Both the position numbers and the translations under genes were made by a program. A stretch of DNA of 64,000 nucleotides from Acidipropionibacterium thoenii DSM 20276. GTDB taxonomy: Bacteria > Actinomycetota > Actinomycetes > Propionibacteriales > Propionibacteriaceae. The stretch spans positions 62,001 to 126,000 of the forward strand of contig NZ_KE384019.1 of assembly GCF_000423445.1 (NCBI RefSeq). Direction: 5' to 3'. Under the pieces are notes generated by a model. That model was not told the origin of the DNA, made no database searches, and saw only the letters and a list, made by a program, of their open reading frames with translations. Positions within the stretch are counted from its first letter, which is position 1. Each line of letters starts with the position of its first letter. Shown here one piece after another: positions 1 to 64,000 of the stretch.

Positions 1-2
1 CC

Positions 3-830
3 GGGTTCCAGCAGGCCTATGTCTTCGACATGGACGGCACCATCTATCTCGGTGACCACCTGCTGCCCGGGGCCAAGCGGATGATTGAGGAACTGCGTCG
101 GCGGGGGATCCCGGTCCGATTCCTGTCCAACAATCCCACCAAGGATCCCCGCCAGTACGTCGACAAGCTCGCCAGGCTCGGCCTGCCGACCGATGTCACA
201 GATATCTCGAACACGGTGGTCACGACGACCAACTGGCTGAAGACCAACCATCCCGATGCGAAGGTCTTCGCGATCGCCGAGGAGCCGCTCAAGGCAAGTC
301 TGCGGGACGCCGGGATCCAGCTCTCGGAGGACCCTTCCGAGATCGACATCGTGGTGGCCTCCTATGACCGCGGATTCGACTACCGCAAACTCCAGATCGC
401 CTTCGACGCCATCTGGTTCCACAAACGGGCCATCCTGGTCCAGACCAACCCCGACCGGTTCTGCCCCTTCCCAGGAGGCCACGGCGAACCCGACTGTGCC
501 GCCATCACGGCCGCCATCGAGGCCTGTACCGGCACCACCTGCCAGGTGAACTTCGGCAAGCCCTCCCCGGTGATGCTCACCGCGGCGCTGGCCGGACTCG
601 ACGTCGCGGTGGAGCACTGCGTGATGGTCGGGGACCGTCTTCAGACCGACATCCAGATGGCCCTGGACACCGGCATGGGCTCTGCCTGTGTGCTCACCGG
701 CGAGGCCACCGCGGACGACATCAGGGCGCTTGACGAGGCCCACCGACCGACCTGGGTTCTCGATCGGATCGACAAGCTCATCCCGGCCTCGGTCTGGGCC
801 GAGCTCGGATGGACCGAGAACGACCAGTGA
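3..830 (+). CDS. araL: HAD-superfamily sugar phosphatase, AraL/NagD-like (5' partial)
   Basis: Phosphatase of the NagD/AraL branch of the HAD superfamily, probably hydrolysing sugar phosphates in the cytosol. The reading frame is open to the left edge, and motif I (VFDMDGT, nucleophile and acid/base Asp at visible codons 9 and 11) starts before the first internal ATG at 30. The true start is therefore outside the window. Later signatures are LSNNP (motif II), NFGKPSP (motif III Lys) and MVGDRLQTDIQ (motif IV metal Asp). It is the first visible gene of an operon that also has araM, araB and araD. Bacillus subtilis has the same combination (araL beside araM in the arabinose operon), where AraL is thought to limit toxic sugar-phosphate build-up. 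The family is certain; the specific name rests on context. Confidence 0.85.
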   Translation, partial: GFQQAYVFDMDGTIYLGDHLLPGAKRMIEELRRRGIPVRFLSNNPTKDPRQYVDKLARLGLPTDVTDISNTVVTTTNWLKTNHPDAKVFAIAEEPLKASLRDAGIQLSEDPSEIDIVVASYDRGFDYRKLQIAFDAIWFHKRAILVQTNPDRFCPFPGGHGEPDCAAITAAIEACTGTTCQVNFGKPSPVMLTAALAGLDVAVEHCVMVGDRLQTDIQMALDTGMGSACVLTGEATADDIRALDEAHRPTWVLDRIDKLIPASVWAELGWTENDQ

Positions 831-878
831 GCTCGGTCGCGTCCCCATCGATTTCTCAACGCAACAGTGCAGTTCCGA

Positions 879-898
879 GGCGCCCACTGGAGGGCGCC
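879..898 (+). promoter_or_regulatory. Intercistronic hairpin, araL-FGGY gap
   Basis: A perfect 7-bp inverted repeat (GGCGCCC, 6-nt loop, GGGCGCC) lies in the 87-nt gap just before the FGGY kinase ribosome-binding site (AAGGAGA at about 905-911). It has no T-tract, so it is more likely an RNA-processing or stability element, or weak attenuator, than a full terminator. Confidence 0.45.
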
Positions 899-917
899 CA
901 CTCGAAGGAGAGACTCA

Positions 918-2480
918 ATGATTGACAACGGACCTTACGTCCTGGGTATCGACTACGGCACGGAGTCGTGTCGGGTCGCCATCTTCGACCTCGCCGGTCG
1001 GCCGCTGACCTTCGCCGCCACCCCCTACAAGACGAACTTCCCGCACCCCGGCTGGGCCGAGCAGGATCCCGACGAGTGGTGGAAGGCCCTGCAGGCCAGC
1101 GCCCACCGGGCCATCTCGAATGCCGGGATCTCCCCGTCGGCGATCGCCGGTATCTCCTACGACGCGACCACCTTCACGATGGTCACGCTGGACTCCAAGG
1201 GGGAGTCGATCCGCCCCGCGATCATGTGGATGGACAACCGCGCCACCACCCAGGCCGCCCGCGCCGAGCAGTCCGACTCGGTGGCCCGCCTGATGAACAA
1301 CGGCGGCAAGGGGGCCGCCCCGGCCGAGAACTTCCCGTTCAAGGCCGCCTGGCTCAAGGAGCACGAGCCCGAGAACTACGCCAGGGCGGCGCACATCGTC
1401 GATGCCGCCGACTGGGTGACCTACAAGCTCACCGGCGAGTGGACCGCCAACATCAACACCCACTCGATCCGCTCCTACTACAACCGCGCCCAGGGCGGCT
1501 GGCCGGTGGACTTCTACGAGGCCGTCGGGTGCGGCGACCTGTTCGAGAAGGTCCCCGACCGGGTGGTCAACCTCGGCGAGCAGATCGGCACGCTGGGAAC
1601 CATCCCCGCGCAGCTGCTGGGCCTGCGCCCGGGAATCCCGGTGGCCCAGGGGCCCGGCGACGCCTGGGCCGGCCAGATCGGTCTGGGCGTGCTCAGCCCG
1701 GGCGACTTCGCCCTCATCACCGGTTCCTCCCACGTGCTCAGTGGCCAGAGCGACCATGAGATCCACGGTGAGGGATTCTGGGGCTCCTACACCGACGCGG
1801 TGGTGCCGGGGCAGTTCACCGTCGAGGGTTCGGGAGTGTCCACCGGATCGGTGCTGAAGTGGTTCAAGGACAACTTCGCCTCCGACGTGGTCTCGGCCGC
1901 TGAGAAGGTCGGCCTCAACCCCTACGACGTGCTCAACGCGCAGTCCCGCGACATCCCGATCGGCTCCGACGGGCTGATCATCAACGAGTACTTCCAGGGC
2001 AACCGCACCCCCTACACCGACTCCAAGGCGCGCGGCATCATGTGGGGGCTCTCACTGGCCCACACCCCGGCGCACGTCTACCACGCCATCCAGGAGGCGG
2101 TCTGCTACGGCATCGGCCACTCCGTCAAGGCCTTCAAGGCCGCCGGGGTGAGCGTCGACAAGATGGTGGCCTGCGGCGGCTCCACCAAGAGCCGCGACTG
2201 GATGCAGATGCACTCCGACGTCACCGGCGTGCCGATCGCGCTCACCGAGGTCGGCGATGCCGTCGTGCTGGGAACCTGCATGATCGCCGCCGTCGGGGCC
2301 GGGCTGTACAAGGACCTGCCGGAGGCCGGGGCCAATATGGTCCACGAGATCGACGTCATCGAGCCGGACCCGCAGCGTCACGAGGAGTACCAGTTCTACC
2401 TGGACAAGTACATGCGGTCCTTCCCGTTGATGCAGTCGTTGATCCATGAGCTGGTCGACCACGAGGCCGACAAGCACTGA
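918..2480 (+). CDS. FGGY-family pentulose kinase
   Basis: A 520-residue carbohydrate kinase of the FGGY family that phosphorylates a ketose or polyol with ATP in the cytosol. The N-terminal phosphate-1 motif GIDYGTE is at residues 10-16. The central PGDAWAGQIG segment carries the likely catalytic Asp, and the C-terminal adenosine-site motif is ACGGSTKSRDW. ATG 918 was chosen because AAGGAGA precedes it and GIDYGT then sits at the usual N-terminal distance; an upstream in-frame ATG at 867 has no such site. It differs clearly from the ribulokinase downstream, so the operon has two FGGY kinases. The substrate is not determinable from sequence; a second pentulose such as D-xylulose or L-xylulose is plausible. 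Confidence 0.85.
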   Translation: MIDNGPYVLGIDYGTESCRVAIFDLAGRPLTFAATPYKTNFPHPGWAEQDPDEWWKALQASAHRAISNAGISPSAIAGISYDATTFTMVTLDSKGESIRPAIMWMDNRATTQAARAEQSDSVARLMNNGGKGAAPAENFPFKAAWLKEHEPENYARAAHIVDAADWVTYKLTGEWTANINTHSIRSYYNRAQGGWPVDFYEAVGCGDLFEKVPDRVVNLGEQIGTLGTIPAQLLGLRPGIPVAQGPGDAWAGQIGLGVLSPGDFALITGSSHVLSGQSDHEIHGEGFWGSYTDAVVPGQFTVEGSGVSTGSVLKWFKDNFASDVVSAAEKVGLNPYDVLNAQSRDIPIGSDGLIINEYFQGNRTPYTDSKARGIMWGLSLAHTPAHVYHAIQEAVCYGIGHSVKAFKAAGVSVDKMVACGGSTKSRDWMQMHSDVTGVPIALTEVGDAVVLGTCMIAAVGAGLYKDLPEAGANMVHEIDVIEPDPQRHEEYQFYLDKYMRSFPLMQSLIHELVDHEADKH

Positions 2481-2491
2481 TCCAGGCCGCA

Positions 2492-2524
2492 CCCCGGGGT
2501 CCGTCGCGCAGACGGGCCCCGGGG
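2492..2524 (+). promoter_or_regulatory. Intercistronic 14-bp hairpin, FGGY-araM gap
   Basis: Arms 2492-2505 and 2511-2524 pair over 14 bp with one G-U wobble and a 5-nt loop. The stem is extremely GC-rich with no following T-run. It sits between the FGGY stop and the araM ribosome-binding site and closely resembles the element at 6554-6584. Confidence 0.5.
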
Positions 2525-2561
2525 GATGGCAGCACTCACACATTTCCACGAGAGGAAAGTC

Positions 2562-3923
2562 ATGTCCGAACTCATTGAGAGGGCCCTCGCCGACTCCGAC
2601 GACACCGATGTGGTGGTCATGGGGCACGGAGTCCTCGACCAGACGGGGCCGGTCTTCAGGAAGCTCTTCGGTGATGCCAAGGGCATCGTGATCGCCGACG
2701 GGAACACCTGGGCGGTGGCCGGCGAGGCCGTCACCGCCTCCCTTCGCCAGGCCGGCGTCGAACTGGTGGAACCCCTGGTCTTCCCGGCGCGACCCACCGT
2801 CTACGCCTCCTACGAGAACGTCGAGAAGGTCCGCGACCACCTCGCCGCGCTCGACGGCGTGATCGCCTGCTCGATCGGCTCGGGCACCCTCAATGACCTC
2901 ACGAAGCGGGCCTCCGACGAGATCGGTCGACGCTACATGAACGTCTGCACCGCCGCGTCGATGGACGGTTACGCAGCCTTCGGCGCCTCGATCACCGAGA
3001 ACGGCTTCAAGCACACCATGAGCTGCCGGGCCCCCCAGGCCCTCATCGCCGATCTTCCGACGATGGCCGGCGCGCCGCAGCGCTGCACCGCCACCGGTCT
3101 GGGCGATCTCATCGAGAAGGTGCCGGCCGGTGCCGACTGGATCATCGCCGACGAACTGGGCATTGAGCCGATCGACAAGGAGGTCTGGGAGCTGGTCCAG
3201 GGGCCGCTGCCCCAGGCCATCTCCGATCCGAAGGGGCTGGCCGATGGCAAGCCCGAGGCCCTCGAGGGTCTGGTCGAGGGTCTGGTGATGTCGGGGCTGT
3301 CGATGCAGAAGTACCGCATCAGCTCGCGCCCGGCCTCCGGGGCCGGCCATCAGTTCTCCCACGTCTGGGAGATGGAGAAGCTGGGGATGGACCAGGAACC
3401 TCCGCTGACCCACGGCATGAAGGTGGGTCTGGGCACCATCTCGGTGCTCGCCCTGTGGGCCGAGATCCTCAAGCTCGACTTCGGCTCCTTCGACATCGAT
3501 GCGGCGGTCGCCACGTGGCCGAACGCCGAGGAGATGGAGGCCAAGGTCCGGCGCAACTTCACCGGCGAGATGGTCGAGCCCGCCGTCAAGCAGACGATGG
3601 ACAAGTACCTCACCCCCGAGCAGCTGCGTCAGCGGCTGGAACTGGTCGAGCAGAAGTGGTCGTCGATCCAGCAGCGCTGCGCCGAGCAGGTGATGCCCGC
3701 CGAGCAGGTGGAGGAGATCCTCAAGGAGGTCGGTGGCGTCTACCACCCCAGCCAGATCGGCCTCACCGAGAAGCGCTTCCACGAGACCTACACCCGCTGC
3801 CAGATGATCCGCTCCCGCTACACCCTGCTGGACTTCCTGCTGGAGACCGGCGTCCTGCAGGATGAGGTGGACAAGCTCTTCGTGGGCGAGGGCTTCTGGG
3901 CCAAGCGGCCCTGGAAGAACTGA
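2562..3923 (+). CDS. araM: sn-glycerol-1-phosphate dehydrogenase, AraM/EgsA-like
   Basis: A 453-residue iron-containing-alcohol-dehydrogenase-fold enzyme of the glycerol-1-phosphate dehydrogenase family, expected to interconvert dihydroxyacetone phosphate and sn-glycerol-1-phosphate using NAD(P)H and a divalent metal. The dinucleotide loop GSGT is at residues 106-109. Candidate metal ligands are D135 (in AASMDGYAAF), H263 (AGHQFSH) and H284 (LTHGMKVG). ATG 2562 follows GAGAGGAAAG; an upstream in-frame ATG at 2526 is less well placed. The C-terminal about 100 residues extend beyond typical AraM. As in Bacillus, the gene lies inside an arabinose operon, where its physiological role is unclear. 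The family is secure; the cofactor is not determined. Confidence 0.88.
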   Translation: MSELIERALADSDDTDVVVMGHGVLDQTGPVFRKLFGDAKGIVIADGNTWAVAGEAVTASLRQAGVELVEPLVFPARPTVYASYENVEKVRDHLAALDGVIACSIGSGTLNDLTKRASDEIGRRYMNVCTAASMDGYAAFGASITENGFKHTMSCRAPQALIADLPTMAGAPQRCTATGLGDLIEKVPAGADWIIADELGIEPIDKEVWELVQGPLPQAISDPKGLADGKPEALEGLVEGLVMSGLSMQKYRISSRPASGAGHQFSHVWEMEKLGMDQEPPLTHGMKVGLGTISVLALWAEILKLDFGSFDIDAAVATWPNAEEMEAKVRRNFTGEMVEPAVKQTMDKYLTPEQLRQRLELVEQKWSSIQQRCAEQVMPAEQVEEILKEVGGVYHPSQIGLTEKRFHETYTRCQMIRSRYTLLDFLLETGVLQDEVDKLFVGEGFWAKRPWKN

Positions 3924-3938
3924 CCAGCTGCACCCGGC

Positions 3939-3965
3939 GCCGGCCGGCCCCAGCGGTCGGCCGGC
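3939..3965 (+). promoter_or_regulatory. Intercistronic hairpin, araM-araB gap
   Basis: Perfect 8-bp arms GCCGGCCG and CGGCCGGC flank an 11-nt loop in the 121-nt gap between araM and araB. No T-tract follows. It is the third of four GC-rich stems placed in the gaps of this operon. Confidence 0.45.
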
Positions 3966-4044
3966 AGTGACCGGTTCGTGCGGCGCCCCACATCCCACTG
4001 TCCTGAACCCACACCCCACATCCCCTACACAGAGGTAGGAAGCC

Positions 4045-5775
4045 ATGTCAGACAAGTACATCATCGGACTCGACTACGGCACCCTGTCCGGCCGCGCACT
4101 GGTGGTGAGGGTCAGCGACGGTGCCGAGATGGGCACCGACGTCCACGAGTACCCGCACGCCGTGATGGATCGCACCCTGGACGCCGCCGATGGGCAGAAG
4201 CTGCCCCCCGATTTCGCCCTGCAGGACCCGGGCGACTACCTCGAGACCCTCGAGCACATCATCCCCGGCGCGCTGCGCGACTCCGAGGTGGACCCGAACG
4301 ATGTCATCGGCATCGGGCTGGACTTCACCTCGGCCACCGTGCTGGCCTGCAGATCGGACGGCACCCCGGTCTGCGAGCTCGAGGAGTTCGCCAACGAGCC
4401 GCACGCCTGGGTGAAGCTGTGGAAGCACCACGGCGCCCAGGACCAGGCCGATCGGATCGTCAAGCTGGCCCAGGTGCGCCGCGAACCCTGGCTGGCCCGC
4501 TACGGCGGGATCCTGTCGGCGGAGATGCTGATGCCCAAGGTGCTGGAGACCCTGGAATGGGCACCGAAGGTCTACGCCGCCACCGACGTCTTCGTCGACG
4601 CACTGGACTGGATGACCTGGAAGCTCACCGGCACCCTCAGCTTCGCCGCCGGGGACTCCGGCTACAAGCGGATGTTCCAGGATGGCAAGTACCCGTCCAA
4701 GGAGTTCCTGCGCAACCTCAACCCGGACTTCGAGGACGTCTTCGAGTCCAAGATGGACGCCCCGGTGCTGCCGCTGGGAGCCAGGGTCGGCGGCCTGACC
4801 GCCGACTGGGCCGCCCGGCTCGGACTGCCCGAGGGGATCGCGGTGGCCTCGGGCAATATCGACGCCCACGTGACCGCAGCCGCGGTCAATGCCGTCGAGG
4901 ACGGCCAGATGACCGCCATCATGGGTACCTCGGCCTGTTATGTGGTGCCCGGGCCCGAGCTCAAGGAGGTCCCCGGCATGTTCGGGGTGGTCGATGGCGG
5001 GATCGTCGACGGCTCCTGGGGATTCGAGGCCGGCCAGACCGCGGTCGGCGACATCTTCGCCTGGTTCATCGACAACTGCGTGCCCTACTCCTACTTCGAG
5101 CAGGCCGCCCGGCGCGGCATCAGCGTGCACGACCTGCTCACCGAGCGCTGTCGCGACCAGGAGGTCGGTGCCCACGGCCTGATCGGACTGGACTGGCACA
5201 ACGGCAACCGCTCGGTGCTCGCCGATGCCAATCTGTCGGGAGTGCTGATCGGCCAGACGCTGACCACCACCCCCGAGGACCAGTACCGGGCGCTGCTGGA
5301 GTCCACCGCCTTCGGCGCCCGGGAGATCATCGAGTCCTTCCGCAACGCAGGGGTGGCCATCAATGAGCTGGTGGTCGCCGGCGGGCTCACCAAGAACGGC
5401 TTCCTCATGCAGCTGCTGTGCGACATCTGCCGGGTGCCCCTGTCGCTGGGTCTGACCACCCAGCCGGGAGCCCGCGGATCGGCGGTCTTCGCAGCAGTGG
5501 CGGCCGGCGTCTACCCCGATGTCAAGGCCGCCTCGGCGGCCATGGGGGCCAAGGAGGAGGGGGTCTACCAGGTCGATGAGGACCGTGCCGGCCAGTACGA
5601 CCAGCTCTACGCCGAGTACGAGATGCTGCACGACTACTTCGGGCGCGGCGCCAACCCGGTGATGCACCGCCTCAAGGAGATCCGTCGCAAGGCACACATC
5701 CGTGCCGAGAAGAAGCGCGGCCCGCTGCTGCGCCGGGAGGGGGATCACTCCGAGGATGCCTACATCAATGGCTGA
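4045..5775 (+). CDS. araB: L-ribulokinase
   Basis: A 576-residue FGGY kinase that phosphorylates L-ribulose to L-ribulose-5-phosphate in L-arabinose catabolism. It has GLDYGTLSG at residues 8-16, the ribulokinase-style GIGLDFTSATVLA segment, the PHAWVKLWKHH motif typical of AraB, the catalytic region ASGNIDAHVTAA, and the C-terminal VVAGGLTKNGF adenosine site. The length matches AraB (about 560). ATG 4045 is preceded by AGGTAGGAAG. The stop overlaps the araD start by 8 nt (ATGGCTGA), implying translational coupling. The isomerase araA is not in the window and would have to lie upstream or elsewhere. Confidence 0.93.
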   Translation: MSDKYIIGLDYGTLSGRALVVRVSDGAEMGTDVHEYPHAVMDRTLDAADGQKLPPDFALQDPGDYLETLEHIIPGALRDSEVDPNDVIGIGLDFTSATVLACRSDGTPVCELEEFANEPHAWVKLWKHHGAQDQADRIVKLAQVRREPWLARYGGILSAEMLMPKVLETLEWAPKVYAATDVFVDALDWMTWKLTGTLSFAAGDSGYKRMFQDGKYPSKEFLRNLNPDFEDVFESKMDAPVLPLGARVGGLTADWAARLGLPEGIAVASGNIDAHVTAAAVNAVEDGQMTAIMGTSACYVVPGPELKEVPGMFGVVDGGIVDGSWGFEAGQTAVGDIFAWFIDNCVPYSYFEQAARRGISVHDLLTERCRDQEVGAHGLIGLDWHNGNRSVLADANLSGVLIGQTLTTTPEDQYRALLESTAFGAREIIESFRNAGVAINELVVAGGLTKNGFLMQLLCDICRVPLSLGLTTQPGARGSAVFAAVAAGVYPDVKAASAAMGAKEEGVYQVDEDRAGQYDQLYAEYEMLHDYFGRGANPVMHRLKEIRRKAHIRAEKKRGPLLRREGDHSEDAYING

Positions 5776-6541
5776 GTCGACGGTGCGCGGGTCCTCGACC
5801 ATCCAGCTGGACCGACTGCCGCAGACCCTGCGGGCGCAGATCCAGCAGGTGCGCCAGGAGGTGGCCCGGCTGCACGGTGAGCTGACCCGCTGGAATCTGG
5901 TGGTGTGGACCGCCGGCAATGTCTCCCAGCGGATCCGCTGCGCCGAGGAGATCGGTACCGACCTGCTGGTGATCAAGCCCTCCGGGGTGCTCTACGAGTT
6001 GCTCAGGCCCGAGAACATGGTGGTCTGTGATCTGTCGGGTCGCAAGATCGACGACGGGACCGACGTCTCGCTCGGTCCCTCCTCCGACGTCTTCGCCCAC
6101 GCCTACGTCTATCAGCAGATGCCTGAGGTGGGCGGGGTGGTGCACACCCACTCGACCTATGCCACCGCCTGGGCGGCCCGGCGTCAGCCGATCCCCTGTG
6201 TGCTCACCATGATGGCCGACGAGTTCGGCGGCGAGATCCCGGTCGGGCCGCTGGCGGTGATCGGGGACGAGTCGATCGGCCGGGGAATCGTCGAGACCCT
6301 GCGGGGATCCCGGTCGCGCGCGGTGCTGATGGCCAACCACGGGCCCTTCACCATCGGGACCGACGCCACGGCGGCGGTCAAGACCGCAGCGATGTGCGAG
6401 GAGGTGGCCCAGACCGTCTACGTATCTGCACAGATGGGTGACCCTGTGGCCATTCCTCGGCAGACCGTTGATCATCTGTACGCTCGCTATCAGAACGATT
6501 ACGGGCAACACGAATCGAGACCAGCCGGTAGCGCCGGCTGA
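5768..6541 (+). CDS. araD: L-ribulose-5-phosphate 4-epimerase
   Basis: A 257-residue class II aldolase/epimerase converting L-ribulose-5-phosphate to D-xylulose-5-phosphate. Zinc ligands are visible as H126 and H128 (VVHTHSTYATAW) and H191 (MANHGPF). The AGNVS loop (49-53) and KPSGVLY (70-76) form the phosphate site. The start at 5768 overlaps the araB stop and gives an N-terminus about 25 residues longer than E. coli AraD. The product feeds the transketolase encoded 65 nt downstream, so the operon delivers arabinose carbon directly to the pentose phosphate pathway. Confidence 0.92.
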   Translation: MAESTVRGSSTIQLDRLPQTLRAQIQQVRQEVARLHGELTRWNLVVWTAGNVSQRIRCAEEIGTDLLVIKPSGVLYELLRPENMVVCDLSGRKIDDGTDVSLGPSSDVFAHAYVYQQMPEVGGVVHTHSTYATAWAARRQPIPCVLTMMADEFGGEIPVGPLAVIGDESIGRGIVETLRGSRSRAVLMANHGPFTIGTDATAAVKTAAMCEEVAQTVYVSAQMGDPVAIPRQTVDHLYARYQNDYGQHESRPAGSAG

Positions 6542-6553
6542 ACAACACCACGC

Positions 6554-6584
6554 GCCCCGGTCCGGTCGCAGACCGGGCCGGGGC
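6554..6584 (+). promoter_or_regulatory. Intercistronic 14-bp hairpin, araD-tkt gap
   Basis: Arms 6554-6567 and 6571-6584 pair over 14 bp with one G-U wobble and a 3-nt loop, just before the GAGAGGA ribosome-binding site of tkt. Stem composition and position mirror the hairpin at 2492-2524. Confidence 0.5.
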
Positions 6585-6606
6585 CGACCACGAGAGGACT
6601 TCACAA

Positions 6607-8667
6607 GTGGCACAGCTTGAATGGACGCAGACGGACAAGAGGGCAGTGGACACGGCGCGGGTGCTGGCCGCCGACGCCGTGGAGAAGGTCGGCAACGGTC
6701 ACCCCGGCACCGCGATCTCACTCGCACCGCTGGCCTACCTGCTCTACCACAAGGTGCTCAACATCGATCCGAGCGACGAGAAGTGGCTGGGACGCGACCG
6801 ATTCGTGTTGTCGGCCGGGCACTCCTCGCTGACCCAGTACACCCAGCTCTACCTGGCCGGCCTGGGCCTGAATCTGGGCGACCTGGAGTCGCTGCGCACC
6901 TGGGGGTCCCTGACTCCCGGGCACCCCGAGTACGGTCACACCAAGTTCGTCGAGGTGACCACCGGACCGCTGGGTTCCGGCGTCTCCAATGCGGTCGGAA
7001 TGGCGATGGCGGCCCGCCGCGAGCGCGGCCTGTTCGACCCCGACGCCCCGGCCGGGACCAGCCCCTTCGACCACTACGTCTATGCCATCGCAGGCGACGG
7101 CTGTCTGCAGGAGGGAGTCTCCTCGGAGGCCTCCTCACTGGCCGGCACCCAGGAGCTGGGCAACCTCATCCTGTTCTACGACGACAACCGGATCACCATC
7201 GAGGGTGACACCAATATCGCCTTCACCGAGGACGTCTGCGCCCGCTACCAGGCCTACGGCTGGCACGTCCAGACCGTCGACTTCACCCATGGCGGTACCC
7301 ACTACTCCGAGGACGTCCAGGCCCTGGCCGATGCCATCGAGGCCGCCAAGGCGGTCACCGACAAGCCCTCCTTCATCAAGGTGACCACCGTGATCGGCTG
7401 GCCGCTGCCGAACCTGCAGGGTTCGGAGTCGGTGCACGGCTCCAAGCTGGGTGCCGCCGAGATCACCGCTCTGAAGAAGGAGCTCGGCTTCGAGGACACC
7501 CCCTTCGCCATCGACGAGAGCCTGGTGGGGGCCACCCGCAAGGCCTTCGCCGAGCGCAACGGCGCCACCCGGGCCGCCTGGGACGAGGCCTTCGCGGCCT
7601 GGCAGCAGGCCAACCCGGAGCGCGCCGAGCTGCTGGAGAGGGTGCGCGCCCGCAAGCTGCCCGCCGACCTGGAGGTGCCGACCTTCGAGGCCGGCAAGAT
7701 GAGCACCCGGAAGGCCTCCGGTGCGGTGCTCACCGCACTGGGACCCCAGCTTCCCGAGCTGTGGGGCGGTTCGGCGGACCTGGCCGGGTCGAACAACACC
7801 ACCATGAAGGGGGCCGACTCCTTCCTGCCCGATGACCGGGTGGTCGATGAGTACCCCGGCGGTCCCTACGGGCGCACCCTGCACTTCGGCATCCGCGAGC
7901 ATGCGATGGGCGGGATCATCAACGGCATCACCCTGTCGGGTCTGACCCGAGCCTACGGTGGCACCTTCTTCGTGTTCTCCGACTACATGCGCCCGGCCGT
8001 GCGGCTGGCCGCCCTGATGGCCATTCCGAGCATCTTCGTGTGGACCCACGACTCGGTGGGTGTCGGCGAGGACGGCCCCACCCACCAGCCCATCGAGCAC
8101 CTGGCCGCCTGCCGGGCGATCCCCGGACTGGACGTCGTGCGGCCCGCGGACGCCAACGAGACGGCGGTGGCCTGGAAGACCATCCTGGAGCACACCGACC
8201 GGCCCGCCGGGCTGGTCCTGTCGCGCCAGGACCTGCCGACCGTCGACCGCAGCGTCTACGCCTCGGCCGACGGGGCCGCCCGGGGGGCCTACGTGCTCTC
8301 GGAGGCCAGCGCCGACCCGCAGCTGATCCTCATCGCCACCGGCTCGGAGGTCGGTGTGGCCCTGGATGCCCAGAAGAAGCTGGAGGCTGACGGTACCCCC
8401 ACCCGGGTGGTCTCGATGCCGTGTCAGGAGTGGTTCGACGCACAGGACCAGGAGTACCGCGAGTCGGTGCTGCCGTCCGCTGTGAGCGCCCGGGTCTCGG
8501 TGGAGGCCGGGATCTCGATGGGCTGGGCCAAGTACGTCGGCTGCGCAGGCGACTCGGTCTCCATCGAGCACTTCGGCGCCTCGGCGGCCGGTTCCAAGTG
8601 CTTCGAGGAGTTCGGCATCACCGGCGACCACGTCGTCGAGGTCGCTCAGGCCGTGCTGGCGAGGTGA
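6607..8667 (+). CDS. tkt: Transketolase
   Basis: A 686-residue thiamine-diphosphate transketolase transferring C2 units between xylulose-5-phosphate or fructose-6-phosphate and aldoses. Domain order is the N-terminal TPP/metal domain (GNGHPGTAISLAP near residue 31, then IAGDGCLQEG with DDNRITIEGD for Mg/pyrophosphate), the central Pyr domain (GIREHAMGGIINGI and THDSVGVGEDGPTHQPIEHL) and the C-terminal transketolase domain (LIATGSEVGVALDA). The start is GTG 6607 after GAGAGGACTT. This copy ends the arabinose operon and is followed by a strong terminator. It may be the only tkt or a pathway-dedicated one; the window cannot show which. Confidence 0.95.
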   Translation: MAQLEWTQTDKRAVDTARVLAADAVEKVGNGHPGTAISLAPLAYLLYHKVLNIDPSDEKWLGRDRFVLSAGHSSLTQYTQLYLAGLGLNLGDLESLRTWGSLTPGHPEYGHTKFVEVTTGPLGSGVSNAVGMAMAARRERGLFDPDAPAGTSPFDHYVYAIAGDGCLQEGVSSEASSLAGTQELGNLILFYDDNRITIEGDTNIAFTEDVCARYQAYGWHVQTVDFTHGGTHYSEDVQALADAIEAAKAVTDKPSFIKVTTVIGWPLPNLQGSESVHGSKLGAAEITALKKELGFEDTPFAIDESLVGATRKAFAERNGATRAAWDEAFAAWQQANPERAELLERVRARKLPADLEVPTFEAGKMSTRKASGAVLTALGPQLPELWGGSADLAGSNNTTMKGADSFLPDDRVVDEYPGGPYGRTLHFGIREHAMGGIINGITLSGLTRAYGGTFFVFSDYMRPAVRLAALMAIPSIFVWTHDSVGVGEDGPTHQPIEHLAACRAIPGLDVVRPADANETAVAWKTILEHTDRPAGLVLSRQDLPTVDRSVYASADGAARGAYVLSEASADPQLILIATGSEVGVALDAQKKLEADGTPTRVVSMPCQEWFDAQDQEYRESVLPSAVSARVSVEAGISMGWAKYVGCAGDSVSIEHFGASAAGSKCFEEFGITGDHVVEVAQAVLAR

Positions 8668-8696
8668 TCTGAGACCGGTCCGGTGGGACCGGCGCG

Positions 8697-8734
8697 AGGA
8701 GGGCCCGGTCGGATCACCCCGACCGGGCCCTCCT
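8697..8734 (+). terminator. Terminator hairpin after tkt
   Basis: A perfect 16-bp inverted repeat (arms 8697-8712 and 8719-8734, 6-nt loop), very GC-rich, lies 30 nt after the tkt stop. No T-tract follows, which is common for actinobacterial terminators. Confidence 0.8.
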
Positions 8735-8862
8735 GCTGCCTGGAAGGTCTCCTGCGAGGTGGGCCATCGCGGAGCGGTCGGCGCCGGTCGTGGTCCGGCT
8801 GGGGTGTTCCGCCGCCGTCCCGCCGGATCCGGGGCTGGATCGCACGAGGATGCTGCACTAAG

Positions 8863-8883
8863 GTAATTACCAAGAGTAATTAC
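8863..8883 (+). promoter_or_regulatory. Tandem palindromic operator for the MarR regulator
   Basis: Two copies of the self-complementary octamer GTAATTAC sit at 8863-8870 and 8876-8883, 13 bp apart, immediately upstream of the GGAGGT ribosome-binding site of the marR-like gene. They are AT-rich in a GC-rich surrounding. Similar palindromes overlapping the promoter/RBS are usual autoregulatory sites of MarR proteins; binding itself is inferred. Confidence 0.65.
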
Positions 8884-8895
8884 TGGAGGTAGTCG

Positions 8896-9336
8896 ATGGG
8901 TGTGCCGTCCGCGAGCCAGGGGTCCGAGCTGGTCGAACTGGCCAATGATCTTCGGCTGGCCTGCCAGATCATCTCGCGGCGGGTGCGATTCGAGTCGACC
9001 AGCGGCATCCCGCCGCACCAGATCAGTGTGCTCTTCGCGGTGCGTCGAGGCGCTCAGACGCCGACCACCCTGGCCGAGCGCGAACGGGTCTCCACGCCGG
9101 CCATGACGCGAACCCTCAATTCCCTGGAGGCCGAGGGGCTGGTGAGCCGCAGCCGCAACGCGGAGGACTCCCGGTCGGTCCTGATCACCCTGACCGGGCG
9201 TGGCCAGGCCGTCATCGACGGCGTCTACGCCAGTCGGGACACCTGGATGGTGAGGCACCTGGAAGGGCTGAGCGGCGAGGATCTGGAGGCTCTGAGACGG
9301 GCCACCGGCGTCCTGTCACGAATCGGTCAGGCATGA
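8896..9336 (+). CDS. MarR-family transcriptional regulator
   Basis: A 146-residue winged-helix regulator. The DNA-binding helix-turn-helix region is TPTTLAERERVSTPAMTRTLNSLEAEGLVSR followed by the beta-wing NAEDSRSVLITLTGRG, the standard MarR signature with its conserved D-x-R. ATG 8896 has GGAGGT 5 nt upstream. The stop overlaps the MFS transporter start (ATGA), so the two are co-translated. It most likely represses itself and the exporter through the palindromes at 8863-8883, with release by a small ligand. The ligand is unknown. Confidence 0.92.
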   Translation: MGVPSASQGSELVELANDLRLACQIISRRVRFESTSGIPPHQISVLFAVRRGAQTPTTLAERERVSTPAMTRTLNSLEAEGLVSRSRNAEDSRSVLITLTGRGQAVIDGVYASRDTWMVRHLEGLSGEDLEALRRATGVLSRIGQA

Positions 9337-10634
9337 GTCGACAGCCCCGGAGTGAATCAGGCCCCAGCAGTCAGGTCGGGCGTACCTTCGCCTCCTTCGC
9401 GGTGGCCAACTACACCCGCTACTTCATCGGCTCGATGGTCTCCAACATGGGCCTGTGGATGGGCCGCACCGCCCAGGACTGGATGGTGCTCACCCAGCTC
9501 ACCGACCACTCCTCGACGGCACTGGGATATGTCACCGCCCTGCAGTTCCTGCCGATCGCGCTGTTCGCCCCCGTGATGGGGGCGATCGCCGATCGCTGGC
9601 CCAAGTACAACCTGCTCTACATCAGCCAGAGCCTGCTGGCCGCCAACGCACTGGTGCTGTGGATCCTGGACGCCGCCGGCGTCATCCAGCTGTGGCACGT
9701 GATGGCGATCGCCTTCTTCCAGGGAGTGATCAGCGCGCTGGACAACCCGGTGCGGCAGGCCTTCGTTCCCGAGATGGTGCCGATGAGGCTGGTACCCAAT
9801 GCCATCGGCCTGAACTCCACCCAGTTCAATGCCGCCCGGCTGCTGGGCCCGGGCATCGGTGGCCTGCTGATCGCCGCGGTCGGGGTGCCGGCCTGCCTGC
9901 TCATCAATGCACTGAGCTTCGCCGCGGTGATCGGATCGCTGGTGATGATGGACCGTCGTCGGCTCACCCCCTCTCCACCGCGCCGCGGCAAGGGTGCGGT
10001 GCGCGAGGGAATCCGCTACGTCCGTGGCCGTCCCGACATCCTGGTTCCGATGGTGATCGTCTTCATGCTCGGCACCTTCGGGATGAACTTCCAGATCACC
10101 AACGCCCTGATGGCCACCAAGGTCTTCGGCAAGGGGGCGGGGGAGTACGGCCTGCTCGGGTCCATCATGGCGGTCGGGACGCTGGCCGCCGCCCTGCTGG
10201 CTGCCCGCCGATCCCACCCCCGGTTGCGTACCCTCATCATCCCGCTGCTCGGGTTCGCGATCCTCACCGCCGTGCTCGGCACCGCGCGAAGCTACCTGAT
10301 CTATGCCATCACCCTGGTGCCGGTCGGGCTGTGCGCACTGACGGTGATGATCAGCGCGAACGCCACCGTCCAGATGGCCTCCGATCCCGAGGTCCGCGGC
10401 AGGGTGATGGCCCTCTACATGGCGATCTTCATGGGTGGCACGCCGATCGGGGCGCCGATCATCGGCTGGATCGGCGACGCCTGGGGGCCGCGCTGGACAC
10501 TGCTGATCGGCTCGATCGCCACCGCGGCCACCGCGATCGGGGTGTTGGCCTTCATCAGGTTCCACGACGGGATGAGGGCTGTGCTGCAACGCGGCTGGCC
10601 ACCGCGGGTGGCGCTCGTGCACCGGCAGGACTGA
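9333..10634 (+). CDS. MFS transporter, EntS-like drug/siderophore exporter type
   Basis: A 433-residue major facilitator in the MFS_3/enterobactin-exporter-like group. Several hydrophobic helices are visible, with [27 protein letters not shown] in TM1 and the loop 2-3 motif [13 protein letters not shown] segment [34 protein letters not shown] is characteristic of this group. It is encoded with and overlaps the MarR regulator by 4 nt, the classic arrangement for regulated efflux. The substrate cannot be told from sequence. Confidence 0.88.
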
Positions 10635-10664
10635 TCGCCGGGACGGGCTCTCGGCCGGCGATCA
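10632..10664 (+). terminator. Terminator hairpin overlapping the MFS stop codon
   Basis: A perfect 10-bp inverted repeat TGATCGCCGG / CCGGCGATCA with a 13-nt loop begins at the MFS stop codon. No T-run follows. Confidence 0.55.
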
Positions 10665-10791
10665 CCGAGGAACCGGTCGGGCCGGCGGTGCCGGGGAACC
10701 GGGCGCCCCGACCTCTGTGGTCGCATTTGCATGCCTGGACGGATGTGCAGGCAGATCCGACCCCGCAGAGATCCCTTGATGTCGAGAGACT

Positions 10792-10797
10792 TAGGAT
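10792..10797 (+). promoter_or_regulatory. Possible -10 box for leaderless pntA transcript
   Basis: TAGGAT lies 7 nt before ATG 10805. If used as a -10 element, transcription would begin at or near the start codon, giving a leaderless mRNA as is common in actinobacteria. No convincing -35 is seen, and the same AGGA could instead act as a weak ribosome-binding site. Confidence 0.3.
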
Positions 10798-10804
10798 CAT
10801 GGAC

Positions 10805-12346
10805 ATGAGGATTGGAATTCCGCGGGAGTCTCTCGCGGGTGAGAACAGGGTCGCAGCCACCCCGCTGACAGTTCCGAAACTGATCAAGCTGGGCTACGAC
10901 GTCATGGTCGAAAGCGGTGCCGGGCAACGCGCATCCCTTCCCGACGCCGGCTATCAGGAGGCCGGAGCCACACTGGGCTCCGCGGAGCAGGTGTGGGCCT
11001 GCGACCTGGTGCTGGCGGTCAACCCGCCGACCGCCCAGGAGATCGCCCTGATGCACTCCGGTGCGGTGCTGGTGACCTTCCTGGCGCCGCGTCAGGACTC
11101 CGCGTTGACCGAGAGGCTGGCAGCCGCCGGGATCACCGGGATGTCGATGGACATGGTGCCGCGTATCTCGCGAGCCCAGTCGATGGATGCGCTGTCCTCG
11201 ATGGCCAACATCTCCGGCTACCGGGCGGTCGTCGAGGCGGCCTTCGCCTACGGCCGGACCTTCGGCGGCCAGGTCACCGCAGCAGGCAAGGTGCCACCGG
11301 CGAAGGTCTTCGTGATCGGCACCGGCGTCGCCGGACTGGCCGCGCTGGGAGCCGCCAACTCGATGGGCGCCGAGGTCTTCGCCACCGATGTCCGCCCCGA
11401 GACGGCCGAGCAGGTCGAGTCGATGGGTGCCCGATTCCTGCACGTCCGCACTGCAACGGCAGACCAGGGCGTCTCCTCCGACGGATACGCCAAGGAGACC
11501 TCCGACGACTACAACGCCCGGGCCGCCGAGCTGTACATGGAGCAGGCCAAGGTCTGCGATGTCATCATCACCACTGCGGCGATCCCTGGACGCCCGTCTC
11601 CCAAGCTCATCACCGCCGAGATGGTGGCCGCGATGCGGCCGGGCAGCATCATCGTCGACCTGGCGGCCCTGGGCGGCGGCAACTGCGTGCTCACCCATCC
11701 CGGTGAGAAGTACGTCACCGACAACGGGGTGACGATCATCGGGTACACCGACCTGGCCTCGCGGCTGGCCGGACAGTCCTCCCAGCTCTACGGCACCAAC
11801 CTCGTCAACCTGGTCACGCTGGCCACTCCCGGCAAGGACGGCCAGTTCGTCATCGACTTCGACGACGAAGTGATCCGGACCATGACCGTCAGCAAGGACG
11901 GTCAGGTGACCTTCCCGCCGCCCCCGGTCCAGGTCGCAGCGGCGCCGGTGCCGGTCGCCAAGGCGGCGGCCGAGCCGGTCAAGGTGGAGAAGGCTCCGCG
12001 GCCATGGCAACAGACCTATGCCATGGTGGGCGGCCTGGCGATCGTCCTGATCGCCCTGCTGACCTTCGCGCCCAGCCAGTTCCTGGCCCTGTTCGGCACC
12101 TTCGCGGTCGCCGTGGTGGTCGGTTACTACGTCGTCTGGAACGTCTCCCACGCCCTCCACACCCCGCTGATGAGCGTCACCAACGCCATCTCCGGAATCA
12201 TCATGGTCGGTGCCATCACCCAGCTCGCGTCGGAGTCCTGGACGATCCGGATCATCGCCGCGTTCACGGTCCTGATCGCAAGTATCAACGTCTTCGGCGG
12301 GTTCACCGTGACCGCCCGAATGCTCAAGATGTTCAGGAAGGCCTGA
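10805..12346 (+). CDS. pntA: NAD(P) transhydrogenase subunit alpha
   Basis: A 513-residue proton-translocating transhydrogenase alpha subunit, full length like E. coli PntA. The N-terminus MRIGIPRES matches it, followed by RVAATP and the NAD(H)-binding Rossmann segment [21 protein letters not shown] Pro/Ala-rich linker around residues 375-400 ([14 protein letters not shown]) leads to about four C-terminal membrane helices from residue 405 on. ATG 10805 was preferred over ATG 10799 by homology and spacing. The reading frame is open far upstream into the MFS gene, but that part is a shadow. It forms a complex with PntB and couples hydride transfer between NADH and NADP+ to the proton gradient. 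Confidence 0.95.
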
Positions 12347-12349
12347 CCG

Positions 12350-13783
12350 ATGATTGCAGTGATGTTGGTTTCCGGGCGGCTGACGAATTTCGTCGAGGCC
12401 TGTTACATCGTCGCGGGGTTGCTGTTCATCCTCGCGCTGGCCGGACTGGCGAAGTTCGAGTCCTCCAAGCGGGGCAACGCCTTCGGCATCCTCGGCATGA
12501 TCATCGCGGTCATCGCCTCCGTCATCTGGCTGGTCAGCCAGCCCACCTTCGATCCGATCGTGCTGGCGCTGCTCTTCGTGCCGATGCTCATCGGCGCGTC
12601 GATCGGCGTCTGGAAGGCCGTCAAGGTCGAGATGACCGGAATGCCTGAGCTGATCGCCCAGCTGCACTCCTTCGTCGGCCTGGCCGCCGTACTGATCGGA
12701 TTCAACGCCTTCATGGAGGACGGGCCGCTGGCCTCGACCTTCCAGCGCTCCGAGATCTGGATCGGCGTGTTCATCGGCGCCCTGACCTTCACCGGGTCGA
12801 TCGTGGCCTGGGGCAAGCTGTCGGGCAAGATCGCCTCCAAGCCGCTGGCGATCCCGGGACGCAACTGGATCAATCTGGTGATCGTGATCGCCATCATCGC
12901 CTGCGGGATCTGGTTCTCCAATGTCGAGGGGCCGCTCGCCTGGCTGCCGCTGGCGATCCTCACCGGGCTGTCACTGTTCCTCGGCTTCCACCTGGTGGCG
13001 GCGATCGGCGGCGCAGACATGCCGGTGGTCATCTCGATGCTCAACAGCTACTCGGGTTGGGCTGCTGCCTTCTCCGGATTCAGCCTGCACATCGCGGTGC
13101 TGACGATCACCGGTGCCCTGGTCGGCTTCTCCGGTGCGATCCTGTCCTACATCATGTGCAGGGCCATGAACCGGTCCTTCGTCTCGGTCATCCTCGGTGG
13201 CTTCGGGGACGCCCCGATGATCACCTCCGACGGACCCCAGGGAGAGATCCACGAGACCACCGCGGCGGACCTGGCCGGCCAGTTGGCCGACGCCTCCTCG
13301 GTGATCATCGCTCCCGGGTACGGGATGGCAGTGGCCCAGGCGCAGTACCCGGTGGCCGAACTCGCCAAGCGGTTGCGCGAGCAGGGTGTCGAGGTGCGGT
13401 TCGCGATCCATCCGGTCGCCGGGCGCCTTCCCGGCCACATGAATGTGCTGCTCGCCGAGGCCCACGTGCCCTATGACATCGTGATGGAGATGGACGAGAT
13501 CAACGATGACTTCGCTGATACCGACATCGTCCTGGTGATCGGTGCCAATGACACCGTCAACCCGGCCGCGATGGACCCGGGCACCCCCATCTCGGGGATG
13601 CCGGTCCTGCACGTCTGGGAGGGCCATCAGGTGGTGGTGTTCAAGCGGTCCATGAAGCCCGGTTACGCTGGCGTGGAGAATCCGCTGTTCTTCAAGGACA
13701 ACACCCAGATGCTCTTCGGTGACGCCAAGGCCACCGTCGACGCCATCAATGCGGCCCTGCCGGTTCCGGCGGCGGCCAACTGA
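12350..13783 (+). CDS. pntB: NAD(P) transhydrogenase subunit beta
   Basis: A 477-residue beta subunit starting 3 nt after pntA. The first two-thirds is membrane-embedded (about nine helices). The C-terminal domain III binds NADP(H) and shows [17 protein letters not shown] and the highly conserved [12 protein letters not shown] and [17 protein letters not shown]. The length is slightly greater than E. coli PntB (462) because of a short N-terminal extension before the first helix. The pair makes NADPH at the expense of proton motive force, or the reverse. Confidence 0.96.
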
Positions 13784-13791
13784 CCGACAGG

Positions 13792-15129
13792 ATGGTCACC
13801 GACTGGTCGGGTCTTGACCACTATCTCGACGACCAAGCTGCCGGGGAGCTCTCCTCGGTGAGCCTGGTCGTCGTCTCGTCCGGTGGTGTTGTCCATCAGC
13901 ACTCGTGCGGGGACGCGCTGAGGTACTCGACGCCGCCAGCCCACCTCTCCGCCGACTGCGGCGCTCCGCGTCCCGGCGGTGACGCCGTCCCCCCGGTGGC
14001 TGCTCTGCTCCGGGCCGACCAGCGGGTACCTGCGACCGCCTCGACCCTGTTCGACCTGGCCTCCAACACCAAGATGTGGGCCACCAACCTGGCCCTGATG
14101 ATGCTGGTCGGCCAGGGCCTGCTCGATCTGGAACGGCCGGTCTGCGACTTTCCGGGCTGGGCCGAGTTCGGTCGCCACGGAGTCGGGGGGACCGGACGCC
14201 AGGACGTCACGGTCGCCGACCTGTTGCGCCACGAGGCCGGCCTGATCGCCGACCCCCGGTACTTCGACCCCCATGACATCCATCGGCACGGGGCCGGGGA
14301 GCTCTACTGCTCCGGTACTCCCGCCGCCCCGGTCTCCCGTGACCGGATCATCGAGGTGATCTGCCGAACGCCCTCGGCCGGACCTGCCCACCAGGGCTAC
14401 TGCTACTCCGATCTCGACTACATGATCCTCGGCCTGTTGGTCGAGCAGACCGTCGGCCTGCGCCTGGACCGCTACCTGGAGGAGGGGCTCTACCGGCGGC
14501 TGGGCCTGCGCCGGACCCTGTTCAATCCCCTGGAGAAGGGGATCGACGCCGATCAGATAGCCGCCACCGAACCTCAGGGCAACACCCGTGGCGGCACGGT
14601 CGACTACGGCCCGGCTCCCGACGGCAGGCCGGCCCCGCTGCGGCGTCACACTCTTCGTGGCCAGGTCCATGACGAGAAGGCCTGGTACTGCATGGCCGGG
14701 GTCTCCGGGCATGCCGGGCTGTTCACCGACGCTGCCGATCTTGCGGTTCTGCTGCGGCTCGGTCTGGGAGAGGGGTGCCTGGACGGGGTCCGTCACATCG
14801 ACCAGGCGGTGTGGCGCCACTTCGCCAGCCCGCAGGGGGCCACGCCGCAGCAGCGGGCCAGCTCCAGCCACGGCCTGGGCTGGCGGGTGGCACCGGCGTC
14901 CGGCCCTCCCTACTCACCGTTCGGCGGCTGCCCCAGCCCCGGCAGCATCGGCCACACGGGATGGACCGGCACCCTCACCCTCGTGGACCGGCAGCGCGAT
15001 CTGGCGCTCGGCCTGATGACCGGGGCCCGTCACCGACTGGGCGCCGACGTCGGGCGCGCCAACCCGGTCGAGTACTCCCGGATCGTCGGGATGGTCTACC
15101 GGGCGCAGGCCGAAAGGGCAGTCCGCTGA
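13792..15129 (+). CDS. Serine beta-lactamase-like hydrolase
   Basis: A 445-residue member of the beta-lactamase class C/penicillin-binding serine hydrolase fold. The SxxK catalytic motif is SNTK in FDLASNTKMWATN. The second motif is YSD (CYSDLDYMILG) in place of YxN, and the KTG-type box reads HTG (IGHTGWTGTL). No signal peptide is visible, so it is probably cytosolic or released otherwise, unlike true beta-lactamases. The 9-nt gap to pntB suggests co-transcription. It resembles the YfeW/PBP4B-like esterase group; substrate unknown. Confidence 0.82.
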   Translation: MVTDWSGLDHYLDDQAAGELSSVSLVVVSSGGVVHQHSCGDALRYSTPPAHLSADCGAPRPGGDAVPPVAALLRADQRVPATASTLFDLASNTKMWATNLALMMLVGQGLLDLERPVCDFPGWAEFGRHGVGGTGRQDVTVADLLRHEAGLIADPRYFDPHDIHRHGAGELYCSGTPAAPVSRDRIIEVICRTPSAGPAHQGYCYSDLDYMILGLLVEQTVGLRLDRYLEEGLYRRLGLRRTLFNPLEKGIDADQIAATEPQGNTRGGTVDYGPAPDGRPAPLRRHTLRGQVHDEKAWYCMAGVSGHAGLFTDAADLAVLLRLGLGEGCLDGVRHIDQAVWRHFASPQGATPQQRASSSHGLGWRVAPASGPPYSPFGGCPSPGSIGHTGWTGTLTLVDRQRDLALGLMTGARHRLGADVGRANPVEYSRIVGMVYRAQAERAVR

Positions 15130-15270
15130 GCCTGACGGGCTGAGATTCCCCAGCAGTGAACCTCACCGATCCCGGCATTCGTGGTTGACCGTGGCCATCT
15201 GCCTACAATGCCCACACCCCAGTGGCGCCGGACCGAGGGGCAGGCCAACACCAGCAGAGGGCGGATCAGG

Positions 15271-17016
15271 GTGGGAGACGGCACCGACGAGACCATCAGA
15301 AGGCCCCGCGGATCCCGCACCAGAGCGGCTCCCAAGGTGTTGGGTATCGGGCTCGGGGCAGTGGTCGTCATCGGCGCCGGGGGATATCTGATGGGTCACT
15401 TCATGACCGCCGACACGATGCCCGCCAGGACCGAGATCGCTGGCATCGCAGTGGGCGGTCAGTCGGTCAGTCAGGCCCGCGAGACGGTCCGGAGGGCTCT
15501 CACGCCGCAACTCTCACGACCGGTGACCTTCGCCGATGGCGCCACCACCGCCGCCCTCGTCCCGGCATCAGCCGGACTGTCGGCCGACTGGGAGGCCACC
15601 ATGGCCCAGGTCGACCCGGGCAACTCCTGGAACCCGCGGGTGATCTGGAACACCCTGCACGGCGGGGCCCGGGTGCCGCTGGTCACCGCGGTCGACCAGG
15701 ACACGCTGGAGTCGGCGGTCAGCCGGCAGGCCGACAGATTCACCGTCACCGCCAGGAATGCCGGCCTGTCGTTGTCGGGAACCAGGATCGTCACCACCAG
15801 GGCTGTGGCGGGTCGGTCCCTCGACGTGGCCGCCACCGCCGAGACCATCGCGCGCGGCTGGCCGACCGCCTCCACCGCCCCGCTGCAGGCCGGCGTCTCC
15901 CGCCATGCCCCGCAGATCACCGACGCTCAGGTGTCCCAGGTCGTCACCGGCACGCTGCGCCCCACCCTGTCGGGGCCGGTGACCGTGCGGACCGACAAGG
16001 GTGATGTGGTGCTCACCACTGACCAGATCGCGGCGGCCACAGCGGTGGCCACCACAGCCGGGAAGGTATCCGCCGCCACCGACATGGCCGGCCTCTACCG
16101 GGCCAGCGCGGCGTCCCGCGACAGGCTCGGGCTGAGCGCCGGCAAGGATGCCAGAATCGTCATCTCCGGGGACCGGCCCACCATCGAACCCTCCACCGAT
16201 GGGCAGGGGGTCAGCCTCGAGAACTTCACCAGGGCGGTCGCTCCTGCGCTGCGGAAGTCAGGCGCCGAACGCACTGGCACGGTCCCGATCACCCCGGTGC
16301 CCGCCAAATTCTCCACCGCCGATGCCCGCCGGGCGGGCGTCAACCAGGTGATCGGCGAGTTCACCACGAACTTCCCCTATGCCGCCTACCGCAACACGAA
16401 CCTCACGCTGGCCGCCAGTACCATCAACAACACCTACCTGGCCCCCGGTGGCACCTTCAGCATGGACCAGGTGCTGGGACCGAGGACCTCCGACAAGGGC
16501 TATGTCGACGGCTGGGTGATCTCCGAGTCCCAGCTGCGCAAGGAGTCAGCCGGCGGGATCTCCCAATCGGCCACCACCACATTCAACGCCGCCTTCTTCG
16601 CCGGTATGACCGACGTCGAGCATCATCCCCACTCGCTGTACTTCGACCGTTACCCCGCCGGGCGCGAGGCCACCTTGTACTACGGCAAGCTCGACCTGAA
16701 GTTCCGCAATGACACCCGCTACGGGGTGCTGGTGCAGGCCTTCACGACCAGGGCCCCGGTCGGCGGCAGTGGTTCGATCACCGTGAGGATGTGGTCGACC
16801 CCGACCTGGCAGAGGATCACCTCCACCGATCCTGTGAGGTCGAACTGGGCCGACGGTAGAACGATCATCTCCAGCGATCCGCAGTGTCATCCGCAATCCG
16901 CCTCCCCGGGGTTCGATGTGCGCTACTCCCGGCTGTTCTGGCGCGACGGCAAGGTCGCCAAGAAGGAGGACTACTTCTGGCGCTACGACCCGACCGATCG
17001 GGTGATCTGCCAGTGA
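15271..17016 (+). CDS. VanW-family membrane-anchored cell-wall protein
   Basis: About 581 residues. There is a cytoplasmic Arg-rich N-terminus, one membrane helix at about 23-42 (VLGIGLGAVVVIGAGGY), and an extracellular part with repeated putative peptidoglycan-binding domains (ISGDRPTIEPSTDGQGVS). A C-terminal VanW domain contains FPYAAYRNTNLTLAA, PGGTFSMDQVLGPRT, GGGISQ-like GGISQSATTTFNAAFFAG and YFDRYPAGREATLYYG. GTG 15271 has AGAGGG 9 nt upstream. In-frame alternatives are ATG 15208 and GTG 15181, and a TACAAT box at 15203-15208 argues against the latter. VanW function is unknown; it is linked to cell-wall maintenance. Confidence 0.82.
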   Translation: MGDGTDETIRRPRGSRTRAAPKVLGIGLGAVVVIGAGGYLMGHFMTADTMPARTEIAGIAVGGQSVSQARETVRRALTPQLSRPVTFADGATTAALVPASAGLSADWEATMAQVDPGNSWNPRVIWNTLHGGARVPLVTAVDQDTLESAVSRQADRFTVTARNAGLSLSGTRIVTTRAVAGRSLDVAATAETIARGWPTASTAPLQAGVSRHAPQITDAQVSQVVTGTLRPTLSGPVTVRTDKGDVVLTTDQIAAATAVATTAGKVSAATDMAGLYRASAASRDRLGLSAGKDARIVISGDRPTIEPSTDGQGVSLENFTRAVAPALRKSGAERTGTVPITPVPAKFSTADARRAGVNQVIGEFTTNFPYAAYRNTNLTLAASTINNTYLAPGGTFSMDQVLGPRTSDKGYVDGWVISESQLRKESAGGISQSATTTFNAAFFAGMTDVEHHPHSLYFDRYPAGREATLYYGKLDLKFRNDTRYGVLVQAFTTRAPVGGSGSITVRMWSTPTWQRITSTDPVRSNWADGRTIISSDPQCHPQSASPGFDVRYSRLFWRDGKVAKKEDYFWRYDPTDRVICQ

Positions 17017-17162
17017 CCGGCGTCCCGCCCCCGACCATCGGCATCCAGGCCCCGTCTCGCGATCACGACACTGTGTAGTGGAGCAGGCTAGAGTGGAGAT
17101 GATCGTGACCGAGGGCCCCGGCCCTCAGACACCCAAGTCAATGCCAACCCGAGGAGAGCGTC

Positions 17163-17483
17163 GTGACCTACGTCATCGGTCTGCCCTGCGTGGATGTCAA
17201 GGATCGTGCCTGCGTCGAGGAGTGCCCGGTCGACTGCATCTACGAGGGGGAGCGCAGCCTGTACATCCACCCGGAGGAGTGCGTCGACTGCGGCGCCTGC
17301 GAGCCGGTCTGCCCGGTGGAGGCGATCTACTACGAGGACGACCTGCCTGATGATCAGCAGGCATTCCTCAAGATCAACACCGACTTCTTCGAGGAGCTCG
17401 GCTCCCCGGGTGGTGCCGCCCGCCTGGGACCGACTCACAAGGATCCGCCCGAGGTCGCCGCGCTGCCCCCTCAGGGCGAATGA
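17163..17483 (+). CDS. fdxA: Seven-iron ferredoxin
   Basis: A 106-residue [3Fe-4S][4Fe-4S] ferredoxin of the actinobacterial FdxA type. Cysteines are at 9, 17, 21, 25, 40, 43, 46 and 50, with the motifs CVEECPVDCIYEG and CVDCGACEPVCPVEAIYYED. A C-terminal tail (after about residue 60) is typical of the family. GTG 17163 follows GAGGAGAG. It overlaps the dapC start by 4 nt, the usual actinobacterial fdxA-dapC neighbourhood. It serves as a low-potential electron carrier; partners are not encoded here. Confidence 0.95.
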   Translation: MTYVIGLPCVDVKDRACVEECPVDCIYEGERSLYIHPEECVDCGACEPVCPVEAIYYEDDLPDDQQAFLKINTDFFEELGSPGGAARLGPTHKDPPEVAALPPQGE

Positions 17484-18619
17484 CCGAGGCACTCAGCAGG
17501 AGTCGCCGCCGGAAGGTCTCGGCCGGCCTGCCGACCTTCCCCTGGGACACTATCGCCGGGGCCAAGGCCCGTGCGGCCCAGCACCCCGACGGGCTGGTCG
17601 ACCTGTCGGTGGGGACGCCGGTCGACCAGACCCCGCAGCTGGCACGCCAGGCTCTGGCGGCGTCCTCGGACGCCCACGGCTACCCGCAGGTGTGGGGGAC
17701 GCCGGCGCTGCGAACCGCGATCCTGGACTACATGACCGGACGCTGGGGAGCCCCGGAGCTCTCCGAGACCTGCGTGCTGCCGGTGATCGGCACCAAGGAG
17801 CTGGTCGCCTCACTACCTGCTCAGCTGGGTCTGGGAGCCGACTCCACCGTGGTCATCCCGACCTGTGCCTACCCGACCTATCGGGTCGGCGGGCTGCTGT
17901 GCGGAGCCCGGGTACAGCTCGCCGACTCCCCCGATGAGGTGTCCGGGCAGCCCGACCTGATCTGGATCAACTCCCCGGCCAACCCCTCCGGCCGGATGCT
18001 GTCGATGGACCAGGTGCGAGCCTGGGTGGATTTCGCCCGGGCCACCGGAGCGGTGCTGGCCTCCGACGAGTGCTACGGGGAGTTCGCCTGGGACGCCGAG
18101 GCGGTCTCGGTGCTCGACAGCCGGATCTGCGAGGGGGACGTCACCGGCCTGCTGAGCTGCATGTCGCTGTCCAAGAGGTCGAACATGGCCGGTTACCGCG
18201 CCGGTTTCGTGGTCGGTGATCCCGAGCTGACCAGCGAGTTGCTGGCGATCCGCAAGCATGCCGGGATGATTCTGCCAGCGCCGATCGCCGAGGCGATGAG
18301 GGTGGCGCTGCGCGACAACTCCCATGTCATCGAGCAGCGTGAGCGATACCAGCGGCGCCGCGCCGTGCTGCGGCCGGCCCTGGAGCAGGCCGGGTTCCGG
18401 ATCGACGACTCGCAGGGTTCGATCTACCTGTGGGCCACCCGGGGCCAGGACTGCCGCCAGACCCTCGACTGGCTCGCCCAGCGGGGAATCCTGTGTTCCC
18501 CCGGCGACTTCTATGTCGAGGGTCCCTCCGACCACGTCCGGATCAGTCTGACCGCAACCGACCAGCAGATCGTCGACGCCGCGCGTCGGCTGACCGGCGA
18601 GACGCCGCGACTCTCCTGA
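17480..18619 (+). CDS. dapC: N-succinyldiaminopimelate aminotransferase
   Basis: A 379-residue fold-type I PLP aminotransferase. Substrate side: DLSVGTPVDQTP and INSPANPSGRML. PLP side: ASDECYGEFAW and the Schiff-base Lys in SLSKRSNMAGYRAGF. The position directly after fdxA and near dapD and dapE supports the DapC assignment (N-succinyl-2-amino-6-ketopimelate to N-succinyl-LL-DAP in lysine and peptidoglycan synthesis). A less specific aminotransferase role cannot be excluded. Confidence 0.9.
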   Translation: MTEALSRSRRRKVSAGLPTFPWDTIAGAKARAAQHPDGLVDLSVGTPVDQTPQLARQALAASSDAHGYPQVWGTPALRTAILDYMTGRWGAPELSETCVLPVIGTKELVASLPAQLGLGADSTVVIPTCAYPTYRVGGLLCGARVQLADSPDEVSGQPDLIWINSPANPSGRMLSMDQVRAWVDFARATGAVLASDECYGEFAWDAEAVSVLDSRICEGDVTGLLSCMSLSKRSNMAGYRAGFVVGDPELTSELLAIRKHAGMILPAPIAEAMRVALRDNSHVIEQRERYQRRRAVLRPALEQAGFRIDDSQGSIYLWATRGQDCRQTLDWLAQRGILCSPGDFYVEGPSDHVRISLTATDQQIVDAARRLTGETPRLS

Positions 18620-18678
18620 CCGGCGTCCGCTGCCTCTCTCGACGGCCACGAACGTCGGTCGGGCCAGCTGCGGGCCAG

Positions 18679-19596
18679 CTAGGACAGCACCCTGACGGTG
18701 CCGGTGGTGGCGCTCGTGGAGCCAGCCGAGGGGCTCGACGAGGGGCCCGTGGAGCTCGTCCAGGCGGAGTAGACCTTGGCATCTGCCGACCAGCCGGCGG
18801 TTCCCACACTTGCCGAGGTGATCGGGGCCTTGTCATTGCTGGCCATCGTCAGCGCCACTCCGGCCCACACCAGGTCGGAGTCGGCCGACCGGATGGTCAC
18901 CGCGGTGGCGGTGCGCGTCACGGTGGCGCGAGTACCCAGCCCCTTGACGGCGGTGGCGGCCAGCGAGGCGGTGGTGCCGGCCTCCGACGACCGGTTGACG
19001 CAGCTCAGCGCCCGCGGGGACTGGCCGGTCAGCGTGCTGGCCCAGGCCTTGGCGGCGTCGACGTGCTTGCGGTAACCATCGGGAACCCCGGACTTCTGGA
19101 CCTCCTGGGCGACGTCGTTGATGTCGCCGGTCCGCCAGTCGGAGACCTTGACCAGTTCGTCATAGAACTTCCCGCTGGAATACCACGGGTCCATGATCTG
19201 GGCCTTGGTTCCCCAGCCCTGGGAGGGGCGCTGCTGGAACAGCCCGATGGAGTCGCGGTCGCCGTAGCTGAGGTTGCGCAGCCTGGACTCCTGCATGGCG
19301 GTGGCCAGTGCGATGGAGGCGGCCCGGGCCGGAAGACCGCGTCTGAGCGCCTCGGCGGTGATGATCGCGGCGTTGCCCGACTGCTCCAGGTCCAAGGTGT
19401 AGCTGTTGGCACCGACAGTGACCTGGCAGCCCTCGTTGACCGGGGTCTCGAAGAGCGCACTGGCGCGCTGCCAGACCCGCCATCCGCCGTAGGCCAGCCC
19501 TGCGATCAGGGCGAGGACCACCACCACGGCGGCCACTGAGCGGACCCACCGGGGCTGGTTCCTGGCGGCCCTGCGGGGGGCTGATCGGCGTGCCAT
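18679..19596 (-). CDS. Membrane-anchored lysozyme/transglycosylase-like protein
   Basis: 305 residues: an Arg-rich cytoplasmic start (MARRSAPRRAARNQ), one membrane helix at about 20-40, then an extracellular domain. That domain contains ALATAMQESRLRNLSYGDRDSIGLFQQRPSQGWGT, a lysozyme-like/transglycosylase fold with the expected Glu in MQESR and the GLFQQRP motif. The C-terminus is Ser/Thr-rich and low complexity. It is convergent with dapC and lies 6 nt after dapD on the same strand. It probably acts on peptidoglycan; enzymatic activity is inferred from the fold. Confidence 0.78.
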   Translation of the reverse strand: MARRSAPRRAARNQPRWVRSVAAVVVVLALIAGLAYGGWRVWQRASALFETPVNEGCQVTVGANSYTLDLEQSGNAAIITAEALRRGLPARAASIALATAMQESRLRNLSYGDRDSIGLFQQRPSQGWGTKAQIMDPWYSSGKFYDELVKVSDWRTGDINDVAQEVQKSGVPDGYRKHVDAAKAWASTLTGQSPRALSCVNRSSEAGTTASLAATAVKGLGTRATVTRTATAVTIRSADSDLVWAGVALTMASNDKAPITSASVGTAGWSADAKVYSAWTSSTGPSSSPSAGSTSATTGTVRVLS

Positions 19597-19602
19597 CGAA
19601 GG

Positions 19603-20553
19603 TCAGTTCGTGTGCAGGGCGGAGTTGAGCTCCACCTTGGCACCCTTGCGCCCCAGTGCGCGGACAGCGCCGGTGACCGAGTCGCGGATGAACAGGATGT
19701 TGGGGGAGCCGGACAGCTCACGCGCCTTGACCACAGAGCCGTCGGGCAGTGTCACCTTGGTTCCGGCGGTGACATAGAGCCCGGCCTCCACGACGCAGTT
19801 GTCGCCCATCGAGATCCCGATGCCGGCCTCGGCGCCCAGCAGGCAGCCCTTGCCGATGGTGACCTGCTCGCGTCCACCGCCCGACAGAGTACCCATGATG
19901 GAGGCTCCTCCGCCGATGTCGGAGCCGTCCTCGACGATGACCCCCTGGGAGACGCGTCCCTCCACCATCGAGGTGCCCAGGGTTCCGGCGTTGAAGTTGA
20001 CGAATCCCTCGTGCATCACGGTGGTTCCCTCGGCCAGGTGGGCACCGAGTCGGATCCGGTCGGCATTGCCGATCCGCACCCCGGAGGGGACCACGAAGTC
20101 GGTCATCCTGGGGAACTTGTCGATCAGCAGCACGGTGAACGGCGCCCCGGCGATGCGCGCCGCGACGGCCGCCTCGGGGTAGTCCTCGACCCGCAGCGGC
20201 CCGGCAGTGGTCCACACATTGTTGGGCAGCACTGCGAAGATGCCGTCCAGATTGATGGTCCTGGGGGCCACCAGCCGGTACGACAACAGGTGGAGACGCA
20301 GGTAGGCATCCGGGACGTCGGCGGGCGCGGCGTCCAGGTCGATGACGGCGAGCACCACCTCATGGTGGACCCGGCGAATCGGGTCCAGACCGCCGGCAGC
20401 GGCTTTGACAAGATCCTGCGGCGGGTTGGACTGCTCGGCGGTTCCCAGCGCTGGATGGGGGAACCAGGTGTCCAGGATCGATCCGTCGTCGTGGACGGTG
20501 GCCAGCCCCCAGCCCCATGCGGTGCGGGTGGTGGTCGTCGAGGTGCTCGTCAT
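19603..20553 (-). CDS. dapD: Tetrahydrodipicolinate N-succinyltransferase
   Basis: A 316-residue actinobacterial-type DapD using succinyl-CoA to acylate tetrahydrodipicolinate. The N-terminal half carries [21 protein letters not shown]. The C-terminal half is a left-handed beta-helix of hexapeptide repeats ([54 protein letters not shown]). Start chosen at 20553 ([15 protein letters not shown]); the frame continues upstream without a better start. It is divergent from dapE across a 96-nt gap, placing two steps of the succinylase DAP pathway back to back. Confidence 0.95.
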
Positions 20554-20649
20554 GGTTGCCACTTTAGATGACCGGGACGACAGCCCTGCCACGCCGAGCG
20601 GCCCGCCAGGATCGGAGGGCACTGGGTTGACGTCGTTAGGATTGTGGCC

Positions 20650-21816
20650 ATGTCACTCGACCTGCGCGCAGACCTGCACACGCTGTTCCGCCGGATCGTC
20701 GACTGCGAATCGGTCAGCCTGCACGAGGAGGTCCTGGCCGACGCCGTCCAGACCGCGCTGGTCGCCCTGCCGCACCTCGAGGTGACCCGGGTCGGCAACT
20801 CCGTGGTCGCCCGGACCGTGCTGGGCCGGTCCCGGCGGGTGGTGGTGGCCGGGCATCTGGACACCGTTCCGGTGACCGGGAACCTGCCCTCGTGGATCGA
20901 GCACCGCACCGACGGGGACCACCTGGTCGGGCGTGGGACCTGCGACATGAAGGGTGGCGTGGCGGTCGCCCTTCAGCTGGCAGCGCTCCTGAGGGATCCG
21001 GCCAAGGACGTCACCTGGGTGTTCTACGAGGCCGAGGAGATCGCCGCCGAGTTCAACGGGCTGGCGCACATCGCCGCGCAGCGCCCCGACCTGCTGGACG
21101 CCGATCTCGCCATTCTGATGGAACCCACTGACGGCGTGGTGGAGGGGGGCTGCCAGGGCACCATGAGGTTCAACCTGGTGGTGCCGGGGGTCGCCGCCCA
21201 TTCGGCCCGGTCCTGGACCGGTCACAATGCGATCCACGACCTGGCGCCGATTCTGTCGATCCTGGACTCCTGGCAGCAGGGTGATCCACTGGTCGAGGTG
21301 GACGGGCTCACCTACCACGAGGGACTCAACGCCACGATGGTCTCCGGCGGGGTGGCCGGCAATGTCATCCCGCCGCAGGTCACCATTCAGATCAACTACC
21401 GGTTCGCTCCCGACAAGTCGGCCGCCCAGGCCGAGGCGGCGATGCGGCGTCTCTTCGACGGCTGGGAGATGGCGATCCTCGACCTGTCGGAATCGGCCCG
21501 CCCGGGCCTCGACCGTCCGCTGGCGCAGTCCTTCGTCGCGGCCGTCGGATCCGCCCCGCTGCCCAAGTACGGCTGGACCGACGTGGCGCGGTTCTCGGCT
21601 CTGGGGATCCCGGCGCTGAATTACGGGCCCGGCGACGCCCTGTGTGCCCACAAGGAGGACGAGCACTGCAGGCTCGCCAGCCTGGATGAGTGCGCAGCTG
21701 CCCTGGGCGGTTGGCTCGCGACCGACCGGTCGGCCCAGGGAAATGGGCCGACCGGTGGAGCTGGACGGTCCGCCGGGGCTGCGCAGCGCAACGACGTGGC
21801 GGAGAGGGCACTGTGA
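20650..21816 (+). CDS. dapE: Succinyl-diaminopimelate desuccinylase
   Basis: A 388-residue M20 metallopeptidase-family enzyme releasing LL-diaminopimelate. Metal-site motifs are [11 protein letters not shown] (His), [10 protein letters not shown] (bridging Asp), VFYEAEEIA (catalytic Glu and ligand Glu), [15 protein letters not shown] and the C-terminal CAHKEDEH (His). A dimerisation lid domain is present around residues 180-290 ([19 protein letters not shown]). ATG 20650 has TAGGA at 9 nt; GTG 20644 is an alternative. Confidence 0.95.
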
Positions 21817-22142
21817 TGGTGTGGGTGTTGTGCGCTGTGGTGATTGTCATCATCGGCGCTGCGGTGATGGCGGCCTCGGGGCGGTTCGGGGCGGTGCCCC
21901 AGGTTGTCGAGGACCGTCCAGCCCCCGATCTTCCCAGCCACCTGATGGGGCCCGATGACCTGCGCGCCGTGCACTTCGACGTGGTGGCTCGCGGCTACTC
22001 GATGGCACAGGTCGATGCCTTGCTGGCTCGACTCGCGGTGGAGATGCAGATGCCCCAGCAGGTCCCTGCCCGGCAGACTCCCGGCGGGGTCGGGGAGGGG
22101 CCCGCAGAAGATCCTCAGGAGGGCCCTGAAGCCCAGGGATGA
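21816..22142 (+). CDS. Small membrane protein with DivIVA-like motif
   Basis: 108 residues; ATG 21816 overlaps the dapE stop by one base (TGATG), GTG 21813 being an alternative. Residues 1-22 form a membrane helix (VWVLCAVVIVIIGAAVMAA). The segment FDVVARGYSMAQVDALLARLAVEM matches the short DivIVA-domain signature (R-G-Y-x-x-x-Q-V-D). The tail is Pro/Gly/Glu-rich. Such proteins usually follow cell-wall genes in actinobacteria and may act at the pole or septum; the role is inferred. Confidence 0.8.
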   Translation: MVWVLCAVVIVIIGAAVMAASGRFGAVPQVVEDRPAPDLPSHLMGPDDLRAVHFDVVARGYSMAQVDALLARLAVEMQMPQQVPARQTPGGVGEGPAEDPQEGPEAQG

Positions 22143-22232
22143 GGGGCCCTCGCAGGCTGCTGACCAGCGAAACCGTGGCGGATACGGAATAATAGGGGTG
22201 TTACCACTGACCAGTGAGCGAGGATGAGTGAC

Positions 22233-22400
22233 ATGGCAGCTATGAAGCCCCGTACCGGAGACGGTCCGATGGAGGTCGCGAAGGAGGGGCGTGGCATTGT
22301 CATGCGGGTGCCCGTCGACGGTGGCGGCCGCCTGGTGGTTGAACTCAACTCCGATGAGGCCCATGAGTTGTTCGACTGCCTCAAGGGCGTCGTCGGCTGA
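22233..22400 (+). CDS. DUF3117 family protein
   Basis: A 55-residue protein, MAAMKPRTGDGPMEVAKEG onward. It matches the very conserved actinobacterial DUF3117 family, with KPRTGDGPMEVTKEGR-type start, VMRVPVDGGGRLVVELN centre and the EA.EL.D.L end. It is too short for ordinary ORF cut-offs. ATG 22233 lies after a weak GAGCGAGGATGAG region. It is followed at once by the bidirectional terminator at 22424. No function is established. Confidence 0.9.
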   Translation: MAAMKPRTGDGPMEVAKEGRGIVMRVPVDGGGRLVVELNSDEAHELFDCLKGVVG

Positions 22401-22423
22401 TCGGCCCAGCACCTGCTGAGACG

Positions 22424-22487
22424 AGAGTCCCGGCAGTCGGAGGCTCAAGGTCCTTTCCGGACCTCGAGCCCCGGCTGCCGGGACTCT
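22424..22487. terminator. Bidirectional terminator between DUF3117 gene and glgA
   Basis: Perfect 13-bp outer arms AGAGTCCCGGCAG (22424-22436) and CTGCCGGGACTCT (22475-22487), plus inner GGTCC/GGACC pairs, form a long stem. A short T-containing tail GTTTCT follows on +. It sits between two convergent genes. Confidence 0.8.
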
Positions 22488-22512
22488 GTTTCTGGTGCCC
22501 AGCGCGGGGACG

Positions 22513-23700
22513 CTATGCGTTGTGTCTGGCGATCGCAGCCTTGTAGACCTCGACGGTCTGCTCGGCGATCTTGGCCCAGGCGAAGTTGTCGATGCAGCGC
22601 TGGCGTCCGGCCTCCCCGAATGCGCGGGCCCGATCCGGGTCGGCGATCACCTCGTTGAGTCTCTGGGCGAAGGCGTGCTCGAAGGCTGCCACCTCCTCGG
22701 GAGTCGACTCGTCGGTGGGCACCCCGGGCACCAGGAAGCCGGTCTCACCGTCGACGACGACCTCGGGGATGCCGCCTACCTGCGAAGCCACCACCGGGAC
22801 GCCGCAGGCCATCGCCTCGAGGTTGACGATTCCCAGTGGCTCGTAGACCGAGGGGCAGGCGAACACCGTGGCTGCCGACAGCACCTGTCGGACGCTGGCC
22901 CTCGGCAGCATCTCCTGGACCCAGATCACCGGGGCGGTGCGTGATTTCTGTACCTTGGCGAAGGCCTGATGGAACTCGGCTGCGATCTCCGGGGTGTCGG
23001 GGGCGCCTGCCAGCAGCACCAGCTGGACGTCGGGGTCCAGATCGGCGGCGGCGCGCACCAGGTGGATCAGGCCTTTCTGACGGGTGATCCGGCCCACGAA
23101 GACCACCGACGGCCTGTTCGGATCCATCCCGATCTGCTCGGGCACATCGGTCTCGGTGACCCGGTGGAACTCCGTCGTGTCCACCCCGTTGCGGACGACA
23201 TGGACCTTGTCAGGGTCGAGTTCCGGGTAGGCGGCCAGCACATCGCGGCGCATTCCCGAGCTGACGGCGATGATGGCATCCGCGGCGTCATAGGCGGTCC
23301 TCTCGGCCCAGGAGGAGAGCCGGTAGCCGCCGCCGAGCTGCTCGGCCTTCCAGGGCCGGTCGGGCTCCAGGGAGTGGGCGCTGATGACGTGCGGGATGTC
23401 GTGGTAGACGCTGCTCAGCAGACCGGCCAGGTTGGCGTACCAGGTGTGGGAGTGCACCAGGTCGACATTCTCGGGGACGGCGGCCGTCATCGACAGGTCG
23501 GCGCCGAACACCCGCAGGGCCGGATTCGCGCCCTCGGGAAAGCTCTCAGGATGGGCGGTGGCCCCCTCGCGCGGCTCTCCCATGCACTGGACGTCGACAT
23601 CGACGAAGGCACGCAACTGGGGGACCAGCTGAGCGACGTGGACGCCTGCTCCGCCGTAGATCGTCGGTGGGTACTCACGGGTCAGGATGGACACATACAT
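22513..23700 (-). CDS. glgA: Glycogen synthase/alpha-maltose-1-phosphate synthase type GT4 glycosyltransferase
   Basis: A 395-residue GT-B glycosyltransferase family 4 enzyme of the actinobacterial GlgA/GlgM type, transferring glucose from ADP-glucose. The N-terminus MYVSILTREYPPTIYGGAGVHVAQL carries the conserved YGGAGVH acceptor loop. VGRITRQKGLIHLV and CPSVYEPLGIVNLEAMACGVPVVAS (E-x7-E nucleotide-sugar motif) mark the C-terminal domain. ATG 23700 was chosen because it gives the family N-terminus. It is divergent from glgC, which makes ADP-glucose. Whether it makes glycogen directly or maltose-1-phosphate is not decidable from sequence. Confidence 0.92.
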   Translation of the reverse strand: MYVSILTREYPPTIYGGAGVHVAQLVPQLRAFVDVDVQCMGEPREGATAHPESFPEGANPALRVFGADLSMTAAVPENVDLVHSHTWYANLAGLLSSVYHDIPHVISAHSLEPDRPWKAEQLGGGYRLSSWAERTAYDAADAIIAVSSGMRRDVLAAYPELDPDKVHVVRNGVDTTEFHRVTETDVPEQIGMDPNRPSVVFVGRITRQKGLIHLVRAAADLDPDVQLVLLAGAPDTPEIAAEFHQAFAKVQKSRTAPVIWVQEMLPRASVRQVLSAATVFACPSVYEPLGIVNLEAMACGVPVVASQVGGIPEVVVDGETGFLVPGVPTDESTPEEVAAFEHAFAQRLNEVIADPDRARAFGEAGRQRCIDNFAWAKIAEQTVEVYKAAIARHNA

Positions 23701-23818
23701 GACCAGATCGTCCCACATGAGCCCGTCGTGCGTGGGGACTCCGGGCACTTTGTGAACGGTTGCCAACATTTCGCCGTACCCGGTTGTCAACGGCGGCTTC
23801 TGGGAATAAGTTCCTCCT

Positions 23819-25045
23819 ATGGCAATGTCGCGACCGAAGGTGCTCTCTATTGTCCTGGCGGGGGGTGAGGGCAAGCGCCTCATGCCCCTCACCATGGACC
23901 GCGCCAAGCCGGCTGTCCCGTTCGGAGGCACTTATCGGCTGATCGACTTCGTGCTGAGTAACCTCGCGAACTCCGACCTCACCAGGACCGCGGTGCTGAC
24001 GCAGTACAAGTCGCACTCCCTGGACCGGCACATCTCCATCGCATGGCGGATGAGCACCATGCTCGGCAACTACGTGACCCCGGTGCCCGCCCAGCAGCGA
24101 TTGGGGCCACGCTGGTTCCAGGGCAGCGCCGATGCCATTTTCCAGTCGATGAACCTCATCAATGACGAGGACCCGGACTACGTCGTGGTCTTCGGCGCCG
24201 ACAATATCTACCGGATGGACGTCGGTCAGATGCTGGATGCCCACATCGACTCCGGACTGGGCTGCACGGTCGCAGGAATTCGGGTGCCACGCAAGGACGC
24301 TTCTGCATTCGGAATCATTGACGCCGGCGAGGACCACAAGATCAAGGAATTCCTCGAGAAGCCGGCTGATCCGCCCGGTCTGCCGGACGCCCCCGACGAG
24401 TCCTTCGCGTCAATGGGCAACTACATCTTCACCCGGGACTCCCTGGTGCAGGCCATCTACGACGACTCCAATGACCCCGATTCCCGTCACGACATGGGCG
24501 GCGACATCATCCCGAGGTTCGTCAATGCCGGCGATGCGCGGGTCTACGACTTCAAGGACAGTCATGTCCCCGGTGCCACCGAGAAGGACGCCGACTACTG
24601 GCGTGACGTCGGCACCATCGATGCCTACCACGAGGCGCACATGGATCTGGTCTCGGTGGATCCGGAGTTCAATCTGTACAACACAGAATGGCCGATCTGG
24701 ACCAGCCAGGTGCAGGCCCCCGGTGCGAAGTTCGTGATGCGCGGATCCTGTGATGACAGCCTGGTCTCGGCCGGCTGCATCATCTCGGGCACCGACATCT
24801 ACCGGACAGTGCTGGGCCCGCGCACCCGCATCGAGAGGTGGGCCCGGGTCGACGAGTCGATCCTGATGAACAACGTCAGCATCGGATCGAATGCCACCGT
24901 CCACCGCGCGATCCTCGACAAGAACGTGGTGGTTCCCGATGGTGCTCAGGTCGGCGTCGACCACGAGCACGACAGGGCCCGCGGGTTCACCGTATCACCG
25001 GCCGGCATCACCGTGGTCGGCAAGGGCGTGACCGTTCCGTACTGA
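23819..25045 (+). CDS. glgC: Glucose-1-phosphate adenylyltransferase
   Basis: A 408-residue ADP-glucose pyrophosphorylase. The N-terminal nucleotidyltransferase domain has [26 protein letters not shown] (pyrophosphorylase loop), [11 protein letters not shown], and a C-terminal left-handed beta-helix ([22 protein letters not shown]). Two in-frame ATGs (23819, 23825) are possible and neither has a good ribosome-binding site, so the transcript may be near-leaderless. It acts with glgA on the opposite strand in glycogen or trehalose-related glucan synthesis. Confidence 0.95.
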
Positions 25046-25055
25046 TACATCAGGC

Positions 25056-25073
25056 GGGGGAGACGACTCCCCC
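25056..25073 (+). terminator. Terminator hairpin after glgC
   Basis: Perfect 7-bp arms GGGGGAG / CTCCCCC with a 4-nt loop lie 11 nt after the glgC stop; a C/T-rich stretch follows. Confidence 0.5.
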
Positions 25074-25128
25074 TGTACCCCCTCGTGGCGGCGGCTCCCA
25101 GCGTGGTGGGGGGGCCGCCTCGCGGGCC

Positions 25129-25728
25129 TCAGAGCAGGCTGGGGATCAGCTCGATGGCGACCATCGCCAGGATGATGAGGATCAGCAGTCCGGTGACCCA
25201 CCAGTCGGTGTTGTAGTCGACGAACTCGCGCACGCCCTTGCTGGTCCTGATCACCCCGTCATGGATGTTGATCCGGGTCAGACCGGCCCACACCAGGGTG
25301 GTGGTGATGGTGATCGTCAGGCACCAGGGGCACAGCGCCTTGATGAAGAAGAAGGACTGGAGGAACAGCCACCAGGCGAACAGCAGGGCGATGCAGTAGA
25401 CCCCCTCGACGCACAGCATGTACCAGCGGGGGAACCTCACCCCTGCCAGGGTCGCCACCGAGATCGCCAGCACCACCGACTCGAACATGATGCCGAGGAA
25501 GGCGTTGGGGAAGCCCAGCACCCGGGCCTGCCAGGTCAGCGCGACCGTCGAGCAGGACAGCACCGAGTTGACGTCGCAGGTGAAGATCTGGTTGGGGTTC
25601 TTCGCCAGCCGCCAGGCCTCGACAGAGAGCACGAAGGAGGCGAACAGTCCTATCATCCCCGAGACGATCATCTCGATCGATGTTCCGCGGCGCCACTTCT
25701 CAGGAGCATCGACTCCGTTGCTGGACAT
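25129..25728 (-). CDS. Vitamin K epoxide reductase (VKOR) family membrane protein
   Basis: A 199-residue membrane protein with about four or five helices and the two VKOR cysteine pairs: CDVNSVLSC in the first loop and the CPWC active site in FFIKALCPWCLT. Bacterial VKOR proteins reoxidise DsbA-like oxidases using quinone, substituting for DsbB in disulfide formation of exported proteins. ATG 25728 has AAGGAG about 11 nt upstream; a longer frame upstream lacks support. No DsbA partner is adjacent. Confidence 0.9.
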   Translation of the reverse strand: MSSNGVDAPEKWRRGTSIEMIVSGMIGLFASFVLSVEAWRLAKNPNQIFTCDVNSVLSCSTVALTWQARVLGFPNAFLGIMFESVVLAISVATLAGVRFPRWYMLCVEGVYCIALLFAWWLFLQSFFFIKALCPWCLTITITTTLVWAGLTRINIHDGVIRTSKGVREFVDYNTDWWVTGLLILIILAMVAIELIPSLL

Positions 25729-25852
25729 CTGTCTGGCTACTCCTTCAGCTGGCTGAGCCCGCGGGTTCACACGCGCCGCGGTTCACAGTACCCGGTGACA
25801 GGGGGATTCTCCCTGCTAGGTCTGTGCTCAGCCAGTGGTCAGCCCGGCACCC

Positions 25853-26506
25853 TCAGGACTTGACCGCCAGCATCAGTCCCCGCCCGACCGGCAGGAGGAC
25901 CGGCAGCAGCTCCTCGGACTCCGAGACGAAGTCCAAGGCCTCACGGATGATGAGGGTGGCGTCCTCCTCATTGTCCGGATCGGCCACCGCCCGGCCGGCC
26001 AGCGCGTCGTTGACGACGACCACCCCGCCGTGCCGCAGCAGCCGCAGCGCCTGGGAGACGTACTCGACATACTCGAGACGGTCCCCGTTGACCAGGACCA
26101 GGTCGTAGGCCCCATCGCGCAGTTTCGGCAGCACGGCCAGCGGAGTCCCGGCGATCAACCTGAACCGGTTGGTGCGGATCCCGGCGCGCTGGAAGACCCG
26201 TCGGGCGGCGTCCTGTCTGTCGGCCTCCACGTCGATGCTGGTGAGCACGCCGTTGCCGGCCATCCCCTCCAGCAGGGACAGTCCGGTGACACCGGCGTCG
26301 GTGCCGATCTCCACGACTGCACGGGCGTCGATCGCCCTGGTCAGGAAGGTGAGGAAGGTCGAGGTGCCGTTGCCGACCGGCGCCAGACCTGAGTCCAGTG
26401 CCGCGTGATGTGCCTCGGTGACCGACTCCGAGGCGGCCACGAAGCCCTCGGCGTACTGCCACGATCTGGCGTCCGGTCCTGCTGCGGTCCTGCGTGCTTG
26501 GCTCAC
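25853..26506 (-). CDS. SAM-dependent O-methyltransferase (catechol-OMT-like)
   Basis: A 217-residue class I methyltransferase of the O-methyltransferase family 3. The SAM motif is VVEIGTDAGVTGLSLLEGM and the post-I acid is TSIDVEADRQ. The metal/active region reads YDLVLVNGDRLEYVEY, with Asn where the family usually has Asp (LVFIDADK), so metal ligation may differ. Start GTG 26506 gives a standard N-terminus; a longer frame to ATG 26611 would overlap the dapA promoter region. Substrate unknown. Confidence 0.85.
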   Translation of the reverse strand: MSQARRTAAGPDARSWQYAEGFVAASESVTEAHHAALDSGLAPVGNGTSTFLTFLTRAIDARAVVEIGTDAGVTGLSLLEGMAGNGVLTSIDVEADRQDAARRVFQRAGIRTNRFRLIAGTPLAVLPKLRDGAYDLVLVNGDRLEYVEYVSQALRLLRHGGVVVVNDALAGRAVADPDNEEDATLIIREALDFVSESEELLPVLLPVGRGLMLAVKS

Positions 26507-26554
26507 GCGCCCCAGCGTAGTCGTAAGCGGCCCCGTTACGATGGGCGCCGGGAC

Positions 26555-26698
26555 GATGGGGCTCAATACGAGGACCCCATCCCGCACAGACCCCAGTACG
26601 TTAAGACCCAAGTTCGATCGGACCTCGGTCCGATCAGACCCAGGGCAGTCAATCGGCGGACCGATCCAGACGATCCGCCGGCACCGAGGAGGCAGGTC
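26555..26698 (+). promoter_or_regulatory. Structured 5' leader of dapA
   Basis: The region upstream of dapA contains three clean inverted repeats. They are GATGGGG/CCCCATC (26555-26561 and 26575-26581), GATCGGACC/GGTCCGATC (26616-26635, 2-nt spacer), and CGGCGGA/TCCGCCG (26654-26660 and 26674-26680). The last ends shortly before the GAGGAGG ribosome-binding site. A possible -10 TACGAT is near 26537. It is not a recognisable lysine riboswitch. Confidence 0.4.
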
Positions 26699-27580
26699 AT
26701 GTCCGATCCCGTCTTTGGCCGTCTTCTGACGGCCATGGTCACACCGATGACAGCAGACGGGGAGGTGGATCTCGACCGGGCCGGCCAGCTGGCGGCGCGT
26801 CTGGTGGATGACCAGGGCAATGACTCGCTGTTGGTCAACGGCACCACCGGAGAATCACCGACCACCTCCGACCAGGAGAAGTCGGCGCTGGTGCGTACCG
26901 TCAAGCACGCAGTCGGGGATCGTGCGCAGGTGGTCGCAGGGGTCGGCACCAATGACACCCGGCACACCGTGGAGCTGGCCCGTCAGGCCGAGCAGGCCGG
27001 CGCCGACGGGTTGCTGGTCGTGACCCCGTACTACTCCAAGCCCTCACAGGCCGGGTTGATCGGCCACTTCACCACGGTCGCCGACGCCACCGGGCTTCCG
27101 GTGATGCTCTACGACATCCCGGGTCGCACCGGGACCGCCATCTCCCCCGAGACCTTCATGACGCTGTCGGAACATCCCAGGATCGTCGCTGTCAAGGACG
27201 CCAAGGGCAAGGTGGTCGAGTCCGCCCAGGTGATCGCGGCCACAGATCTGGCCTATTACTCAGGCGATGACGCCATCACCCCGGCACTGCTGGCCGTCGG
27301 CGGCGTCGGGGTGATCGGGACCTCCACTCATTTCACCGGACGGCGAATGCGCCAGCTCCTCGACCACTATCTGGCCGGGGAGCTCGAGGAGGGGATGGCC
27401 GTCTACCGACAGATCCTGCCGGTGCTGACCGGGGTCTTCGCAGCCCAGGGGGTCGTGATGGTCAAGGCCGGGCTCGCCCACCAGGGCTTCCCGGTCGGAT
27501 CGGTCCGCCCGCCACAGGCCCCGGCGACCCCTGAACAGGCGGAGGCCTTCGGTCGGCTGCTGGACACCGTCGAGCTCTGA
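26699..27580 (+). CDS. dapA: 4-hydroxy-tetrahydrodipicolinate synthase
   Basis: A 293-residue class I aldolase condensing pyruvate with aspartate semialdehyde. It has the LLVNGTTGESPT phosphate/pyruvate loop, VVTPYYSKPSQAG, catalytic Tyr in VMLYDIPGRTG, the Schiff-base Lys in IVAVKDAKG, and YYSGDDA. ATG 26699 is preceded by GAGGAGGCAG. With dapC, dapD and dapE nearby this covers much of the DAP branch. It precedes tatB by 76 nt and is preceded by a structured leader. Confidence 0.96.
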   Translation: MSDPVFGRLLTAMVTPMTADGEVDLDRAGQLAARLVDDQGNDSLLVNGTTGESPTTSDQEKSALVRTVKHAVGDRAQVVAGVGTNDTRHTVELARQAEQAGADGLLVVTPYYSKPSQAGLIGHFTTVADATGLPVMLYDIPGRTGTAISPETFMTLSEHPRIVAVKDAKGKVVESAQVIAATDLAYYSGDDAITPALLAVGGVGVIGTSTHFTGRRMRQLLDHYLAGELEEGMAVYRQILPVLTGVFAAQGVVMVKAGLAHQGFPVGSVRPPQAPATPEQAEAFGRLLDTVEL

Positions 27581-27656
27581 CATCCGGCGGGCCCCCGAGT
27601 ATCCACGATGGGCCGGGATGAGGGGGAGTCTGGGCGGACGGGCTAATCTGTGGGGT

Positions 27657-28088
27657 ATGTCCATGCCCAGTCCGACAGAGATCGCTGTTCTGATCCTCAT
27701 CGGTGTCGTCATGTTCGGACCGGACAAGATCCCCCAGATAGCGCGCAAGGCCGCCCGCGTCCTGCACTTCCTCAAGGACATCGCCAACACCACTCGCGAC
27801 CAGTTGCGGGAGGACCTGGGCCCCAAGTACGCCGACCTGCAGATCACCGATCTCAACCCGCGGACGTTCGTGTCGAAGTACGTCATCAACGAGTTCCAGG
27901 ATGACATCGACGGCATCAAATCCGACATCGAGGGGGTCCGCAATGATCTGGACGCCGGGCTCAATGATCTGAAGTCGGCCACCGGCGGACAGTCGGACGG
28001 ATCCGCCTCGGCCCCCGACCAGGCAGCTGAGCCTGCGACGGCGGCCTTCGGGTCGATCCCGGTGCCCTTCGACTCCGAGGCCACCTGA
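27657..28088 (+). CDS. tatB: Sec-independent protein translocase protein TatB
   Basis: 143 residues. The N-terminal membrane helix PTEIAVLILIGVVMFGPDKIPQIARKAARVL contains the FGPDKIP hinge of TatA/B proteins, followed by an amphipathic helix and a long charged cytoplasmic tail, longer than TatA. A -10-like TAATCT lies about 15 nt upstream. It would partner TatA/TatC encoded elsewhere to export folded proteins such as the twin-arginine lipoprotein at 46583. Confidence 0.88.
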   Translation: MSMPSPTEIAVLILIGVVMFGPDKIPQIARKAARVLHFLKDIANTTRDQLREDLGPKYADLQITDLNPRTFVSKYVINEFQDDIDGIKSDIEGVRNDLDAGLNDLKSATGGQSDGSASAPDQAAEPATAAFGSIPVPFDSEAT

Positions 28089-28136
28089 GACCGGGTCTGC
28101 TGCGGGGCGCCCATCCGGTTCGCTTCGGCACAGCCT

Positions 28137-28176
28137 GATCCGACCCCGTCACCCACGATGGTGGCGGGGTCGGATC
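28137..28176. terminator. Bidirectional terminator between tatB and mrp
   Basis: Perfect 12-bp arms GATCCGACCCCG (28137-28148) and CGGGGTCGGATC (28165-28176) with an additional inner CCAC/GTGG pairing, between convergent genes. Confidence 0.8.
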
Positions 28177-28231
28177 GTGATCCCCATGGCGTGCGGGCCG
28201 ACAGGCCCTCAGACCCACTGGAGCAGCAGGA

Positions 28232-29392
28232 TCAGTTGGCGACCGGTGTCACTCCCAGATGCATTCCGGCCAGCCCGCGAGGACGCGAGTCGAGTCCCTC
28301 GGCCAGTCCCACCAGGGCCTGCGCGGCAACCGACTCCGGATGGGAGACGACGATCGGGTCGCCGTCGTCGCCGCCGATCCGCAGTTGCTCGTCGATCGGC
28401 ACCTGGGCCAGCAGAGGCACCTCGGTGCCCAGCCGCTTCGACAGCTCGTTGGCGACCATCCGACCGCCGCCCTCACCGAACAGGTTCACCCGGTGGGAGG
28501 TGCCGCAGTGCGGGCACTCGGTCTCCAGCCAGGACATGTTCTCGACCACGCCGATCACCTGCTGCTGCATGATGCCGGCCATCGTGCCGGCCCGCTCGGC
28601 CACCTCGGAGGCAGCCGGCTGGGGTGTGGTGACGACCAGGATGTCGGCATTGGGGAGCTTCTGCCCCAGGCTCATCGCGATGTCACCGGTGCCCGGCGGC
28701 AGGTCGATCAGCAGGTAGTCCAGATCTCCCCAGTGGACGTCGGCCAACAGCTGGGTGAGAGCCCGGTCCAGGATGGGCCCGCGCCAGGCGATGACGTCGG
28801 AGCGGTTCGGTTTGAGCATGCCCACGCTGATGGTCTTGATGCCCAGGGTCGGCACCGGCAGCAGCAGATCGTCGATCGGGGTGGGCCGGGCGTCGCCGAC
28901 GCCGAGCATGTCGGGGACCGAGTGACCGTAGATGTCGGCGTCCAGCAGTCCCACGGTGCGTCCGCGGGCCGCCAGTGCCAGGGCCAGGTTCACGGTGACC
29001 GAGGACTTGCCGACCCCGCCCTTGCCGGAGGCCACCGCGATGACCTTGGTCATGCAGCCTGGCTCGGCGAACGGGATGACCCGCTCGGGGACGCCGTTGC
29101 GCAGGGTGACCTTGAGGGCGTCGCGCTGCTCGTCGGTCATGGTTCCCAGCTCGACGTGGACGCCGGAGACGCCTTCGACGCTCTGGGCGGCGTTGGTGAC
29201 GTTCTCACGCAGCTCGGTCTTCAGGGGGCAGCCCGCCACGGTGAGGAGGATCCTGATGAAGACCCGGTTCGACTCGTCCACGGTGATCTCATCGACCATC
29301 TTGAGGTCGGTGATGGGGCGCCTGATCTCCGGGTCAACCACGCCGGCCAAGGCCTCGCGGATGAGCGGAATCAGGGGATTCTCGGTACTCAT
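28232..29392 (-). CDS. mrp: Mrp/NBP35 family Fe-S cluster carrier ATPase
   Basis: A 386-residue P-loop protein. The N-terminal MIP18/DUF59 domain covers about residues 1-90 (GVVDPEIRRPITDLKMV, TVAGCPLKTEL). It is followed by a deviant Walker A (VIAVASGKGGVGKSS), VGLLDADIYGHSVP, DYLLIDLPPGTGD and a C-terminal CPHC pair that binds the transferred cluster. ATG 29392 is the first Met of the domain. The mrp-DUF1003-CBS order is common in actinobacteria. It functions in cytosolic Fe-S assembly. Confidence 0.93.
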   Translation of the reverse strand: MSTENPLIPLIREALAGVVDPEIRRPITDLKMVDEITVDESNRVFIRILLTVAGCPLKTELRENVTNAAQSVEGVSGVHVELGTMTDEQRDALKVTLRNGVPERVIPFAEPGCMTKVIAVASGKGGVGKSSVTVNLALALAARGRTVGLLDADIYGHSVPDMLGVGDARPTPIDDLLLPVPTLGIKTISVGMLKPNRSDVIAWRGPILDRALTQLLADVHWGDLDYLLIDLPPGTGDIAMSLGQKLPNADILVVTTPQPAASEVAERAGTMAGIMQQQVIGVVENMSWLETECPHCGTSHRVNLFGEGGGRMVANELSKRLGTEVPLLAQVPIDEQLRIGGDDGDPIVVSHPESVAAQALVGLAEGLDSRPRGLAGMHLGVTPVAN

Positions 29393-29529
29393 ATCTTCTG
29401 TTTACATGGCGGTCAAAGTGCTGGGCAAGTCACTGCCACAGGTGTGCAACCGCGCGACCCTGGCAGTGAGCAGGACAACAGTGCCGACTCGGTTGCCAGG
29501 TCCGTGCCGCACACCTGCTCGCAGCGCGG

Positions 29530-30144
29530 TCAGGACTGTCCGGCACCCTCCGCGGTGATCTCCTCGCCGGCCTGTGCCGATTCCTCCTGGCCGTCGAGAT
29601 CGGACAGCGCGGCCTTCAGCTCCTCGCGCAACTGGTCACGCAACTCATCGCGCATCTCCGAGCGGATGTAGTCGCGGGTGGCGAGTTCGCCCATCTGCAT
29701 CCGGATGGCAGCCACCTCACGGGCCAGGAAGTCCATGTCCGAGCGGCTCTGGGCGGCCACCCTGCGGTCCTCGGCCAGTGACATCCGGTCGCGGTCCTCC
29801 TGCCGGTTCTGGGCCAGCAGGATCAGCGGGGCAGAGTAGGAGGCCTGGGTGGAGAAGAACAGGTTGAGCAGGATGAACGGGTAGGGGTCCCAGCGCAGTG
29901 TGAAGATCGCCATCAGGTTCCAGATCACCCACACCACGACGATGACCGTCATGTAGACGAGGAATTTCGCGGTGCCCATGAACCGGGCCACTCCCTCGGC
30001 GAACCTGCCGAAGGTCTCCGAGTCCACCTGGACCCGGGGCATCCGGCGTCCGGTGCGTCGCCCGGGAAGGTCCAGACGCAGATCGTCGCGGGAGTGCCCG
30101 CGGTCTCGATCCCGGGTCTCCCTGTCGCGCTCGTGATCAGCCAC
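29530..30144 (-). CDS. DUF1003 membrane protein
   Basis: 204 residues with a charged N-terminus (MADHERDRETRDRDRG), two membrane helices with connecting FTLRWDPYPFILLNLFFSTQASYSAPLILLAQNRQEDRDR (the DUF1003 hallmark), and an acidic coiled-coil C-terminus. GTG 30144 overlaps the upstream CBS-protein stop by 8 nt, so the two are coupled. Function is unknown; co-occurrence with an MgtE-N/CBS protein suggests a role linked to divalent metal or membrane homeostasis. Confidence 0.88.
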   Translation of the reverse strand: MADHERDRETRDRDRGHSRDDLRLDLPGRRTGRRMPRVQVDSETFGRFAEGVARFMGTAKFLVYMTVIVVVWVIWNLMAIFTLRWDPYPFILLNLFFSTQASYSAPLILLAQNRQEDRDRMSLAEDRRVAAQSRSDMDFLAREVAAIRMQMGELATRDYIRSEMRDELRDQLREELKAALSDLDGQEESAQAGEEITAEGAGQS

Positions 30145-31408
30145 GGTTCACCGCCCCCGGTGCGCCATCCATCTGGTCACCGCGCCAGTCGGCCGGCAGT
30201 AGATGATCCAGCAGGTCATCGACGGTCACCGCCCCGACCAGCTGGTTCTCGGAGTTGATCACCGGGGCCACCACCAGGTTGTAGGTGGCGAAGTAGCGGC
30301 TGATCGCCCCGACCAAAGTGTCGGTGGCGATCGGCTCCAGGTCGGTGTCCAGCAGTGCCGAGACCATCGTCGAGGGGGGTTCGCGCAGCAGCCGCTGGAG
30401 GTGCACGACACCCAGATACCGGCCCGAAGGGGTGTCCAGAGGAGGCCGACAGACGAACACCATCGAGGCCAGCGCCGGGGTGATGTCCTCCCCGCGGATC
30501 TTGGCGAGGGCGTCGGCGACCGTGGCGTCGGGAGCCAGGATGACCGGCTCGGGGGTCATCATGGCGCCGGCAGTGAAGTCGTCGTAGACCAGCAGGCTGC
30601 GGACATCCTCGGCGTCCTCGGGGCGCATCCGGGCCAGTAGTCGTTCCGCCAACGGCTCGGGCAGGTCCTGGACCAGGTCGGCGGCGTCGTCGGGATCCAT
30701 CTCCTCGAGGATGTCGGCGGCCCGTTCGGGATCCAGGATCGAGATGAGGGAGACCTGCTCGTCCTCGGGCAGCTCCTCGATGGCGTCGGCCAGCAGGTCG
30801 TCGTCGAGGGCCTTGGCGATCTCCGCGCGCCGGGTCGGGGTCATGTCGTGGAGCTCCCGGGCGACATCGGCCGGCTTCATGTCCTGCATCTCGGCGATCG
30901 CCCGCTCGGTGGACTGGCTGCTGGTCATCACCAGGGCCGGTACCTCATTCCAGTCGACGATGGTCGTCGACAGGGCCTTCTTGCGCAGTGAGGTGAACCG
31001 ATTGCCCCGGGCGGGCACGACAGCCACCTCGGAGATCTCCCAGTCATGGCTGCGCACCGGTCTCATCGCGACGTCGAAGATGCTGACCTGGGACCCCTCG
31101 CGGCTGAAGGTGCGGTCGAAGAGGTCGTCGACGACCAGGGTCTCGGCCTGGCGCCGGGAGAACACCCTGGTGTCGACGGTGCCGGAGATCATCACCTGGA
31201 GGCCGTCGATGGCGTGAACCCTGGGCATCGGCACGAAGATCTTGCGTCTGGCGAACAGTTCGACGACCAGACCGTGGACCCGGGGGGCGCGACCCTCGGT
31301 GCGCATCTGGATGACGACGTCACGGACCTTGCCGACCTGATCGCCTGCGGCGTCGAGGACGGGAAGGCCCCGCAACCGGGAGATGAAGACTGACGACGAC
31401 CTGCTCAC
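30137..31408 (-). CDS. PRC-barrel, MgtE-N and CBS-domain protein
   Basis: A 423-residue soluble protein. The N-terminal PRC-barrel-like part is about residues 5-75 (SRLRGLPVLDAAGDQVGKVRDVVIQ). An MgtE intracellular N-terminal helical domain follows at about 175-275 (LDDDLLADAIEELPEDEQVSLI, MDPDDAADLVQDLP). Two CBS motifs are at about 280-400. There is no MgtE membrane channel, so it is a sensor-like protein and not a Mg transporter. GTG 31408 start. Coupled to the DUF1003 gene. Confidence 0.85.
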   Translation of the reverse strand: MSRSSSVFISRLRGLPVLDAAGDQVGKVRDVVIQMRTEGRAPRVHGLVVELFARRKIFVPMPRVHAIDGLQVMISGTVDTRVFSRRQAETLVVDDLFDRTFSREGSQVSIFDVAMRPVRSHDWEISEVAVVPARGNRFTSLRKKALSTTIVDWNEVPALVMTSSQSTERAIAEMQDMKPADVARELHDMTPTRRAEIAKALDDDLLADAIEELPEDEQVSLISILDPERAADILEEMDPDDAADLVQDLPEPLAERLLARMRPEDAEDVRSLLVYDDFTAGAMMTPEPVILAPDATVADALAKIRGEDITPALASMVFVCRPPLDTPSGRYLGVVHLQRLLREPPSTMVSALLDTDLEPIATDTLVGAISRYFATYNLVVAPVINSENQLVGAVTVDDLLDHLLPADWRGDQMDGAPGAVNRG

Positions 31409-31589
31409 CCGCTCAACCTACTCGCCCGGGCCGGTTGACTGGGCGGGACGGTTCTCCGTGGACGTTGCCGATCGATCCCGTGGACGCCACCGGTCGAGGT
31501 CGGATCCGGCGTTGAGCAGACCCCGGCGATCTCACGCCTCGGCGCGGATGCAAGGATGCCAGGGACCTGACCGTCGGCGAGGAAGAGAC

Positions 31590-32513
31590 ATGGCACCAGC
31601 GCAGACATCGGCTTTCCATGATGATTCGAGGATGGCGGCTCCGCCGTCCGGGGCCGGGCAGGGTGCACCGGTGCCGCCCGGGGTCCAGGTGTTGTTCGCC
31701 ATCACCGCGGTGCTCATCACAGTCACCCTGGCCCTGGGGTCGACGGTGTGCGCCACCGATGCCAGTGCATCGTGTCCGAACTGGCCGGGTTGCTACCTGG
31801 GGCGGCTGACCCCCAGCGCCCACACCCAGCCGGTGGTCGAGTTCGTGCACCGGGTGATCTCCAGCGCCGTCGGGCTGTTCGCGCTGGCCTCGGTGATCGT
31901 CGGGGTGATCTTCGCCGCCAGGGATCGCAAGCTTGTCGTGCTGCCGGTGGTCGCGCTGGCCGGAGCGCTGGCCTCCGGGGTGTTCGGGATGATGACCATC
32001 AAGTGGGGGATCAACAGTTTCGAGGCGGCCGTCGACCTGCTGGCGGCGCTGATCTCGATGGGCGCGATGTGGTGGGCCTTCTTCGTGGCCCGGCGTCCCG
32101 GCGTGGCCTGGCAGTGGCGCCCGGTGGTGCGGTTGGGGTCGGCAGCGACCGCCATGGCGGTGGTGGGCCACTTCCTCGCGGTGCTGGTGGCCGGCAGCGG
32201 GTCGCTGACACGGTGCATGGGCTGGGCCCTGCTGGTGCGGGGTAACGGTGACGGACCGCTGGCGGCCTGGATCGCACAGCAGGCCGTGATGGTGATCGGG
32301 GAGCTGCTGACGATCGCCGTGGTGATCGCCCGGCTGCGGCGTCGACGCAACGGCTGGGACCTGATCCTGGCCGGCCTCATCGTGGTCGTGCTGGCCGTCG
32401 GAGTGGTGATCGCGGCGGCCGGTGCCACTGACTGGCTGGGGGTCGTTCACGCCGTGGGTACCGTGCTGATCCTCAACCTCGTGATGACCGGCACCATCCG
32501 CGACGCCGGTTGA
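31590..32513 (+). CDS. CtaA/COX15-like heme A synthase family membrane protein
   Basis: A 307-residue protein with about eight membrane helices. It has the extracellular cysteine pair region CPNWPGC and the TM2 heme ligand VEFVHRVISS. TM6 VVGHFLAVLV and TM8 WLGVVHAVGTVLI contain His. At the TM4 position where heme A synthases have a conserved His, the sequence reads AAVDLLAAL, with Asp instead. ATG 31590 follows GGAAGAGA. No cytochrome oxidase or ctaB gene is nearby. It may be a catalytically altered CtaA homologue. Confidence 0.72.
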   Translation: MAPAQTSAFHDDSRMAAPPSGAGQGAPVPPGVQVLFAITAVLITVTLALGSTVCATDASASCPNWPGCYLGRLTPSAHTQPVVEFVHRVISSAVGLFALASVIVGVIFAARDRKLVVLPVVALAGALASGVFGMMTIKWGINSFEAAVDLLAALISMGAMWWAFFVARRPGVAWQWRPVVRLGSAATAMAVVGHFLAVLVAGSGSLTRCMGWALLVRGNGDGPLAAWIAQQAVMVIGELLTIAVVIARLRRRRNGWDLILAGLIVVVLAVGVVIAAAGATDWLGVVHAVGTVLILNLVMTGTIRDAG

Positions 32514-32523
32514 GCGGGCCCGC

Positions 32524-33921
32524 TCAGGCCTGGCGGCGGGACCTGACGATCACCATCGTGACGCCGATCGCCAGCCAGGCTGCCCCCACGACCAGCGCCA
32601 GGTGCGCTGCCTGGCTGAGCACGATGGCGATGATCAGCCCGCCGATCAGCGGGATGGCGATGTGGCGCCCACGGTGCTCGGTGCGGTGCCCGACCACGAA
32701 GTAGCCGATCACCGCGGCATGCAGGAACAGGAAGCCCACCATCGCCCCCACGGTGATCATCGAGGAGAGCAGTTCCAGCCCGTCGGGGCGGATGGCGGCC
32801 GCCACCGCGATGATCACGGTCAGCACCGCCGACACGATGACTGCGTTGCGGGGAGTGCCGGTGCGTGCGCTGACCTGCGCCAGCGCCCTGGGCAGGGTGC
32901 GGCCGCGGGCCATGCCGAACATCAGGCGGCTCACCGCGGCCTGGGCCACCATCGCCGAGAAGACCGGTCCGATCGTCTTGACCGCTGTCACCGCGGTGCC
33001 CATCCAGGTGCCGATCTGGGAGTCGAGCATCTGGTAGAAGGCGGTGCCCTGCTGCTCGGGATGTGCGGCGAGCACGTCCGGGCTGGTGGGGGAGAGCAGG
33101 GCGGCCAGGTAGGTCTGGATGACGAACAGCGCGCAGGCCAGGCTGAGGCAGACCATCAGGGCCCGACCGACCTGGCGGCTGGATCCGGTGATCTCCTCGG
33201 CGAAGCCGGCAATGGCGTCGAAGCCCAGGAAGGACAGCACACCGATGGAGGCTGCGCCGAGCACCCCGGCGAGCTGGAACCCGTTCGATCCGGTCAACGG
33301 CGACAACCATCCGCGCTGTGGCCCGTGCTCGGCCAGCACCACCACGGCGGCGACCACGAAGACCGCCAGCAGGATGATCTCGGCCGCCAGCATGATGAAG
33401 CTCACGGTGGCTGTGGTCTTGACCCCGGCGAGGTTGAGAAGGGTCATCACGACGATCCCTGCGGCTGTGAAGACCCACACCGGGACCCCTCCGATCAGCC
33501 GGTTGGCGGCGATCCCCAGGATCAGTGAGATCAGCGCCGGCATGAACAGGTAGTCCAGGGCGAGCATCCATCCGGCGATGAAACCCGGTCGGCGTCCCAA
33601 CCCGGCGGTGGCATAGGCGAAGACCGATCCGGCCCGGGGGATCGACTGGGACATCCGTGCGTAGGACCATGCGGTGAACGCCACCGCCACCGTCGCGAGC
33701 AGGTAGACCAGCGCCACCGCGCCATGGCTCCGGGCGTCCAGTACCCCGAAGGTACCCATCGTGGAGGTGGGCCCGATGAACAACAGCCCGTAGACCACCA
33801 GATTGCCCAGCGTCAGGCCGCGGTGCAGCTGACCGGTGCCCGGCCCGTGATCGGCCCGGCTGGTGCGGACATGCTGGCTGGCGATGGGACTGGGCACCGG
33901 TTTCCTCGGAGAATCAGACAT
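32524..33921 (-). CDS. APC-superfamily amino acid permease
   Basis: A 465-residue permease with about twelve membrane helices. Conserved APC features are the TM1 substrate loop (LGNLVVYGLLFIGPTSTMGTFGVL), SYARMSQSIPRAGSVFAYA, GWMLALDYLFMPAL, the TM6 FLGFDAIAGFAEEI motif and SRLMFGMARGRTLPRAL. A second paralogue lies at 38005. It is next to aminopeptidase P and the aminotransferase, suggesting uptake of amino acids or amines. Substrate unknown. Confidence 0.9.
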   Translation of the reverse strand: MSDSPRKPVPSPIASQHVRTSRADHGPGTGQLHRGLTLGNLVVYGLLFIGPTSTMGTFGVLDARSHGAVALVYLLATVAVAFTAWSYARMSQSIPRAGSVFAYATAGLGRRPGFIAGWMLALDYLFMPALISLILGIAANRLIGGVPVWVFTAAGIVVMTLLNLAGVKTTATVSFIMLAAEIILLAVFVVAAVVVLAEHGPQRGWLSPLTGSNGFQLAGVLGAASIGVLSFLGFDAIAGFAEEITGSSRQVGRALMVCLSLACALFVIQTYLAALLSPTSPDVLAAHPEQQGTAFYQMLDSQIGTWMGTAVTAVKTIGPVFSAMVAQAAVSRLMFGMARGRTLPRALAQVSARTGTPRNAVIVSAVLTVIIAVAAAIRPDGLELLSSMITVGAMVGFLFLHAAVIGYFVVGHRTEHRGRHIAIPLIGGLIIAIVLSQAAHLALVVGAAWLAIGVTMVIVRSRRQA

Positions 33922-34019
33922 CTGTGCTGCGCAGGCTGGCGAGCGAGTCTCGGGGCCCGGCGGACGTGTGGAGCAATCGTAGGCTCCGCGACGGCCGACG
34001 CAGCGGGCGCCTCCCCCAA

Positions 34020-35543
34020 TTACCTGGCGGCTCTGCCCCAGATCTCGGCCATCCAGTCCTCGACCTCATCGATCTGACGGGGGCAGTCCTTCGACAGCCA
34101 CTCGCAGGGCCCGTCGGTGATGTGGATGTCGTCCTCGATCCGTATCCCGATGCCGCGGAACTCCTCGGGCACGAGAAGGTCAGTGGACTTGAAGTAGATG
34201 CCGGGCTCATCGGAGACGGTCATCCCCGCGCGCAGCGGCCCCGAGTAGTCCTGGCGGGCCGCCTCGGAGCAGTCGTGGACGTCAAGGCCCAGGTGGTGGC
34301 TGGTGCCGTGCACCATCCAGCGGCGGAACTGGCCGCCCTCCGGGGACAGCGCATCCTCGACCGGCACCGGCAGGATGCCCCACTCGTTCAGGTACTCGCA
34401 GATCACCCGGATCGCCGCCTGGTGGATCTCGCGGTGGTCGTGGCCGACGGTTGCGACCGCGGCGGCGGCGTCCTGGGCATCCAGCACAGCCTGGTAGACC
34501 CGACGCTGGGCGGGGCTGAACCTGCCCGAGACCGGAAGGGTGCGGGTGATGTCAGCGGTGTACAGCGAGTCGACCTCGATACCGGCGTCGATGAGCACCA
34601 ACTCGCCAGGGCGGACCTCGCCGTCGTTGCGCATCCAGTGCAGTGTGTTGGCGTGGTCGCCTGCCGCGCAGATCGAGCCGTAGCCGACATTGTTCCCCAG
34701 GTGGCGGGCGTGCAGCCCGAAGGTTCCCTCCAGCCAGCGCTCCCCGCGGCCCTTCGCCACGGCGTCCGGCAGTTCGGCGATCATCGCCTCGAAGCCGGTC
34801 CTGGACTTGCGGCAGGCGTCGCGCAGCTGCTCCAGCTCCCACTCGTCCTTGCAGAACCGGGCATCCGAACTCGCCGCGTAGAGCTCCTGGTCGGCCTGCT
34901 CGGTGCCGACCGAGCGCAGCGAATCGACGGTCTCGGTGACGCCGGGATCGGCATCACGGATGACCCGGACCTGCGGCCCGGCCTCCGAGATGGCCTCCTG
35001 GAGGCGCGATATGTCGCGGCACACCAGTCCGGTCATCGCCGTCATCTCCTCGAGCGACTCGCGCTTGCCGACCCACATCTCGCCATAACTCGGGTCGGCG
35101 TAGAACTCCCGATCGGTGCGGGGAGCTCGCGGCTTGAAGTAGAGGACGTCGCGCAGCTGGGCGGAGTCGTCGATGACCAGCACGGCATTGGGCTCCCGGT
35201 CGGTGCCCAGCCCCGAGTAGTAGGCGAAGGCGCTGTTGGGCCGGAAGGGATAGTCGCAGTCGTTGTTGCGGGGCACCAGGGTGCCGGCCGGGATCACCAG
35301 TCGCTCGCCGGGGAACCGGGCCGCCAGGGCGGCACGATGAGCGGTGGCCGAGGGCACCGAGTCCAGCTGCTGCGGGAGGGTGGAGTCGTAGGGGGCCCAG
35401 CCGGTCGGGATGAACTCCACGAAGGCCCGGGAGAACGGCGTCTGGCGCTTGGGGAGCTTCTGCTCCTCGGCCGCCGTCAGCTCGGCCTGAGATTCGCGGC
35501 TGGTGGTTCCTGGCGTGCTCGTCGTCGACTGGACCTCTGTCAT
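34020..35543 (-). CDS. pepP: Xaa-Pro aminopeptidase
   Basis: A 507-residue M24B metallopeptidase removing N-terminal residues that precede proline. The AMP_N domain is at about residues 40-190. The catalytic pita-bread domain has metal ligands in LIDAGIEVDSLYTADITRT (two Asp), GTSHHLGLDVHD (His), SDEPGIYF (Glu) and GIRIEDDI (Glu). ATG 35543 was chosen; the frame continues upstream to 35627 without a good start. It is divergent from the aminotransferase gene across a gap carrying a CRP-like palindrome. Confidence 0.93.
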   Translation of the reverse strand: MTEVQSTTSTPGTTSRESQAELTAAEEQKLPKRQTPFSRAFVEFIPTGWAPYDSTLPQQLDSVPSATAHRAALAARFPGERLVIPAGTLVPRNNDCDYPFRPNSAFAYYSGLGTDREPNAVLVIDDSAQLRDVLYFKPRAPRTDREFYADPSYGEMWVGKRESLEEMTAMTGLVCRDISRLQEAISEAGPQVRVIRDADPGVTETVDSLRSVGTEQADQELYAASSDARFCKDEWELEQLRDACRKSRTGFEAMIAELPDAVAKGRGERWLEGTFGLHARHLGNNVGYGSICAAGDHANTLHWMRNDGEVRPGELVLIDAGIEVDSLYTADITRTLPVSGRFSPAQRRVYQAVLDAQDAAAAVATVGHDHREIHQAAIRVICEYLNEWGILPVPVEDALSPEGGQFRRWMVHGTSHHLGLDVHDCSEAARQDYSGPLRAGMTVSDEPGIYFKSTDLLVPEEFRGIGIRIEDDIHITDGPCEWLSKDCPRQIDEVEDWMAEIWGRAAR

Positions 35544-35633
35544 GTGTGCCCGCCTCAGGGTAGGAATGTTGGGGACAACCGGTTGGCCACCCCCTCCGAT
35601 TCTAGGCGCGGTCCCGCAATGAACCACTCGCAG

Positions 35634-35653
35634 AATGTGAGAAGTATCACATT
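35634..35653. promoter_or_regulatory. CRP/GlxR-like palindromic site
   Basis: AATGTGA-N6-TCACATT is a perfect 7-bp inverted repeat containing TGTGA-N6-TCACA, the canonical binding pattern of cAMP-dependent CRP/GlxR regulators. It lies 90 nt upstream of pepP and 118 nt upstream of the aminotransferase, so it could control either or both. A second inverted repeat, GTGTCG-N4-CGACAC (35724-35739), is closer to the aminotransferase. Binding is inferred from pattern only. Confidence 0.65.
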
Positions 35654-35770
35654 TCGAGGTGGTGTTTCATAGGCTGACGTCCTTCCGCAGGAGAGTGCGA
35701 GTCGTGCGATTATTCGAAGAGGAGTGTCGAGTCCGACACCCATCGTTCGATGGCAGAGGAAGTTCTTTTC

Positions 35771-37102
35771 ATGGCCGATCCGATCTATCACCTCGCCCAG
35801 GAACGTCGGCTCGTCACCGCGCTCCCCGGCCCCCGGTCCAAGGAGCTCGCGGCCCGCCGCGATGCCGTGGTCGCCAGAGGTGTCGCGTCATCGTCCCCGT
35901 TCTACGTCGCGCAGGCCGATGGCGGCGTCCTCGTCGACGCCGACGGTAACTCGGTCATCGATCTGGGCGCGGGCATCGCCGTGACCAGCGTCGGGGCCGC
36001 GGCCCCGCACGTGGTGCACAACGTCCAGGAGGCTGTGGCCCGGTTCACCCACTCGAGCTTCGCCACCACTCCCTACGAGGGGTATGTGTCGGTCTGTGAA
36101 CAGCTGGCCGAGCTCACTCCCGGCAGCTTCGCCAAGAAGACAGTCCTGGTGAACTCGGGTGCCGAGGCGGTCGAGAATGCCATCAAGATCGCTCGTCACG
36201 CGACCGGCCGGGCCGCTGTGGCGGTCGCTGAGAACGCCTTCCATGGACGTACGAACCTCACCATGGCGCTCACCACCAAGGCCATGCCGTACAAGGTCGG
36301 ATTCGGGCCCTTCGCCCCCGAGATCTACCACTTCCCGAGCAGCAATCCGTTCCGCGAACCCGAGCCCATCACCGGGGAGCAGGCCGCCCGTCGCGCCATC
36401 GACTACCTGGAGACGACGGTCGGCGCCGATCATCTCGCATGTCTGCTGCACGAGCCGATCCAGGGCGAGGGAGGGTTCATCGTCCCGGCGGACGGTTACC
36501 TCCCCACTCTGCAGGCCTGGTGCCGTGAGCACGGAATCGTCTTCATCCTGGACGAGATCCAGTGCGGTTTCTGCCGCTCCGGCAAGTGGTTCGCCTCCGA
36601 GTACGAGGGCCTGGAGCCCGACCTCATCACCACTGCCAAAGCGCTCGGCGGAGGTCTTCCGCTGGCGGCCGTGACAGGCCGGGCTGAGATCATGGACACC
36701 GCTCAGGCCGGTGGCCTGGGCGGGACCTACGGCGGCAATCCGGTGTCATGTGCGGCCAGCCTCGGTGCCATCGAGACGATGAAGGAGTGGGATCTGCCCG
36801 CTCGCGCGCGCGCCATCGAGTCCGCGATTCGCCGCAAGATCGGCCCGCTGGTGGGATCGGGGCCGATCGGCGAACTGCGTGGACGCGGAGCCATGATGGC
36901 CGTCGAGTTCGTCAGGCCCGGCAGCAAGGAGCCCGACGCGGCCTTCGCCGGCCGGGTGGCCTCGCGGCTGCTTCACCAGGGCGTCATCGTGCTCACCTGC
37001 GGGATCTATGGGAACTGCGTGAGGTTCCTGCCCTCTCTCACGATTCCGGCCGACCTGCTCGACGAGGCCCTCGACCTGTTCGTGGCCGCCGCCTCCGACT
37101 GA
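35771..37102 (+). CDS. gabT: Class III PLP aminotransferase, 4-aminobutyrate/omega-amino acid type
   Basis: 443 residues. Key class III signatures are VNSGAEAVENAIKIARHATGR, ENAFHGRTNLTMALT, EPIQGEGGFIVPADGYL, the PLP Asp in FILDEIQCGFCRSGKWFA and the Schiff-base Lys in ITTAKALGGGLPLAAVTGRAE. These best fit 4-aminobutyrate transaminase (GabT). ATG 35771 has GAGGAAG upstream; ATG 35750 is an alternative. No succinate-semialdehyde dehydrogenase is adjacent. Its convergent partners are a nitrilase-family amidase and an APC permease, so putrescine, beta-alanine or GABA-type substrates are all possible. Confidence 0.82.
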   Translation: MADPIYHLAQERRLVTALPGPRSKELAARRDAVVARGVASSSPFYVAQADGGVLVDADGNSVIDLGAGIAVTSVGAAAPHVVHNVQEAVARFTHSSFATTPYEGYVSVCEQLAELTPGSFAKKTVLVNSGAEAVENAIKIARHATGRAAVAVAENAFHGRTNLTMALTTKAMPYKVGFGPFAPEIYHFPSSNPFREPEPITGEQAARRAIDYLETTVGADHLACLLHEPIQGEGGFIVPADGYLPTLQAWCREHGIVFILDEIQCGFCRSGKWFASEYEGLEPDLITTAKALGGGLPLAAVTGRAEIMDTAQAGGLGGTYGGNPVSCAASLGAIETMKEWDLPARARAIESAIRRKIGPLVGSGPIGELRGRGAMMAVEFVRPGSKEPDAAFAGRVASRLLHQGVIVLTCGIYGNCVRFLPSLTIPADLLDEALDLFVAAASD

Positions 37103-37120
37103 CCGGCAGCACGGCACCGG

Positions 37121-37160
37121 CCCGGCGTCCAGGAATCAGTTTCTGTTCCAGGACGCCGGG
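37121..37160. terminator. Terminator between gabT-like gene and amidase
   Basis: Perfect 10-bp arms CCCGGCGTCC (37121-37130) and GGACGCCGGG (37151-37160). The hairpin overlaps the last codons of the convergent amidase gene. Confidence 0.65.
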
Positions 37161-38008
37161 TCGATCGCTCCCCGGTAGGCAGGTAGTTCCACCGGGACGT
37201 CGCCGGGACGGAAGAAGTCCCACGGTCGGGTCACCCCGGCGGTGCCGACGCGTCGAGTCCGGTGCACCCGGTCCGAGGACAGCACGGCCTCGAAGCAGCC
37301 GGGGCGCTCGTCGTCGATCCCACTGACCCACTCGCCCTCGGGGCCGAACAGGGCCGAGACACCAACGCCGACCGGACCAGCGGCATTGACGGTGAGGAAG
37401 TTGACCTGCTGGGTGATCGAGTTGGCCCGAGCGATCACCATCTCCTGGGGGCGGTCCGGGGTCGTCGTCTTCACCGGATTGATGATCGTCTCGGCGCCCA
37501 TCCAGGCCAGGTTCCGTGAGATCTCGGGGAACCAGGAGTCGAAGCAGATGCACAGACCGAAGCGGCCGACTCCCTCGATGTCGAAGACGCACAGCTGGCT
37601 TCCCGGCGTGTACGGCTCGGTGGGCCGCCAGGGGAAGATCTTGCGGTAGCTGGCGGTGAGGTCCCCGTCGGGCGAGAGGACCACAGCGGTGTTGAACAGT
37701 GCCCCCTCGGGGCCGCTCTCGCAGACGCTGCCCGGGATCAGCCAGACACCGAGGCGTCTGGAGATCGCGGCCAGAGCGGTGACAAGAGGCCCGTCCAGAG
37801 GTTGGGCCGCAGCGCGCAGCTGAGCTTCCCGAGCCTGATCCGGGACCCCGTCAGCGAACAGGTGGAGCTCGGGCCACACCAGCATCCCGGTTCCCGGATG
37901 CCGGTCCAGGAGATCGCGGCAGGCGTTCTCGAAAACGGCCAGAGGGGTCCCGAGCGGAACGGGGGTCCCCTGGACCCCGAGAGCCATCAGCTCGTGGCGC
38001 TGACTCAC
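37136..38008 (-). CDS. Nitrilase-superfamily carbon-nitrogen hydrolase
   Basis: A 290-residue amidase with the Glu-Lys-Cys triad visible in LVWPELHLF (Glu), YRKIFPWRPTEPYTPG (Lys) and FGLCICFDSWFPEISRN (Cys). It hydrolyses a C-N bond of an amide or carbamoyl compound in the cytosol. GTG 38008 overlaps the permease stop by 4 nt (GTGA), so the two are translationally coupled. With the neighbouring transaminase this suggests catabolism of an omega-amino acid amide or N-carbamoyl amine. The exact substrate is unknown. Confidence 0.85.
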   Translation of the reverse strand: MSQRHELMALGVQGTPVPLGTPLAVFENACRDLLDRHPGTGMLVWPELHLFADGVPDQAREAQLRAAAQPLDGPLVTALAAISRRLGVWLIPGSVCESGPEGALFNTAVVLSPDGDLTASYRKIFPWRPTEPYTPGSQLCVFDIEGVGRFGLCICFDSWFPEISRNLAWMGAETIINPVKTTTPDRPQEMVIARANSITQQVNFLTVNAAGPVGVGVSALFGPEGEWVSGIDDERPGCFEAVLSSDRVHRTRRVGTAGVTRPWDFFRPGDVPVELPAYRGAIDPASWNRN

Positions 38009-39387
38009 GCAGCGTCGCCCATCTCGGGCGGGGGACGGTGGAACCCACGAGTGAGCCAGGTGAGCACACCGATTCCGATCACGAGCCATGAGCCTCCCAC
38101 CACCAGGGCAGGGGTGTCGAGCTGAGTGAGCAGGTAGAAGACCACGAGCACTCCGAGGCCGGGCAGCAGATAGCCCACCAGGCGTCCGGGTCCCTTGCCC
38201 TGGGCAGCATGTCTGCGAGACAGCGCGATGGCCGAGACGTTGACCATCCCGAAGGCGATGAAGGCTCCGAAGTTGATGAACGACGTGGAGGTGCTCACGT
38301 CGAGCAGGCAACCGATGAGACCGACCGCTGCGACCACGAGGATGGCATTGCGGGGAGTCCCGGTATGCCTGGACACCACGCCGAAGAACCGCTTCGGCAG
38401 GACGCCGTCGCGACCCATCGCGAACATCAGGCGGGAGGCGGAGGCCTGGGCGGCGATCCCGGAGGCGAACTGGCCGACGATGAGACCGGTCAGGAAGACC
38501 GCCGACAGCAGCGCTCCGCCGATGCTCTTGGCGATCTCGAAGGCCGCCGAGTCGATGTCGACGACCTGCACCAGGGGATGCACGAGTTCGGTGAAGTACG
38601 TCGACACGACGAAGATGCCGCCGCCTACCAGAGCCGTCAACATGATGGCCTTGGGGATGGTACGTCGGGCATCGACCGTCTCCTCGGTCAGAGTGGTGAC
38701 GGCGTCGAACCCCAGGAATGAGTAGGCGGCCGTCGCAGCGCCCGCAGACAGAGCCAGAATGCTGAATGGCGCCCCGGTGAACGGTGTCAGGCTGATCAGG
38801 CTGCGCCCGTGGTGAAGGACTGCGTAGATCGCGAACACGGTGAACAGGGCGATGACCAGGATCTCGACTGCCAGCAGCAGCAGGTTGGCCTTGTCGGCGA
38901 CCTTGATGCCGAGGATGTTCAGCGCGGTGGTGGAGACGATGAAGATGAGAATCCACGCCCAGCCGGGCACCGCCGGGAAGGCGGCGTTGAGATAGGAGGC
39001 GCCGATCAACCAGATGACCATCGGGATGAAGACATAGTCGAGCAGGGAACCCCAACCCACCAGGAAACCGACATGGTTGCTGACCATCCGTCGGACGTAG
39101 GTATAGGCCGACCCGGCCATCGGGATCTCCCGGGCCAGCCGGCCGTAGCTCGCTGCGGTGAGGAGCATGGCGACCAGGGCGATGAGATAGGAGCCGGCTG
39201 TTCCGCCGTGCGACTTGTCGGAGATGACGCCGAAGGTGCCGAGCACGATGATCGGCGCCAGGTAGGCCAGTCCGAAGGCCAACACCGAGTGGAGTTGGAG
39301 CTGCGGTCGAAGGTTGTGCGAGGCGCTCGCGGGATCCCCGGGTCCGGTGCTTCCGACGACCGGCGGGGTGGTGGGTGTCGCTGACAC
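38005..39387 (-). CDS. APC-superfamily amino acid/amine permease
   Basis: A 460-residue, about twelve-helix permease paralogous to the one at 32524. It shares AFGLAYLAPIIVLGTFGVISDKSHG, SYGRLAREIPMAGSAYTYV, GWGSLLDYVFIPM, the TM6 FLGFDAVTTLTEE and ASRLMFAMGRDGVLPKRFF. GTG 39387 was chosen because AAGGA lies 10 nt upstream. It is operonic with the amidase downstream, so it likely imports the amidase substrate or its precursor (putrescine-importer-like permeases have similar sequences). Confidence 0.88.
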   Translation of the reverse strand: MSATPTTPPVVGSTGPGDPASASHNLRPQLQLHSVLAFGLAYLAPIIVLGTFGVISDKSHGGTAGSYLIALVAMLLTAASYGRLAREIPMAGSAYTYVRRMVSNHVGFLVGWGSLLDYVFIPMVIWLIGASYLNAAFPAVPGWAWILIFIVSTTALNILGIKVADKANLLLLAVEILVIALFTVFAIYAVLHHGRSLISLTPFTGAPFSILALSAGAATAAYSFLGFDAVTTLTEETVDARRTIPKAIMLTALVGGGIFVVSTYFTELVHPLVQVVDIDSAAFEIAKSIGGALLSAVFLTGLIVGQFASGIAAQASASRLMFAMGRDGVLPKRFFGVVSRHTGTPRNAILVVAAVGLIGCLLDVSTSTSFINFGAFIAFGMVNVSAIALSRRHAAQGKGPGRLVGYLLPGLGVLVVFYLLTQLDTPALVVGGSWLVIGIGVLTWLTRGFHRPPPEMGDAA

Positions 39388-39780
39388 AGGGATGTCCTTC
39401 CCTCGGCTCCGTCCCGGAGGGCTCCGTGACGGTGGCGGGGTCGAATTCTGATGCCGGCCCGTTGGCAGGAGAGTAATTGTTCTGGTGCGTGACTGACGGC
39501 ACTGTCCGTGGCTGTGATTTGGTTGTAACAATGCGGTGAGTGCGACCCCCGAGATTCCCGAGCGACGCCGTGACTACCGGGCAATACATCGTCGAGAGAC
39601 TGCCCGGCGATATTTCCCGACACGAGTGCGCGGTGCCATTGCCGGTGCCGAACCAGCTGGCAGGCGACTCGGGTGGAACGCCATCACCATCGTGACAGCG
39701 GGCCGAGCGACTAGGCTGAGCCGGACAGGTTCAAGGGTGGCGACGCCGTCACCACCCGTTTCCGAGGAGGCCCGAGTCCT
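39388..39780. other. Divergent intergenic region, no gene seen
   Basis: 393 nt between the permease (-) and the zinc-ribbon gene (+). It holds promoters for both directions by inference. No credible coding frame, repeat or RNA motif was found. A TGTGA half-site near 39514 lacks a matching second half. Confidence 0.5.
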
Positions 39781-40521
39781 GTGAAAGCTGCACCGCAGGA
39801 GCAATGGCGACTGCTCGACGTCGCCGAGACCGATCGCCAACTGGCCCGGGCCGCGCACCGTCGAAAGACACTGCCCGAGCTCGCCGAGCTGGCGGAGCTG
39901 GCCGGAAAGCGCCGCGAGATGGCCGAGGAGGTCGTCAGGCTGGCCACCGAGGTGTCCGATGCCCAGGAGGAGGAGGCCCAGGTCGAGCACGACCTCGAGC
40001 CGGCCAGGGCCCGCCTGGAGCGCAACCAGAGGACGGTCGACGACGGGCTGCTGTCCGACCACAAGGCACTGGTGAGTCTCACCGAGGAGATCGAGCACCT
40101 CAAGCACCGGATCTCCGAGCTGGAGGACACCGAGCTGGAGGCGATGCAGCGCCTCGAGGATGCTCAGAAGGCCCATCAGGACGCCGACCACCTGCGGCTG
40201 GCCCTCGACGACCACATCCGTGGCGTCCTGAGGTCCCGGGATGACCAGTTCGCCCAGATCGACCATGAGCTCGCCCAGCTCGGCGAGCAGCGCCGGGCCC
40301 AGGCTGCCGGGGTCCCGGCCGATCTGCTCAAGCTCTACGAGACGCTGCGGACCAGGACTGGCCAGGGGGCCGGCCGGTTGCACCGCGGGGTGTGCGAGTC
40401 CTGCGGGATCACCATCAACGCCGCCGACCTGCGCCGCTTTGCATCGGCCCCCGAGGACGAGGTGCTTCGCTGCGAGGAGTGCGACCGGATCCTGGTGAGG
40501 ACCGCCGACTCCGGGCTGTGA
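39781..40521 (+). CDS. Coiled-coil C4-type zinc ribbon protein
   Basis: 246 residues. The first about 190 form a long antiparallel coiled coil rich in Glu, Leu and Ala (LPELAELAELAGKRREMAEEVV). The C-terminus is a zinc ribbon with CESCG and CEEC pairs (residues about 205-240). This is the widespread CT398-type zinc-ribbon family, often annotated as nucleic-acid binding. GTG 39781 follows GAGGAGG. Located directly upstream of rnpB, as in many actinobacteria. Confidence 0.88.
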   Translation: MKAAPQEQWRLLDVAETDRQLARAAHRRKTLPELAELAELAGKRREMAEEVVRLATEVSDAQEEEAQVEHDLEPARARLERNQRTVDDGLLSDHKALVSLTEEIEHLKHRISELEDTELEAMQRLEDAQKAHQDADHLRLALDDHIRGVLRSRDDQFAQIDHELAQLGEQRRAQAAGVPADLLKLYETLRTRTGQGAGRLHRGVCESCGITINAADLRRFASAPEDEVLRCEECDRILVRTADSGL

Positions 40522-40582
40522 GTCGCGGCAGGGTTCCTGGGAGGGCGACGGAGGGGACCGGGTAGCGGTAGGCTGTCGGGTT

Positions 40583-40966
40583 GGACGAGCCACCTGGGTG
40601 ATCGCGGCAGCTTCGAGCTGCCGAGGAAAGTCCGGGCTCCACAGGGCAGGGTGGTGGGTAACGCCCACCCGGGGTGACCCGCGGGACAGTGCCACAGAGA
40701 ACAGACCGCCGGTCCTCGGACCGGTAAGGGTGAAACGGCGGTGTAAGAGACCACCGCGTCATCGGTGACGGTGACGGCACGGCAAACCCCACCCGGAGCA
40801 AGGCCAAGAAGACCGAGAGGTCGCGGATGCGTTCGAGGGCTGCCCGCCCGAGCGTCCGGGTAGGCTGCGCAGCCATTCGGCTGGAGGGCGTCGGCAACGG
40901 CGCTCACAGATGGATGATCACCGCTCCCTCGGGAGTACAGAACCCGGCTCATAGGGTGGCTCGTCC
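40583..40966 (+). ncRNA. rnpB: RNase P RNA, class A
   Basis: The catalytic RNA of ribonuclease P. A perfect 12-bp P1 helix forms between 40583-40594 (GGACGAGCCACC) and 40955-40966 (GGTGGCTCGTCC). The universally conserved P4 5' strand region GAGGAAAGTCCGGGCTCC is at 40623-40640, CACAGAGAACAG is near 40692, GGTGAAACGGCGG is near 40729 and the 3' P4 strand ACAGAACCCGGCTC is at 40937-40950. Length 384 nt fits high-GC actinobacteria. Short ORFs over it are spurious. Confidence 0.97.
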
Positions 40967-41003
40967 CCACAACCCCATCTGACCAGGCGTGATGGTGACT
41001 CGG

Positions 41004-41098
41004 CCCGCCCTCGTGTCCCTCCCTTGACGCTCTGGTGACACTGCGGCCGACTGCCGTGACTGTCAGGCCATAGCATCCGGCACAGACCGAGGGCGGGC
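41004..41098. repeat. Long-spaced inverted repeat downstream of rnpB
   Basis: Perfect 11-bp arms GCCCGCCCTCG (41004-41014) and CGAGGGCGGGC (41088-41098) enclose 73 nt. Inside, TGACA/TGTCA can also pair. It may be an rnpB-distal terminator or a structured RNA. A TAATCT box just after it (about 41101) could promote the next gene. Confidence 0.4.
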
Positions 41099-41148
41099 GC
41101 TAATCTGGGCCCCCAGCAAGGCTGCGCAGCCCGGGGAAGGGGTTCCTG

Positions 41149-42375
41149 ATGCTCTATGCCGTGTTTCTGGTGCTGTGCATCGCCGCCGGCATCTGGTTCG
41201 AGGGGGGCCTCATCAAGCGCGGCTCCCAGGTGAACTGGACTCAGGCGCCAGGTGTCATCAGACGCCGGCAGGGTCTGATCGTGCCGATCTCGGGGATGTC
41301 ATGGGCGCCGATGCCCTCCGAGCTGGCTGAGACCCGCAGGTTCGTCCTGACCAGATCCAGCAACCCGTATTTCAGACACACGTCGGTGGTGGTGCTGGCC
41401 AAGGGACAACGGATCGGAGTCCTCCAGGATGCCGTGGCCCGCAAGATCGACGCCGAGCTCAGGAAGCGCAAGCTCTCGCAGTTGCTGGTGGAGGGCGAGC
41501 TCACCGGGCGCTTCGAGGGGCACGTGCTGGTGCCCTACGACTTCTCGGAGGCCACCCCAGAGCTGCCGGCCGGCCCGGCGCGGGCCTTCCCGGTGCCGGT
41601 CCCGGTCGAGGCCTGGGGGTCAGCGACCGAGAAGGTGGACGCCGTCCGATGCGACTTCTTCCTGTCTGAACTGATCGCCCTGTATCCCGATGGTCGACTG
41701 CCCCCGGGTACCTCGGGGCGGACCCTCAGTGGCCTTGAGGCCGAGATCTTCCCGACCGGGCAGGGCCGCATCGGCGTCTTCGCCGACGATCAGCAGATCG
41801 GCTGGCTGGCCACCGCCCAGGAGACCAGCCACCAGCCCGTGCTGGAGGAACTGGCCGCCGGCGGGCACTCTCTGAAGGTGAGGATCTCGGTGCGGGTGGG
41901 GATGGCTGACCCGCCCACTGCGCGGGTGCGCATCTGGCTGCCCGAGAAAGACCAGATCCTGCCTCCCGGAGAGCCCATCGAGACCCCGCATGTGGTGTTG
42001 CCTCCCGGCGCGACGATTCAGGTGACCGGCGAGGAGGAGCACCTCACCGATCTGGTTCAGAAGCTGGGTGAGGAGCACCAGGTCGTCACGATCGCCGAGC
42101 TCTACCTGTTCAGGCGCAGCTCGACCCGCAGCGAGCGGGAGGTGGTCGGCGTGCGCATCGACGAGAGCCCCGTCGGGGAGCTGACCGCCAGGAGCGGAGC
42201 CCACTTCGAGGCGGTGCTACGAGCCTGCCAGGAGCGGGGCATGAAGGCCCTGTGCCGGGCCACCATCACCGGTAACCAGCTCAAGGCCGATGTCACCCTC
42301 AATGTCGCCAGGAGCGGCTCCCTCACCTCCCAGTGGATCGACCGCCACATCCTTTCCGGGCCACCTCCGGGCTGA
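41149..42375 (+). CDS. Uncharacterised protein with HIRAN-like segment
   Basis: 408 residues. The N-terminus has one hydrophobic helix (MLYAVFLVLCIAAGIWF), then a soluble cytoplasmic portion. Two segments look HIRAN-like: VVVLAKGQRIGVLQDAVARKID at about residue 82 and the stretch RIGVFADDQQIGWLATAQE at about 205. This match is by eye only. A later SREVVGVRIDESPVGELTARSG-like repeat of the same pattern occurs near residue 335. No catalytic motif was recognised. ATG 41149 follows GGAAGGGG. Function unknown. Confidence 0.7.
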   Translation: MLYAVFLVLCIAAGIWFEGGLIKRGSQVNWTQAPGVIRRRQGLIVPISGMSWAPMPSELAETRRFVLTRSSNPYFRHTSVVVLAKGQRIGVLQDAVARKIDAELRKRKLSQLLVEGELTGRFEGHVLVPYDFSEATPELPAGPARAFPVPVPVEAWGSATEKVDAVRCDFFLSELIALYPDGRLPPGTSGRTLSGLEAEIFPTGQGRIGVFADDQQIGWLATAQETSHQPVLEELAAGGHSLKVRISVRVGMADPPTARVRIWLPEKDQILPPGEPIETPHVVLPPGATIQVTGEEEHLTDLVQKLGEEHQVVTIAELYLFRRSSTRSEREVVGVRIDESPVGELTARSGAHFEAVLRACQERGMKALCRATITGNQLKADVTLNVARSGSLTSQWIDRHILSGPPPG

Positions 42376-42408
42376 TGGCCAGTGATTCCTGGACGGCGTC
42401 GAGGTGCC

Positions 42409-43593
42409 CTACATCCAGTTCTTGCGCTTGAAGACCAACCACAGGATGACCCCGGATGCCACCATCAGCAGGAGCGCGAGGGGATAGCCGAGCTTCCAGT
42501 GCAGCTCGGGCATGACGTCGAAATTCATCCCGTAGATGGCGCCGATCACTGTCGGCGCCAGTCCGATGGCGGCCCACCCGGAGATCTTCTTCATGTCCTC
42601 GTTCTGGCGCTGGGTGACCAGGATCGAGTTGACGTCGAGGATCTGGCTCATCCCCGATCGCAGATCCTCCACCCGGGTGTTGGCCCTCGAGAGGTGGTCG
42701 GAGACATCCTGCAGATAGGCCCGAAGGGCGTCCAGGGTGCGGTACTTGGCGAACCCGGCGCGCAGGTCCTCCAGGACCTCGGCCAGCGGGATGGATGACT
42801 GCTGGAGGTCGATGATCTCGCGACTGAGCCGGTAGATCCGCTCGGTGACCCGGGGGTCTCCTGCGAAGACCTGCCGCTCGATCTGATCACGGTCGACGCC
42901 GAGCTCGCGCAGCACCTGCAGATAGCCGTCCACCACCAGGTCCAGGAAGGAGTAGAGCACGGCGTCCGCTCCCAGTTTCAGCAGGTCGCTGTTCTGGGCC
43001 AGGCGCGCCGCGTTGTCGACGGCCGGGCTGTCGCCGTCCTGGCGAATGATCGCCACCACGTTCTGGTGGGCCAACAGGTGGTACTCGGTGACCTGGACGT
43101 CCTCGATCTCATCGACGTAGGCAGCCATCCGCGCCACGATGAAGACGACGTCGTCGTAACGCTCCATCTTGGGTCGCTGGCCGGCCAGCAGCAGGTCCTC
43201 CACGAGCACCGGGTGCAGACTCCAGGCCGACTCCAGATGCCGGATCTGCTCGGGGAAGGGGGAGCCGTAGCTGAGGATCACCCCCCGTGACGGGTCCTCG
43301 GCGGCGTAGCTGAGGGCGCCGTTGACCGCCTGCCTGGACACCTCCGGGCCCACGGTCTCGGTACCGCACATCTGCCCGTCCTGCAGTCTCATCACGGTCA
43401 GCGATGAGGGGCGGCGCTGCGGTGCGGCGGTGGGGGTGTCATGCCGACCGATGAGGTCGATGAGACGGTGGGTGCGGTCGCGGGACTGGGTTCGGCCGCT
43501 GGCCGCGGCGCTGCGGGAGCCGAGCTCGCGAGTCGACGGTGTGCCCTGTGCCGGGTTCTCCCGTGCCGGGTCCCACTGTGCTGGATTCCTCAT
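42409..43593 (-). CDS. corA: CorA-family magnesium/cobalt channel
   Basis: A 394-residue CorA channel. There is a long cytoplasmic alpha/beta and helical funnel domain (SWSLHPVLVEDLL and similar), then two C-terminal membrane helices. The diagnostic GMN signature is in IYGMNFDVMPEL at the end of TM1. ATG 43593 is preceded by GAGGAGG; the residues before about 65 are low-complexity and specific to this lineage. It is a homopentameric divalent cation channel. The nearby MgtE-N/CBS protein is unrelated by operon. Confidence 0.93.
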   Translation of the reverse strand: MRNPAQWDPARENPAQGTPSTRELGSRSAAASGRTQSRDRTHRLIDLIGRHDTPTAAPQRRPSSLTVMRLQDGQMCGTETVGPEVSRQAVNGALSYAAEDPSRGVILSYGSPFPEQIRHLESAWSLHPVLVEDLLLAGQRPKMERYDDVVFIVARMAAYVDEIEDVQVTEYHLLAHQNVVAIIRQDGDSPAVDNAARLAQNSDLLKLGADAVLYSFLDLVVDGYLQVLRELGVDRDQIERQVFAGDPRVTERIYRLSREIIDLQQSSIPLAEVLEDLRAGFAKYRTLDALRAYLQDVSDHLSRANTRVEDLRSGMSQILDVNSILVTQRQNEDMKKISGWAAIGLAPTVIGAIYGMNFDVMPELHWKLGYPLALLLMVASGVILWLVFKRKNWM

Positions 43594-43725
43594 CGACCAC
43601 CCCTCCTCACCTGACCTGGGCCCACCGGTCGCGCCATGATCCGGCATCCCACTCTACGTCCTGGCCGCGCCTCAGGGGCGGCCTGAGTCCCTGTGCGACC
43701 TTCGTCACATAGCATCGGGCAGGTG

Positions 43726-44349
43726 ATGGGTTCCCTGGTCGCCGTCGCCTTCTGGGTCCTGGCCGTGGCGGTGATGCTGGTGGCAACGGCTGCGGCCGGC
43801 GACACGACGCCATGGCGACGTCCCAGAGCCTCCACCGCGGCCCTGTGGCTGATCGTCCTGGTCCCATCCCTGGTCCAGTTGCTCGTCCCGGCGATGCTGT
43901 CGGGGTTGCGGCGCGACTGGCCACTCATCCTCAATGGGCAGCTCTGGCGACTGGTCACCTCCGTCGTGGTCCAGGACGGCGGGGTGGCCGGGCTGCTGTT
44001 CAACGCCTTCTGCCTGACGCTGGTCCTGCTGGGGGCCCAGCTGTACTGGTCGGGGATCCGGATCTGGACCACCTTCTGGGCAGGTGCGATCGTCTCGAAC
44101 CTGGTCGTGGGGCCAGATCTGCAACCGACCGGGGCCGGCAGCTCGATGGCGGCCTTCGTGCTCGGCTCGGCGATCGCGGCCAATGCGCTGTGTGCCAGGC
44201 AGCGGCTCCGCGCGGCCGGATGGGCCTCGGTGGTGGTCTGCTGCGTCGCTGTGATGGTGGTGGGGCGCGACTACCACGCGGTGGCCTGCGCAGTGGGCCT
44301 GCTCGCGGGCCTGCTCCCGCCGTACGGCCCGCGACCGGCCCGGCGGTAG
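43726..44349 (+). CDS. Rhomboid-like intramembrane protein
   Basis: A 207-residue membrane protein of about six helices with the rhomboid entry segment NGQLWRLVTSVVVQDGG. A GAGSSMAAFVLGSA segment stands where the active-site GxSG motif lies, and a His (GRDYHAVACAVGLLAG) occupies the catalytic position in the last helix. The Gly after the Ser is Met, so activity is uncertain. ATG 43726 chosen; GTG 43723 or GTG 43693 are alternatives. A TAGCAT -10-like box at about 43710 suggests near-leaderless transcription. Confidence 0.7.
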   Translation: MGSLVAVAFWVLAVAVMLVATAAAGDTTPWRRPRASTAALWLIVLVPSLVQLLVPAMLSGLRRDWPLILNGQLWRLVTSVVVQDGGVAGLLFNAFCLTLVLLGAQLYWSGIRIWTTFWAGAIVSNLVVGPDLQPTGAGSSMAAFVLGSAIAANALCARQRLRAAGWASVVVCCVAVMVVGRDYHAVACAVGLLAGLLPPYGPRPARR

Positions 44350-44389
44350 CTTCCGAGGGATCCGGCACAGCCTCGATGCGTCTTGTGGT

Positions 44390-44419
44390 TTGAGCCGGCA
44401 TCTCAGCTGCTGGTAGTGT
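44390..44419 (+). promoter_or_regulatory. Putative promoter for the leader-peptide/ABC operon
   Basis: TTGAGC (44390-44395) and TAGTGT (44414-44419) are separated by 18 nt, about 50 nt upstream of the leader peptide start. It agrees moderately with sigma-70 type promoters. Confidence 0.45.
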
Positions 44420-44455
44420 CGCGGCCAACACCTGGCGCAACCGGCGGGTGATACC

Positions 44456-44537
44456 AGGAGGAAGACGATGTTCGTGCGGATGTGTTGTTGCTGTCGCTGA
44501 TTCAGCGACCCGCCACCATATCGCCCTGCTCTTCCTC
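44456..44537 (+). promoter_or_regulatory. Attenuator-like region around the Cys leader
   Basis: Two alternative pairings are visible. GTCGCTGA (44493-44500) pairs with TCAGCGAC (44502-44509), covering the leader's end. The leader ribosome-binding segment GAGGAAGA (44458-44465) is an exact complement of TCTTCCTC (44530-44537), which directly precedes the permease ribosome-binding site TGAGG (44538-44542). A stalled ribosome on the Cys codons would disrupt both. Confidence 0.5.
44468..44500 (+). CDS. Cysteine-rich leader peptide (MFVRMCCCCR)
   Basis: A ten-codon ORF with an ideal ribosome-binding site (AGGAGG at 44456-44461). It encodes MFVRMCCCCR and ends 49 nt before the first ABC gene. Four consecutive Cys codons (TGT TGT TGC TGT, three of them the less favoured TGT in this GC-rich DNA) are not expected by chance. 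They match known actinobacterial Cys-rich leader peptides, where ribosome stalling at low Cys-tRNA alters expression of downstream genes. A hairpin (44493-44509) overlaps its last codons and stop. It would make the downstream peptide transporter cysteine-responsive. Expression is inferred. Confidence 0.8.
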   Translation: MFVRMCCCCR

Positions 44538-44549
44538 TGAGGTCTCCCT

Positions 44550-45545
44550 GTGACCATTCCCCGGTCCGATGCACTGTCCACCCCGTCGATGGGCGCGGGT
44601 TCCGCTGAGGAGAACTCCGGCCCCGGTCCCGATCCGGTCCCCGACAGCCGTCCGGTCGCCTCCCACCACGTGTGGGCCCGGCTTCGTCGTGATCGTTGGG
44701 CCGTTGCCGGCGGAGTGGTGGTCATCCTCACCACGGTGGTGGCGGTGTTCGCCAGACTGATCACCCGACTCAGCGGACGTGACCCTTACAGCTACAACCT
44801 GGACGCCCTCGACGGATCCGGACTGCCGCTCGGTCGATTCGGAGGGATCAGCGCCGCACACCCGTTCGGGGTCGAGCCGCAGACCGGTCGCGATCTCCTG
44901 GCGATAGTCGTGGAGGGCACCCGGACCTCATTCTTCATCGGCCTGGGAGCCACCATTCTGTCGATGATCATCGCCATCATCATCGGGGTCACGGCGGGTT
45001 ACTTCGGCGGCTGGTGGGATGCCGTGGCCTCCAGGGCCACCGATGTCATCCTGGGATTCCCACAGCTGGTGTTCATGATCGCGATCTCCGCCATCGTTCC
45101 CGCCAGCGCGCCGAGGATCCCGATGATGATCCTCATCATCGGGATCCTCGGCTGGCCGTCCACCGCCCGTGTCCTGCGCAGCCGCGCCATGTCGCTGAGA
45201 GGACGCGTCTTCGTGCAGGCCTCCCGAGCGATGGGTGCCGGCGAGATCCATGTACTGGTCACCCAGCTGCTGCCCAACCTGGTCGCCACCATCATCGTCT
45301 TCACCACCATCTCCATCCCGGGAAAGATCGGCGCCGAGGCCGCGCTGTCGTTCCTCGGAGTGGGAGTGATACCCCCGACCCCGTCGTGGGGCCGGACCAT
45401 CGGGTCAGCAGTGTCCTGGGTGAGCACCGATCCCTGGTATCTGCTCTTCCCGGGGGCCGCACTGTTCCTCGTCACCCTCGCCTTCAATCTGTTCGGTGAC
45501 GGATTGCGCGACGCCATCGACCCCAGGACCGGTGAGACCCGATGA
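44550..45545 (+). CDS. dppC: Peptide/nickel-type ABC transporter permease (DppC-like)
   Basis: A 331-residue inner-membrane permease. The N-terminal Pro-rich cytoplasmic tail precedes about six helices. The EAA-type loop is ASRAMGAGEIHVLVTQLLPNL, and EAALSFLGVGVIPPTPSWG is typical of DppC/OppC. The start is GTG 44550 (TGAGG at 44538-44542). It overlaps the next permease gene by 4 nt (ATGA). Upstream control by the Cys leader is inferred. The substrate may be a cysteine-containing or sulfur peptide. Confidence 0.9.
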   Translation: MTIPRSDALSTPSMGAGSAEENSGPGPDPVPDSRPVASHHVWARLRRDRWAVAGGVVVILTTVVAVFARLITRLSGRDPYSYNLDALDGSGLPLGRFGGISAAHPFGVEPQTGRDLLAIVVEGTRTSFFIGLGATILSMIIAIIIGVTAGYFGGWWDAVASRATDVILGFPQLVFMIAISAIVPASAPRIPMMILIIGILGWPSTARVLRSRAMSLRGRVFVQASRAMGAGEIHVLVTQLLPNLVATIIVFTTISIPGKIGAEAALSFLGVGVIPPTPSWGRTIGSAVSWVSTDPWYLLFPGAALFLVTLAFNLFGDGLRDAIDPRTGETR

Positions 45546-46528
45546 ACCGCGTCCGATTCCTGACTTCCCGGTTGCTCCAGACTCTGCTGGTTCTGGTGCT
45601 CATCACCTTCATCACCTTCGCGATCTTCCAGCTGTTTCCCTCCGATCCGGCGCAGCTGGCCTGCGGCAAGCCCTGCACTCCCGAGAGTCTGGCCCGAGCT
45701 CGGGCCTACATGGGCTTCGACAAGAGCTGGTACCTGTAGTTCTGGGACTACCTGTCCGGGATCTTCACGGGCACCACCTATGGTTCCGGAGCCGACATCG
45801 TCAGGTGCTCCGCACCGTGCCTGGGCTACTCCTTCCGGCTGTCCACGCCGGTCACCGAACTGATCGCGGCCAGGTTCCCGATCACCCTGTCCATCGCGAT
45901 CGGTGCCGCCGTGCTGTGGATGGTGATCGGGGTGGCGGCCGGAATCGTCTCCGCCCTGCGTCGCGGCACCACCCTGGACCGGGCGATCATGACCGGGACC
46001 GTGCTCGGCGTCTCCGCGCCGTCCTACCTGGTCGGGCTGCTGGGGATCCTACTGTTCGGGTTCACCGCCGACATCGTCCCGGTCTCGGGCTATGTGCCGT
46101 TCTCCCAGAGTCCCGTGGACTGGGCCTGGCACCTGGCCCTTCCATGGACCGTACTGGCCCTCATCTCGGCGGCGGTGTACGCACGGATGGTGCGCGGCGA
46201 GATGCTGGAGAATCTCGGCGAGGACTATGTCCGAACCGCCCGGGCAGCGGGTCTGCCGGAACGCCGGGTGATCGGTAACCACGTGCTGCGCAACATCTCG
46301 GTCCCTGTCCTCACCTACTTCGCACTGGATTTCGGTGGCCTGCTCGGCGGTGCGGTCATCACCGAGAAGGTGTTCTCGATCCAGGGCCTGGGCGCCCTCT
46401 TCCTGGACGCTGTCGGTGCCACCGACATTCAACTGGTGATGGGCATCACCCTGGTCGCTGCGGCCGCCGTCATCCTGATGAATCTGGTCGCCGATGTGCT
46501 CGCAGCGGCCATCGATCCACGGGTCTGA
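45542..46528 (+). pseudogene. dppB: Peptide/nickel-type ABC permease (DppB-like) with in-frame amber codon
   Basis: A single continuous frame of 329 codons encodes a DppB/OppB-type permease but is split by TAG at 45737-45739. The first part (65 codons) ends FDKSWYL, and the frame resumes FWDYLSGIFTGTT. A Gln codon CAG is expected there (WYLQFWDYL is the family pattern), so one C-to-T change explains the stop. Both halves are otherwise intact, including EDYVRTARAAGLPERRVIGNHVL (EAA loop) and the C-terminal helices. Periplasmic cysteine pairs (ACGKPC, RCSAPC) are present. It may be a recent pseudogene, a sequencing error or readthrough. The downstream ORF at 45911 cannot replace the N-terminus. 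Confidence 0.85.
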
Positions 46529-46582
46529 CACCCTCTTGTTCCCCTCATCCTGCTCACCCAACCGATTCTGAAGGACGGTCCG

Positions 46583-48253
46583 ATGTTCGACTCCACCCAC
46601 CCCTCGAATGCCCTCTCCCGGCGGGGCTTCCTCGCCGGTACCGGGGCCACCGCTCTTACCCTGGCCCTGGCAGCCTGCGGAGCCAACGAACGCTCCTCCT
46701 CGAGCGCCGGCTCGGCGACTCCCACCAAGGGCGGGACGCTGACCATCCTCCAGTCGGCCACCGACATCAACTGGGATCCTGCGAAGAGCCAGTCGATGGC
46801 TGTCACATCGCTCGCCTTGGTGCACCGTCGACTCACGACCTGGAGAATCGTCAATGGTCAGGAGGCGGCCGTGGTGCCAGACCTGGCCACCGACACCGGA
46901 AAGGTGTCGGCCGACGGCCTGACCTGGACCTACGTCCTCAAGGACGGTCTGGTCGCCGAGGACGGGTCTGCGATCACGTCCACCCAGATCAAGCACGGCA
47001 TTGAACGGACCTTCGCCGACTCGCTGTCAGGTGGCCTCGGCTACCACAAGGCACTGCTGGCCGGGACCAAGGGGTACACCGGGCCCTATCAGGGCAAGCA
47101 CCTGGCATCGGTAGAGACCCCCGATGCCAAGACCATCGTGTTTCACCTGACGAAGCCCTATGGCGACTGGCCCTGGATCGCCTCCACCCCGGCCTTCGCC
47201 CCGGTTCCCGCCGGTGACAATCCCGCCAGCTACACCCGCAAGCCAGTGGCCTCGGGGCCCTACCGGGTCGCCGAGTACAAGCAGGGGGTCGAGGTGACCC
47301 TCAAGCGCAACCCGAGGTGGAGCTCCTCCGTCGATGAGGTGCGCACGGCCCTGCCCGAGACCGTCGTGTTCTCCCTGGGGCAGGACGAGTCGGTCGCATC
47401 CCAGCGGCTCATCGCCGACTCGGGAGCCGATCGGAATGCCTTCGGGGCCGATCGGGTCGCCGCCGCCCAGCTGGCCCAGGTGACCGGCAACCCGTCGGCG
47501 AAGGCCAGGCTGGCGACCGCCAGCGCTGGGCCTCTGAACTACCTGGCCATCAATGTCGAGCGGGTCACCGACCTCGATGTGCGGCGGGCCATCGCCTACG
47601 CCGTCGACAAGAAGGCCGTCCAGACGGCGTTGGGTGGAACCCTCGGTGCTGCCGTGGCGACCACTTACATCACGCCGGGTATTCCGGGGCGTCAGGTGTA
47701 CGACCTCTTCCCGACCTCCACCAGCCGGGCGGAACAGCTGCTCAAGGGCAAGAAGGTCGGAAAGCTCGTGCTGCTCACACCGAATGACGAGGCCTCGCTG
47801 GCGATCTCCCAGGCGGTGCAGCAGTCTCTGCAGAAGGTGGGTGTCACGGTGACCATCAGTCCGGTGGAGAGCGACACCTGGACGGAGCGTGCCACTCAGG
47901 GCAATGGCTCGGGATACGACCTGACGATCGGATCGTGGAACCCGGACTACCCCTCTGCCAACGCCAACCTGCAGCCGCTGTTCGCCTCCAGTGAGATCGG
48001 CTCCGGCGGTTACAACGTGTCCCGCTATCGCAATTCGGAGGTGGACACGTTGCTCTCCGAGGCCGCCGCTCTGTCGGTGGAGCAGGCGAAGTCGAAGTGG
48101 CCCGCCATCGACAAGCGGATCGCCCAGGATGTCCCGGCAGTCCCATTGGTCTACCGTCGCAACTCCTTCCTGCACGGTTCCGGGGTGACGAATTTCTTCG
48201 TCAACCCCTTCCCCTCCTACCCGAACTACCTCACTGTGGGAGTGACCGCCTGA
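46583..48253 (+). CDS. Peptide-binding lipoprotein of ABC transporter (SBP family 5)
   Basis: A 556-residue extracellular solute-binding protein. The N-terminus has a twin-arginine signal (SRRGFLAGTG) and lipobox LALAAC, so it is a Tat-exported lipoprotein with Cys about 33 as anchor. The mature part has the family 5 features GGTLTILQSATDINWDPAKSQ, FADSL and KPVASGPYRVAEYKQG. A ribosome-binding site AAGGACGG precedes ATG 46583. It delivers peptides or similar ligands to the permeases encoded upstream. Specificity is not readable from sequence. Confidence 0.92.
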   Translation: MFDSTHPSNALSRRGFLAGTGATALTLALAACGANERSSSSAGSATPTKGGTLTILQSATDINWDPAKSQSMAVTSLALVHRRLTTWRIVNGQEAAVVPDLATDTGKVSADGLTWTYVLKDGLVAEDGSAITSTQIKHGIERTFADSLSGGLGYHKALLAGTKGYTGPYQGKHLASVETPDAKTIVFHLTKPYGDWPWIASTPAFAPVPAGDNPASYTRKPVASGPYRVAEYKQGVEVTLKRNPRWSSSVDEVRTALPETVVFSLGQDESVASQRLIADSGADRNAFGADRVAAAQLAQVTGNPSAKARLATASAGPLNYLAINVERVTDLDVRRAIAYAVDKKAVQTALGGTLGAAVATTYITPGIPGRQVYDLFPTSTSRAEQLLKGKKVGKLVLLTPNDEASLAISQAVQQSLQKVGVTVTISPVESDTWTERATQGNGSGYDLTIGSWNPDYPSANANLQPLFASSEIGSGGYNVSRYRNSEVDTLLSEAAALSVEQAKSKWPAIDKRIAQDVPAVPLVYRRNSFLHGSGVTNFFVNPFPSYPNYLTVGVTA

Positions 48254-49965
48254 TGATCGGAGGGCAGCAGGCCGGCACTTCGGAGTCGGCCCGCTCCGAT
48301 GAGCCGGTGCTGAGGCTGCGCGACCTGTCGGTGCACTTCAGTGGCTCCCCGGTGGCGGCCTCGGAGGAGGTCGATCTGGAGCTGGTTCCCGGCCGGGTGC
48401 TCGCCCTGGTCGGGGAGTCGGGTTCCGGGAAATCGGTCACCGCGCTCGGCAGCCTCGGTCTGCTGCCCCCGACCGCCCGAGTGAGCGGCTCGGCGCTGCT
48501 CAACCGATCCGATGACACAGGGGGTGCCACCTCGCAGGTGGAACTCGTGGGAGCTGCCCGCCCCGTGCTCGACGACGCTCGTGGCCGTCTGGTGGGCACC
48601 ATCTTTCAGGAGCCGGCCAGTGCTCTGGACCCGTTGCTCACCATCAGGTCGCAGATCAGCGAGGCCATCAGAGCCCATGGCGATCGTCGAGGGATCTCGC
48701 GCTCCCGGCTGAGGGAGCGGGTCGCGGAGCTTCTGACCCGGGTCGGGCTGGCGGAGGTCGAGCGGATCGCCTCCTCCTACCCCCACCAACTGTCCGGTGG
48801 GCAGCAGCAGCGCGCCTGCATCGCCCTGGCACTGGCCTGCGACCCGCTTGTGATCGTCGCCGACGAACCCACCACTGCACTGGATGTCACAGTCCAGGCG
48901 GGGATCCTCGACCTGCTCCGAACACTGACCGGTGAGGGGATGGCCGTGCTGCTCATCACCCACGACATGGGCGTGGTGGCTGACATCGCCGATGAGGTGG
49001 CCGTGATGAGGCACGGTCGCATCGTCGAGCGAGGCGGGGTCGACGAGATCTTCAGTCGACCGAGCCATCCCTACACCCGGGAACTGCTGGGGGCCGTGCC
49101 CCGACTCGACGCGCTGCGCGAGGCCCCGGACGTGGTGGAGCCGGAACCGGCCGGCCCCCGGCCAACCCCGGTGGTGGAGGTCGCCAACCTCGATGTGGTC
49201 TACAAGGCCCGCGGGCGACGGCCCGTGCATGCGGTGCGCGGGGTCTCGCTGTCCATCGCCGCCGGGGAGGTGCTCGGCCTGGTGGGGGAGTCCGGATCGG
49301 GGAAGTCCACTATCGCCGGCACGCTGACCGGGATGGTGCCGGTGACCTCGGGTTCGGTGAGGGTCGACGGTGTCGAGGTGGCGGGAGCCTCCCGCCGGGA
49401 GCTGCTGCCGGTGCGGCGTCAGACCGGCGTGGTCTACCAGAACCCGGCCTCGGCGCTGAACCCCCGACGCACCGTGGGGGCCTCCATCGCCGAACCCCTG
49501 ATGCTCCATGCCGATATGGAGTCCGCCCAGCGGCGGGCCAGGGTCCGAGAACTGCTGGACCAGGTTCGGCTGCCGGTCTCGATGGCCGAGCGATACCCCC
49601 ACGAGATGAGTGGCGGGCAGCGTCAGCGGGTCGCCATCGCCCGCGCCCTGGCCCTGCGGCCGCGCCTGGTGATCGCCGATGAGCCGACCAGCGCACTGGA
49701 TGTCTCGGTACAGGCCGTGGTGCTCGACCTGCTCGCCTCCCTGCAGGCCGAGTTGGAGTTCGCCTGCCTGTTCGTGTCCCACGATCTGGCGGTGGTGGAG
49801 CAGGTCGCCGCCCGGACCCTGGTTCTCAGTGCGGGAAGGGTGGTCGAGGAGGGGCCCACCGACCAGGTGCTGGCCCATCCCCGCGAGGACTACACCAGAC
49901 GGCTCGTGGCCGCTGTCCCGGTGCCCGATCCCCGGGTGCAGAGATCCAGGCGGGCGGCGGTCTGA
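48253..49965 (+). CDS. Fused peptide ABC transporter ATPase (DppD-DppF)
   Basis: 570 residues containing two complete ABC ATPase domains in tandem. The first (about 20-290) has GESGSGKSV Walker A, LSGGQQQR signature and [12 protein letters not shown] Walker B. The second (about 305-560) has [17 protein letters not shown] and [12 protein letters not shown]. The DppD-like first half ends in [17 protein letters not shown] 48253 overlaps the SBP stop by one base (TGATG), so it is co-translated. It energises the importer formed by the two permeases. Confidence 0.95.
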
Positions 49966-49987
49966 GCCGGGTGGTCCCCGCGAGTAC

Positions 49988-50842
49988 TCAGTCCAGGGTG
50001 GTGAGGATCTCGGCGCCGTCGGCGCGGATCACCATGGTCTGCTCGAACTGGGCGCACCGGGAGCCGTCATTGGTGATGACCGTCCAACCGTCGTCCCACT
50101 GGTGGGAGTGGTAGTCGCCCAGGGTGAGCATCGGCTCGATCGTCAGCGTCATGCCCTCCTCCAGGGTGACGTCGTAGCGGGGCTCGTCGTAGTGGAAGAC
50201 GATCAGACCGGAGTGGAAGGCGGTGTGGACGCCGTGGCCGGTGTAGTCGTGGACCACGCCGTAGCCGAACCGCTTGGCGTAGTTCTCGATGATCCGCCCG
50301 ATGATGGAGATCGAGCGGCCGGGCCGGACCGCCTTGATGGCCCGGTTCATCGACTCCTGGGTGTGCGTCACCAGGTCGCGGGAGGCCTGGTCGACATCAC
50401 CGCACAGGAAGGTGTAGCAGTTGTCGCCGTGGACGCCGTTCTTGTAGGCGGTGACGTCGATCTTGACGATGTCACCGTCCTCCAGCGGGCGGGCATCGGG
50501 GATGCCGTGGCAGATCACCTCGTTGACCGAGGTGCAGATCGACTTGGGGTAGTTGCGGTAGTCCAGGCTCGACGGGTAGGCGCCGTGGTCACACATGTAC
50601 TCGTGGGCGATCCTGTCCAGGGCGTCGGTGGTGACGCCGGGGGCCACTGCCTTGCCCGCCTCGTGCATCGCACCGCAGGCGATCCGGCCGGCCTCCTTCA
50701 TGGCCTCGATCACCTCGGGGGTCTGCACATGGGAGCCCTGGTAGTCCTCATCGACATCGCCCAGGCCGACATAGGGGGGCCGAGGGATGGATGCGGGGAC
50801 GTCGAGACGGGGACTCACGGGGTAGGGCTTGATGGCAGTCAC
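49988..50842 (-). CDS. map: Methionine aminopeptidase, type Ib (MapB)
   Basis: A 284-residue M24A metallopeptidase cotranslationally removing initiator Met. Metal-ligand region: ICHGIPD, DGDIVKIDVTAYKNGVHGDNCYTF (two Asp), YTGHGVHTAFH (His), LTIEPMLT (Glu) and FEQTMVI (Glu). The N-terminal about 45-residue extension with PYPVSPRLDVPASIPRPPYVG is the actinobacterial MapB SH3-binding-like tail. Convergent with the ABC operon (22-nt gap). Confidence 0.95.
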   Translation of the reverse strand: MTAIKPYPVSPRLDVPASIPRPPYVGLGDVDEDYQGSHVQTPEVIEAMKEAGRIACGAMHEAGKAVAPGVTTDALDRIAHEYMCDHGAYPSSLDYRNYPKSICTSVNEVICHGIPDARPLEDGDIVKIDVTAYKNGVHGDNCYTFLCGDVDQASRDLVTHTQESMNRAIKAVRPGRSISIIGRIIENYAKRFGYGVVHDYTGHGVHTAFHSGLIVFHYDEPRYDVTLEEGMTLTIEPMLTLGDYHSHQWDDGWTVITNDGSRCAQFEQTMVIRADGAEILTTLD

Positions 50843-50914
50843 GTCTGCCTAGTGTACGAGGCCGTCGATCGGGGCGTGTACTACTCTGCAACCGTCTCTT
50901 GGAAGGCGACCGAC

Positions 50915-51097
50915 ATGCGTTCGTGGAGAACCTACACTGCAGGTATTGTTCTTTTCTTGACTGTCACTTTCTTGGCCCCTCCCAGTCAAGGGCCTGAAAA
51001 CTCCTTCTGCAACCTATTTCCTAGCTTTCCCTCTTGTCGTCTGAGCTCCAATCTCTCAGTGTTGCAAGGCGAATCATTCCGAGCTCGGCTGCCTTGA
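50915..51097 (+). CDS. Small hydrophobic ORF, possible exported peptide
   Basis: A 60-codon ORF with GGAAGG about 10 nt upstream. The N-terminus MRSWRTYTAGIVLFLTVTFLA resembles a signal sequence or single helix, with a possible processing site after the following APPSQG. The rest has two cysteines (NSFCNLFPSFPSC). Its last 77 nt overlap the 3' end of the response regulator on the other strand. Located at the left edge of the accessory island and of lower GC. It could be a signal peptide-type pheromone or simply non-coding. No family recognised. Confidence 0.35.
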   Translation: MRSWRTYTAGIVLFLTVTFLAPPSQGPENSFCNLFPSFPSCRLSSNLSVLQGESFRARLP

Positions 51098-51686
51098 CAA
51101 CTACTTCCAGGCGAGATTGTGTCTCGAATTTCTTGAACAGAGCCGACATGTGCTTCTTTATCGCGGAGCTGCTGAGGAATAGGTTCTCCTCAATCTCCCT
51201 GTTGGAGAGGCCGTGACCGAGAAGGGTGAGGACCTGGTGTTCGCGTTCGGTGAGTTCTGGCACGGGGAATAGTCTGTCTTCGGTCCCGGGTGGTGGCTCG
51301 CTCGAGTTGGTGATCCGTCGACCCAAGTTCTGAATAGTTGAGACTATTGCAGAGGGATTTGCTGTCTTCCGCAAATAGGCGGATGCCCCGAGAGCACTGA
51401 CGGCGATCTCGGCACTGGCACTGGAACTGTTTGTCAGAATCACGATCGATGATGATGGTGAGATGGAATGAAGTTGAGCGGTGGTGTCATATCCATTGGT
51501 CTCACCTATGGCGAGGTCCACAAGATAAACATCTGCGGAATGCTCGGAGGCATATCGAATCGCATGATCTCCGTTTCCGAATGCGGCGACTGGATGAATT
51601 CCTGAGGTTGCGTTCAGTAGTGACATCAATGAGTCGCGGACGATGAAGTCGTCATCGACGATGACTACGGTGATCGGACGAGTCAT
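51021..51686 (-). CDS. NarL/LuxR-family response regulator
   Basis: 221 residues. Receiver domain 5-120 with acidic pocket DDD (11-13) and phosphoacceptor D57 in VYLVDLAIG. The C-terminal LuxR-type HTH is LTEREHQVLTLLGHGLSNREIEENLFLSSSAIKKHMSALFKKF (about 150-195). ATG 51686 chosen; TTG 51701 is an alternative. The start overlaps the 3' end of the kinase gene by 35 nt. Lower GC than neighbours. Targets probably include the adjacent ABC exporter or secreted-protein unit, but this is inference. Confidence 0.9.
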   Translation of the reverse strand: MTRPITVVIVDDDFIVRDSLMSLLNATSGIHPVAAFGNGDHAIRYASEHSADVYLVDLAIGETNGYDTTAQLHSISPSSSIVILTNSSSASAEIAVSALGASAYLRKTANPSAIVSTIQNLGRRITNSSEPPPGTEDRLFPVPELTEREHQVLTLLGHGLSNREIEENLFLSSSAIKKHMSALFKKFETQSRLEVVVKAAELGMIRLATLRDWSSDDKRES

Positions 51687-52842
51687 GGGAATCACCTCCA
51701 ATCGGTAGGGAGAGCGATGTCAGCCATGTCGTGGGATCAGATGTGCTCCTCATGCTACTGAATCGTCCGTTGAGGATCGCGACTCGCTCTCGCATGCCAA
51801 TGAGGCCGTGTCCGCCGACACGTGACTCCTGGCGACCGGTGGCGAGTTGATTCGCAGCGGTGAACGTGACCGAGCGTCGCTCTGCATTGACGGTGAGGCG
51901 CAGCGTGCAGATCCCTGGGGCTCCGTGCTTGGCGATGTTTCGCGCCGCTTCGCGGATCCCAGCCACCAGGCAGCCATGGCACGCCGGGCTGAGCGCCAAG
52001 CCGGTCGCTGAGCCCACTACCACGGGTTGGAATCCATCGCCGCGGAGTGACTCGGCTGCTGAGTCCAGGACTTCTTGGAGGGGGGAGTGGTTGAGGAAGG
52101 CCGAGTCGAGATCGGGATCCGGATCCCGGAGGGCGATCAGGATCTCGTTGAGATCATCGGCGGTGGCGCGAGCGAGATCGCCCACCTTCTCGAGGGAGCC
52201 TCGGATGTTCGGGTCAGGCTGGGCGGACGCATCGGCGGAGGCCGCAATGAGCGAGATCCGGGACAACGACTGCAAGGCTGTGTCGTGCAACTGGCGAGCG
52301 ATGATCTGTTGCTGCTGTTGTCGCTGGGATGCGTACTTGTACTTCAGTGCGCGTTGAAGCTGATGAAAACCGAATGTTGTCAACCATGTCAGGGAAAGGA
52401 TGAATGCCCATCCGAAAGTGGCGAAGACCACTCTCCTGAGTGACTGAGGAGGAACAGCACGGGTCTCTGCGATGCAACTCAGCGTCAAGTACGCGAGCGT
52501 GAGGGAGGCTCCTGATCGCCACCGCCCGAGGGCGCTGCAACTGGCCACCGGAAGCAGGCCCGCGAGGGTGGCGAATGTCGAGTCAGTACCTGGAAAGAGG
52601 AGCAATGCTCCCTGGAAGGCCATGGCCACGCATCCGGCCAGGAGCGGCCAGCGGCCAGAGAAGGCCGCCGCGGTACACAGGGCGATCTCCAAGGCGAACG
52701 GCGCGACCTCTGCACCGTGCCGAGGAGGCGCTGTCATCAGCACTGCAATGAACAGGATTGCGATCGCGGCTGCGACCGCGGTCACGATACTCTCGAAGGT
52801 GCGGAGTCTCGCTCGAAGTCGCTTCAGTCCCCCCGCGTTCAC
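51652..52842 (-). CDS. Sensor histidine kinase (HisKA_3 type)
   Basis: 396 residues with five or six N-terminal membrane helices (about 15-160), a short Gln-rich linker, the dimerisation/phosphoacceptor H-box IIARQLHDTALQSLSRI (H186), and an HATPase domain with N-box GIREAARNIAKHG and G-box GGHGLIGMRERVAIL. GTG 52842 lies about 6 nt after TACTCT, so the mRNA may be leaderless; no ribosome-binding site is seen. An upstream in-frame extension exists but is not domain-like. Pairs with the response regulator. Confidence 0.88.
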   Translation of the reverse strand: MNAGGLKRLRARLRTFESIVTAVAAAIAILFIAVLMTAPPRHGAEVAPFALEIALCTAAAFSGRWPLLAGCVAMAFQGALLLFPGTDSTFATLAGLLPVASCSALGRWRSGASLTLAYLTLSCIAETRAVPPQSLRRVVFATFGWAFILSLTWLTTFGFHQLQRALKYKYASQRQQQQQIIARQLHDTALQSLSRISLIAASADASAQPDPNIRGSLEKVGDLARATADDLNEILIALRDPDPDLDSAFLNHSPLQEVLDSAAESLRGDGFQPVVVGSATGLALSPACHGCLVAGIREAARNIAKHGAPGICTLRLTVNAERRSVTFTAANQLATGRQESRVGGHGLIGMRERVAILNGRFSSMRSTSDPTTWLTSLSLPIGGDSHDSSDHRSHRR

Positions 52843-53087
52843 AGGTGGAGAGTAGCGCTTGATCAAGTAGAGAGCGCAAGCCGGTCGGGGAATGGTTGAT
52901 GATCGAGGCGGTGGGGGGAGGATGTGGTTGTCCGGCTCGTTGGCCGTTCTGGAATCGGTCCGGATGGGAGTTCTGCCGGCGAGCTGCACAGCCGGTGATT
53001 GGGGAGGCAGACGCGGCAGACATCGATCGTCTGATGCCCGTGGCGGCGGACAATCGAGGTGAGTGCGGTCCGGTGGGACTTTGTTCG

Positions 53088-53321
53088 GAACTACTCGGTG
53101 CCGGCCGCTTCACGCTGTGGGCGCGGGTTCGCGCAGGTGCCGACCTGGGGACGGTCATAGTTGTGTTGACCTGCTGGGCTGAACAGCGGATGGTCTTCCT
53201 GTGCTTGCGTCTCGCAGTCATCAGCGATGTTGCTGGCCTGCTGGTCGACGGCCCTGCTGGACTCTACTCAGCTCGCAGGGTGTCCCGGATGGATCCGTTC
53301 GACGTCCTGCGGCAGAGCTGA
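53088..53321 (+). pseudogene. Degraded duplicate of the FtsX/MacB-type permease 3' end
   Basis: The translated tail (GAGRFTLWARVRAG, ADLGTVIVVLTCWAEQ, RLAVISDVAGLLVDG, DPFDVLRQS) aligns with the C-terminus of the permease at 60749-62017 (GAGAFTLWAQVRPG, ASLGTVIVVATCWAKQ, RLAVLGPVAGLLVGG, EPVDALRQS). About 320 nt corresponding to its middle is missing. The similarity continues past the stop into non-coding sequence (GCAGGCG..GGTCGGTCATCACC). Weaker resemblance may extend upstream to about 52990. It is a decayed, internally deleted copy. Confidence 0.85.
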
Positions 53322-53402
53322 TCATAGGCAGGCGTCGTTGTCGGTCATCACCAGGGGGACCGTGAGTCCGAGGCCTTCGTGAAGGTGGTTCCGTCTCAGA
53401 CA
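53322..53402 (-). mobile_element. IS481-like transposase remnant
   Basis: On the minus strand one frame reads HLHEGLGLTVPLVMTDNDACL and then a stop. This matches the end of the rve integrase core of IS481/IS3 transposases (..TDNGSCYRS). A matching remnant, AVMTDHGACYRSAL, lies at 62040 beside the intact permease. Too degraded to be active. Confidence 0.55.
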
Positions 53403-53890
53403 GCCTTGATGATGCGCCCGCCGACGGTGTCGTCTGCCAAGACGTCTGGTCGTGGGCGTCCTGGAAGATCCACTCGAGCCGAGTGAAGGCTCCGGCATCT
53501 GAGCCGCTCGTCGCCTCGGGTGCGCAGGGTTGTCACCGGGCAGCGACCGACCCGCGCGATCTCCGAGAGAGATCTCGGCTACCGTGCCACACCACTGTGC
53601 GGGACATCCCTGACCCCGGTGGACGGAACTGGCGCCACCTCCTGGCGCTGGCGTTGGGTGGCCGCATGGACAGCATGGGACTCTTGGGAGGGTACCGATG
53701 AAGGTTTTCGGCGGCGTAGCAGATGACGCAATGGCGTGGTCCCGGGGGGTCCGTGATCTCTTGCGGTGATGGCCTCGGTTCCCGGAGAGCCGGAAGAGGT
53801 GTCCAAATGTACCGATCTTGGTCTCGTATCTGTACCGGAGTGAAACGTCGTCGTAAGGTCATCCAAACCCAAGTTTCACGAATTCAGGGG
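53403..53890 (+). other. Degenerate intergenic region with TGTACCG direct repeats
   Basis: Nothing coding is supported here. Patches such as GAGGCCTTCGTGAAG resemble the sequence near 62215 and look like further decay of the transposase remnant. Upstream of the ABC gene, TGTACCG occurs at 53808-53814 and again at 53831-53837, 23 bp apart (about two helical turns). It is a candidate binding site for the adjacent NarL-type regulator. Confidence 0.4.
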
Positions 53891-54655
53891 ATGGTTGAAG
53901 TGTTCTCCGCAAGCACCAGTGGATCGCTGCGGATCGACAGACTTGACTTCTCCTACTTCTCGACGCCTGTCCTACGATCCCTCAGTTGCCAGTTCGGCAG
54001 TTCCAGAACGGTGCTGCTCGGTCCGAACGGGGCCGGCAAGTCGACCCTGTTCGGCGTGCTGTCGGGTGCGCTCGCGGCACGCTCCGGCGCGGTCCTGCTG
54101 CCGGGAGCCGACAGCCCGACCTCCCGCCGTGAGCTGCGATCACGAGTCGGAATCATGCCGCAGTCCATCGCGCCAGTGCCGGGCCTGACCGTCGCCGAGC
54201 AGGTGGCCTATGCAGGCTGGCTCGCCGGACTGTCGGCCCGGCGGGCCGCGCGACGCGCGGGGGATGCGCTCGAGCAGGTGGATCTGGCCGGCAAGGCTGA
54301 CGCCAAGGCGGGAAGGCTCTCAGGGGGACAGCTGCGTCGGGTAGGGCTGGCCCAGGCGATTGTCGCCGAACCGGAGGTGCTGCTCCTTGACGAGCCCACC
54401 GCCGGCCTCGATCCGGCCCAGCGGCTGCGATTCCGGTCCGTCCTCCGCTCCATTCCCGGAGACCGGGTGACCATCGTCTCCACCCACCAGATCGACGACA
54501 TCAGCGAGCTCTACGACGTCGTGGCGGTGATCGAGGCGGGGCAGATGCGATTCACCGGCACCCCCCAAGAGTTCCTCGGGCTCGCAGGTCCCGGCCCCGG
54601 TCAGGCGGAACGAGCCTACTTGAGCCTGCTCCGATCAGAGGAGATCGCGCTGTGA
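53891..54655 (+). CDS. ABC transporter ATP-binding protein
   Basis: A 254-residue single ABC domain: Walker A GPNGAGKST (about 49), Q-loop VGIMPQS, signature LSGGQLRRVGLAQ, Walker B LLLDEPTAGLD, switch His in STHQIDD. It is of the CcmA/antibiotic-exporter type. ATG 53891 (or GTG 53900) chosen; longer upstream frame lies in decayed sequence. It overlaps the next gene by 4 nt (GTGA), forming a three-gene exporter unit. Confidence 0.88.
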   Translation: MVEVFSASTSGSLRIDRLDFSYFSTPVLRSLSCQFGSSRTVLLGPNGAGKSTLFGVLSGALAARSGAVLLPGADSPTSRRELRSRVGIMPQSIAPVPGLTVAEQVAYAGWLAGLSARRAARRAGDALEQVDLAGKADAKAGRLSGGQLRRVGLAQAIVAEPEVLLLDEPTAGLDPAQRLRFRSVLRSIPGDRVTIVSTHQIDDISELYDVVAVIEAGQMRFTGTPQEFLGLAGPGPGQAERAYLSLLRSEEIAL

Positions 54656-55908
54656 GGTGGCTCACCAGAGTGCGCGTCTCCGCCGGGATGTGGCTGACCC
54701 CGCTCGTCGCCCTGCTGGTCGCAGCCAACCTCGGCGGTCAGGAGGGTTCCGGCGAGGGATACCGGCTGGCGGTGGCCACCCGTGACTCCTTCGATCTGCT
54801 GCTGGCCACCGGTCTCTGTGCGCTTGCCGGGGCGTGGGAAGGCGGAAGGTTGAGGCGGGCGGGAGTTCTCACCTGGCCCCGCAGGCGATCCGTTCCACGA
54901 GTCCTGGCGGCACCCTGGCTGATGTCGGTGGTCTCCGCCACCGCCGTCGCAGTCATCGTCTTCGCCCGGCACCGGGCATTCTCGGGTGGGGCCTCCATGG
55001 CCGTGGTCACCACGACCATCCTGTCGTTGTGGGTGTGGGCATTGGCGGGAATCGCCGCCGGCCTGTGGTCCCCGCCAGTCGTCGCTCTGCCGGTCTCATT
55101 CGCCGTCCCCGTGTTGTGGCTGATCCTGGCCCCGGTCAACTCGGTGCCGTGGTTGCGTCATCTCAACGGAGACTGGGTTGTCTGCTGCCAGGTCGACCAG
55201 ACGCTGGCTCCAGCGGCGGTCACCGGGACGCTCACTGTGCTGGCAGGCGTGCTCGTGGCCGCCGGACTCGCAATCTGGGGGCGGAGCCGGACCATGAGCA
55301 GATCGGTCCGGCTGTCGATAGGCCCCGGGGTGGTCGCGGCGCTGGCGCTTGGACTGGTACTCGGTGGTGTGCAGGTCCACCATCTCGGGTGGGAGCCCGT
55401 TGATCCACGCCACGCCGCCGTCGCATGCACGACGGGCGAGCGGGTCACCGTCTGCGTCCTGCCTGAGCATGACGGACAGGCGCGCCACATCGTCTCGTTG
55501 GCGGACGCCGCATTCTCGCGATGGCAGGTGTACGGGGTGCGCACGCCGACCTCCCTCACCGAGGCGACCGGCCTTGAGCCGGGGAGCCGGGATGCCGCCG
55601 CGCTCGTGGCCAACGCCAGATACGACACGGACTTCGACATTCTCAACCAGGTGAGCCAGGCTCTCGCCACGGCCTCCTACCAGGCCCCCGGCACTCAGGT
55701 GCCTGTTGAGGTGATCCAGCGTCAGCAGCGCGCCCAGGCATGGCTGGTGCGCTCCGCCGGCGCCCAGGTCGGAGGCGGGATGGACGCTGCACGCTTCGGA
55801 CTGGACCGGGAGGCCCGGGACTGGGCTACGGCGCTGCTGGTGAAGCCGAGGGCTCAGCAGGGCCGGACTGTCAACGCCGACCTTGACTACCTGGCTGCCT
55901 GCCGATGA
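54652..55908 (+). CDS. ABC exporter membrane subunit with extracytoplasmic domain
   Basis: 418 residues. Six or so helices occupy about residues 1-240, followed by a soluble C-terminal domain (about 245-418) that starts after VVAALALGLVLGGVQVHHLGW. The domain has two cysteines (ACTTGERVTVCVLPEHD). GTG 54652 overlaps the ATPase stop. No known family identified with confidence; large permeases of this shape accompany bacteriocin or lipid exporters. The organisation of helices plus a C-terminal outer domain is unusual. Confidence 0.75.
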   Translation: MRWLTRVRVSAGMWLTPLVALLVAANLGGQEGSGEGYRLAVATRDSFDLLLATGLCALAGAWEGGRLRRAGVLTWPRRRSVPRVLAAPWLMSVVSATAVAVIVFARHRAFSGGASMAVVTTTILSLWVWALAGIAAGLWSPPVVALPVSFAVPVLWLILAPVNSVPWLRHLNGDWVVCCQVDQTLAPAAVTGTLTVLAGVLVAAGLAIWGRSRTMSRSVRLSIGPGVVAALALGLVLGGVQVHHLGWEPVDPRHAAVACTTGERVTVCVLPEHDGQARHIVSLADAAFSRWQVYGVRTPTSLTEATGLEPGSRDAAALVANARYDTDFDILNQVSQALATASYQAPGTQVPVEVIQRQQRAQAWLVRSAGAQVGGGMDAARFGLDREARDWATALLVKPRAQQGRTVNADLDYLAACR

Positions 55909-56498
55909 GGGGGATTCTCGACACAGGGCGGGCCTTCATCTGGTGGGCGAAGTGCCGAGGCGGATTGGCGACTGACGCGCTGACCCTCCTGCTGAGTGTT
56001 CTCCTGGCGCTGACAGGCGGCGTTCGGGTGCAGGTGCCGTCGATCATCGGTGCGATCGGCGCGGACGAGCCCCTGGGATTCTTCATCCCGCTGCCGGTGA
56101 TCGTCGCCTACGGGATCGGACTGGCCCGGCCCGATCGTCTCACCGAGTCCCGTTCGGCCCGGCCAGTACGGATCTGGGACGTAGCATTCGGCGTCCTGCT
56201 GGTGGTCCTGTTCCTGGCCGCTGCCGTCGCCGGTCCCCGCGATGCGTCGCTGATCTGCGCCCGCAGCACGGCCGCCGGGATCGGGCTCACTCTTCTCGCC
56301 GGACGCTTCTTGGCGGTGGCGGTGATATCGCTGCCTGCGGTGGGCTGGATCCTCATCGGAGTGCTCACCGGCAGAACGAACTACGGAGGTGACGCCGCCT
56401 GGAACTGGCCCATCCTCGGGCCCTCCTCCGGGATTGGATGGGCCTGGGCTGCCGGACTGCTGGCGGTGGGAGCGGTCGCCCACATGACCTCCCGATGA
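55905..56498 (+). CDS. Hydrophobic membrane protein of ABC unit
   Basis: 197 residues with about six membrane helices (LTLLLSVLLALTGGV, FFIPLPVIVAYGIGL, VAFGVLLVVLFLAAAV and others) and few charged residues. ATGA overlap (55905) with the previous gene implies a second membrane subunit of the exporter. No family recognised. It has no obvious catalytic motif. Confidence 0.75.
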   Translation: MRGILDTGRAFIWWAKCRGGLATDALTLLLSVLLALTGGVRVQVPSIIGAIGADEPLGFFIPLPVIVAYGIGLARPDRLTESRSARPVRIWDVAFGVLLVVLFLAAAVAGPRDASLICARSTAAGIGLTLLAGRFLAVAVISLPAVGWILIGVLTGRTNYGGDAAWNWPILGPSSGIGWAWAAGLLAVGAVAHMTSR

Positions 56499-56548
56499 CC
56501 CAGGTGGTGACGCGCGAGGGGGCGCTCGAAGGCTGGGGGGCCGCGCGC

Positions 56549-56855
56549 TCAGCTGACCTGGATCGACTCTCTGGCGGCGTCCACCAGTTTCTGGCGGGCG
56601 GAGTCCCCGATGGTCGCGGAGTTGAAGTAGACCCCCATGAAGTCGCTCTGGCCGGTGTCCATCACCACGACGTCGACGACGTCTCCGCGGACCTGGGGGA
56701 GGTTCGGGATGGACACGTAGATCTCGGTGCGTACCCACCAGCCGGTGTGGCCGTTGCGGTCGAACTCCTGCTGGGAGACCACCTTGGAGCCGGTGTACCC
56801 GGAGTAGTACTGCGAACTGGCGAAGCACTCGGTCATCATCCGGGCCGCGGCGAGG
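56549..56855 (-). pseudogene. Truncated duplicate of the DUF2510 protein 3' end
   Basis: A 96-codon ORF (CFASSQYYSGYTGSK, EFDRNGHTGWWVR, DVVVMDTGQSDFMGVYF, ARESIQVS) is nearly identical to the C-terminal third of the protein encoded at 62338-63237. Similarity starts near 56540 at both DNA copies (CCGCGCGCTCA..CTGACCTGGATCGACTC) and stops abruptly at about 56855. The N-terminal two-thirds is absent. It lies between the ABC unit and the secreted-protein operon. Confidence 0.88.
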
Positions 56856-57160
56856 CCAAGGTCAGCATCGCGATGAAGAGCGCCGAGACGGCTGCCGCCA
56901 GGGGAAGTTCACATGAAGGGCGTAGACCTCCGTTGGCTGTGTGTATGTGCATCGTGAGTGGTCGCCCGAGATGGGGCTTGGGTGGCCGAAAGGACACCCC
57001 TGATGGGAATCTGTCGATCACCCTGACAGCGCGAGAAGGCGCCGAAGGCGTTGTGATGCACCTACGGCACCGTGGGCGGGGAGGATCTCGGCAGCTGTTT
57101 CACGATTTCTGGTGGACGACCGGGATAGGGGCCCAAAAGGACCGTTTTCGCCCAGAGTGC

Positions 57161-57189
57161 TCGACAGTTATCGTCACATCCCATACTGT
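57161..57189 (+). promoter_or_regulatory. Promoter of the secreted-protein operon
   Basis: TCGACA (57161-57166), a 17-nt spacer and TACTGT (57184-57189) form a good sigma-70-type promoter 38 nt before the start codon. Confidence 0.6.
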
Positions 57190-57193
57190 GGTT

Positions 57194-57212
57194 CTCGTCG
57201 ACCAACGACGAG
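57194..57212 (+). promoter_or_regulatory. 5'-UTR hairpin before the secreted-protein gene
   Basis: Perfect 7-bp arms CTCGTCG / CGACGAG with 5-nt loop end 3 nt before the AAGGGG ribosome-binding site (57216-57221). It may stabilise the mRNA or regulate initiation. Confidence 0.45.
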
Positions 57213-57226
57213 GATAAGGGGCAACC

Positions 57227-57631
57227 ATGAAAAAGAGAATCGCGGCGATTGCGATGGCCGGTGTCACACGGGTGTCCGTCATTGCTACGTCGCCCGGAGC
57301 GAACGCCGTATCGAATGCGAGCTGGTCCTCTGGCAAGGTTACTAGGGCTGTGTTGTGGGAGAACTACAACGGGGGTCACAAGCTCACCGTTCTGGGGACA
57401 GGAAATTGTACAGCATCAACGAGCGATGCTGACACCGTCATGTCTTGGATGGGGGACCGCGGCTGGAACGATGTCGTGAGTGGCGCTCAGGACTTTGCAG
57501 GTTGCGACGTCGATCTCTTCACGAACTTGGGATACGGTGGTGTTTCCACCGGATATGTGAACTACGGGCAGAACATCGGGTATGTCGGAGCCTCTCTGAA
57601 TGACCGGGCCAGCTCGTTCAAGATCTCATGA
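57227..57631 (+). CDS. Small secreted protein, beta/gamma-crystallin-like
   Basis: 134 residues. A Sec signal peptide occupies 1-27 (MKKRIAAIAMAG.. with ANA before the cut), leaving a mature protein of about 107 residues with two cysteines (C61, C93). It has two Greek-key-like segments, NYNGGHKLTVLG and NLGYGGVSTGYVNYG, and ends in SLNDRASSFKI. These recall the beta/gamma-crystallin fold, shared by peptidase inhibitor family I36 and some secreted antifungal proteins. ATG 57227 with AAGGGG. Codons are lower in GC than neighbours, suggesting transfer. It overlaps the lipoprotein gene by 4 nt and leads an export operon. Function unknown. Confidence 0.72.
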   Translation: MKKRIAAIAMAGVTRVSVIATSPGANAVSNASWSSGKVTRAVLWENYNGGHKLTVLGTGNCTASTSDADTVMSWMGDRGWNDVVSGAQDFAGCDVDLFTNLGYGGVSTGYVNYGQNIGYVGASLNDRASSFKIS

Positions 57632-58569
57632 TGCACTCGGGAAGAATGCTAGTCATGCTGGCTGGGGTCCTTGCCCTAGCCAGTATGGCGACAGCCTGCT
57701 CCCGTGGCGGTGACACGGGCGGGAACGAGGCCTCGGTCTCCATCCCGGACAACCCGCCGCCCATCACCTCGCTGAGTCAGATCAAGGCCCCGATGGCCTC
57801 CTACATCCTCAGCCCCGAGGATGCGGCCACCCTTCAGAACGCCGTCATTATCGTCGCGAACAAGTGCTCTCTGCGGTTCGGTGTGGTGAGCAGCCAGAAA
57901 CCAGACAACGTGCGACTGCCCAGCGATGCCTTGGAACTGGATGGACGCTACAGCACCGTCGTCTCGCTGGACGGGGCACGACAGTACGGTTACCAGCAGG
58001 ACCCGCGGTACGCGGTGAAGGTGGACGACAAGGAGAAGGTGAAGGACGCGGCTCCGGCCAATCCGAAGGAGAGGGAGGTCTTCAACGGAGTGACCGCTGA
58101 CGGCCAGAAATCCTCCCTGAAGGACAAGAACGGCAACCTCCTGCCCCAGGGTGGTTGCTACGGTGAGGGTAACGCCGAGATCCAGGATCATGAGAAGGAC
58201 TACTGGGCCGATCTCATCCATCTCTCGTCCGACGGTCTCGACAACGCTCTGGACCGGCTCGACAACGACTCCCGACTGCTCGACGCCGAGAAGAAGTGGG
58301 CGGCGTGCATGAAGACCAAGGGATACACCTTCACCCACAAGGATGACGCCGTCCAGTCGGTGGCCGGGAAACCTCGCGCCCAGCAGGTCAAGGTGGCCGT
58401 CGACGACGCCACCTGCTCCCAGCAGATCAACTACTACGGCATCATGTACGCACTGGACACGGCCTACCAGAATCAGTACATCGTCGCGCACCAGGCGCAG
58501 TTCACGTCGGCCCAGAACGGCGTGCGCAAGGCTCTGGTGACCGCGCGCGGCATCATCGCGAAGGGCTAG
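57628..58569 (+). CDS. Lipoprotein of the secreted-protein operon
   Basis: 313 residues: N-terminal signal with weak lipobox (LASMATAC, Cys 24), Gly/Ser/Asn-rich spacer, then a charged soluble domain containing several cysteines (ANKCSLRFG, QGGCYGEG, WAACMKTKGY, DDATCSQQIN). WAACMKTKGYTF resembles conserved segments of actinobacterial lipoproteins found beside MacB-type exporters. ATGATG start overlaps the preceding gene. It could bind the exported protein or provide immunity. No enzyme motif seen. Confidence 0.8.
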   Translation: MMHSGRMLVMLAGVLALASMATACSRGGDTGGNEASVSIPDNPPPITSLSQIKAPMASYILSPEDAATLQNAVIIVANKCSLRFGVVSSQKPDNVRLPSDALELDGRYSTVVSLDGARQYGYQQDPRYAVKVDDKEKVKDAAPANPKEREVFNGVTADGQKSSLKDKNGNLLPQGGCYGEGNAEIQDHEKDYWADLIHLSSDGLDNALDRLDNDSRLLDAEKKWAACMKTKGYTFTHKDDAVQSVAGKPRAQQVKVAVDDATCSQQINYYGIMYALDTAYQNQYIVAHQAQFTSAQNGVRKALVTARGIIAKG

Positions 58570-58600
58570 GTACCAGCAGGTGGACGACGAGGGTGAGTTC

Positions 58601-60070
58601 ATGGCGGCCGGTCCGCGCCGGCGGCGAAGCGCCAGGGCAATCGCCGTCATGACTGTGATCGCGGTGGCTTTCCTGGCGGTCGGGCTGATCGCCGGCCATT
58701 TCCTCAAGTCGCCGGCCCAGCGCCAGGCCGACACCGCTCCACCTCCGGTCACGCCACTCACCGACACCGTCAAGAAGTCCGTCGTCACCCGGTCCGTGCC
58801 CTTCGGGGCGAGCCTCCAGCGAGGCATCAGGACCGACGTCACGTTGGACTCCGCAACGGGTGAGGATGCCGAACGCGCCGTGGTGAGCAGCCTCCGGGTC
58901 ACGGAGGGCCAGAGCGTCCAAGGCGGCAGCGTCCTGCTGGAGGTGAGCGGGCGGCCGGTGATCCTGCTGCCCGGAGCCATGCCCTCATACCGGACCATCA
59001 GTCCCGGCGGCACCGGCCCCGACGTCGTCCAGCTGCAGAAGGCGCTCCGCTCGTTGCACTATCTCTCCGGCGAGGAGAGTGGCTTCGGCCCCGACACACA
59101 GGACGCTCTGGTGAGCCTCTACGGCAAGCTCGGTTACAAGGTCGCCAGCACCGGCAATGAAGAGGTGAAGGAGGCTCGCTCGGCCGTCGCCTCGGCCAAG
59201 GAGGCCGTCCAGTCCCGTCAGGACGACGTGGACACTGCGAGGATCGCGCTCACGCGAGCCCGCAGGCCGGCGGCTCAGTCGGTCCCCGCAGCATCCTCGT
59301 CCGGCTCCGCCACCTCCCAGGAGTCCGGCACCGACACCTCCCAGCAGGACGGCATCGTCGATGCCAGGAGGGCGCTGCGCTCGGCCGAACGGCAACTGGG
59401 TGAGGCCCAGGACACCCTCGCCGACGCCTCGACGGCCCTGGAACGGGCGCAGGCCAAGGCTGGGCCGACGCTGCCCCGCTCCGAGGTGGTCTTCGTGCCC
59501 TCGGTGCCCGCGACCGTCGCCTCGCTGTCCACCGCGGTCGGCAAGGAGGCGAGCGGCACCGCGTTCACTCTCGTGAGCGGTGCCCTGGTGGCGAGTGTCA
59601 CCGGTCTCGATGCGGCTAGCGCGACGGGAGTCAAGGCGCGCCAGAGCGCCGAGATCGTCACCGACGACGGAGCCCGTCACGCAGCGGTGGTGTCCGCCGT
59701 CCAGATCACGACGGCCTCCTCCGGTCAGGACGGGCAGGGCCAGCCCGCGCAGACAGTCGAGGAGCAGGTCGGCATCGTCATCGCTCCGAGCGATCCGATC
59801 ACTGCCGGGGAGGGTACCCAGGTGAGGGTCATCGTCAATACCGCGACCTCCCAGGCCCCGGTGCTCAACGTGCCCATCAGCGCTGTGGCGACCGGCGCCA
59901 GGGGAGATACCTCCGTCACCATCGTCGATAAGGGGACTCGACGCGTCGTGCCGGTGGTCACCGGCCTTCAGGGAGACGGACGTGTCCAGGTGAGCGGTCG
60001 CCTCTCCGAGGGAGACACCGTGCTTATCGGCGACTCCATCCAGCCCTCCTCCTCACCGAGCTCGAGATGA
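58601..60070 (+). CDS. Periplasmic-adaptor-like protein with peptidoglycan-binding domain
   Basis: 489 residues. There is a short Arg-rich cytoplasmic start, a membrane helix (about 13-32) and a lipoyl-like half-hairpin (SSLRVTEGQSVQGGSVLLEVSGRPV). A peptidoglycan_binding_1-like module (about 129-175, GTGPDVVQLQKALRSLHYL) follows. Then come a coiled-coil hairpin (about 187-287) and beta-barrel/membrane-proximal domains of HlyD/MacA type. ATG 58601 has GAGGGTGA. As a Gram-positive MFP it likely links the exporter to the cell wall. Overlaps the ATPase gene by 4 nt. Confidence 0.85.
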   Translation: MAAGPRRRRSARAIAVMTVIAVAFLAVGLIAGHFLKSPAQRQADTAPPPVTPLTDTVKKSVVTRSVPFGASLQRGIRTDVTLDSATGEDAERAVVSSLRVTEGQSVQGGSVLLEVSGRPVILLPGAMPSYRTISPGGTGPDVVQLQKALRSLHYLSGEESGFGPDTQDALVSLYGKLGYKVASTGNEEVKEARSAVASAKEAVQSRQDDVDTARIALTRARRPAAQSVPAASSSGSATSQESGTDTSQQDGIVDARRALRSAERQLGEAQDTLADASTALERAQAKAGPTLPRSEVVFVPSVPATVASLSTAVGKEASGTAFTLVSGALVASVTGLDAASATGVKARQSAEIVTDDGARHAAVVSAVQITTASSGQDGQGQPAQTVEEQVGIVIAPSDPITAGEGTQVRVIVNTATSQAPVLNVPISAVATGARGDTSVTIVDKGTRRVVPVVTGLQGDGRVQVSGRLSEGDTVLIGDSIQPSSSPSSR

Positions 60071-60762
60071 TCGGTGCTCCTTCCGCCGTCGGTCCGGTGC
60101 TCGAGTTCGTGGCGGCGGGCCGCACCTACGCCGGCCCGCCGGAGGTCACGGCCCTGCATCCCTGCTCCCTGGTGATCGAACGCGGCGACCTGGTGACCGT
60201 GTGCGGGCCCAGTGGCTCCGGGAAGTCGACCTGGCTCAACCTGGCCGGGCTGCTAGACCGTCCCAGCACCGGCTCGGTCGTGGTCAATGCGGTGGACACC
60301 GGGCGGCTCAGTGCCGACCAGCGCACCGCGATCCGCGGCGGCTGGCTCGGTTTCGTGTTCCAGTCCTTCCATCTCATGGCGCACCGCAGCGTGCTGGAGA
60401 ACGTGTGCCTTTCGGGGCTGTACCGGTCGATGCCGCCGGCACGGCGATGGGAGCGGGCCAGTGAGGTGATCGAGAGCGTCGGGCTCGGCGCCCGCCTCAA
60501 CGCGCCCGCCCGCAACCTGTCGGGAGGCGAGATGCAACGCACTGCCATCGCCCGCGCCATGATGAACAGTCCCCACCTCATGCTCTGCGATGAGCCCACC
60601 GGAAACTTGGACTCCCAGAACGGGGCCCAGGTGATCGATCTCCTTGACGAGCTCCACGACCAGGGGATGACCATCGTCATCATCACCCACGATCCGGTGA
60701 TCGCTCGGCACGGGGACCGCCAGATCCAGATCAAGGATGGTCGGGTCCATGAGATGGCGTAG
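60067..60762 (+). CDS. MacB/LolD-type ABC ATPase
   Basis: 231 residues: Walker A CGPSGSGKST, Q-loop FVFQSFHLM, signature LSGGEMQRTAIARAM, Walker B LMLCDEPTGNLDS and switch His (ITHDP). The short single domain and GNLD wording are typical of MacB/FtsE-like (type VII) ATPases, which drive mechanotransmission rather than membrane passage. ATGA overlap with the adaptor gene upstream and 14-nt overlap with the permease gene downstream. Confidence 0.93.
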   Translation: MIGAPSAVGPVLEFVAAGRTYAGPPEVTALHPCSLVIERGDLVTVCGPSGSGKSTWLNLAGLLDRPSTGSVVVNAVDTGRLSADQRTAIRGGWLGFVFQSFHLMAHRSVLENVCLSGLYRSMPPARRWERASEVIESVGLGARLNAPARNLSGGEMQRTAIARAMMNSPHLMLCDEPTGNLDSQNGAQVIDLLDELHDQGMTIVIITHDPVIARHGDRQIQIKDGRVHEMA

Positions 60763-62017
60763 GAGTGGGGCCGGGGCCGCGGACGCCGGGCAGTCCCCTC
60801 AGCTGCCCCGCTCCACCATGAGGGCGGCCGACCTCTTCGCCGAGGCCCTCGCCGGCATCACTCAGCGGCCCGGACGCTCCGTCATGACGGCCCTGGGCAC
60901 GGTGCTCGGGGTGGCCGTCCTGGTGTGCGTGCTCGGACTCACCAGCTCCGCCGCCGCCCAGATCGGCAGCAGATTCGACCCGCTCACCGCCAACGAGGTC
61001 TCGATCACCGACCCTGGGGACGGGGTGACCGTCGCCTCTTACACCTTTCGGCCCGACGCCGAGCAGCGCGTGAAATCCATCAACGGGGTGGAGGAGGCAG
61101 GCATCGGCTGGAGCCTTCACGACGTGAAGGGACAGGTCTCGCTCCTCCCGCCGCCCGGCACCACCGATCCGGACACGAAGTTGGCCTACATGGCCGCGTC
61201 CCCCGGTCTGCTCGCCGAGGCCGGTGCGACACTGTCCTCTGGGGCTTTGTACAACGACTGGCACGAGCGCACCGCCCAGCCGGTGGTCGTGCTGGGCCCC
61301 GGGGCTGCCCGACAGCTGTCCATCACGCGGGCCGCCGTCGGACAGACCATCTGGATGGACGGTCATCGCTTCTTCCTGATGGGCATCCTGTCGAACACCC
61401 AGCGGCACGCGGAACTGCTCAATGCCGTCATCATCCCCAGTACGACCGCTCGTGCCCTGTTCGGAACGCCGACGGGGGCCGGCGCCTTCACCCTGTGGGC
61501 GCAGGTGCGCCCCGGGGCGGCGGCCGTGGTCGCGTCGCAACTCGCCGACGCGGTGAACCCCGATCTGGCCGGCACATACAAGGTGACGAAGCCCCCGGAC
61601 ATCTCCTCCCTGAAGGATCAGGTGAACACCGACATGGAGGGGCTGTTCCTGCTGCTGGCCGCGGTGAGCCTGGTGATCGGGATGGTGGGGATCGCCAACA
61701 CCACCTTCGTGTCGGTCATCGAGCGCACCCCCGAGATCGGTCTGCGGCGGGCGCTGGGAGCACGGTCGCGACACATCCTCTCCCAGTTCCTCGTCGAGGC
61801 TGTGACGCTGGGCACCCTGGGCGGGCTGATCGGTGCGAGCCTGGGCACCGTCATCGTCGTGGCGACCTGCTGGGCGAAGCAGTGGACGGCCGTTCTGGAC
61901 TGGCGCCTCGCGGTTCTCGGACCCGTCGCCGGCCTGCTGGTCGGCGGCCTCGCCGGCCTCTACCCGGCCAGCAGGGCATCCCGGATCGAGCCGGTCGACG
62001 CCCTGCGGCAGAGCTGA
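60749..62017 (+). CDS. MacB/FtsX-type ABC permease
   Basis: 422 residues: TM1 near 45-65 (VLGVAVLVCVLGLTSSAAA), large extracytoplasmic MacB_PCD domain (about 70-290), and three C-terminal helices (about 295-410) ending LYPASRASRIEPVDALRQS, the FtsX-type finish. ATG 60749 chosen; ATG 60737 also in frame. It completes a tripartite exporter with the adaptor and ATPase. A degraded copy of its 3' end lies at 53088-53321. Confidence 0.93.
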   Translation: MRWRRSGAGAADAGQSPQLPRSTMRAADLFAEALAGITQRPGRSVMTALGTVLGVAVLVCVLGLTSSAAAQIGSRFDPLTANEVSITDPGDGVTVASYTFRPDAEQRVKSINGVEEAGIGWSLHDVKGQVSLLPPPGTTDPDTKLAYMAASPGLLAEAGATLSSGALYNDWHERTAQPVVVLGPGAARQLSITRAAVGQTIWMDGHRFFLMGILSNTQRHAELLNAVIIPSTTARALFGTPTGAGAFTLWAQVRPGAAAVVASQLADAVNPDLAGTYKVTKPPDISSLKDQVNTDMEGLFLLLAAVSLVIGMVGIANTTFVSVIERTPEIGLRRALGARSRHILSQFLVEAVTLGTLGGLIGASLGTVIVVATCWAKQWTAVLDWRLAVLGPVAGLLVGGLAGLYPASRASRIEPVDALRQS

Positions 62018-62337
62018 CCGGTAGCAGGCGCCGTGGTCGGTCATCACCGCGGTGACCGTGTCGCCGATGCCGGCGAGGAACGCGTTCGCTCGGCCTGGGG
62101 CGGGAAGCCCTTCTGGCTGACCATGCTGCGACACCCGACCGCCGTCGGCAGGTCTCGGGTCTTGCCGCTGTCGTGGCCGGCGGCAAGCGGACGTGATCCG
62201 CTCGGGGAGTGCGAGGCCTTCGTCGAAGCGGCTCAGCCGCTCCGGCGTGGTCCTGCGGCGGTAGGCCCCTGCGCCGTGCACGCTCATCGCCAGTCGATGG
62301 ATGCGGGCCGAGTCCGTCGGCCAGGGGGACCGCGCGC
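62018..62337 (-). mobile_element. IS481-like transposase remnant in the permease-DUF2510 gap
   Basis: On the minus strand, one frame reads ANAFLAGIGDTVTAVMTDHGACYRSAL, matching the C-terminal part of the rve core (T-D-N/H-G-x-C-Y-R-S) of IS481-type transposases. Upstream of it the frame is scrambled. No terminal inverted repeats or intact frame were found. The same remnant, more decayed, follows the permease fragment at 53322. Confidence 0.55.
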
Positions 62338-63237
62338 TCAACTGACCTGGATCGACTCCCGGGCGGCGTCCACCAGCTTCTGACGGGCCGAGTCGCCGAT
62401 CGTGGCGGAGTTGAAGTAGACCCCCATGAAGTCGCTCTGCCCGGTGTCCATCACCACGACGTCGACGACGTCGCCACGGACCTGGGGCAGCTGGGGGATC
62501 GTCACGTAGATCTCCGAGCGCACCCACCAGCCGGTGTGGCCATTGCGGTCGAACTCCTGCTGGGAGATCACCTTGGAGCCGGTGAAGCCCGAGTAGTACT
62601 GGGAGCTGGCGAAGCAGTCGGTCATCATCTGGGCTGCGGTCTTGGCATCGGAGAAGCCATCGGCGGCGGCCAGCTGACCCACCCCCGAGACACTCATCCA
62701 TCCGGTGGGGCTGGCCACGTAGACGGTGTCGGTCTGCGAGGAGATGTTGCGCACCCAGGGCATGTCCAGTGCCTGATCCCCCCAGCCTGAGATGCGGGCC
62801 ACCGAGATCCTGCCGGAGCGCAGCCGTCCGTCACTGGACCCGGCCGCCTTCGAGACATCTCCGCTGGGGCACTTGACCACCGAGGAACCCGCGCTGGGGG
62901 TGGCCGACTTCTCGTTCCAGGCCGAGACCGTGGGCGTCGAGGAGTTCTGATCGGGTTGGGCCAGCTGGCTGTTGTCCGGCTTGGGCCGCATCACCAGCCA
63001 ACCCACCAGGACCAGCGCCAGGATCACCACGGCAGCTGCCAGCACTGCTCTGATGGGACCGCCGCTGCGCGGCGCACGCTCAGTGGTCAGGGTATCGGGG
63101 CTGGCCCCGGACCCGGAGCCGCCACCGGCCCCGCCCCGGCCGCCCATGGTGGTCTGATCGGTCCAGGCCTGGCCGTCGAACCACCGGAAGCGATCCGGTG
63201 TTCCGTCGGGGTCTGGGTACCAACCTGCTCGGGCCAT
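62338..63237 (-). CDS. DUF2510-domain membrane protein
   Basis: 299 residues. The N-terminal DUF2510 module is MARAGWYPDPDGTPDRFRWFDGQAWTDQT (residues 1-29, W-Y-P-D-P and W-D/F-G-x-x-W signature). It is followed by a Gly/Ser linker, a membrane helix (VLAAAVVILALVLVGWLV, about 66-84) and an extracellular domain of unknown fold. ATG 63237 chosen by the domain start. Divergent from glnA2. Its 3' third is duplicated at 56549-56855. Function unknown. Confidence 0.85.
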   Translation of the reverse strand: MARAGWYPDPDGTPDRFRWFDGQAWTDQTTMGGRGGAGGGSGSGASPDTLTTERAPRSGGPIRAVLAAAVVILALVLVGWLVMRPKPDNSQLAQPDQNSSTPTVSAWNEKSATPSAGSSVVKCPSGDVSKAAGSSDGRLRSGRISVARISGWGDQALDMPWVRNISSQTDTVYVASPTGWMSVSGVGQLAAADGFSDAKTAAQMMTDCFASSQYYSGFTGSKVISQQEFDRNGHTGWWVRSEIYVTIPQLPQVRGDVVDVVVMDTGQSDFMGVYFNSATIGDSARQKLVDAARESIQVS

Positions 63238-63300
63238 GGGGGTGAGTGTATGTGGCGAACTTGTGGGCGCCACCCCGGCGTACATCCGAAAAACGCCGTC

Positions 63301-63320
63301 ACGTTATGGGATTGCAACGT
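63301..63320. promoter_or_regulatory. Inverted repeat upstream of glnA2
   Basis: ACGTT-N10-AACGT lies 22 nt before the glnA2 start, in the 104-nt divergent gap. It is a possible operator (for example for a nitrogen regulator), but no consensus is met. Confidence 0.3.
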
Positions 63321-63341
63321 TTTGGCGGCAGACTGGCCCTC

Positions 63342-64000
63342 ATGAGCAGGCAGACCGAGTTCGTCCTGCGTTCCATGGAGGAGCGCAACATCCGATTCGT
63401 GCGACTGTGGTTCGCCGATGTCCTGGGATCGTTGAAGTCGGTGGCCATCCCGCCGACCGAGGTGGAGGGCGCCTTCGCCGAGGGAGTCGGCTTCGACGGG
63501 TCGGCCGTGGAGGGCTACACCCGGGTCTATGAGTCGGACATGGTGGCCCATCCTGATCCCGCCACCTTCCAGATGCTGCCCTGGCGGCAGGGCACCGGCA
63601 CCGCCAGGATGTTCTGCGACATCTGCAATCCCGACGGGACCCCCAGTTATGTCGACCCCCGCTACGTCCTCAAGCGGGCCCTGGCGAAGGCTGCCGGCAA
63701 GGGGTTCACCTTCTACTGCCACCCCGAGATCGAGTTCTACCTGCTCACCGAGGATCACAAGGCCGGTACCAGGCCGCAACCGTTGGATGACGGTGGCTAC
63801 TTCGACCACACCACCCTGGGCGCCGGCACCGACTTCCGTCGCGACTCCATCACGATGCTCGAGCAGATGGGGATCTCGGTGGAGTTCTCCCACCATGAGG
63901 CCGGCCCCGGGCAGCACGAGATCGATCTGCGGTACGCCGACGCGCTGACGATGGCCGACAACATCATGACCTTCCGGGTGGTGATCCGCGAGGTCGCCGC
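63342..64000 (+). CDS. glnA2: Glutamine synthetase, GlnA2-like (3' partial)
   Basis: The first 219 codons of a type I glutamine synthetase, open to the right edge. The beta-Grasp N-terminus is RFVRLWFADVLGSLKSVAIPPTEVEGAFAEGVGFDGSAVEGY, then DMVAHPDPATFQMLPWRQG. The metal-site Glu region is FYCHPEIEFYLL, and ISVEFSHHEAGPGQHEIDLRYADAL follows. The SLKSV and FSHHEAGPGQHEI wording matches the GlnA2 group of actinobacteria rather than GlnA1. ATG 63342 gives the correct N-terminus. Catalyses ATP-dependent glutamine formation, or a related gamma-glutamylation. Confidence 0.93.
   Translation, partial: MSRQTEFVLRSMEERNIRFVRLWFADVLGSLKSVAIPPTEVEGAFAEGVGFDGSAVEGYTRVYESDMVAHPDPATFQMLPWRQGTGTARMFCDICNPDGTPSYVDPRYVLKRALAKAAGKGFTFYCHPEIEFYLLTEDHKAGTRPQPLDDGGYFDHTTLGAGTDFRRDSITMLEQMGISVEFSHHEAGPGQHEIDLRYADALTMADNIMTFRVVIREVA

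Follow-up and report, generated by a model that had tools for sequence, protein, structure and literature searches.

A probable cysteine-sensing leader peptide within a conserved double-stem hairpin ahead of ABC importers in Actinomyces relatives and some propionibacteria

Does a ten-codon reading frame with four adjacent Cys codons, placed directly ahead of a peptide-type ABC importer, sense cysteine on behalf of that importer? The question was raised by a 64,000-nt stretch of the Acidipropionibacterium thoenii DSM 20276 genome (contig NZ_KE384019.1, positions 62,001 to 126,000, forward strand), here called the window and used for all coordinates. The leader ORF (MFVRMCCCCR-stop, 44468-44500, + strand, ten codons) reads ATG TTC GTG CGG ATG TGT TGT TGC TGT CGC TGA; its four adjacent Cys codons occupy 44483-44494 (codons 6-9), and three of the four are TGT. 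A Shine-Dalgarno (SD) sequence, AGGAGG (44456-44461, + strand), lies 6 nt before the ATG, and a gap of 49 nt separates the leader stop from the GTG start of a permease gene at 44550. An earlier note, made from the sequence alone, had described the ten-codon ORF with its ribosome-binding site 49 nt before the permease, the four adjacent Cys codons with three TGT, and a hairpin at 44493-44509 overlapping the Cys codons; the sequence was re-read and agreed with all three.

SD-led ORFs of at most 20 codons were counted in the window and in 300 first-order Markov versions of it. Four consecutive Cys codons occurred in one such ORF in the real window and in none of the 300 simulated versions; three consecutive Cys codons occurred at 0.013 per simulated window. 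Both strands of the genome were scanned with TGYTGYTGYTGY, giving 19 matches, and three places remained once an SD-like word and a length of no more than 40 codons were required. The first was the MFVRMCCCCR leader, and the second, at about window position 52307, was matched twice (L039, L040) and lies antisense to a histidine kinase gene. The third (L035), 20 codons long, contains a CCCC run and is preceded, at a distance, by a weak AAGG. When four other genomes of the genus were searched for the pattern ATG-N9-ATG-TGY-TGY, it was found solely at the orthologous leader of A. jensenii (G004).

The leader is followed, on the same strand, by genes for an OppC/DppC-type permease with a GTG start (44550-45545; BPD_transp_1 and OppC_N matches), an OppB/DppB-type permease (45542-46528), a substrate-binding lipoprotein of SBP family 5 (46583-48253; nearest solved structure OppA2, 2wok) and a double ABC ATPase of the OppD-OppF type (48247-49965; domain matches). 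The set expected of an Opp/Dpp-type importer is present (two BPD permeases, SBP family 5, two ABC domains). The earlier note had called this peptide-type operon complete, which holds for the gene set but not for the OppB-type permease: an in-frame TAG (45737-45739) interrupts that gene in this assembly, and the part after the TAG was used for domain scanning. The OppB-type gene is uninterrupted in A. jensenii (G004) and in an Acidipropionibacterium MAG (G003), and corA and map flank the operon in both genomes. Other breaks were seen among the relatives: the Acidipropionibacterium MAG (L084:6478-8114) has a frameshifted SBP gene, and in C. avidum ATCC 25577 (L219:6867-10280) permC contains a stop and the SBP gene is again frameshifted; these broken importer genes may represent real decay or assembly error. 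The four importer proteins encoded at 44550-49965 are Cys-poor (8 Cys codons in 1787, none of them in permC; six other window genes have 25 in 1999).

Permease orthologues were gathered from the genus (5 genomes), the family (198 genomes), the GTDB contig collection and the A. urogenitalis family (213 genomes). One genome per species was kept where the permease was at least 69% identical to that of A. thoenii (best tblastn segment), yielding a 30-genome set of 3 Acidipropionibacterium, 3 Cutibacterium and 24 Actinomyces relatives (A. urogenitalis family; the nine with a species name are all Actinomyces). Conservation of the Cys run in homologous loci had been proposed in the earlier note as a check. 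At 29 of the 30 orthologous loci a leader was present that combines an SD-like word with 2-5 Cys codons, mostly adjacent, its end lying 47-77 nt before the permease start in those 29 genomes. The forms found include MHERMCCCCR (A. jensenii), MRMRMCCCR (C. avidum), MTKRMCCCCCR (A. urogenitalis), MAKRMWSCCCR (A. oris) and MLATRMCCCCR (A. glycerinitolerans). All 30 rows carry an SD-like word, the weakest being AAGG (L197). The number of Cys codons varies from one to five across the 30 loci, with three in 11 leaders and two in one (12 of 30 with only two or three), and Arg or Ser usually stands in its place where Cys is absent. The run was lost in one genome, an Acidipropionibacterium MAG (L003), where the leader reads MFVRMRICSSR, with one Cys, and both the leader ORF and the outer RNA stem described below are kept; since the SBP gene is also frameshifted there, importer loss or assembly error is possible. 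The earlier claim that a Cys-codon leader regulates the peptide importer withstands the refuting condition set in that note, free variation of the Cys codons between related genomes, in view of the 29 conserved loci, and is weakened by this one; the claim is in part supported.

Among the loci collected, those with a permease below 65% identity had no such leader within 500 nt. In a tree of 50 permeases, from which L003 and L169 were omitted after their translated stretches met a stop, the 28 leader-bearing rows formed one clade (support 100/97, one change). This clade comprises Actinomyces relatives and two propionibacterial genera, with the remaining propionibacterial rows outside, and its mixed membership suggests that operon and leader moved together, as a unit, between Actinomyces relatives and propionibacteria.

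A promoter was predicted by eye at 44390-44419 (+ strand), consisting of TTGAGC (44390-44395), an 18-nt spacer and TAGTGT (44414-44419). It would place the -10 element about 50 nt upstream of the leader start and leave a 5' UTR of about 40 nt ahead of the leader. By eye, TTGAGC and TAatgT-like hexamers are retained in two Acidipropionibacterium relatives, a TTTGAG box lies upstream of the leader in all three Cutibacterium, and an extended -10-like TGCTAGCGT occurs in 12 of the 24 Actinomyces relatives; a promoter consensus scan at the leader locus called no promoter. A palindrome-like TGAGC-N5-TCTCA (44391-44405) overlaps the -35 element and is a candidate operator. A close form of it lies upstream of the Cutibacterium leaders, and GTCTCA words are found in several Actinomyces relatives. 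The palindrome was considered as the mark of a sulfur regulon and rejected: TGAGM-N5-TCTCA occurs at seven places in the genome including the leader, and by eye the others have no adjoining sulfur-assimilation gene. One of these places is the 3' end of a thioredoxin gene.

The leader RNA was then analyzed by folding and alignment. The inner hairpin, GTCGCTG-ATT-CAGCGAC (44493-44509, + strand), is perfect and takes in the last Cys codon, the Arg codon and the stop. The conserved element is larger than this stop-codon hairpin and adds an outer stem, in which the Arg-Met codons (44476-44484, + strand, with G44479 bulged) pair with a downstream CATTCGC region (44517-44524). In the relatives, GCGAATG of the Arg-Met codons pairs with CATTCGC downstream, and GCTGTCG of the last Cys and Arg codons pairs with CGACAGC just after the stop, leaving the stop in the loop; A. 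thoenii is a variant with a bulged G in the outer stem and a different inner-stem register. Arg-Met is nearly invariant and the residues preceding it are free, because the Arg-Met codons form the outer stem.

In an alignment of 27 sequences (24 distinct), 96.4% of cells were paired, compared with 27-58% when the partners were slid, and both-sided (compensatory) changes were found at five of the seven inner-stem pairs. In the outer stem, which is nearly invariant, 95.8% of cells in the 24 distinct rows were paired and no both-sided changes were found, a percentage biased upward by trimming of the 27 segments at the CATTCGC-like word that forms the 3' arm of that stem. The stem alignments omit the three Cutibacterium rows, whose outer stem is in another register (seen in L168). 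RNAalifold, applied to an untrimmed 30-row alignment, returned just four inner-stem pairs. The A. thoenii leader region folded better than shuffled versions (z -2.19; 9 of 200 shuffles as good). In Rfam, four leader loci gave no family at gathering score, and four matches below gathering score in 43000-46000 all fell outside the leader.

A covariance model (R1) was built from the 27 sequences and searched in 40 genomes. Because the RNA fold of this SD-led leader is conserved, one RNA model finds further members: of the 24 Actinomyces relatives, all of which carry the first copy, 17 yielded a second one (L250-L266, E 3.7e-12 to 0.006). The second-copy leaders are GTG-started (VRMRMCCCCCR, VVMRMCCCSCR and similar; some could instead start at an in-frame ATG two codons later), and all 17 have an SD-like word and 4-6 Cys codons. 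Cys occupies 50 of the 51 positions at the fourth to sixth codons from the end, with little TGT/TGC exchange, and 41-53 nt separate the leader from the next gene. When these copies were added (44 sequences, 40 distinct), 94.7% of cells were paired, compared with 31-47% when slid, and the outer stem in the 40 distinct rows reached 92.8%, with one pair changed from A-U to G-C in four rows; these figures are biased, the second-locus copies having been found with a model that contains both stems. None of 500 shuffles scored as high on pairing and covariation.

The same four genes stand behind the second copy in all 17 genomes (ATPase, binding protein and two permeases, by tblastn with the L264 proteins), and Pfam matches in L264 (A. 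oris) were ABC_tran, SBP_bac_3 and two BPD_transp_1. NCBIfam placed this second importer among polar-amino-acid importers, and its matches left the substrate unsettled: a cystine permease model was the best match of one permease, below cut-off, and for the binding protein Lys/Arg/Orn and Asp/Glu models scored above the cystine model, all below cut-off. Twenty extra model matches were examined out of well over 100 listed. Model matches at L247/L267, L268, L269, L271 and L272 were judged to be chance, with no SD-led Cys leader; behind L267-L269 stood none of the genes of the second operon. Under stricter filters, a second model (R2, built from all 44 sequences) added no convincing copy when run on 195 genomes of the window's family, and among 394 sampled genomes of the class it gave only the A. 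thoenii locus at E<=1e-4; the models barely score or miss the Cutibacterium leaders (R1 E 0.07-0.16; R2 none at 0.001), and these counts are no measure of leader spread.

A route from the leader to the importer was sought in the pairing of their start regions. A strand upstream of the leader ATG and including its SD (strand A, 44444-44465, + strand) is predicted to pair with the permease start region (strand A', 44530-44551, + strand), which comprises TCTTCCTCT, a portion of the permease SD and the sequence around the start codon. In the predicted fold, GGAGGAAGA (44457-44465) pairs with TCTTCCTCT (44530-44538), and the last two bases of the permease SD, GAGG (44539-44542), are paired. The earlier note had proposed pairing of the leader SD segment with a segment just before the permease SD. 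The 30 nt upstream of the leader were tested against A' in 20 of the 30 genomes, picked by hand as representatives: cognate pairs gave -16.6 kcal/mol, compared with -14.3 kcal/mol for permuted pairs (p=5e-5; p=1.5e-4 in a 13-genome subset), and ten control region pairs gave p=0.04-0.81, one of them at p=0.044. With A' cut to the SD-to-start segment p was 0.24, and at the second locus (13 of 17 sequences, likewise picked by hand) p was 0.63. The proposed pairing has evolutionary support at the first locus but not at the second. Genome comparison brings out the leader, the Cys codons and the two stems; co-evolution of A with A' shows at the A. thoenii-type locus only.

Release of the permease SD was modeled by folding with a stalled ribosome in place. 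When pairing under the ribosome was forbidden, the SD was not freed (mean unpaired 0.236 free vs 0.231 stalled, p=0.24). The median opening cost, 9.4 kcal/mol, fell to 8.9 kcal/mol (p=0.047) with the whole leader blocked and to 7.7 kcal/mol (p=0.005) with 18 nt upstream blocked as well, both p values coming from related sequences that are not independent; neither block raised the unpaired probability of the permease SD. At the second locus, stalled-ribosome folding had no significant effect. As a direct demonstration of SD release, this modeling was essentially negative. That A:A' is the decision element is a tentative reading, held at slightly under even. The sensor has good support; the transmission of its signal to the permease start does not.

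The leader is very probably a cysteine-sensing attenuator. The best explanation overall, which we consider likely, is attenuation governed by Cys-tRNA charging, in which strands A and A' form a translational switch controlling an importer of a cysteine source. A ribosome would load on the leader's own SD and translate the ten codons. With ample Cys-tRNA it would reach the stop and leave, and the leader RNA would fold into the double-stem hairpin; with the ribosome gone, strand A would pair with A', before and over the permease SD, and translation of the importer would be low. With scarce Cys-tRNA the ribosome would stall on the Cys run (codons 6-9), 15-27 nt past the leader start, covering the 5' strands of both stems and lying near strand A, such that A could not reach A' during transcription. 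The permease start would then stay open, and the importer would bring in a cysteine source.

The main rival, possible though on the whole unlikely, keeps the same sensor and replaces the switch with transcription attenuation by Rho, of the kind known from E. coli tna. While stalled just before the stop, the ribosome would cover a C-rich Rho loading site that starts after the stop; once it leaves, Rho would end transcription before the importer. Consistent with this, the 46-nt segment examined downstream of the stop (44504-44549) is rich in C and poor in G (21 C, 8 G), the corresponding segments of the other genomes are C-rich by eye, a scan of 44350-44650 found no intrinsic terminator (hairpin plus U run), and the modeled SD release is weak. 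Rho was also proposed for the cys leaders of Mycobacterium and P. acnes (PMC1262725). Against it, after departure of the ribosome a large part of the C-rich 3' strand would be buried in the conserved hairpin, just when Rho would need it exposed, and the co-evolution of A with A' at the A. thoenii-type locus is left unexplained. Translational rather than Rho-dependent control is inferred, as are ribosome stalling and the direction of the switch.

Codon usage bears on the sensor itself. Of the 30 leaders, 23 have Cys at the third codon from the end, 25 at the fourth and 21 at the fifth. The last Cys codon, next to Arg, is TGT in 29 of 30, and the inner stem accounts for TGT only at this codon. 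The third codon from the end is TGC in 19 leaders, TGT in 4 and another codon in 7. At the fourth and fifth codons from the end, which lie outside the inner stem, Cys is kept with TGT:TGC ratios of 18:7 and 16:5; such exchange with Cys retained is as expected if the codon is selected. TGT makes up 75 of 109 leader Cys codons, compared with TGC in 30 of 33 Cys codons of ten window genes. Retained Cys with TGT/TGC exchange, together with the preference for TGT, is the look expected of a codon-sensing leader. These counts weigh against a hairpin that responds to some other signal (general translation status or a ligand), in which the Cys codons would be a by-product of RNA structure. The stems do account for the Arg-Met codons and for the Cys-Arg codons next to the stop, the outer stem of L003 is kept with one Cys, and five of the seven non-Cys codons at the third position from the end keep GC (CGC, AGC). 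The unpaired part, however, has two to three Cys codons in most leaders and shows TGT/TGC exchange, and the second-importer copy holds its 4-6 Cys codons in 17 of 17, though with little exchange; we regard another signal as improbable.

A leader that merely couples translation, as a constitutive initiation helper with no cysteine sensing, would be in keeping with a short SD-led ORF close to the permease start and with the nearness of leader SD and permease SD in the predicted fold, but it leaves the conserved Cys codons and the presence of a Cys leader before a second, different importer unexplained, and is very improbable. A chance ORF of no function has next to no probability: although it spans just ten codons and the run is absent in one relative, conservation of the leader in 29 of 30 genomes, within one clade and by one change, contradicts it, and no simulated window held its like.

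Returning to the cysteine-sensing attenuator, the first importer may take up a cysteine source, such as peptides that contain Cys and perhaps glutathione or fragments of it, a suggestion drawn from the leader alone. OppA2 of clavulanate biosynthesis was considered as a guide, being the best solved relative of the SBP, and does not settle the substrate. The NCBIfam glutathione Gsi models scored far below cut-off. The double ATPase passes the NCBIfam cut-offs of the NikD and NikE nickel models (both halves summed), and the importer may be for nickel or another substrate. In A. urogenitalis a GST-like gene (GST_N_2, GST_C_2; L215:2992-3867) lies downstream of the operon on the same strand and would fit a thiol substrate. 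It was set aside as substrate evidence: two other Actinomyces stretches have unlike frames in the same place, and the one scanned gave no Pfam match.

The two loci may together define a new class of structured upstream ORF, with a Cys run in a double-stem hairpin whose outer strand is made of the Arg-Met codons. In Actinomyces relatives and some propionibacteria this class would form a regulon for cysteine-sensing import, controlling two different ABC importers, one of oligopeptide and one of polar-amino-acid type, and marking both as importers of a cysteine source; the leader SD region may in addition double as a lock on the permease start. We hold the case for this class to be evenly balanced. 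If correct, the leader would assign a testable signal, cysteine shortage, to two importers, and its design can be dissected by codon and stem changes. A search largely confined to open-access papers turned up no account of a Cys leader ahead of either kind of importer, peptide or polar-amino-acid, nor of one in Actinomyces.

Several known systems resemble this leader in part. P. acnes is now named Cutibacterium. In the classical trp/his-type attenuator, strand 1 with the regulatory codons pairs with strand 2 after the stop, and the same arrangement is seen here; unlike in that attenuator, no intrinsic terminator was found and no strands 3 and 4 were identified. Polycysteine leaderless short ORFs reportedly precede cysteine-metabolism loci (said of Canestrari et al. 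2020, Mol Microbiol 114:93), where a structure is said to sequester the downstream RBS unless the ribosome stalls. Conserved Cys-rich uORFs were reported in mycobacteria (PMC4633059), and the mycobacterial polycysteine leaderless ORFs are cysteine-responsive, with an elongation speed said to be cysteine-dependent (cited in PMC9031893, PMC9094748). Like them, the present leader is a short ORF upstream of an operon and has adjacent Cys codons; it differs in being predicted, from an SD with the usual spacing and the promoter placed by eye, to be SD-led rather than leaderless, in its conserved double-stem hairpin and in its importer targets. Seliverstov et al. 2005 (PMC1262725) predict Cys leaders without terminators for the cys operons of Mycobacterium and P. 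acnes and for cbs in B. longum. Those leaders likewise occur in actinobacteria, with a Cys run near the stop and no terminator (here by window scan), and the genus of P. acnes also carries the element described here, but they precede cys operons or cbs, whereas ours precede importers of the SBP family 5 and SBP family 3 types. The Rhodobacterales uORFC-8-2 motif upstream of cysS (PMC8632094) is also a uORF with tandem Cys codons inside a stem, the first of two; it belongs to alphaproteobacteria, targets cysS and has an intrinsic terminator with a U run. The metL leader upstream of metNIQ in Streptomyces lividans (PMC8079986) is a leader peptide with Cys (three residues) before an amino-acid importer, as here, but is 29 residues long, leaderless, ascribed to methionine and without a Cys run. 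The Cys-codon leaders found in this literature precede biosynthesis, cysteine-metabolism or tRNA-synthetase genes; those described here precede importers.
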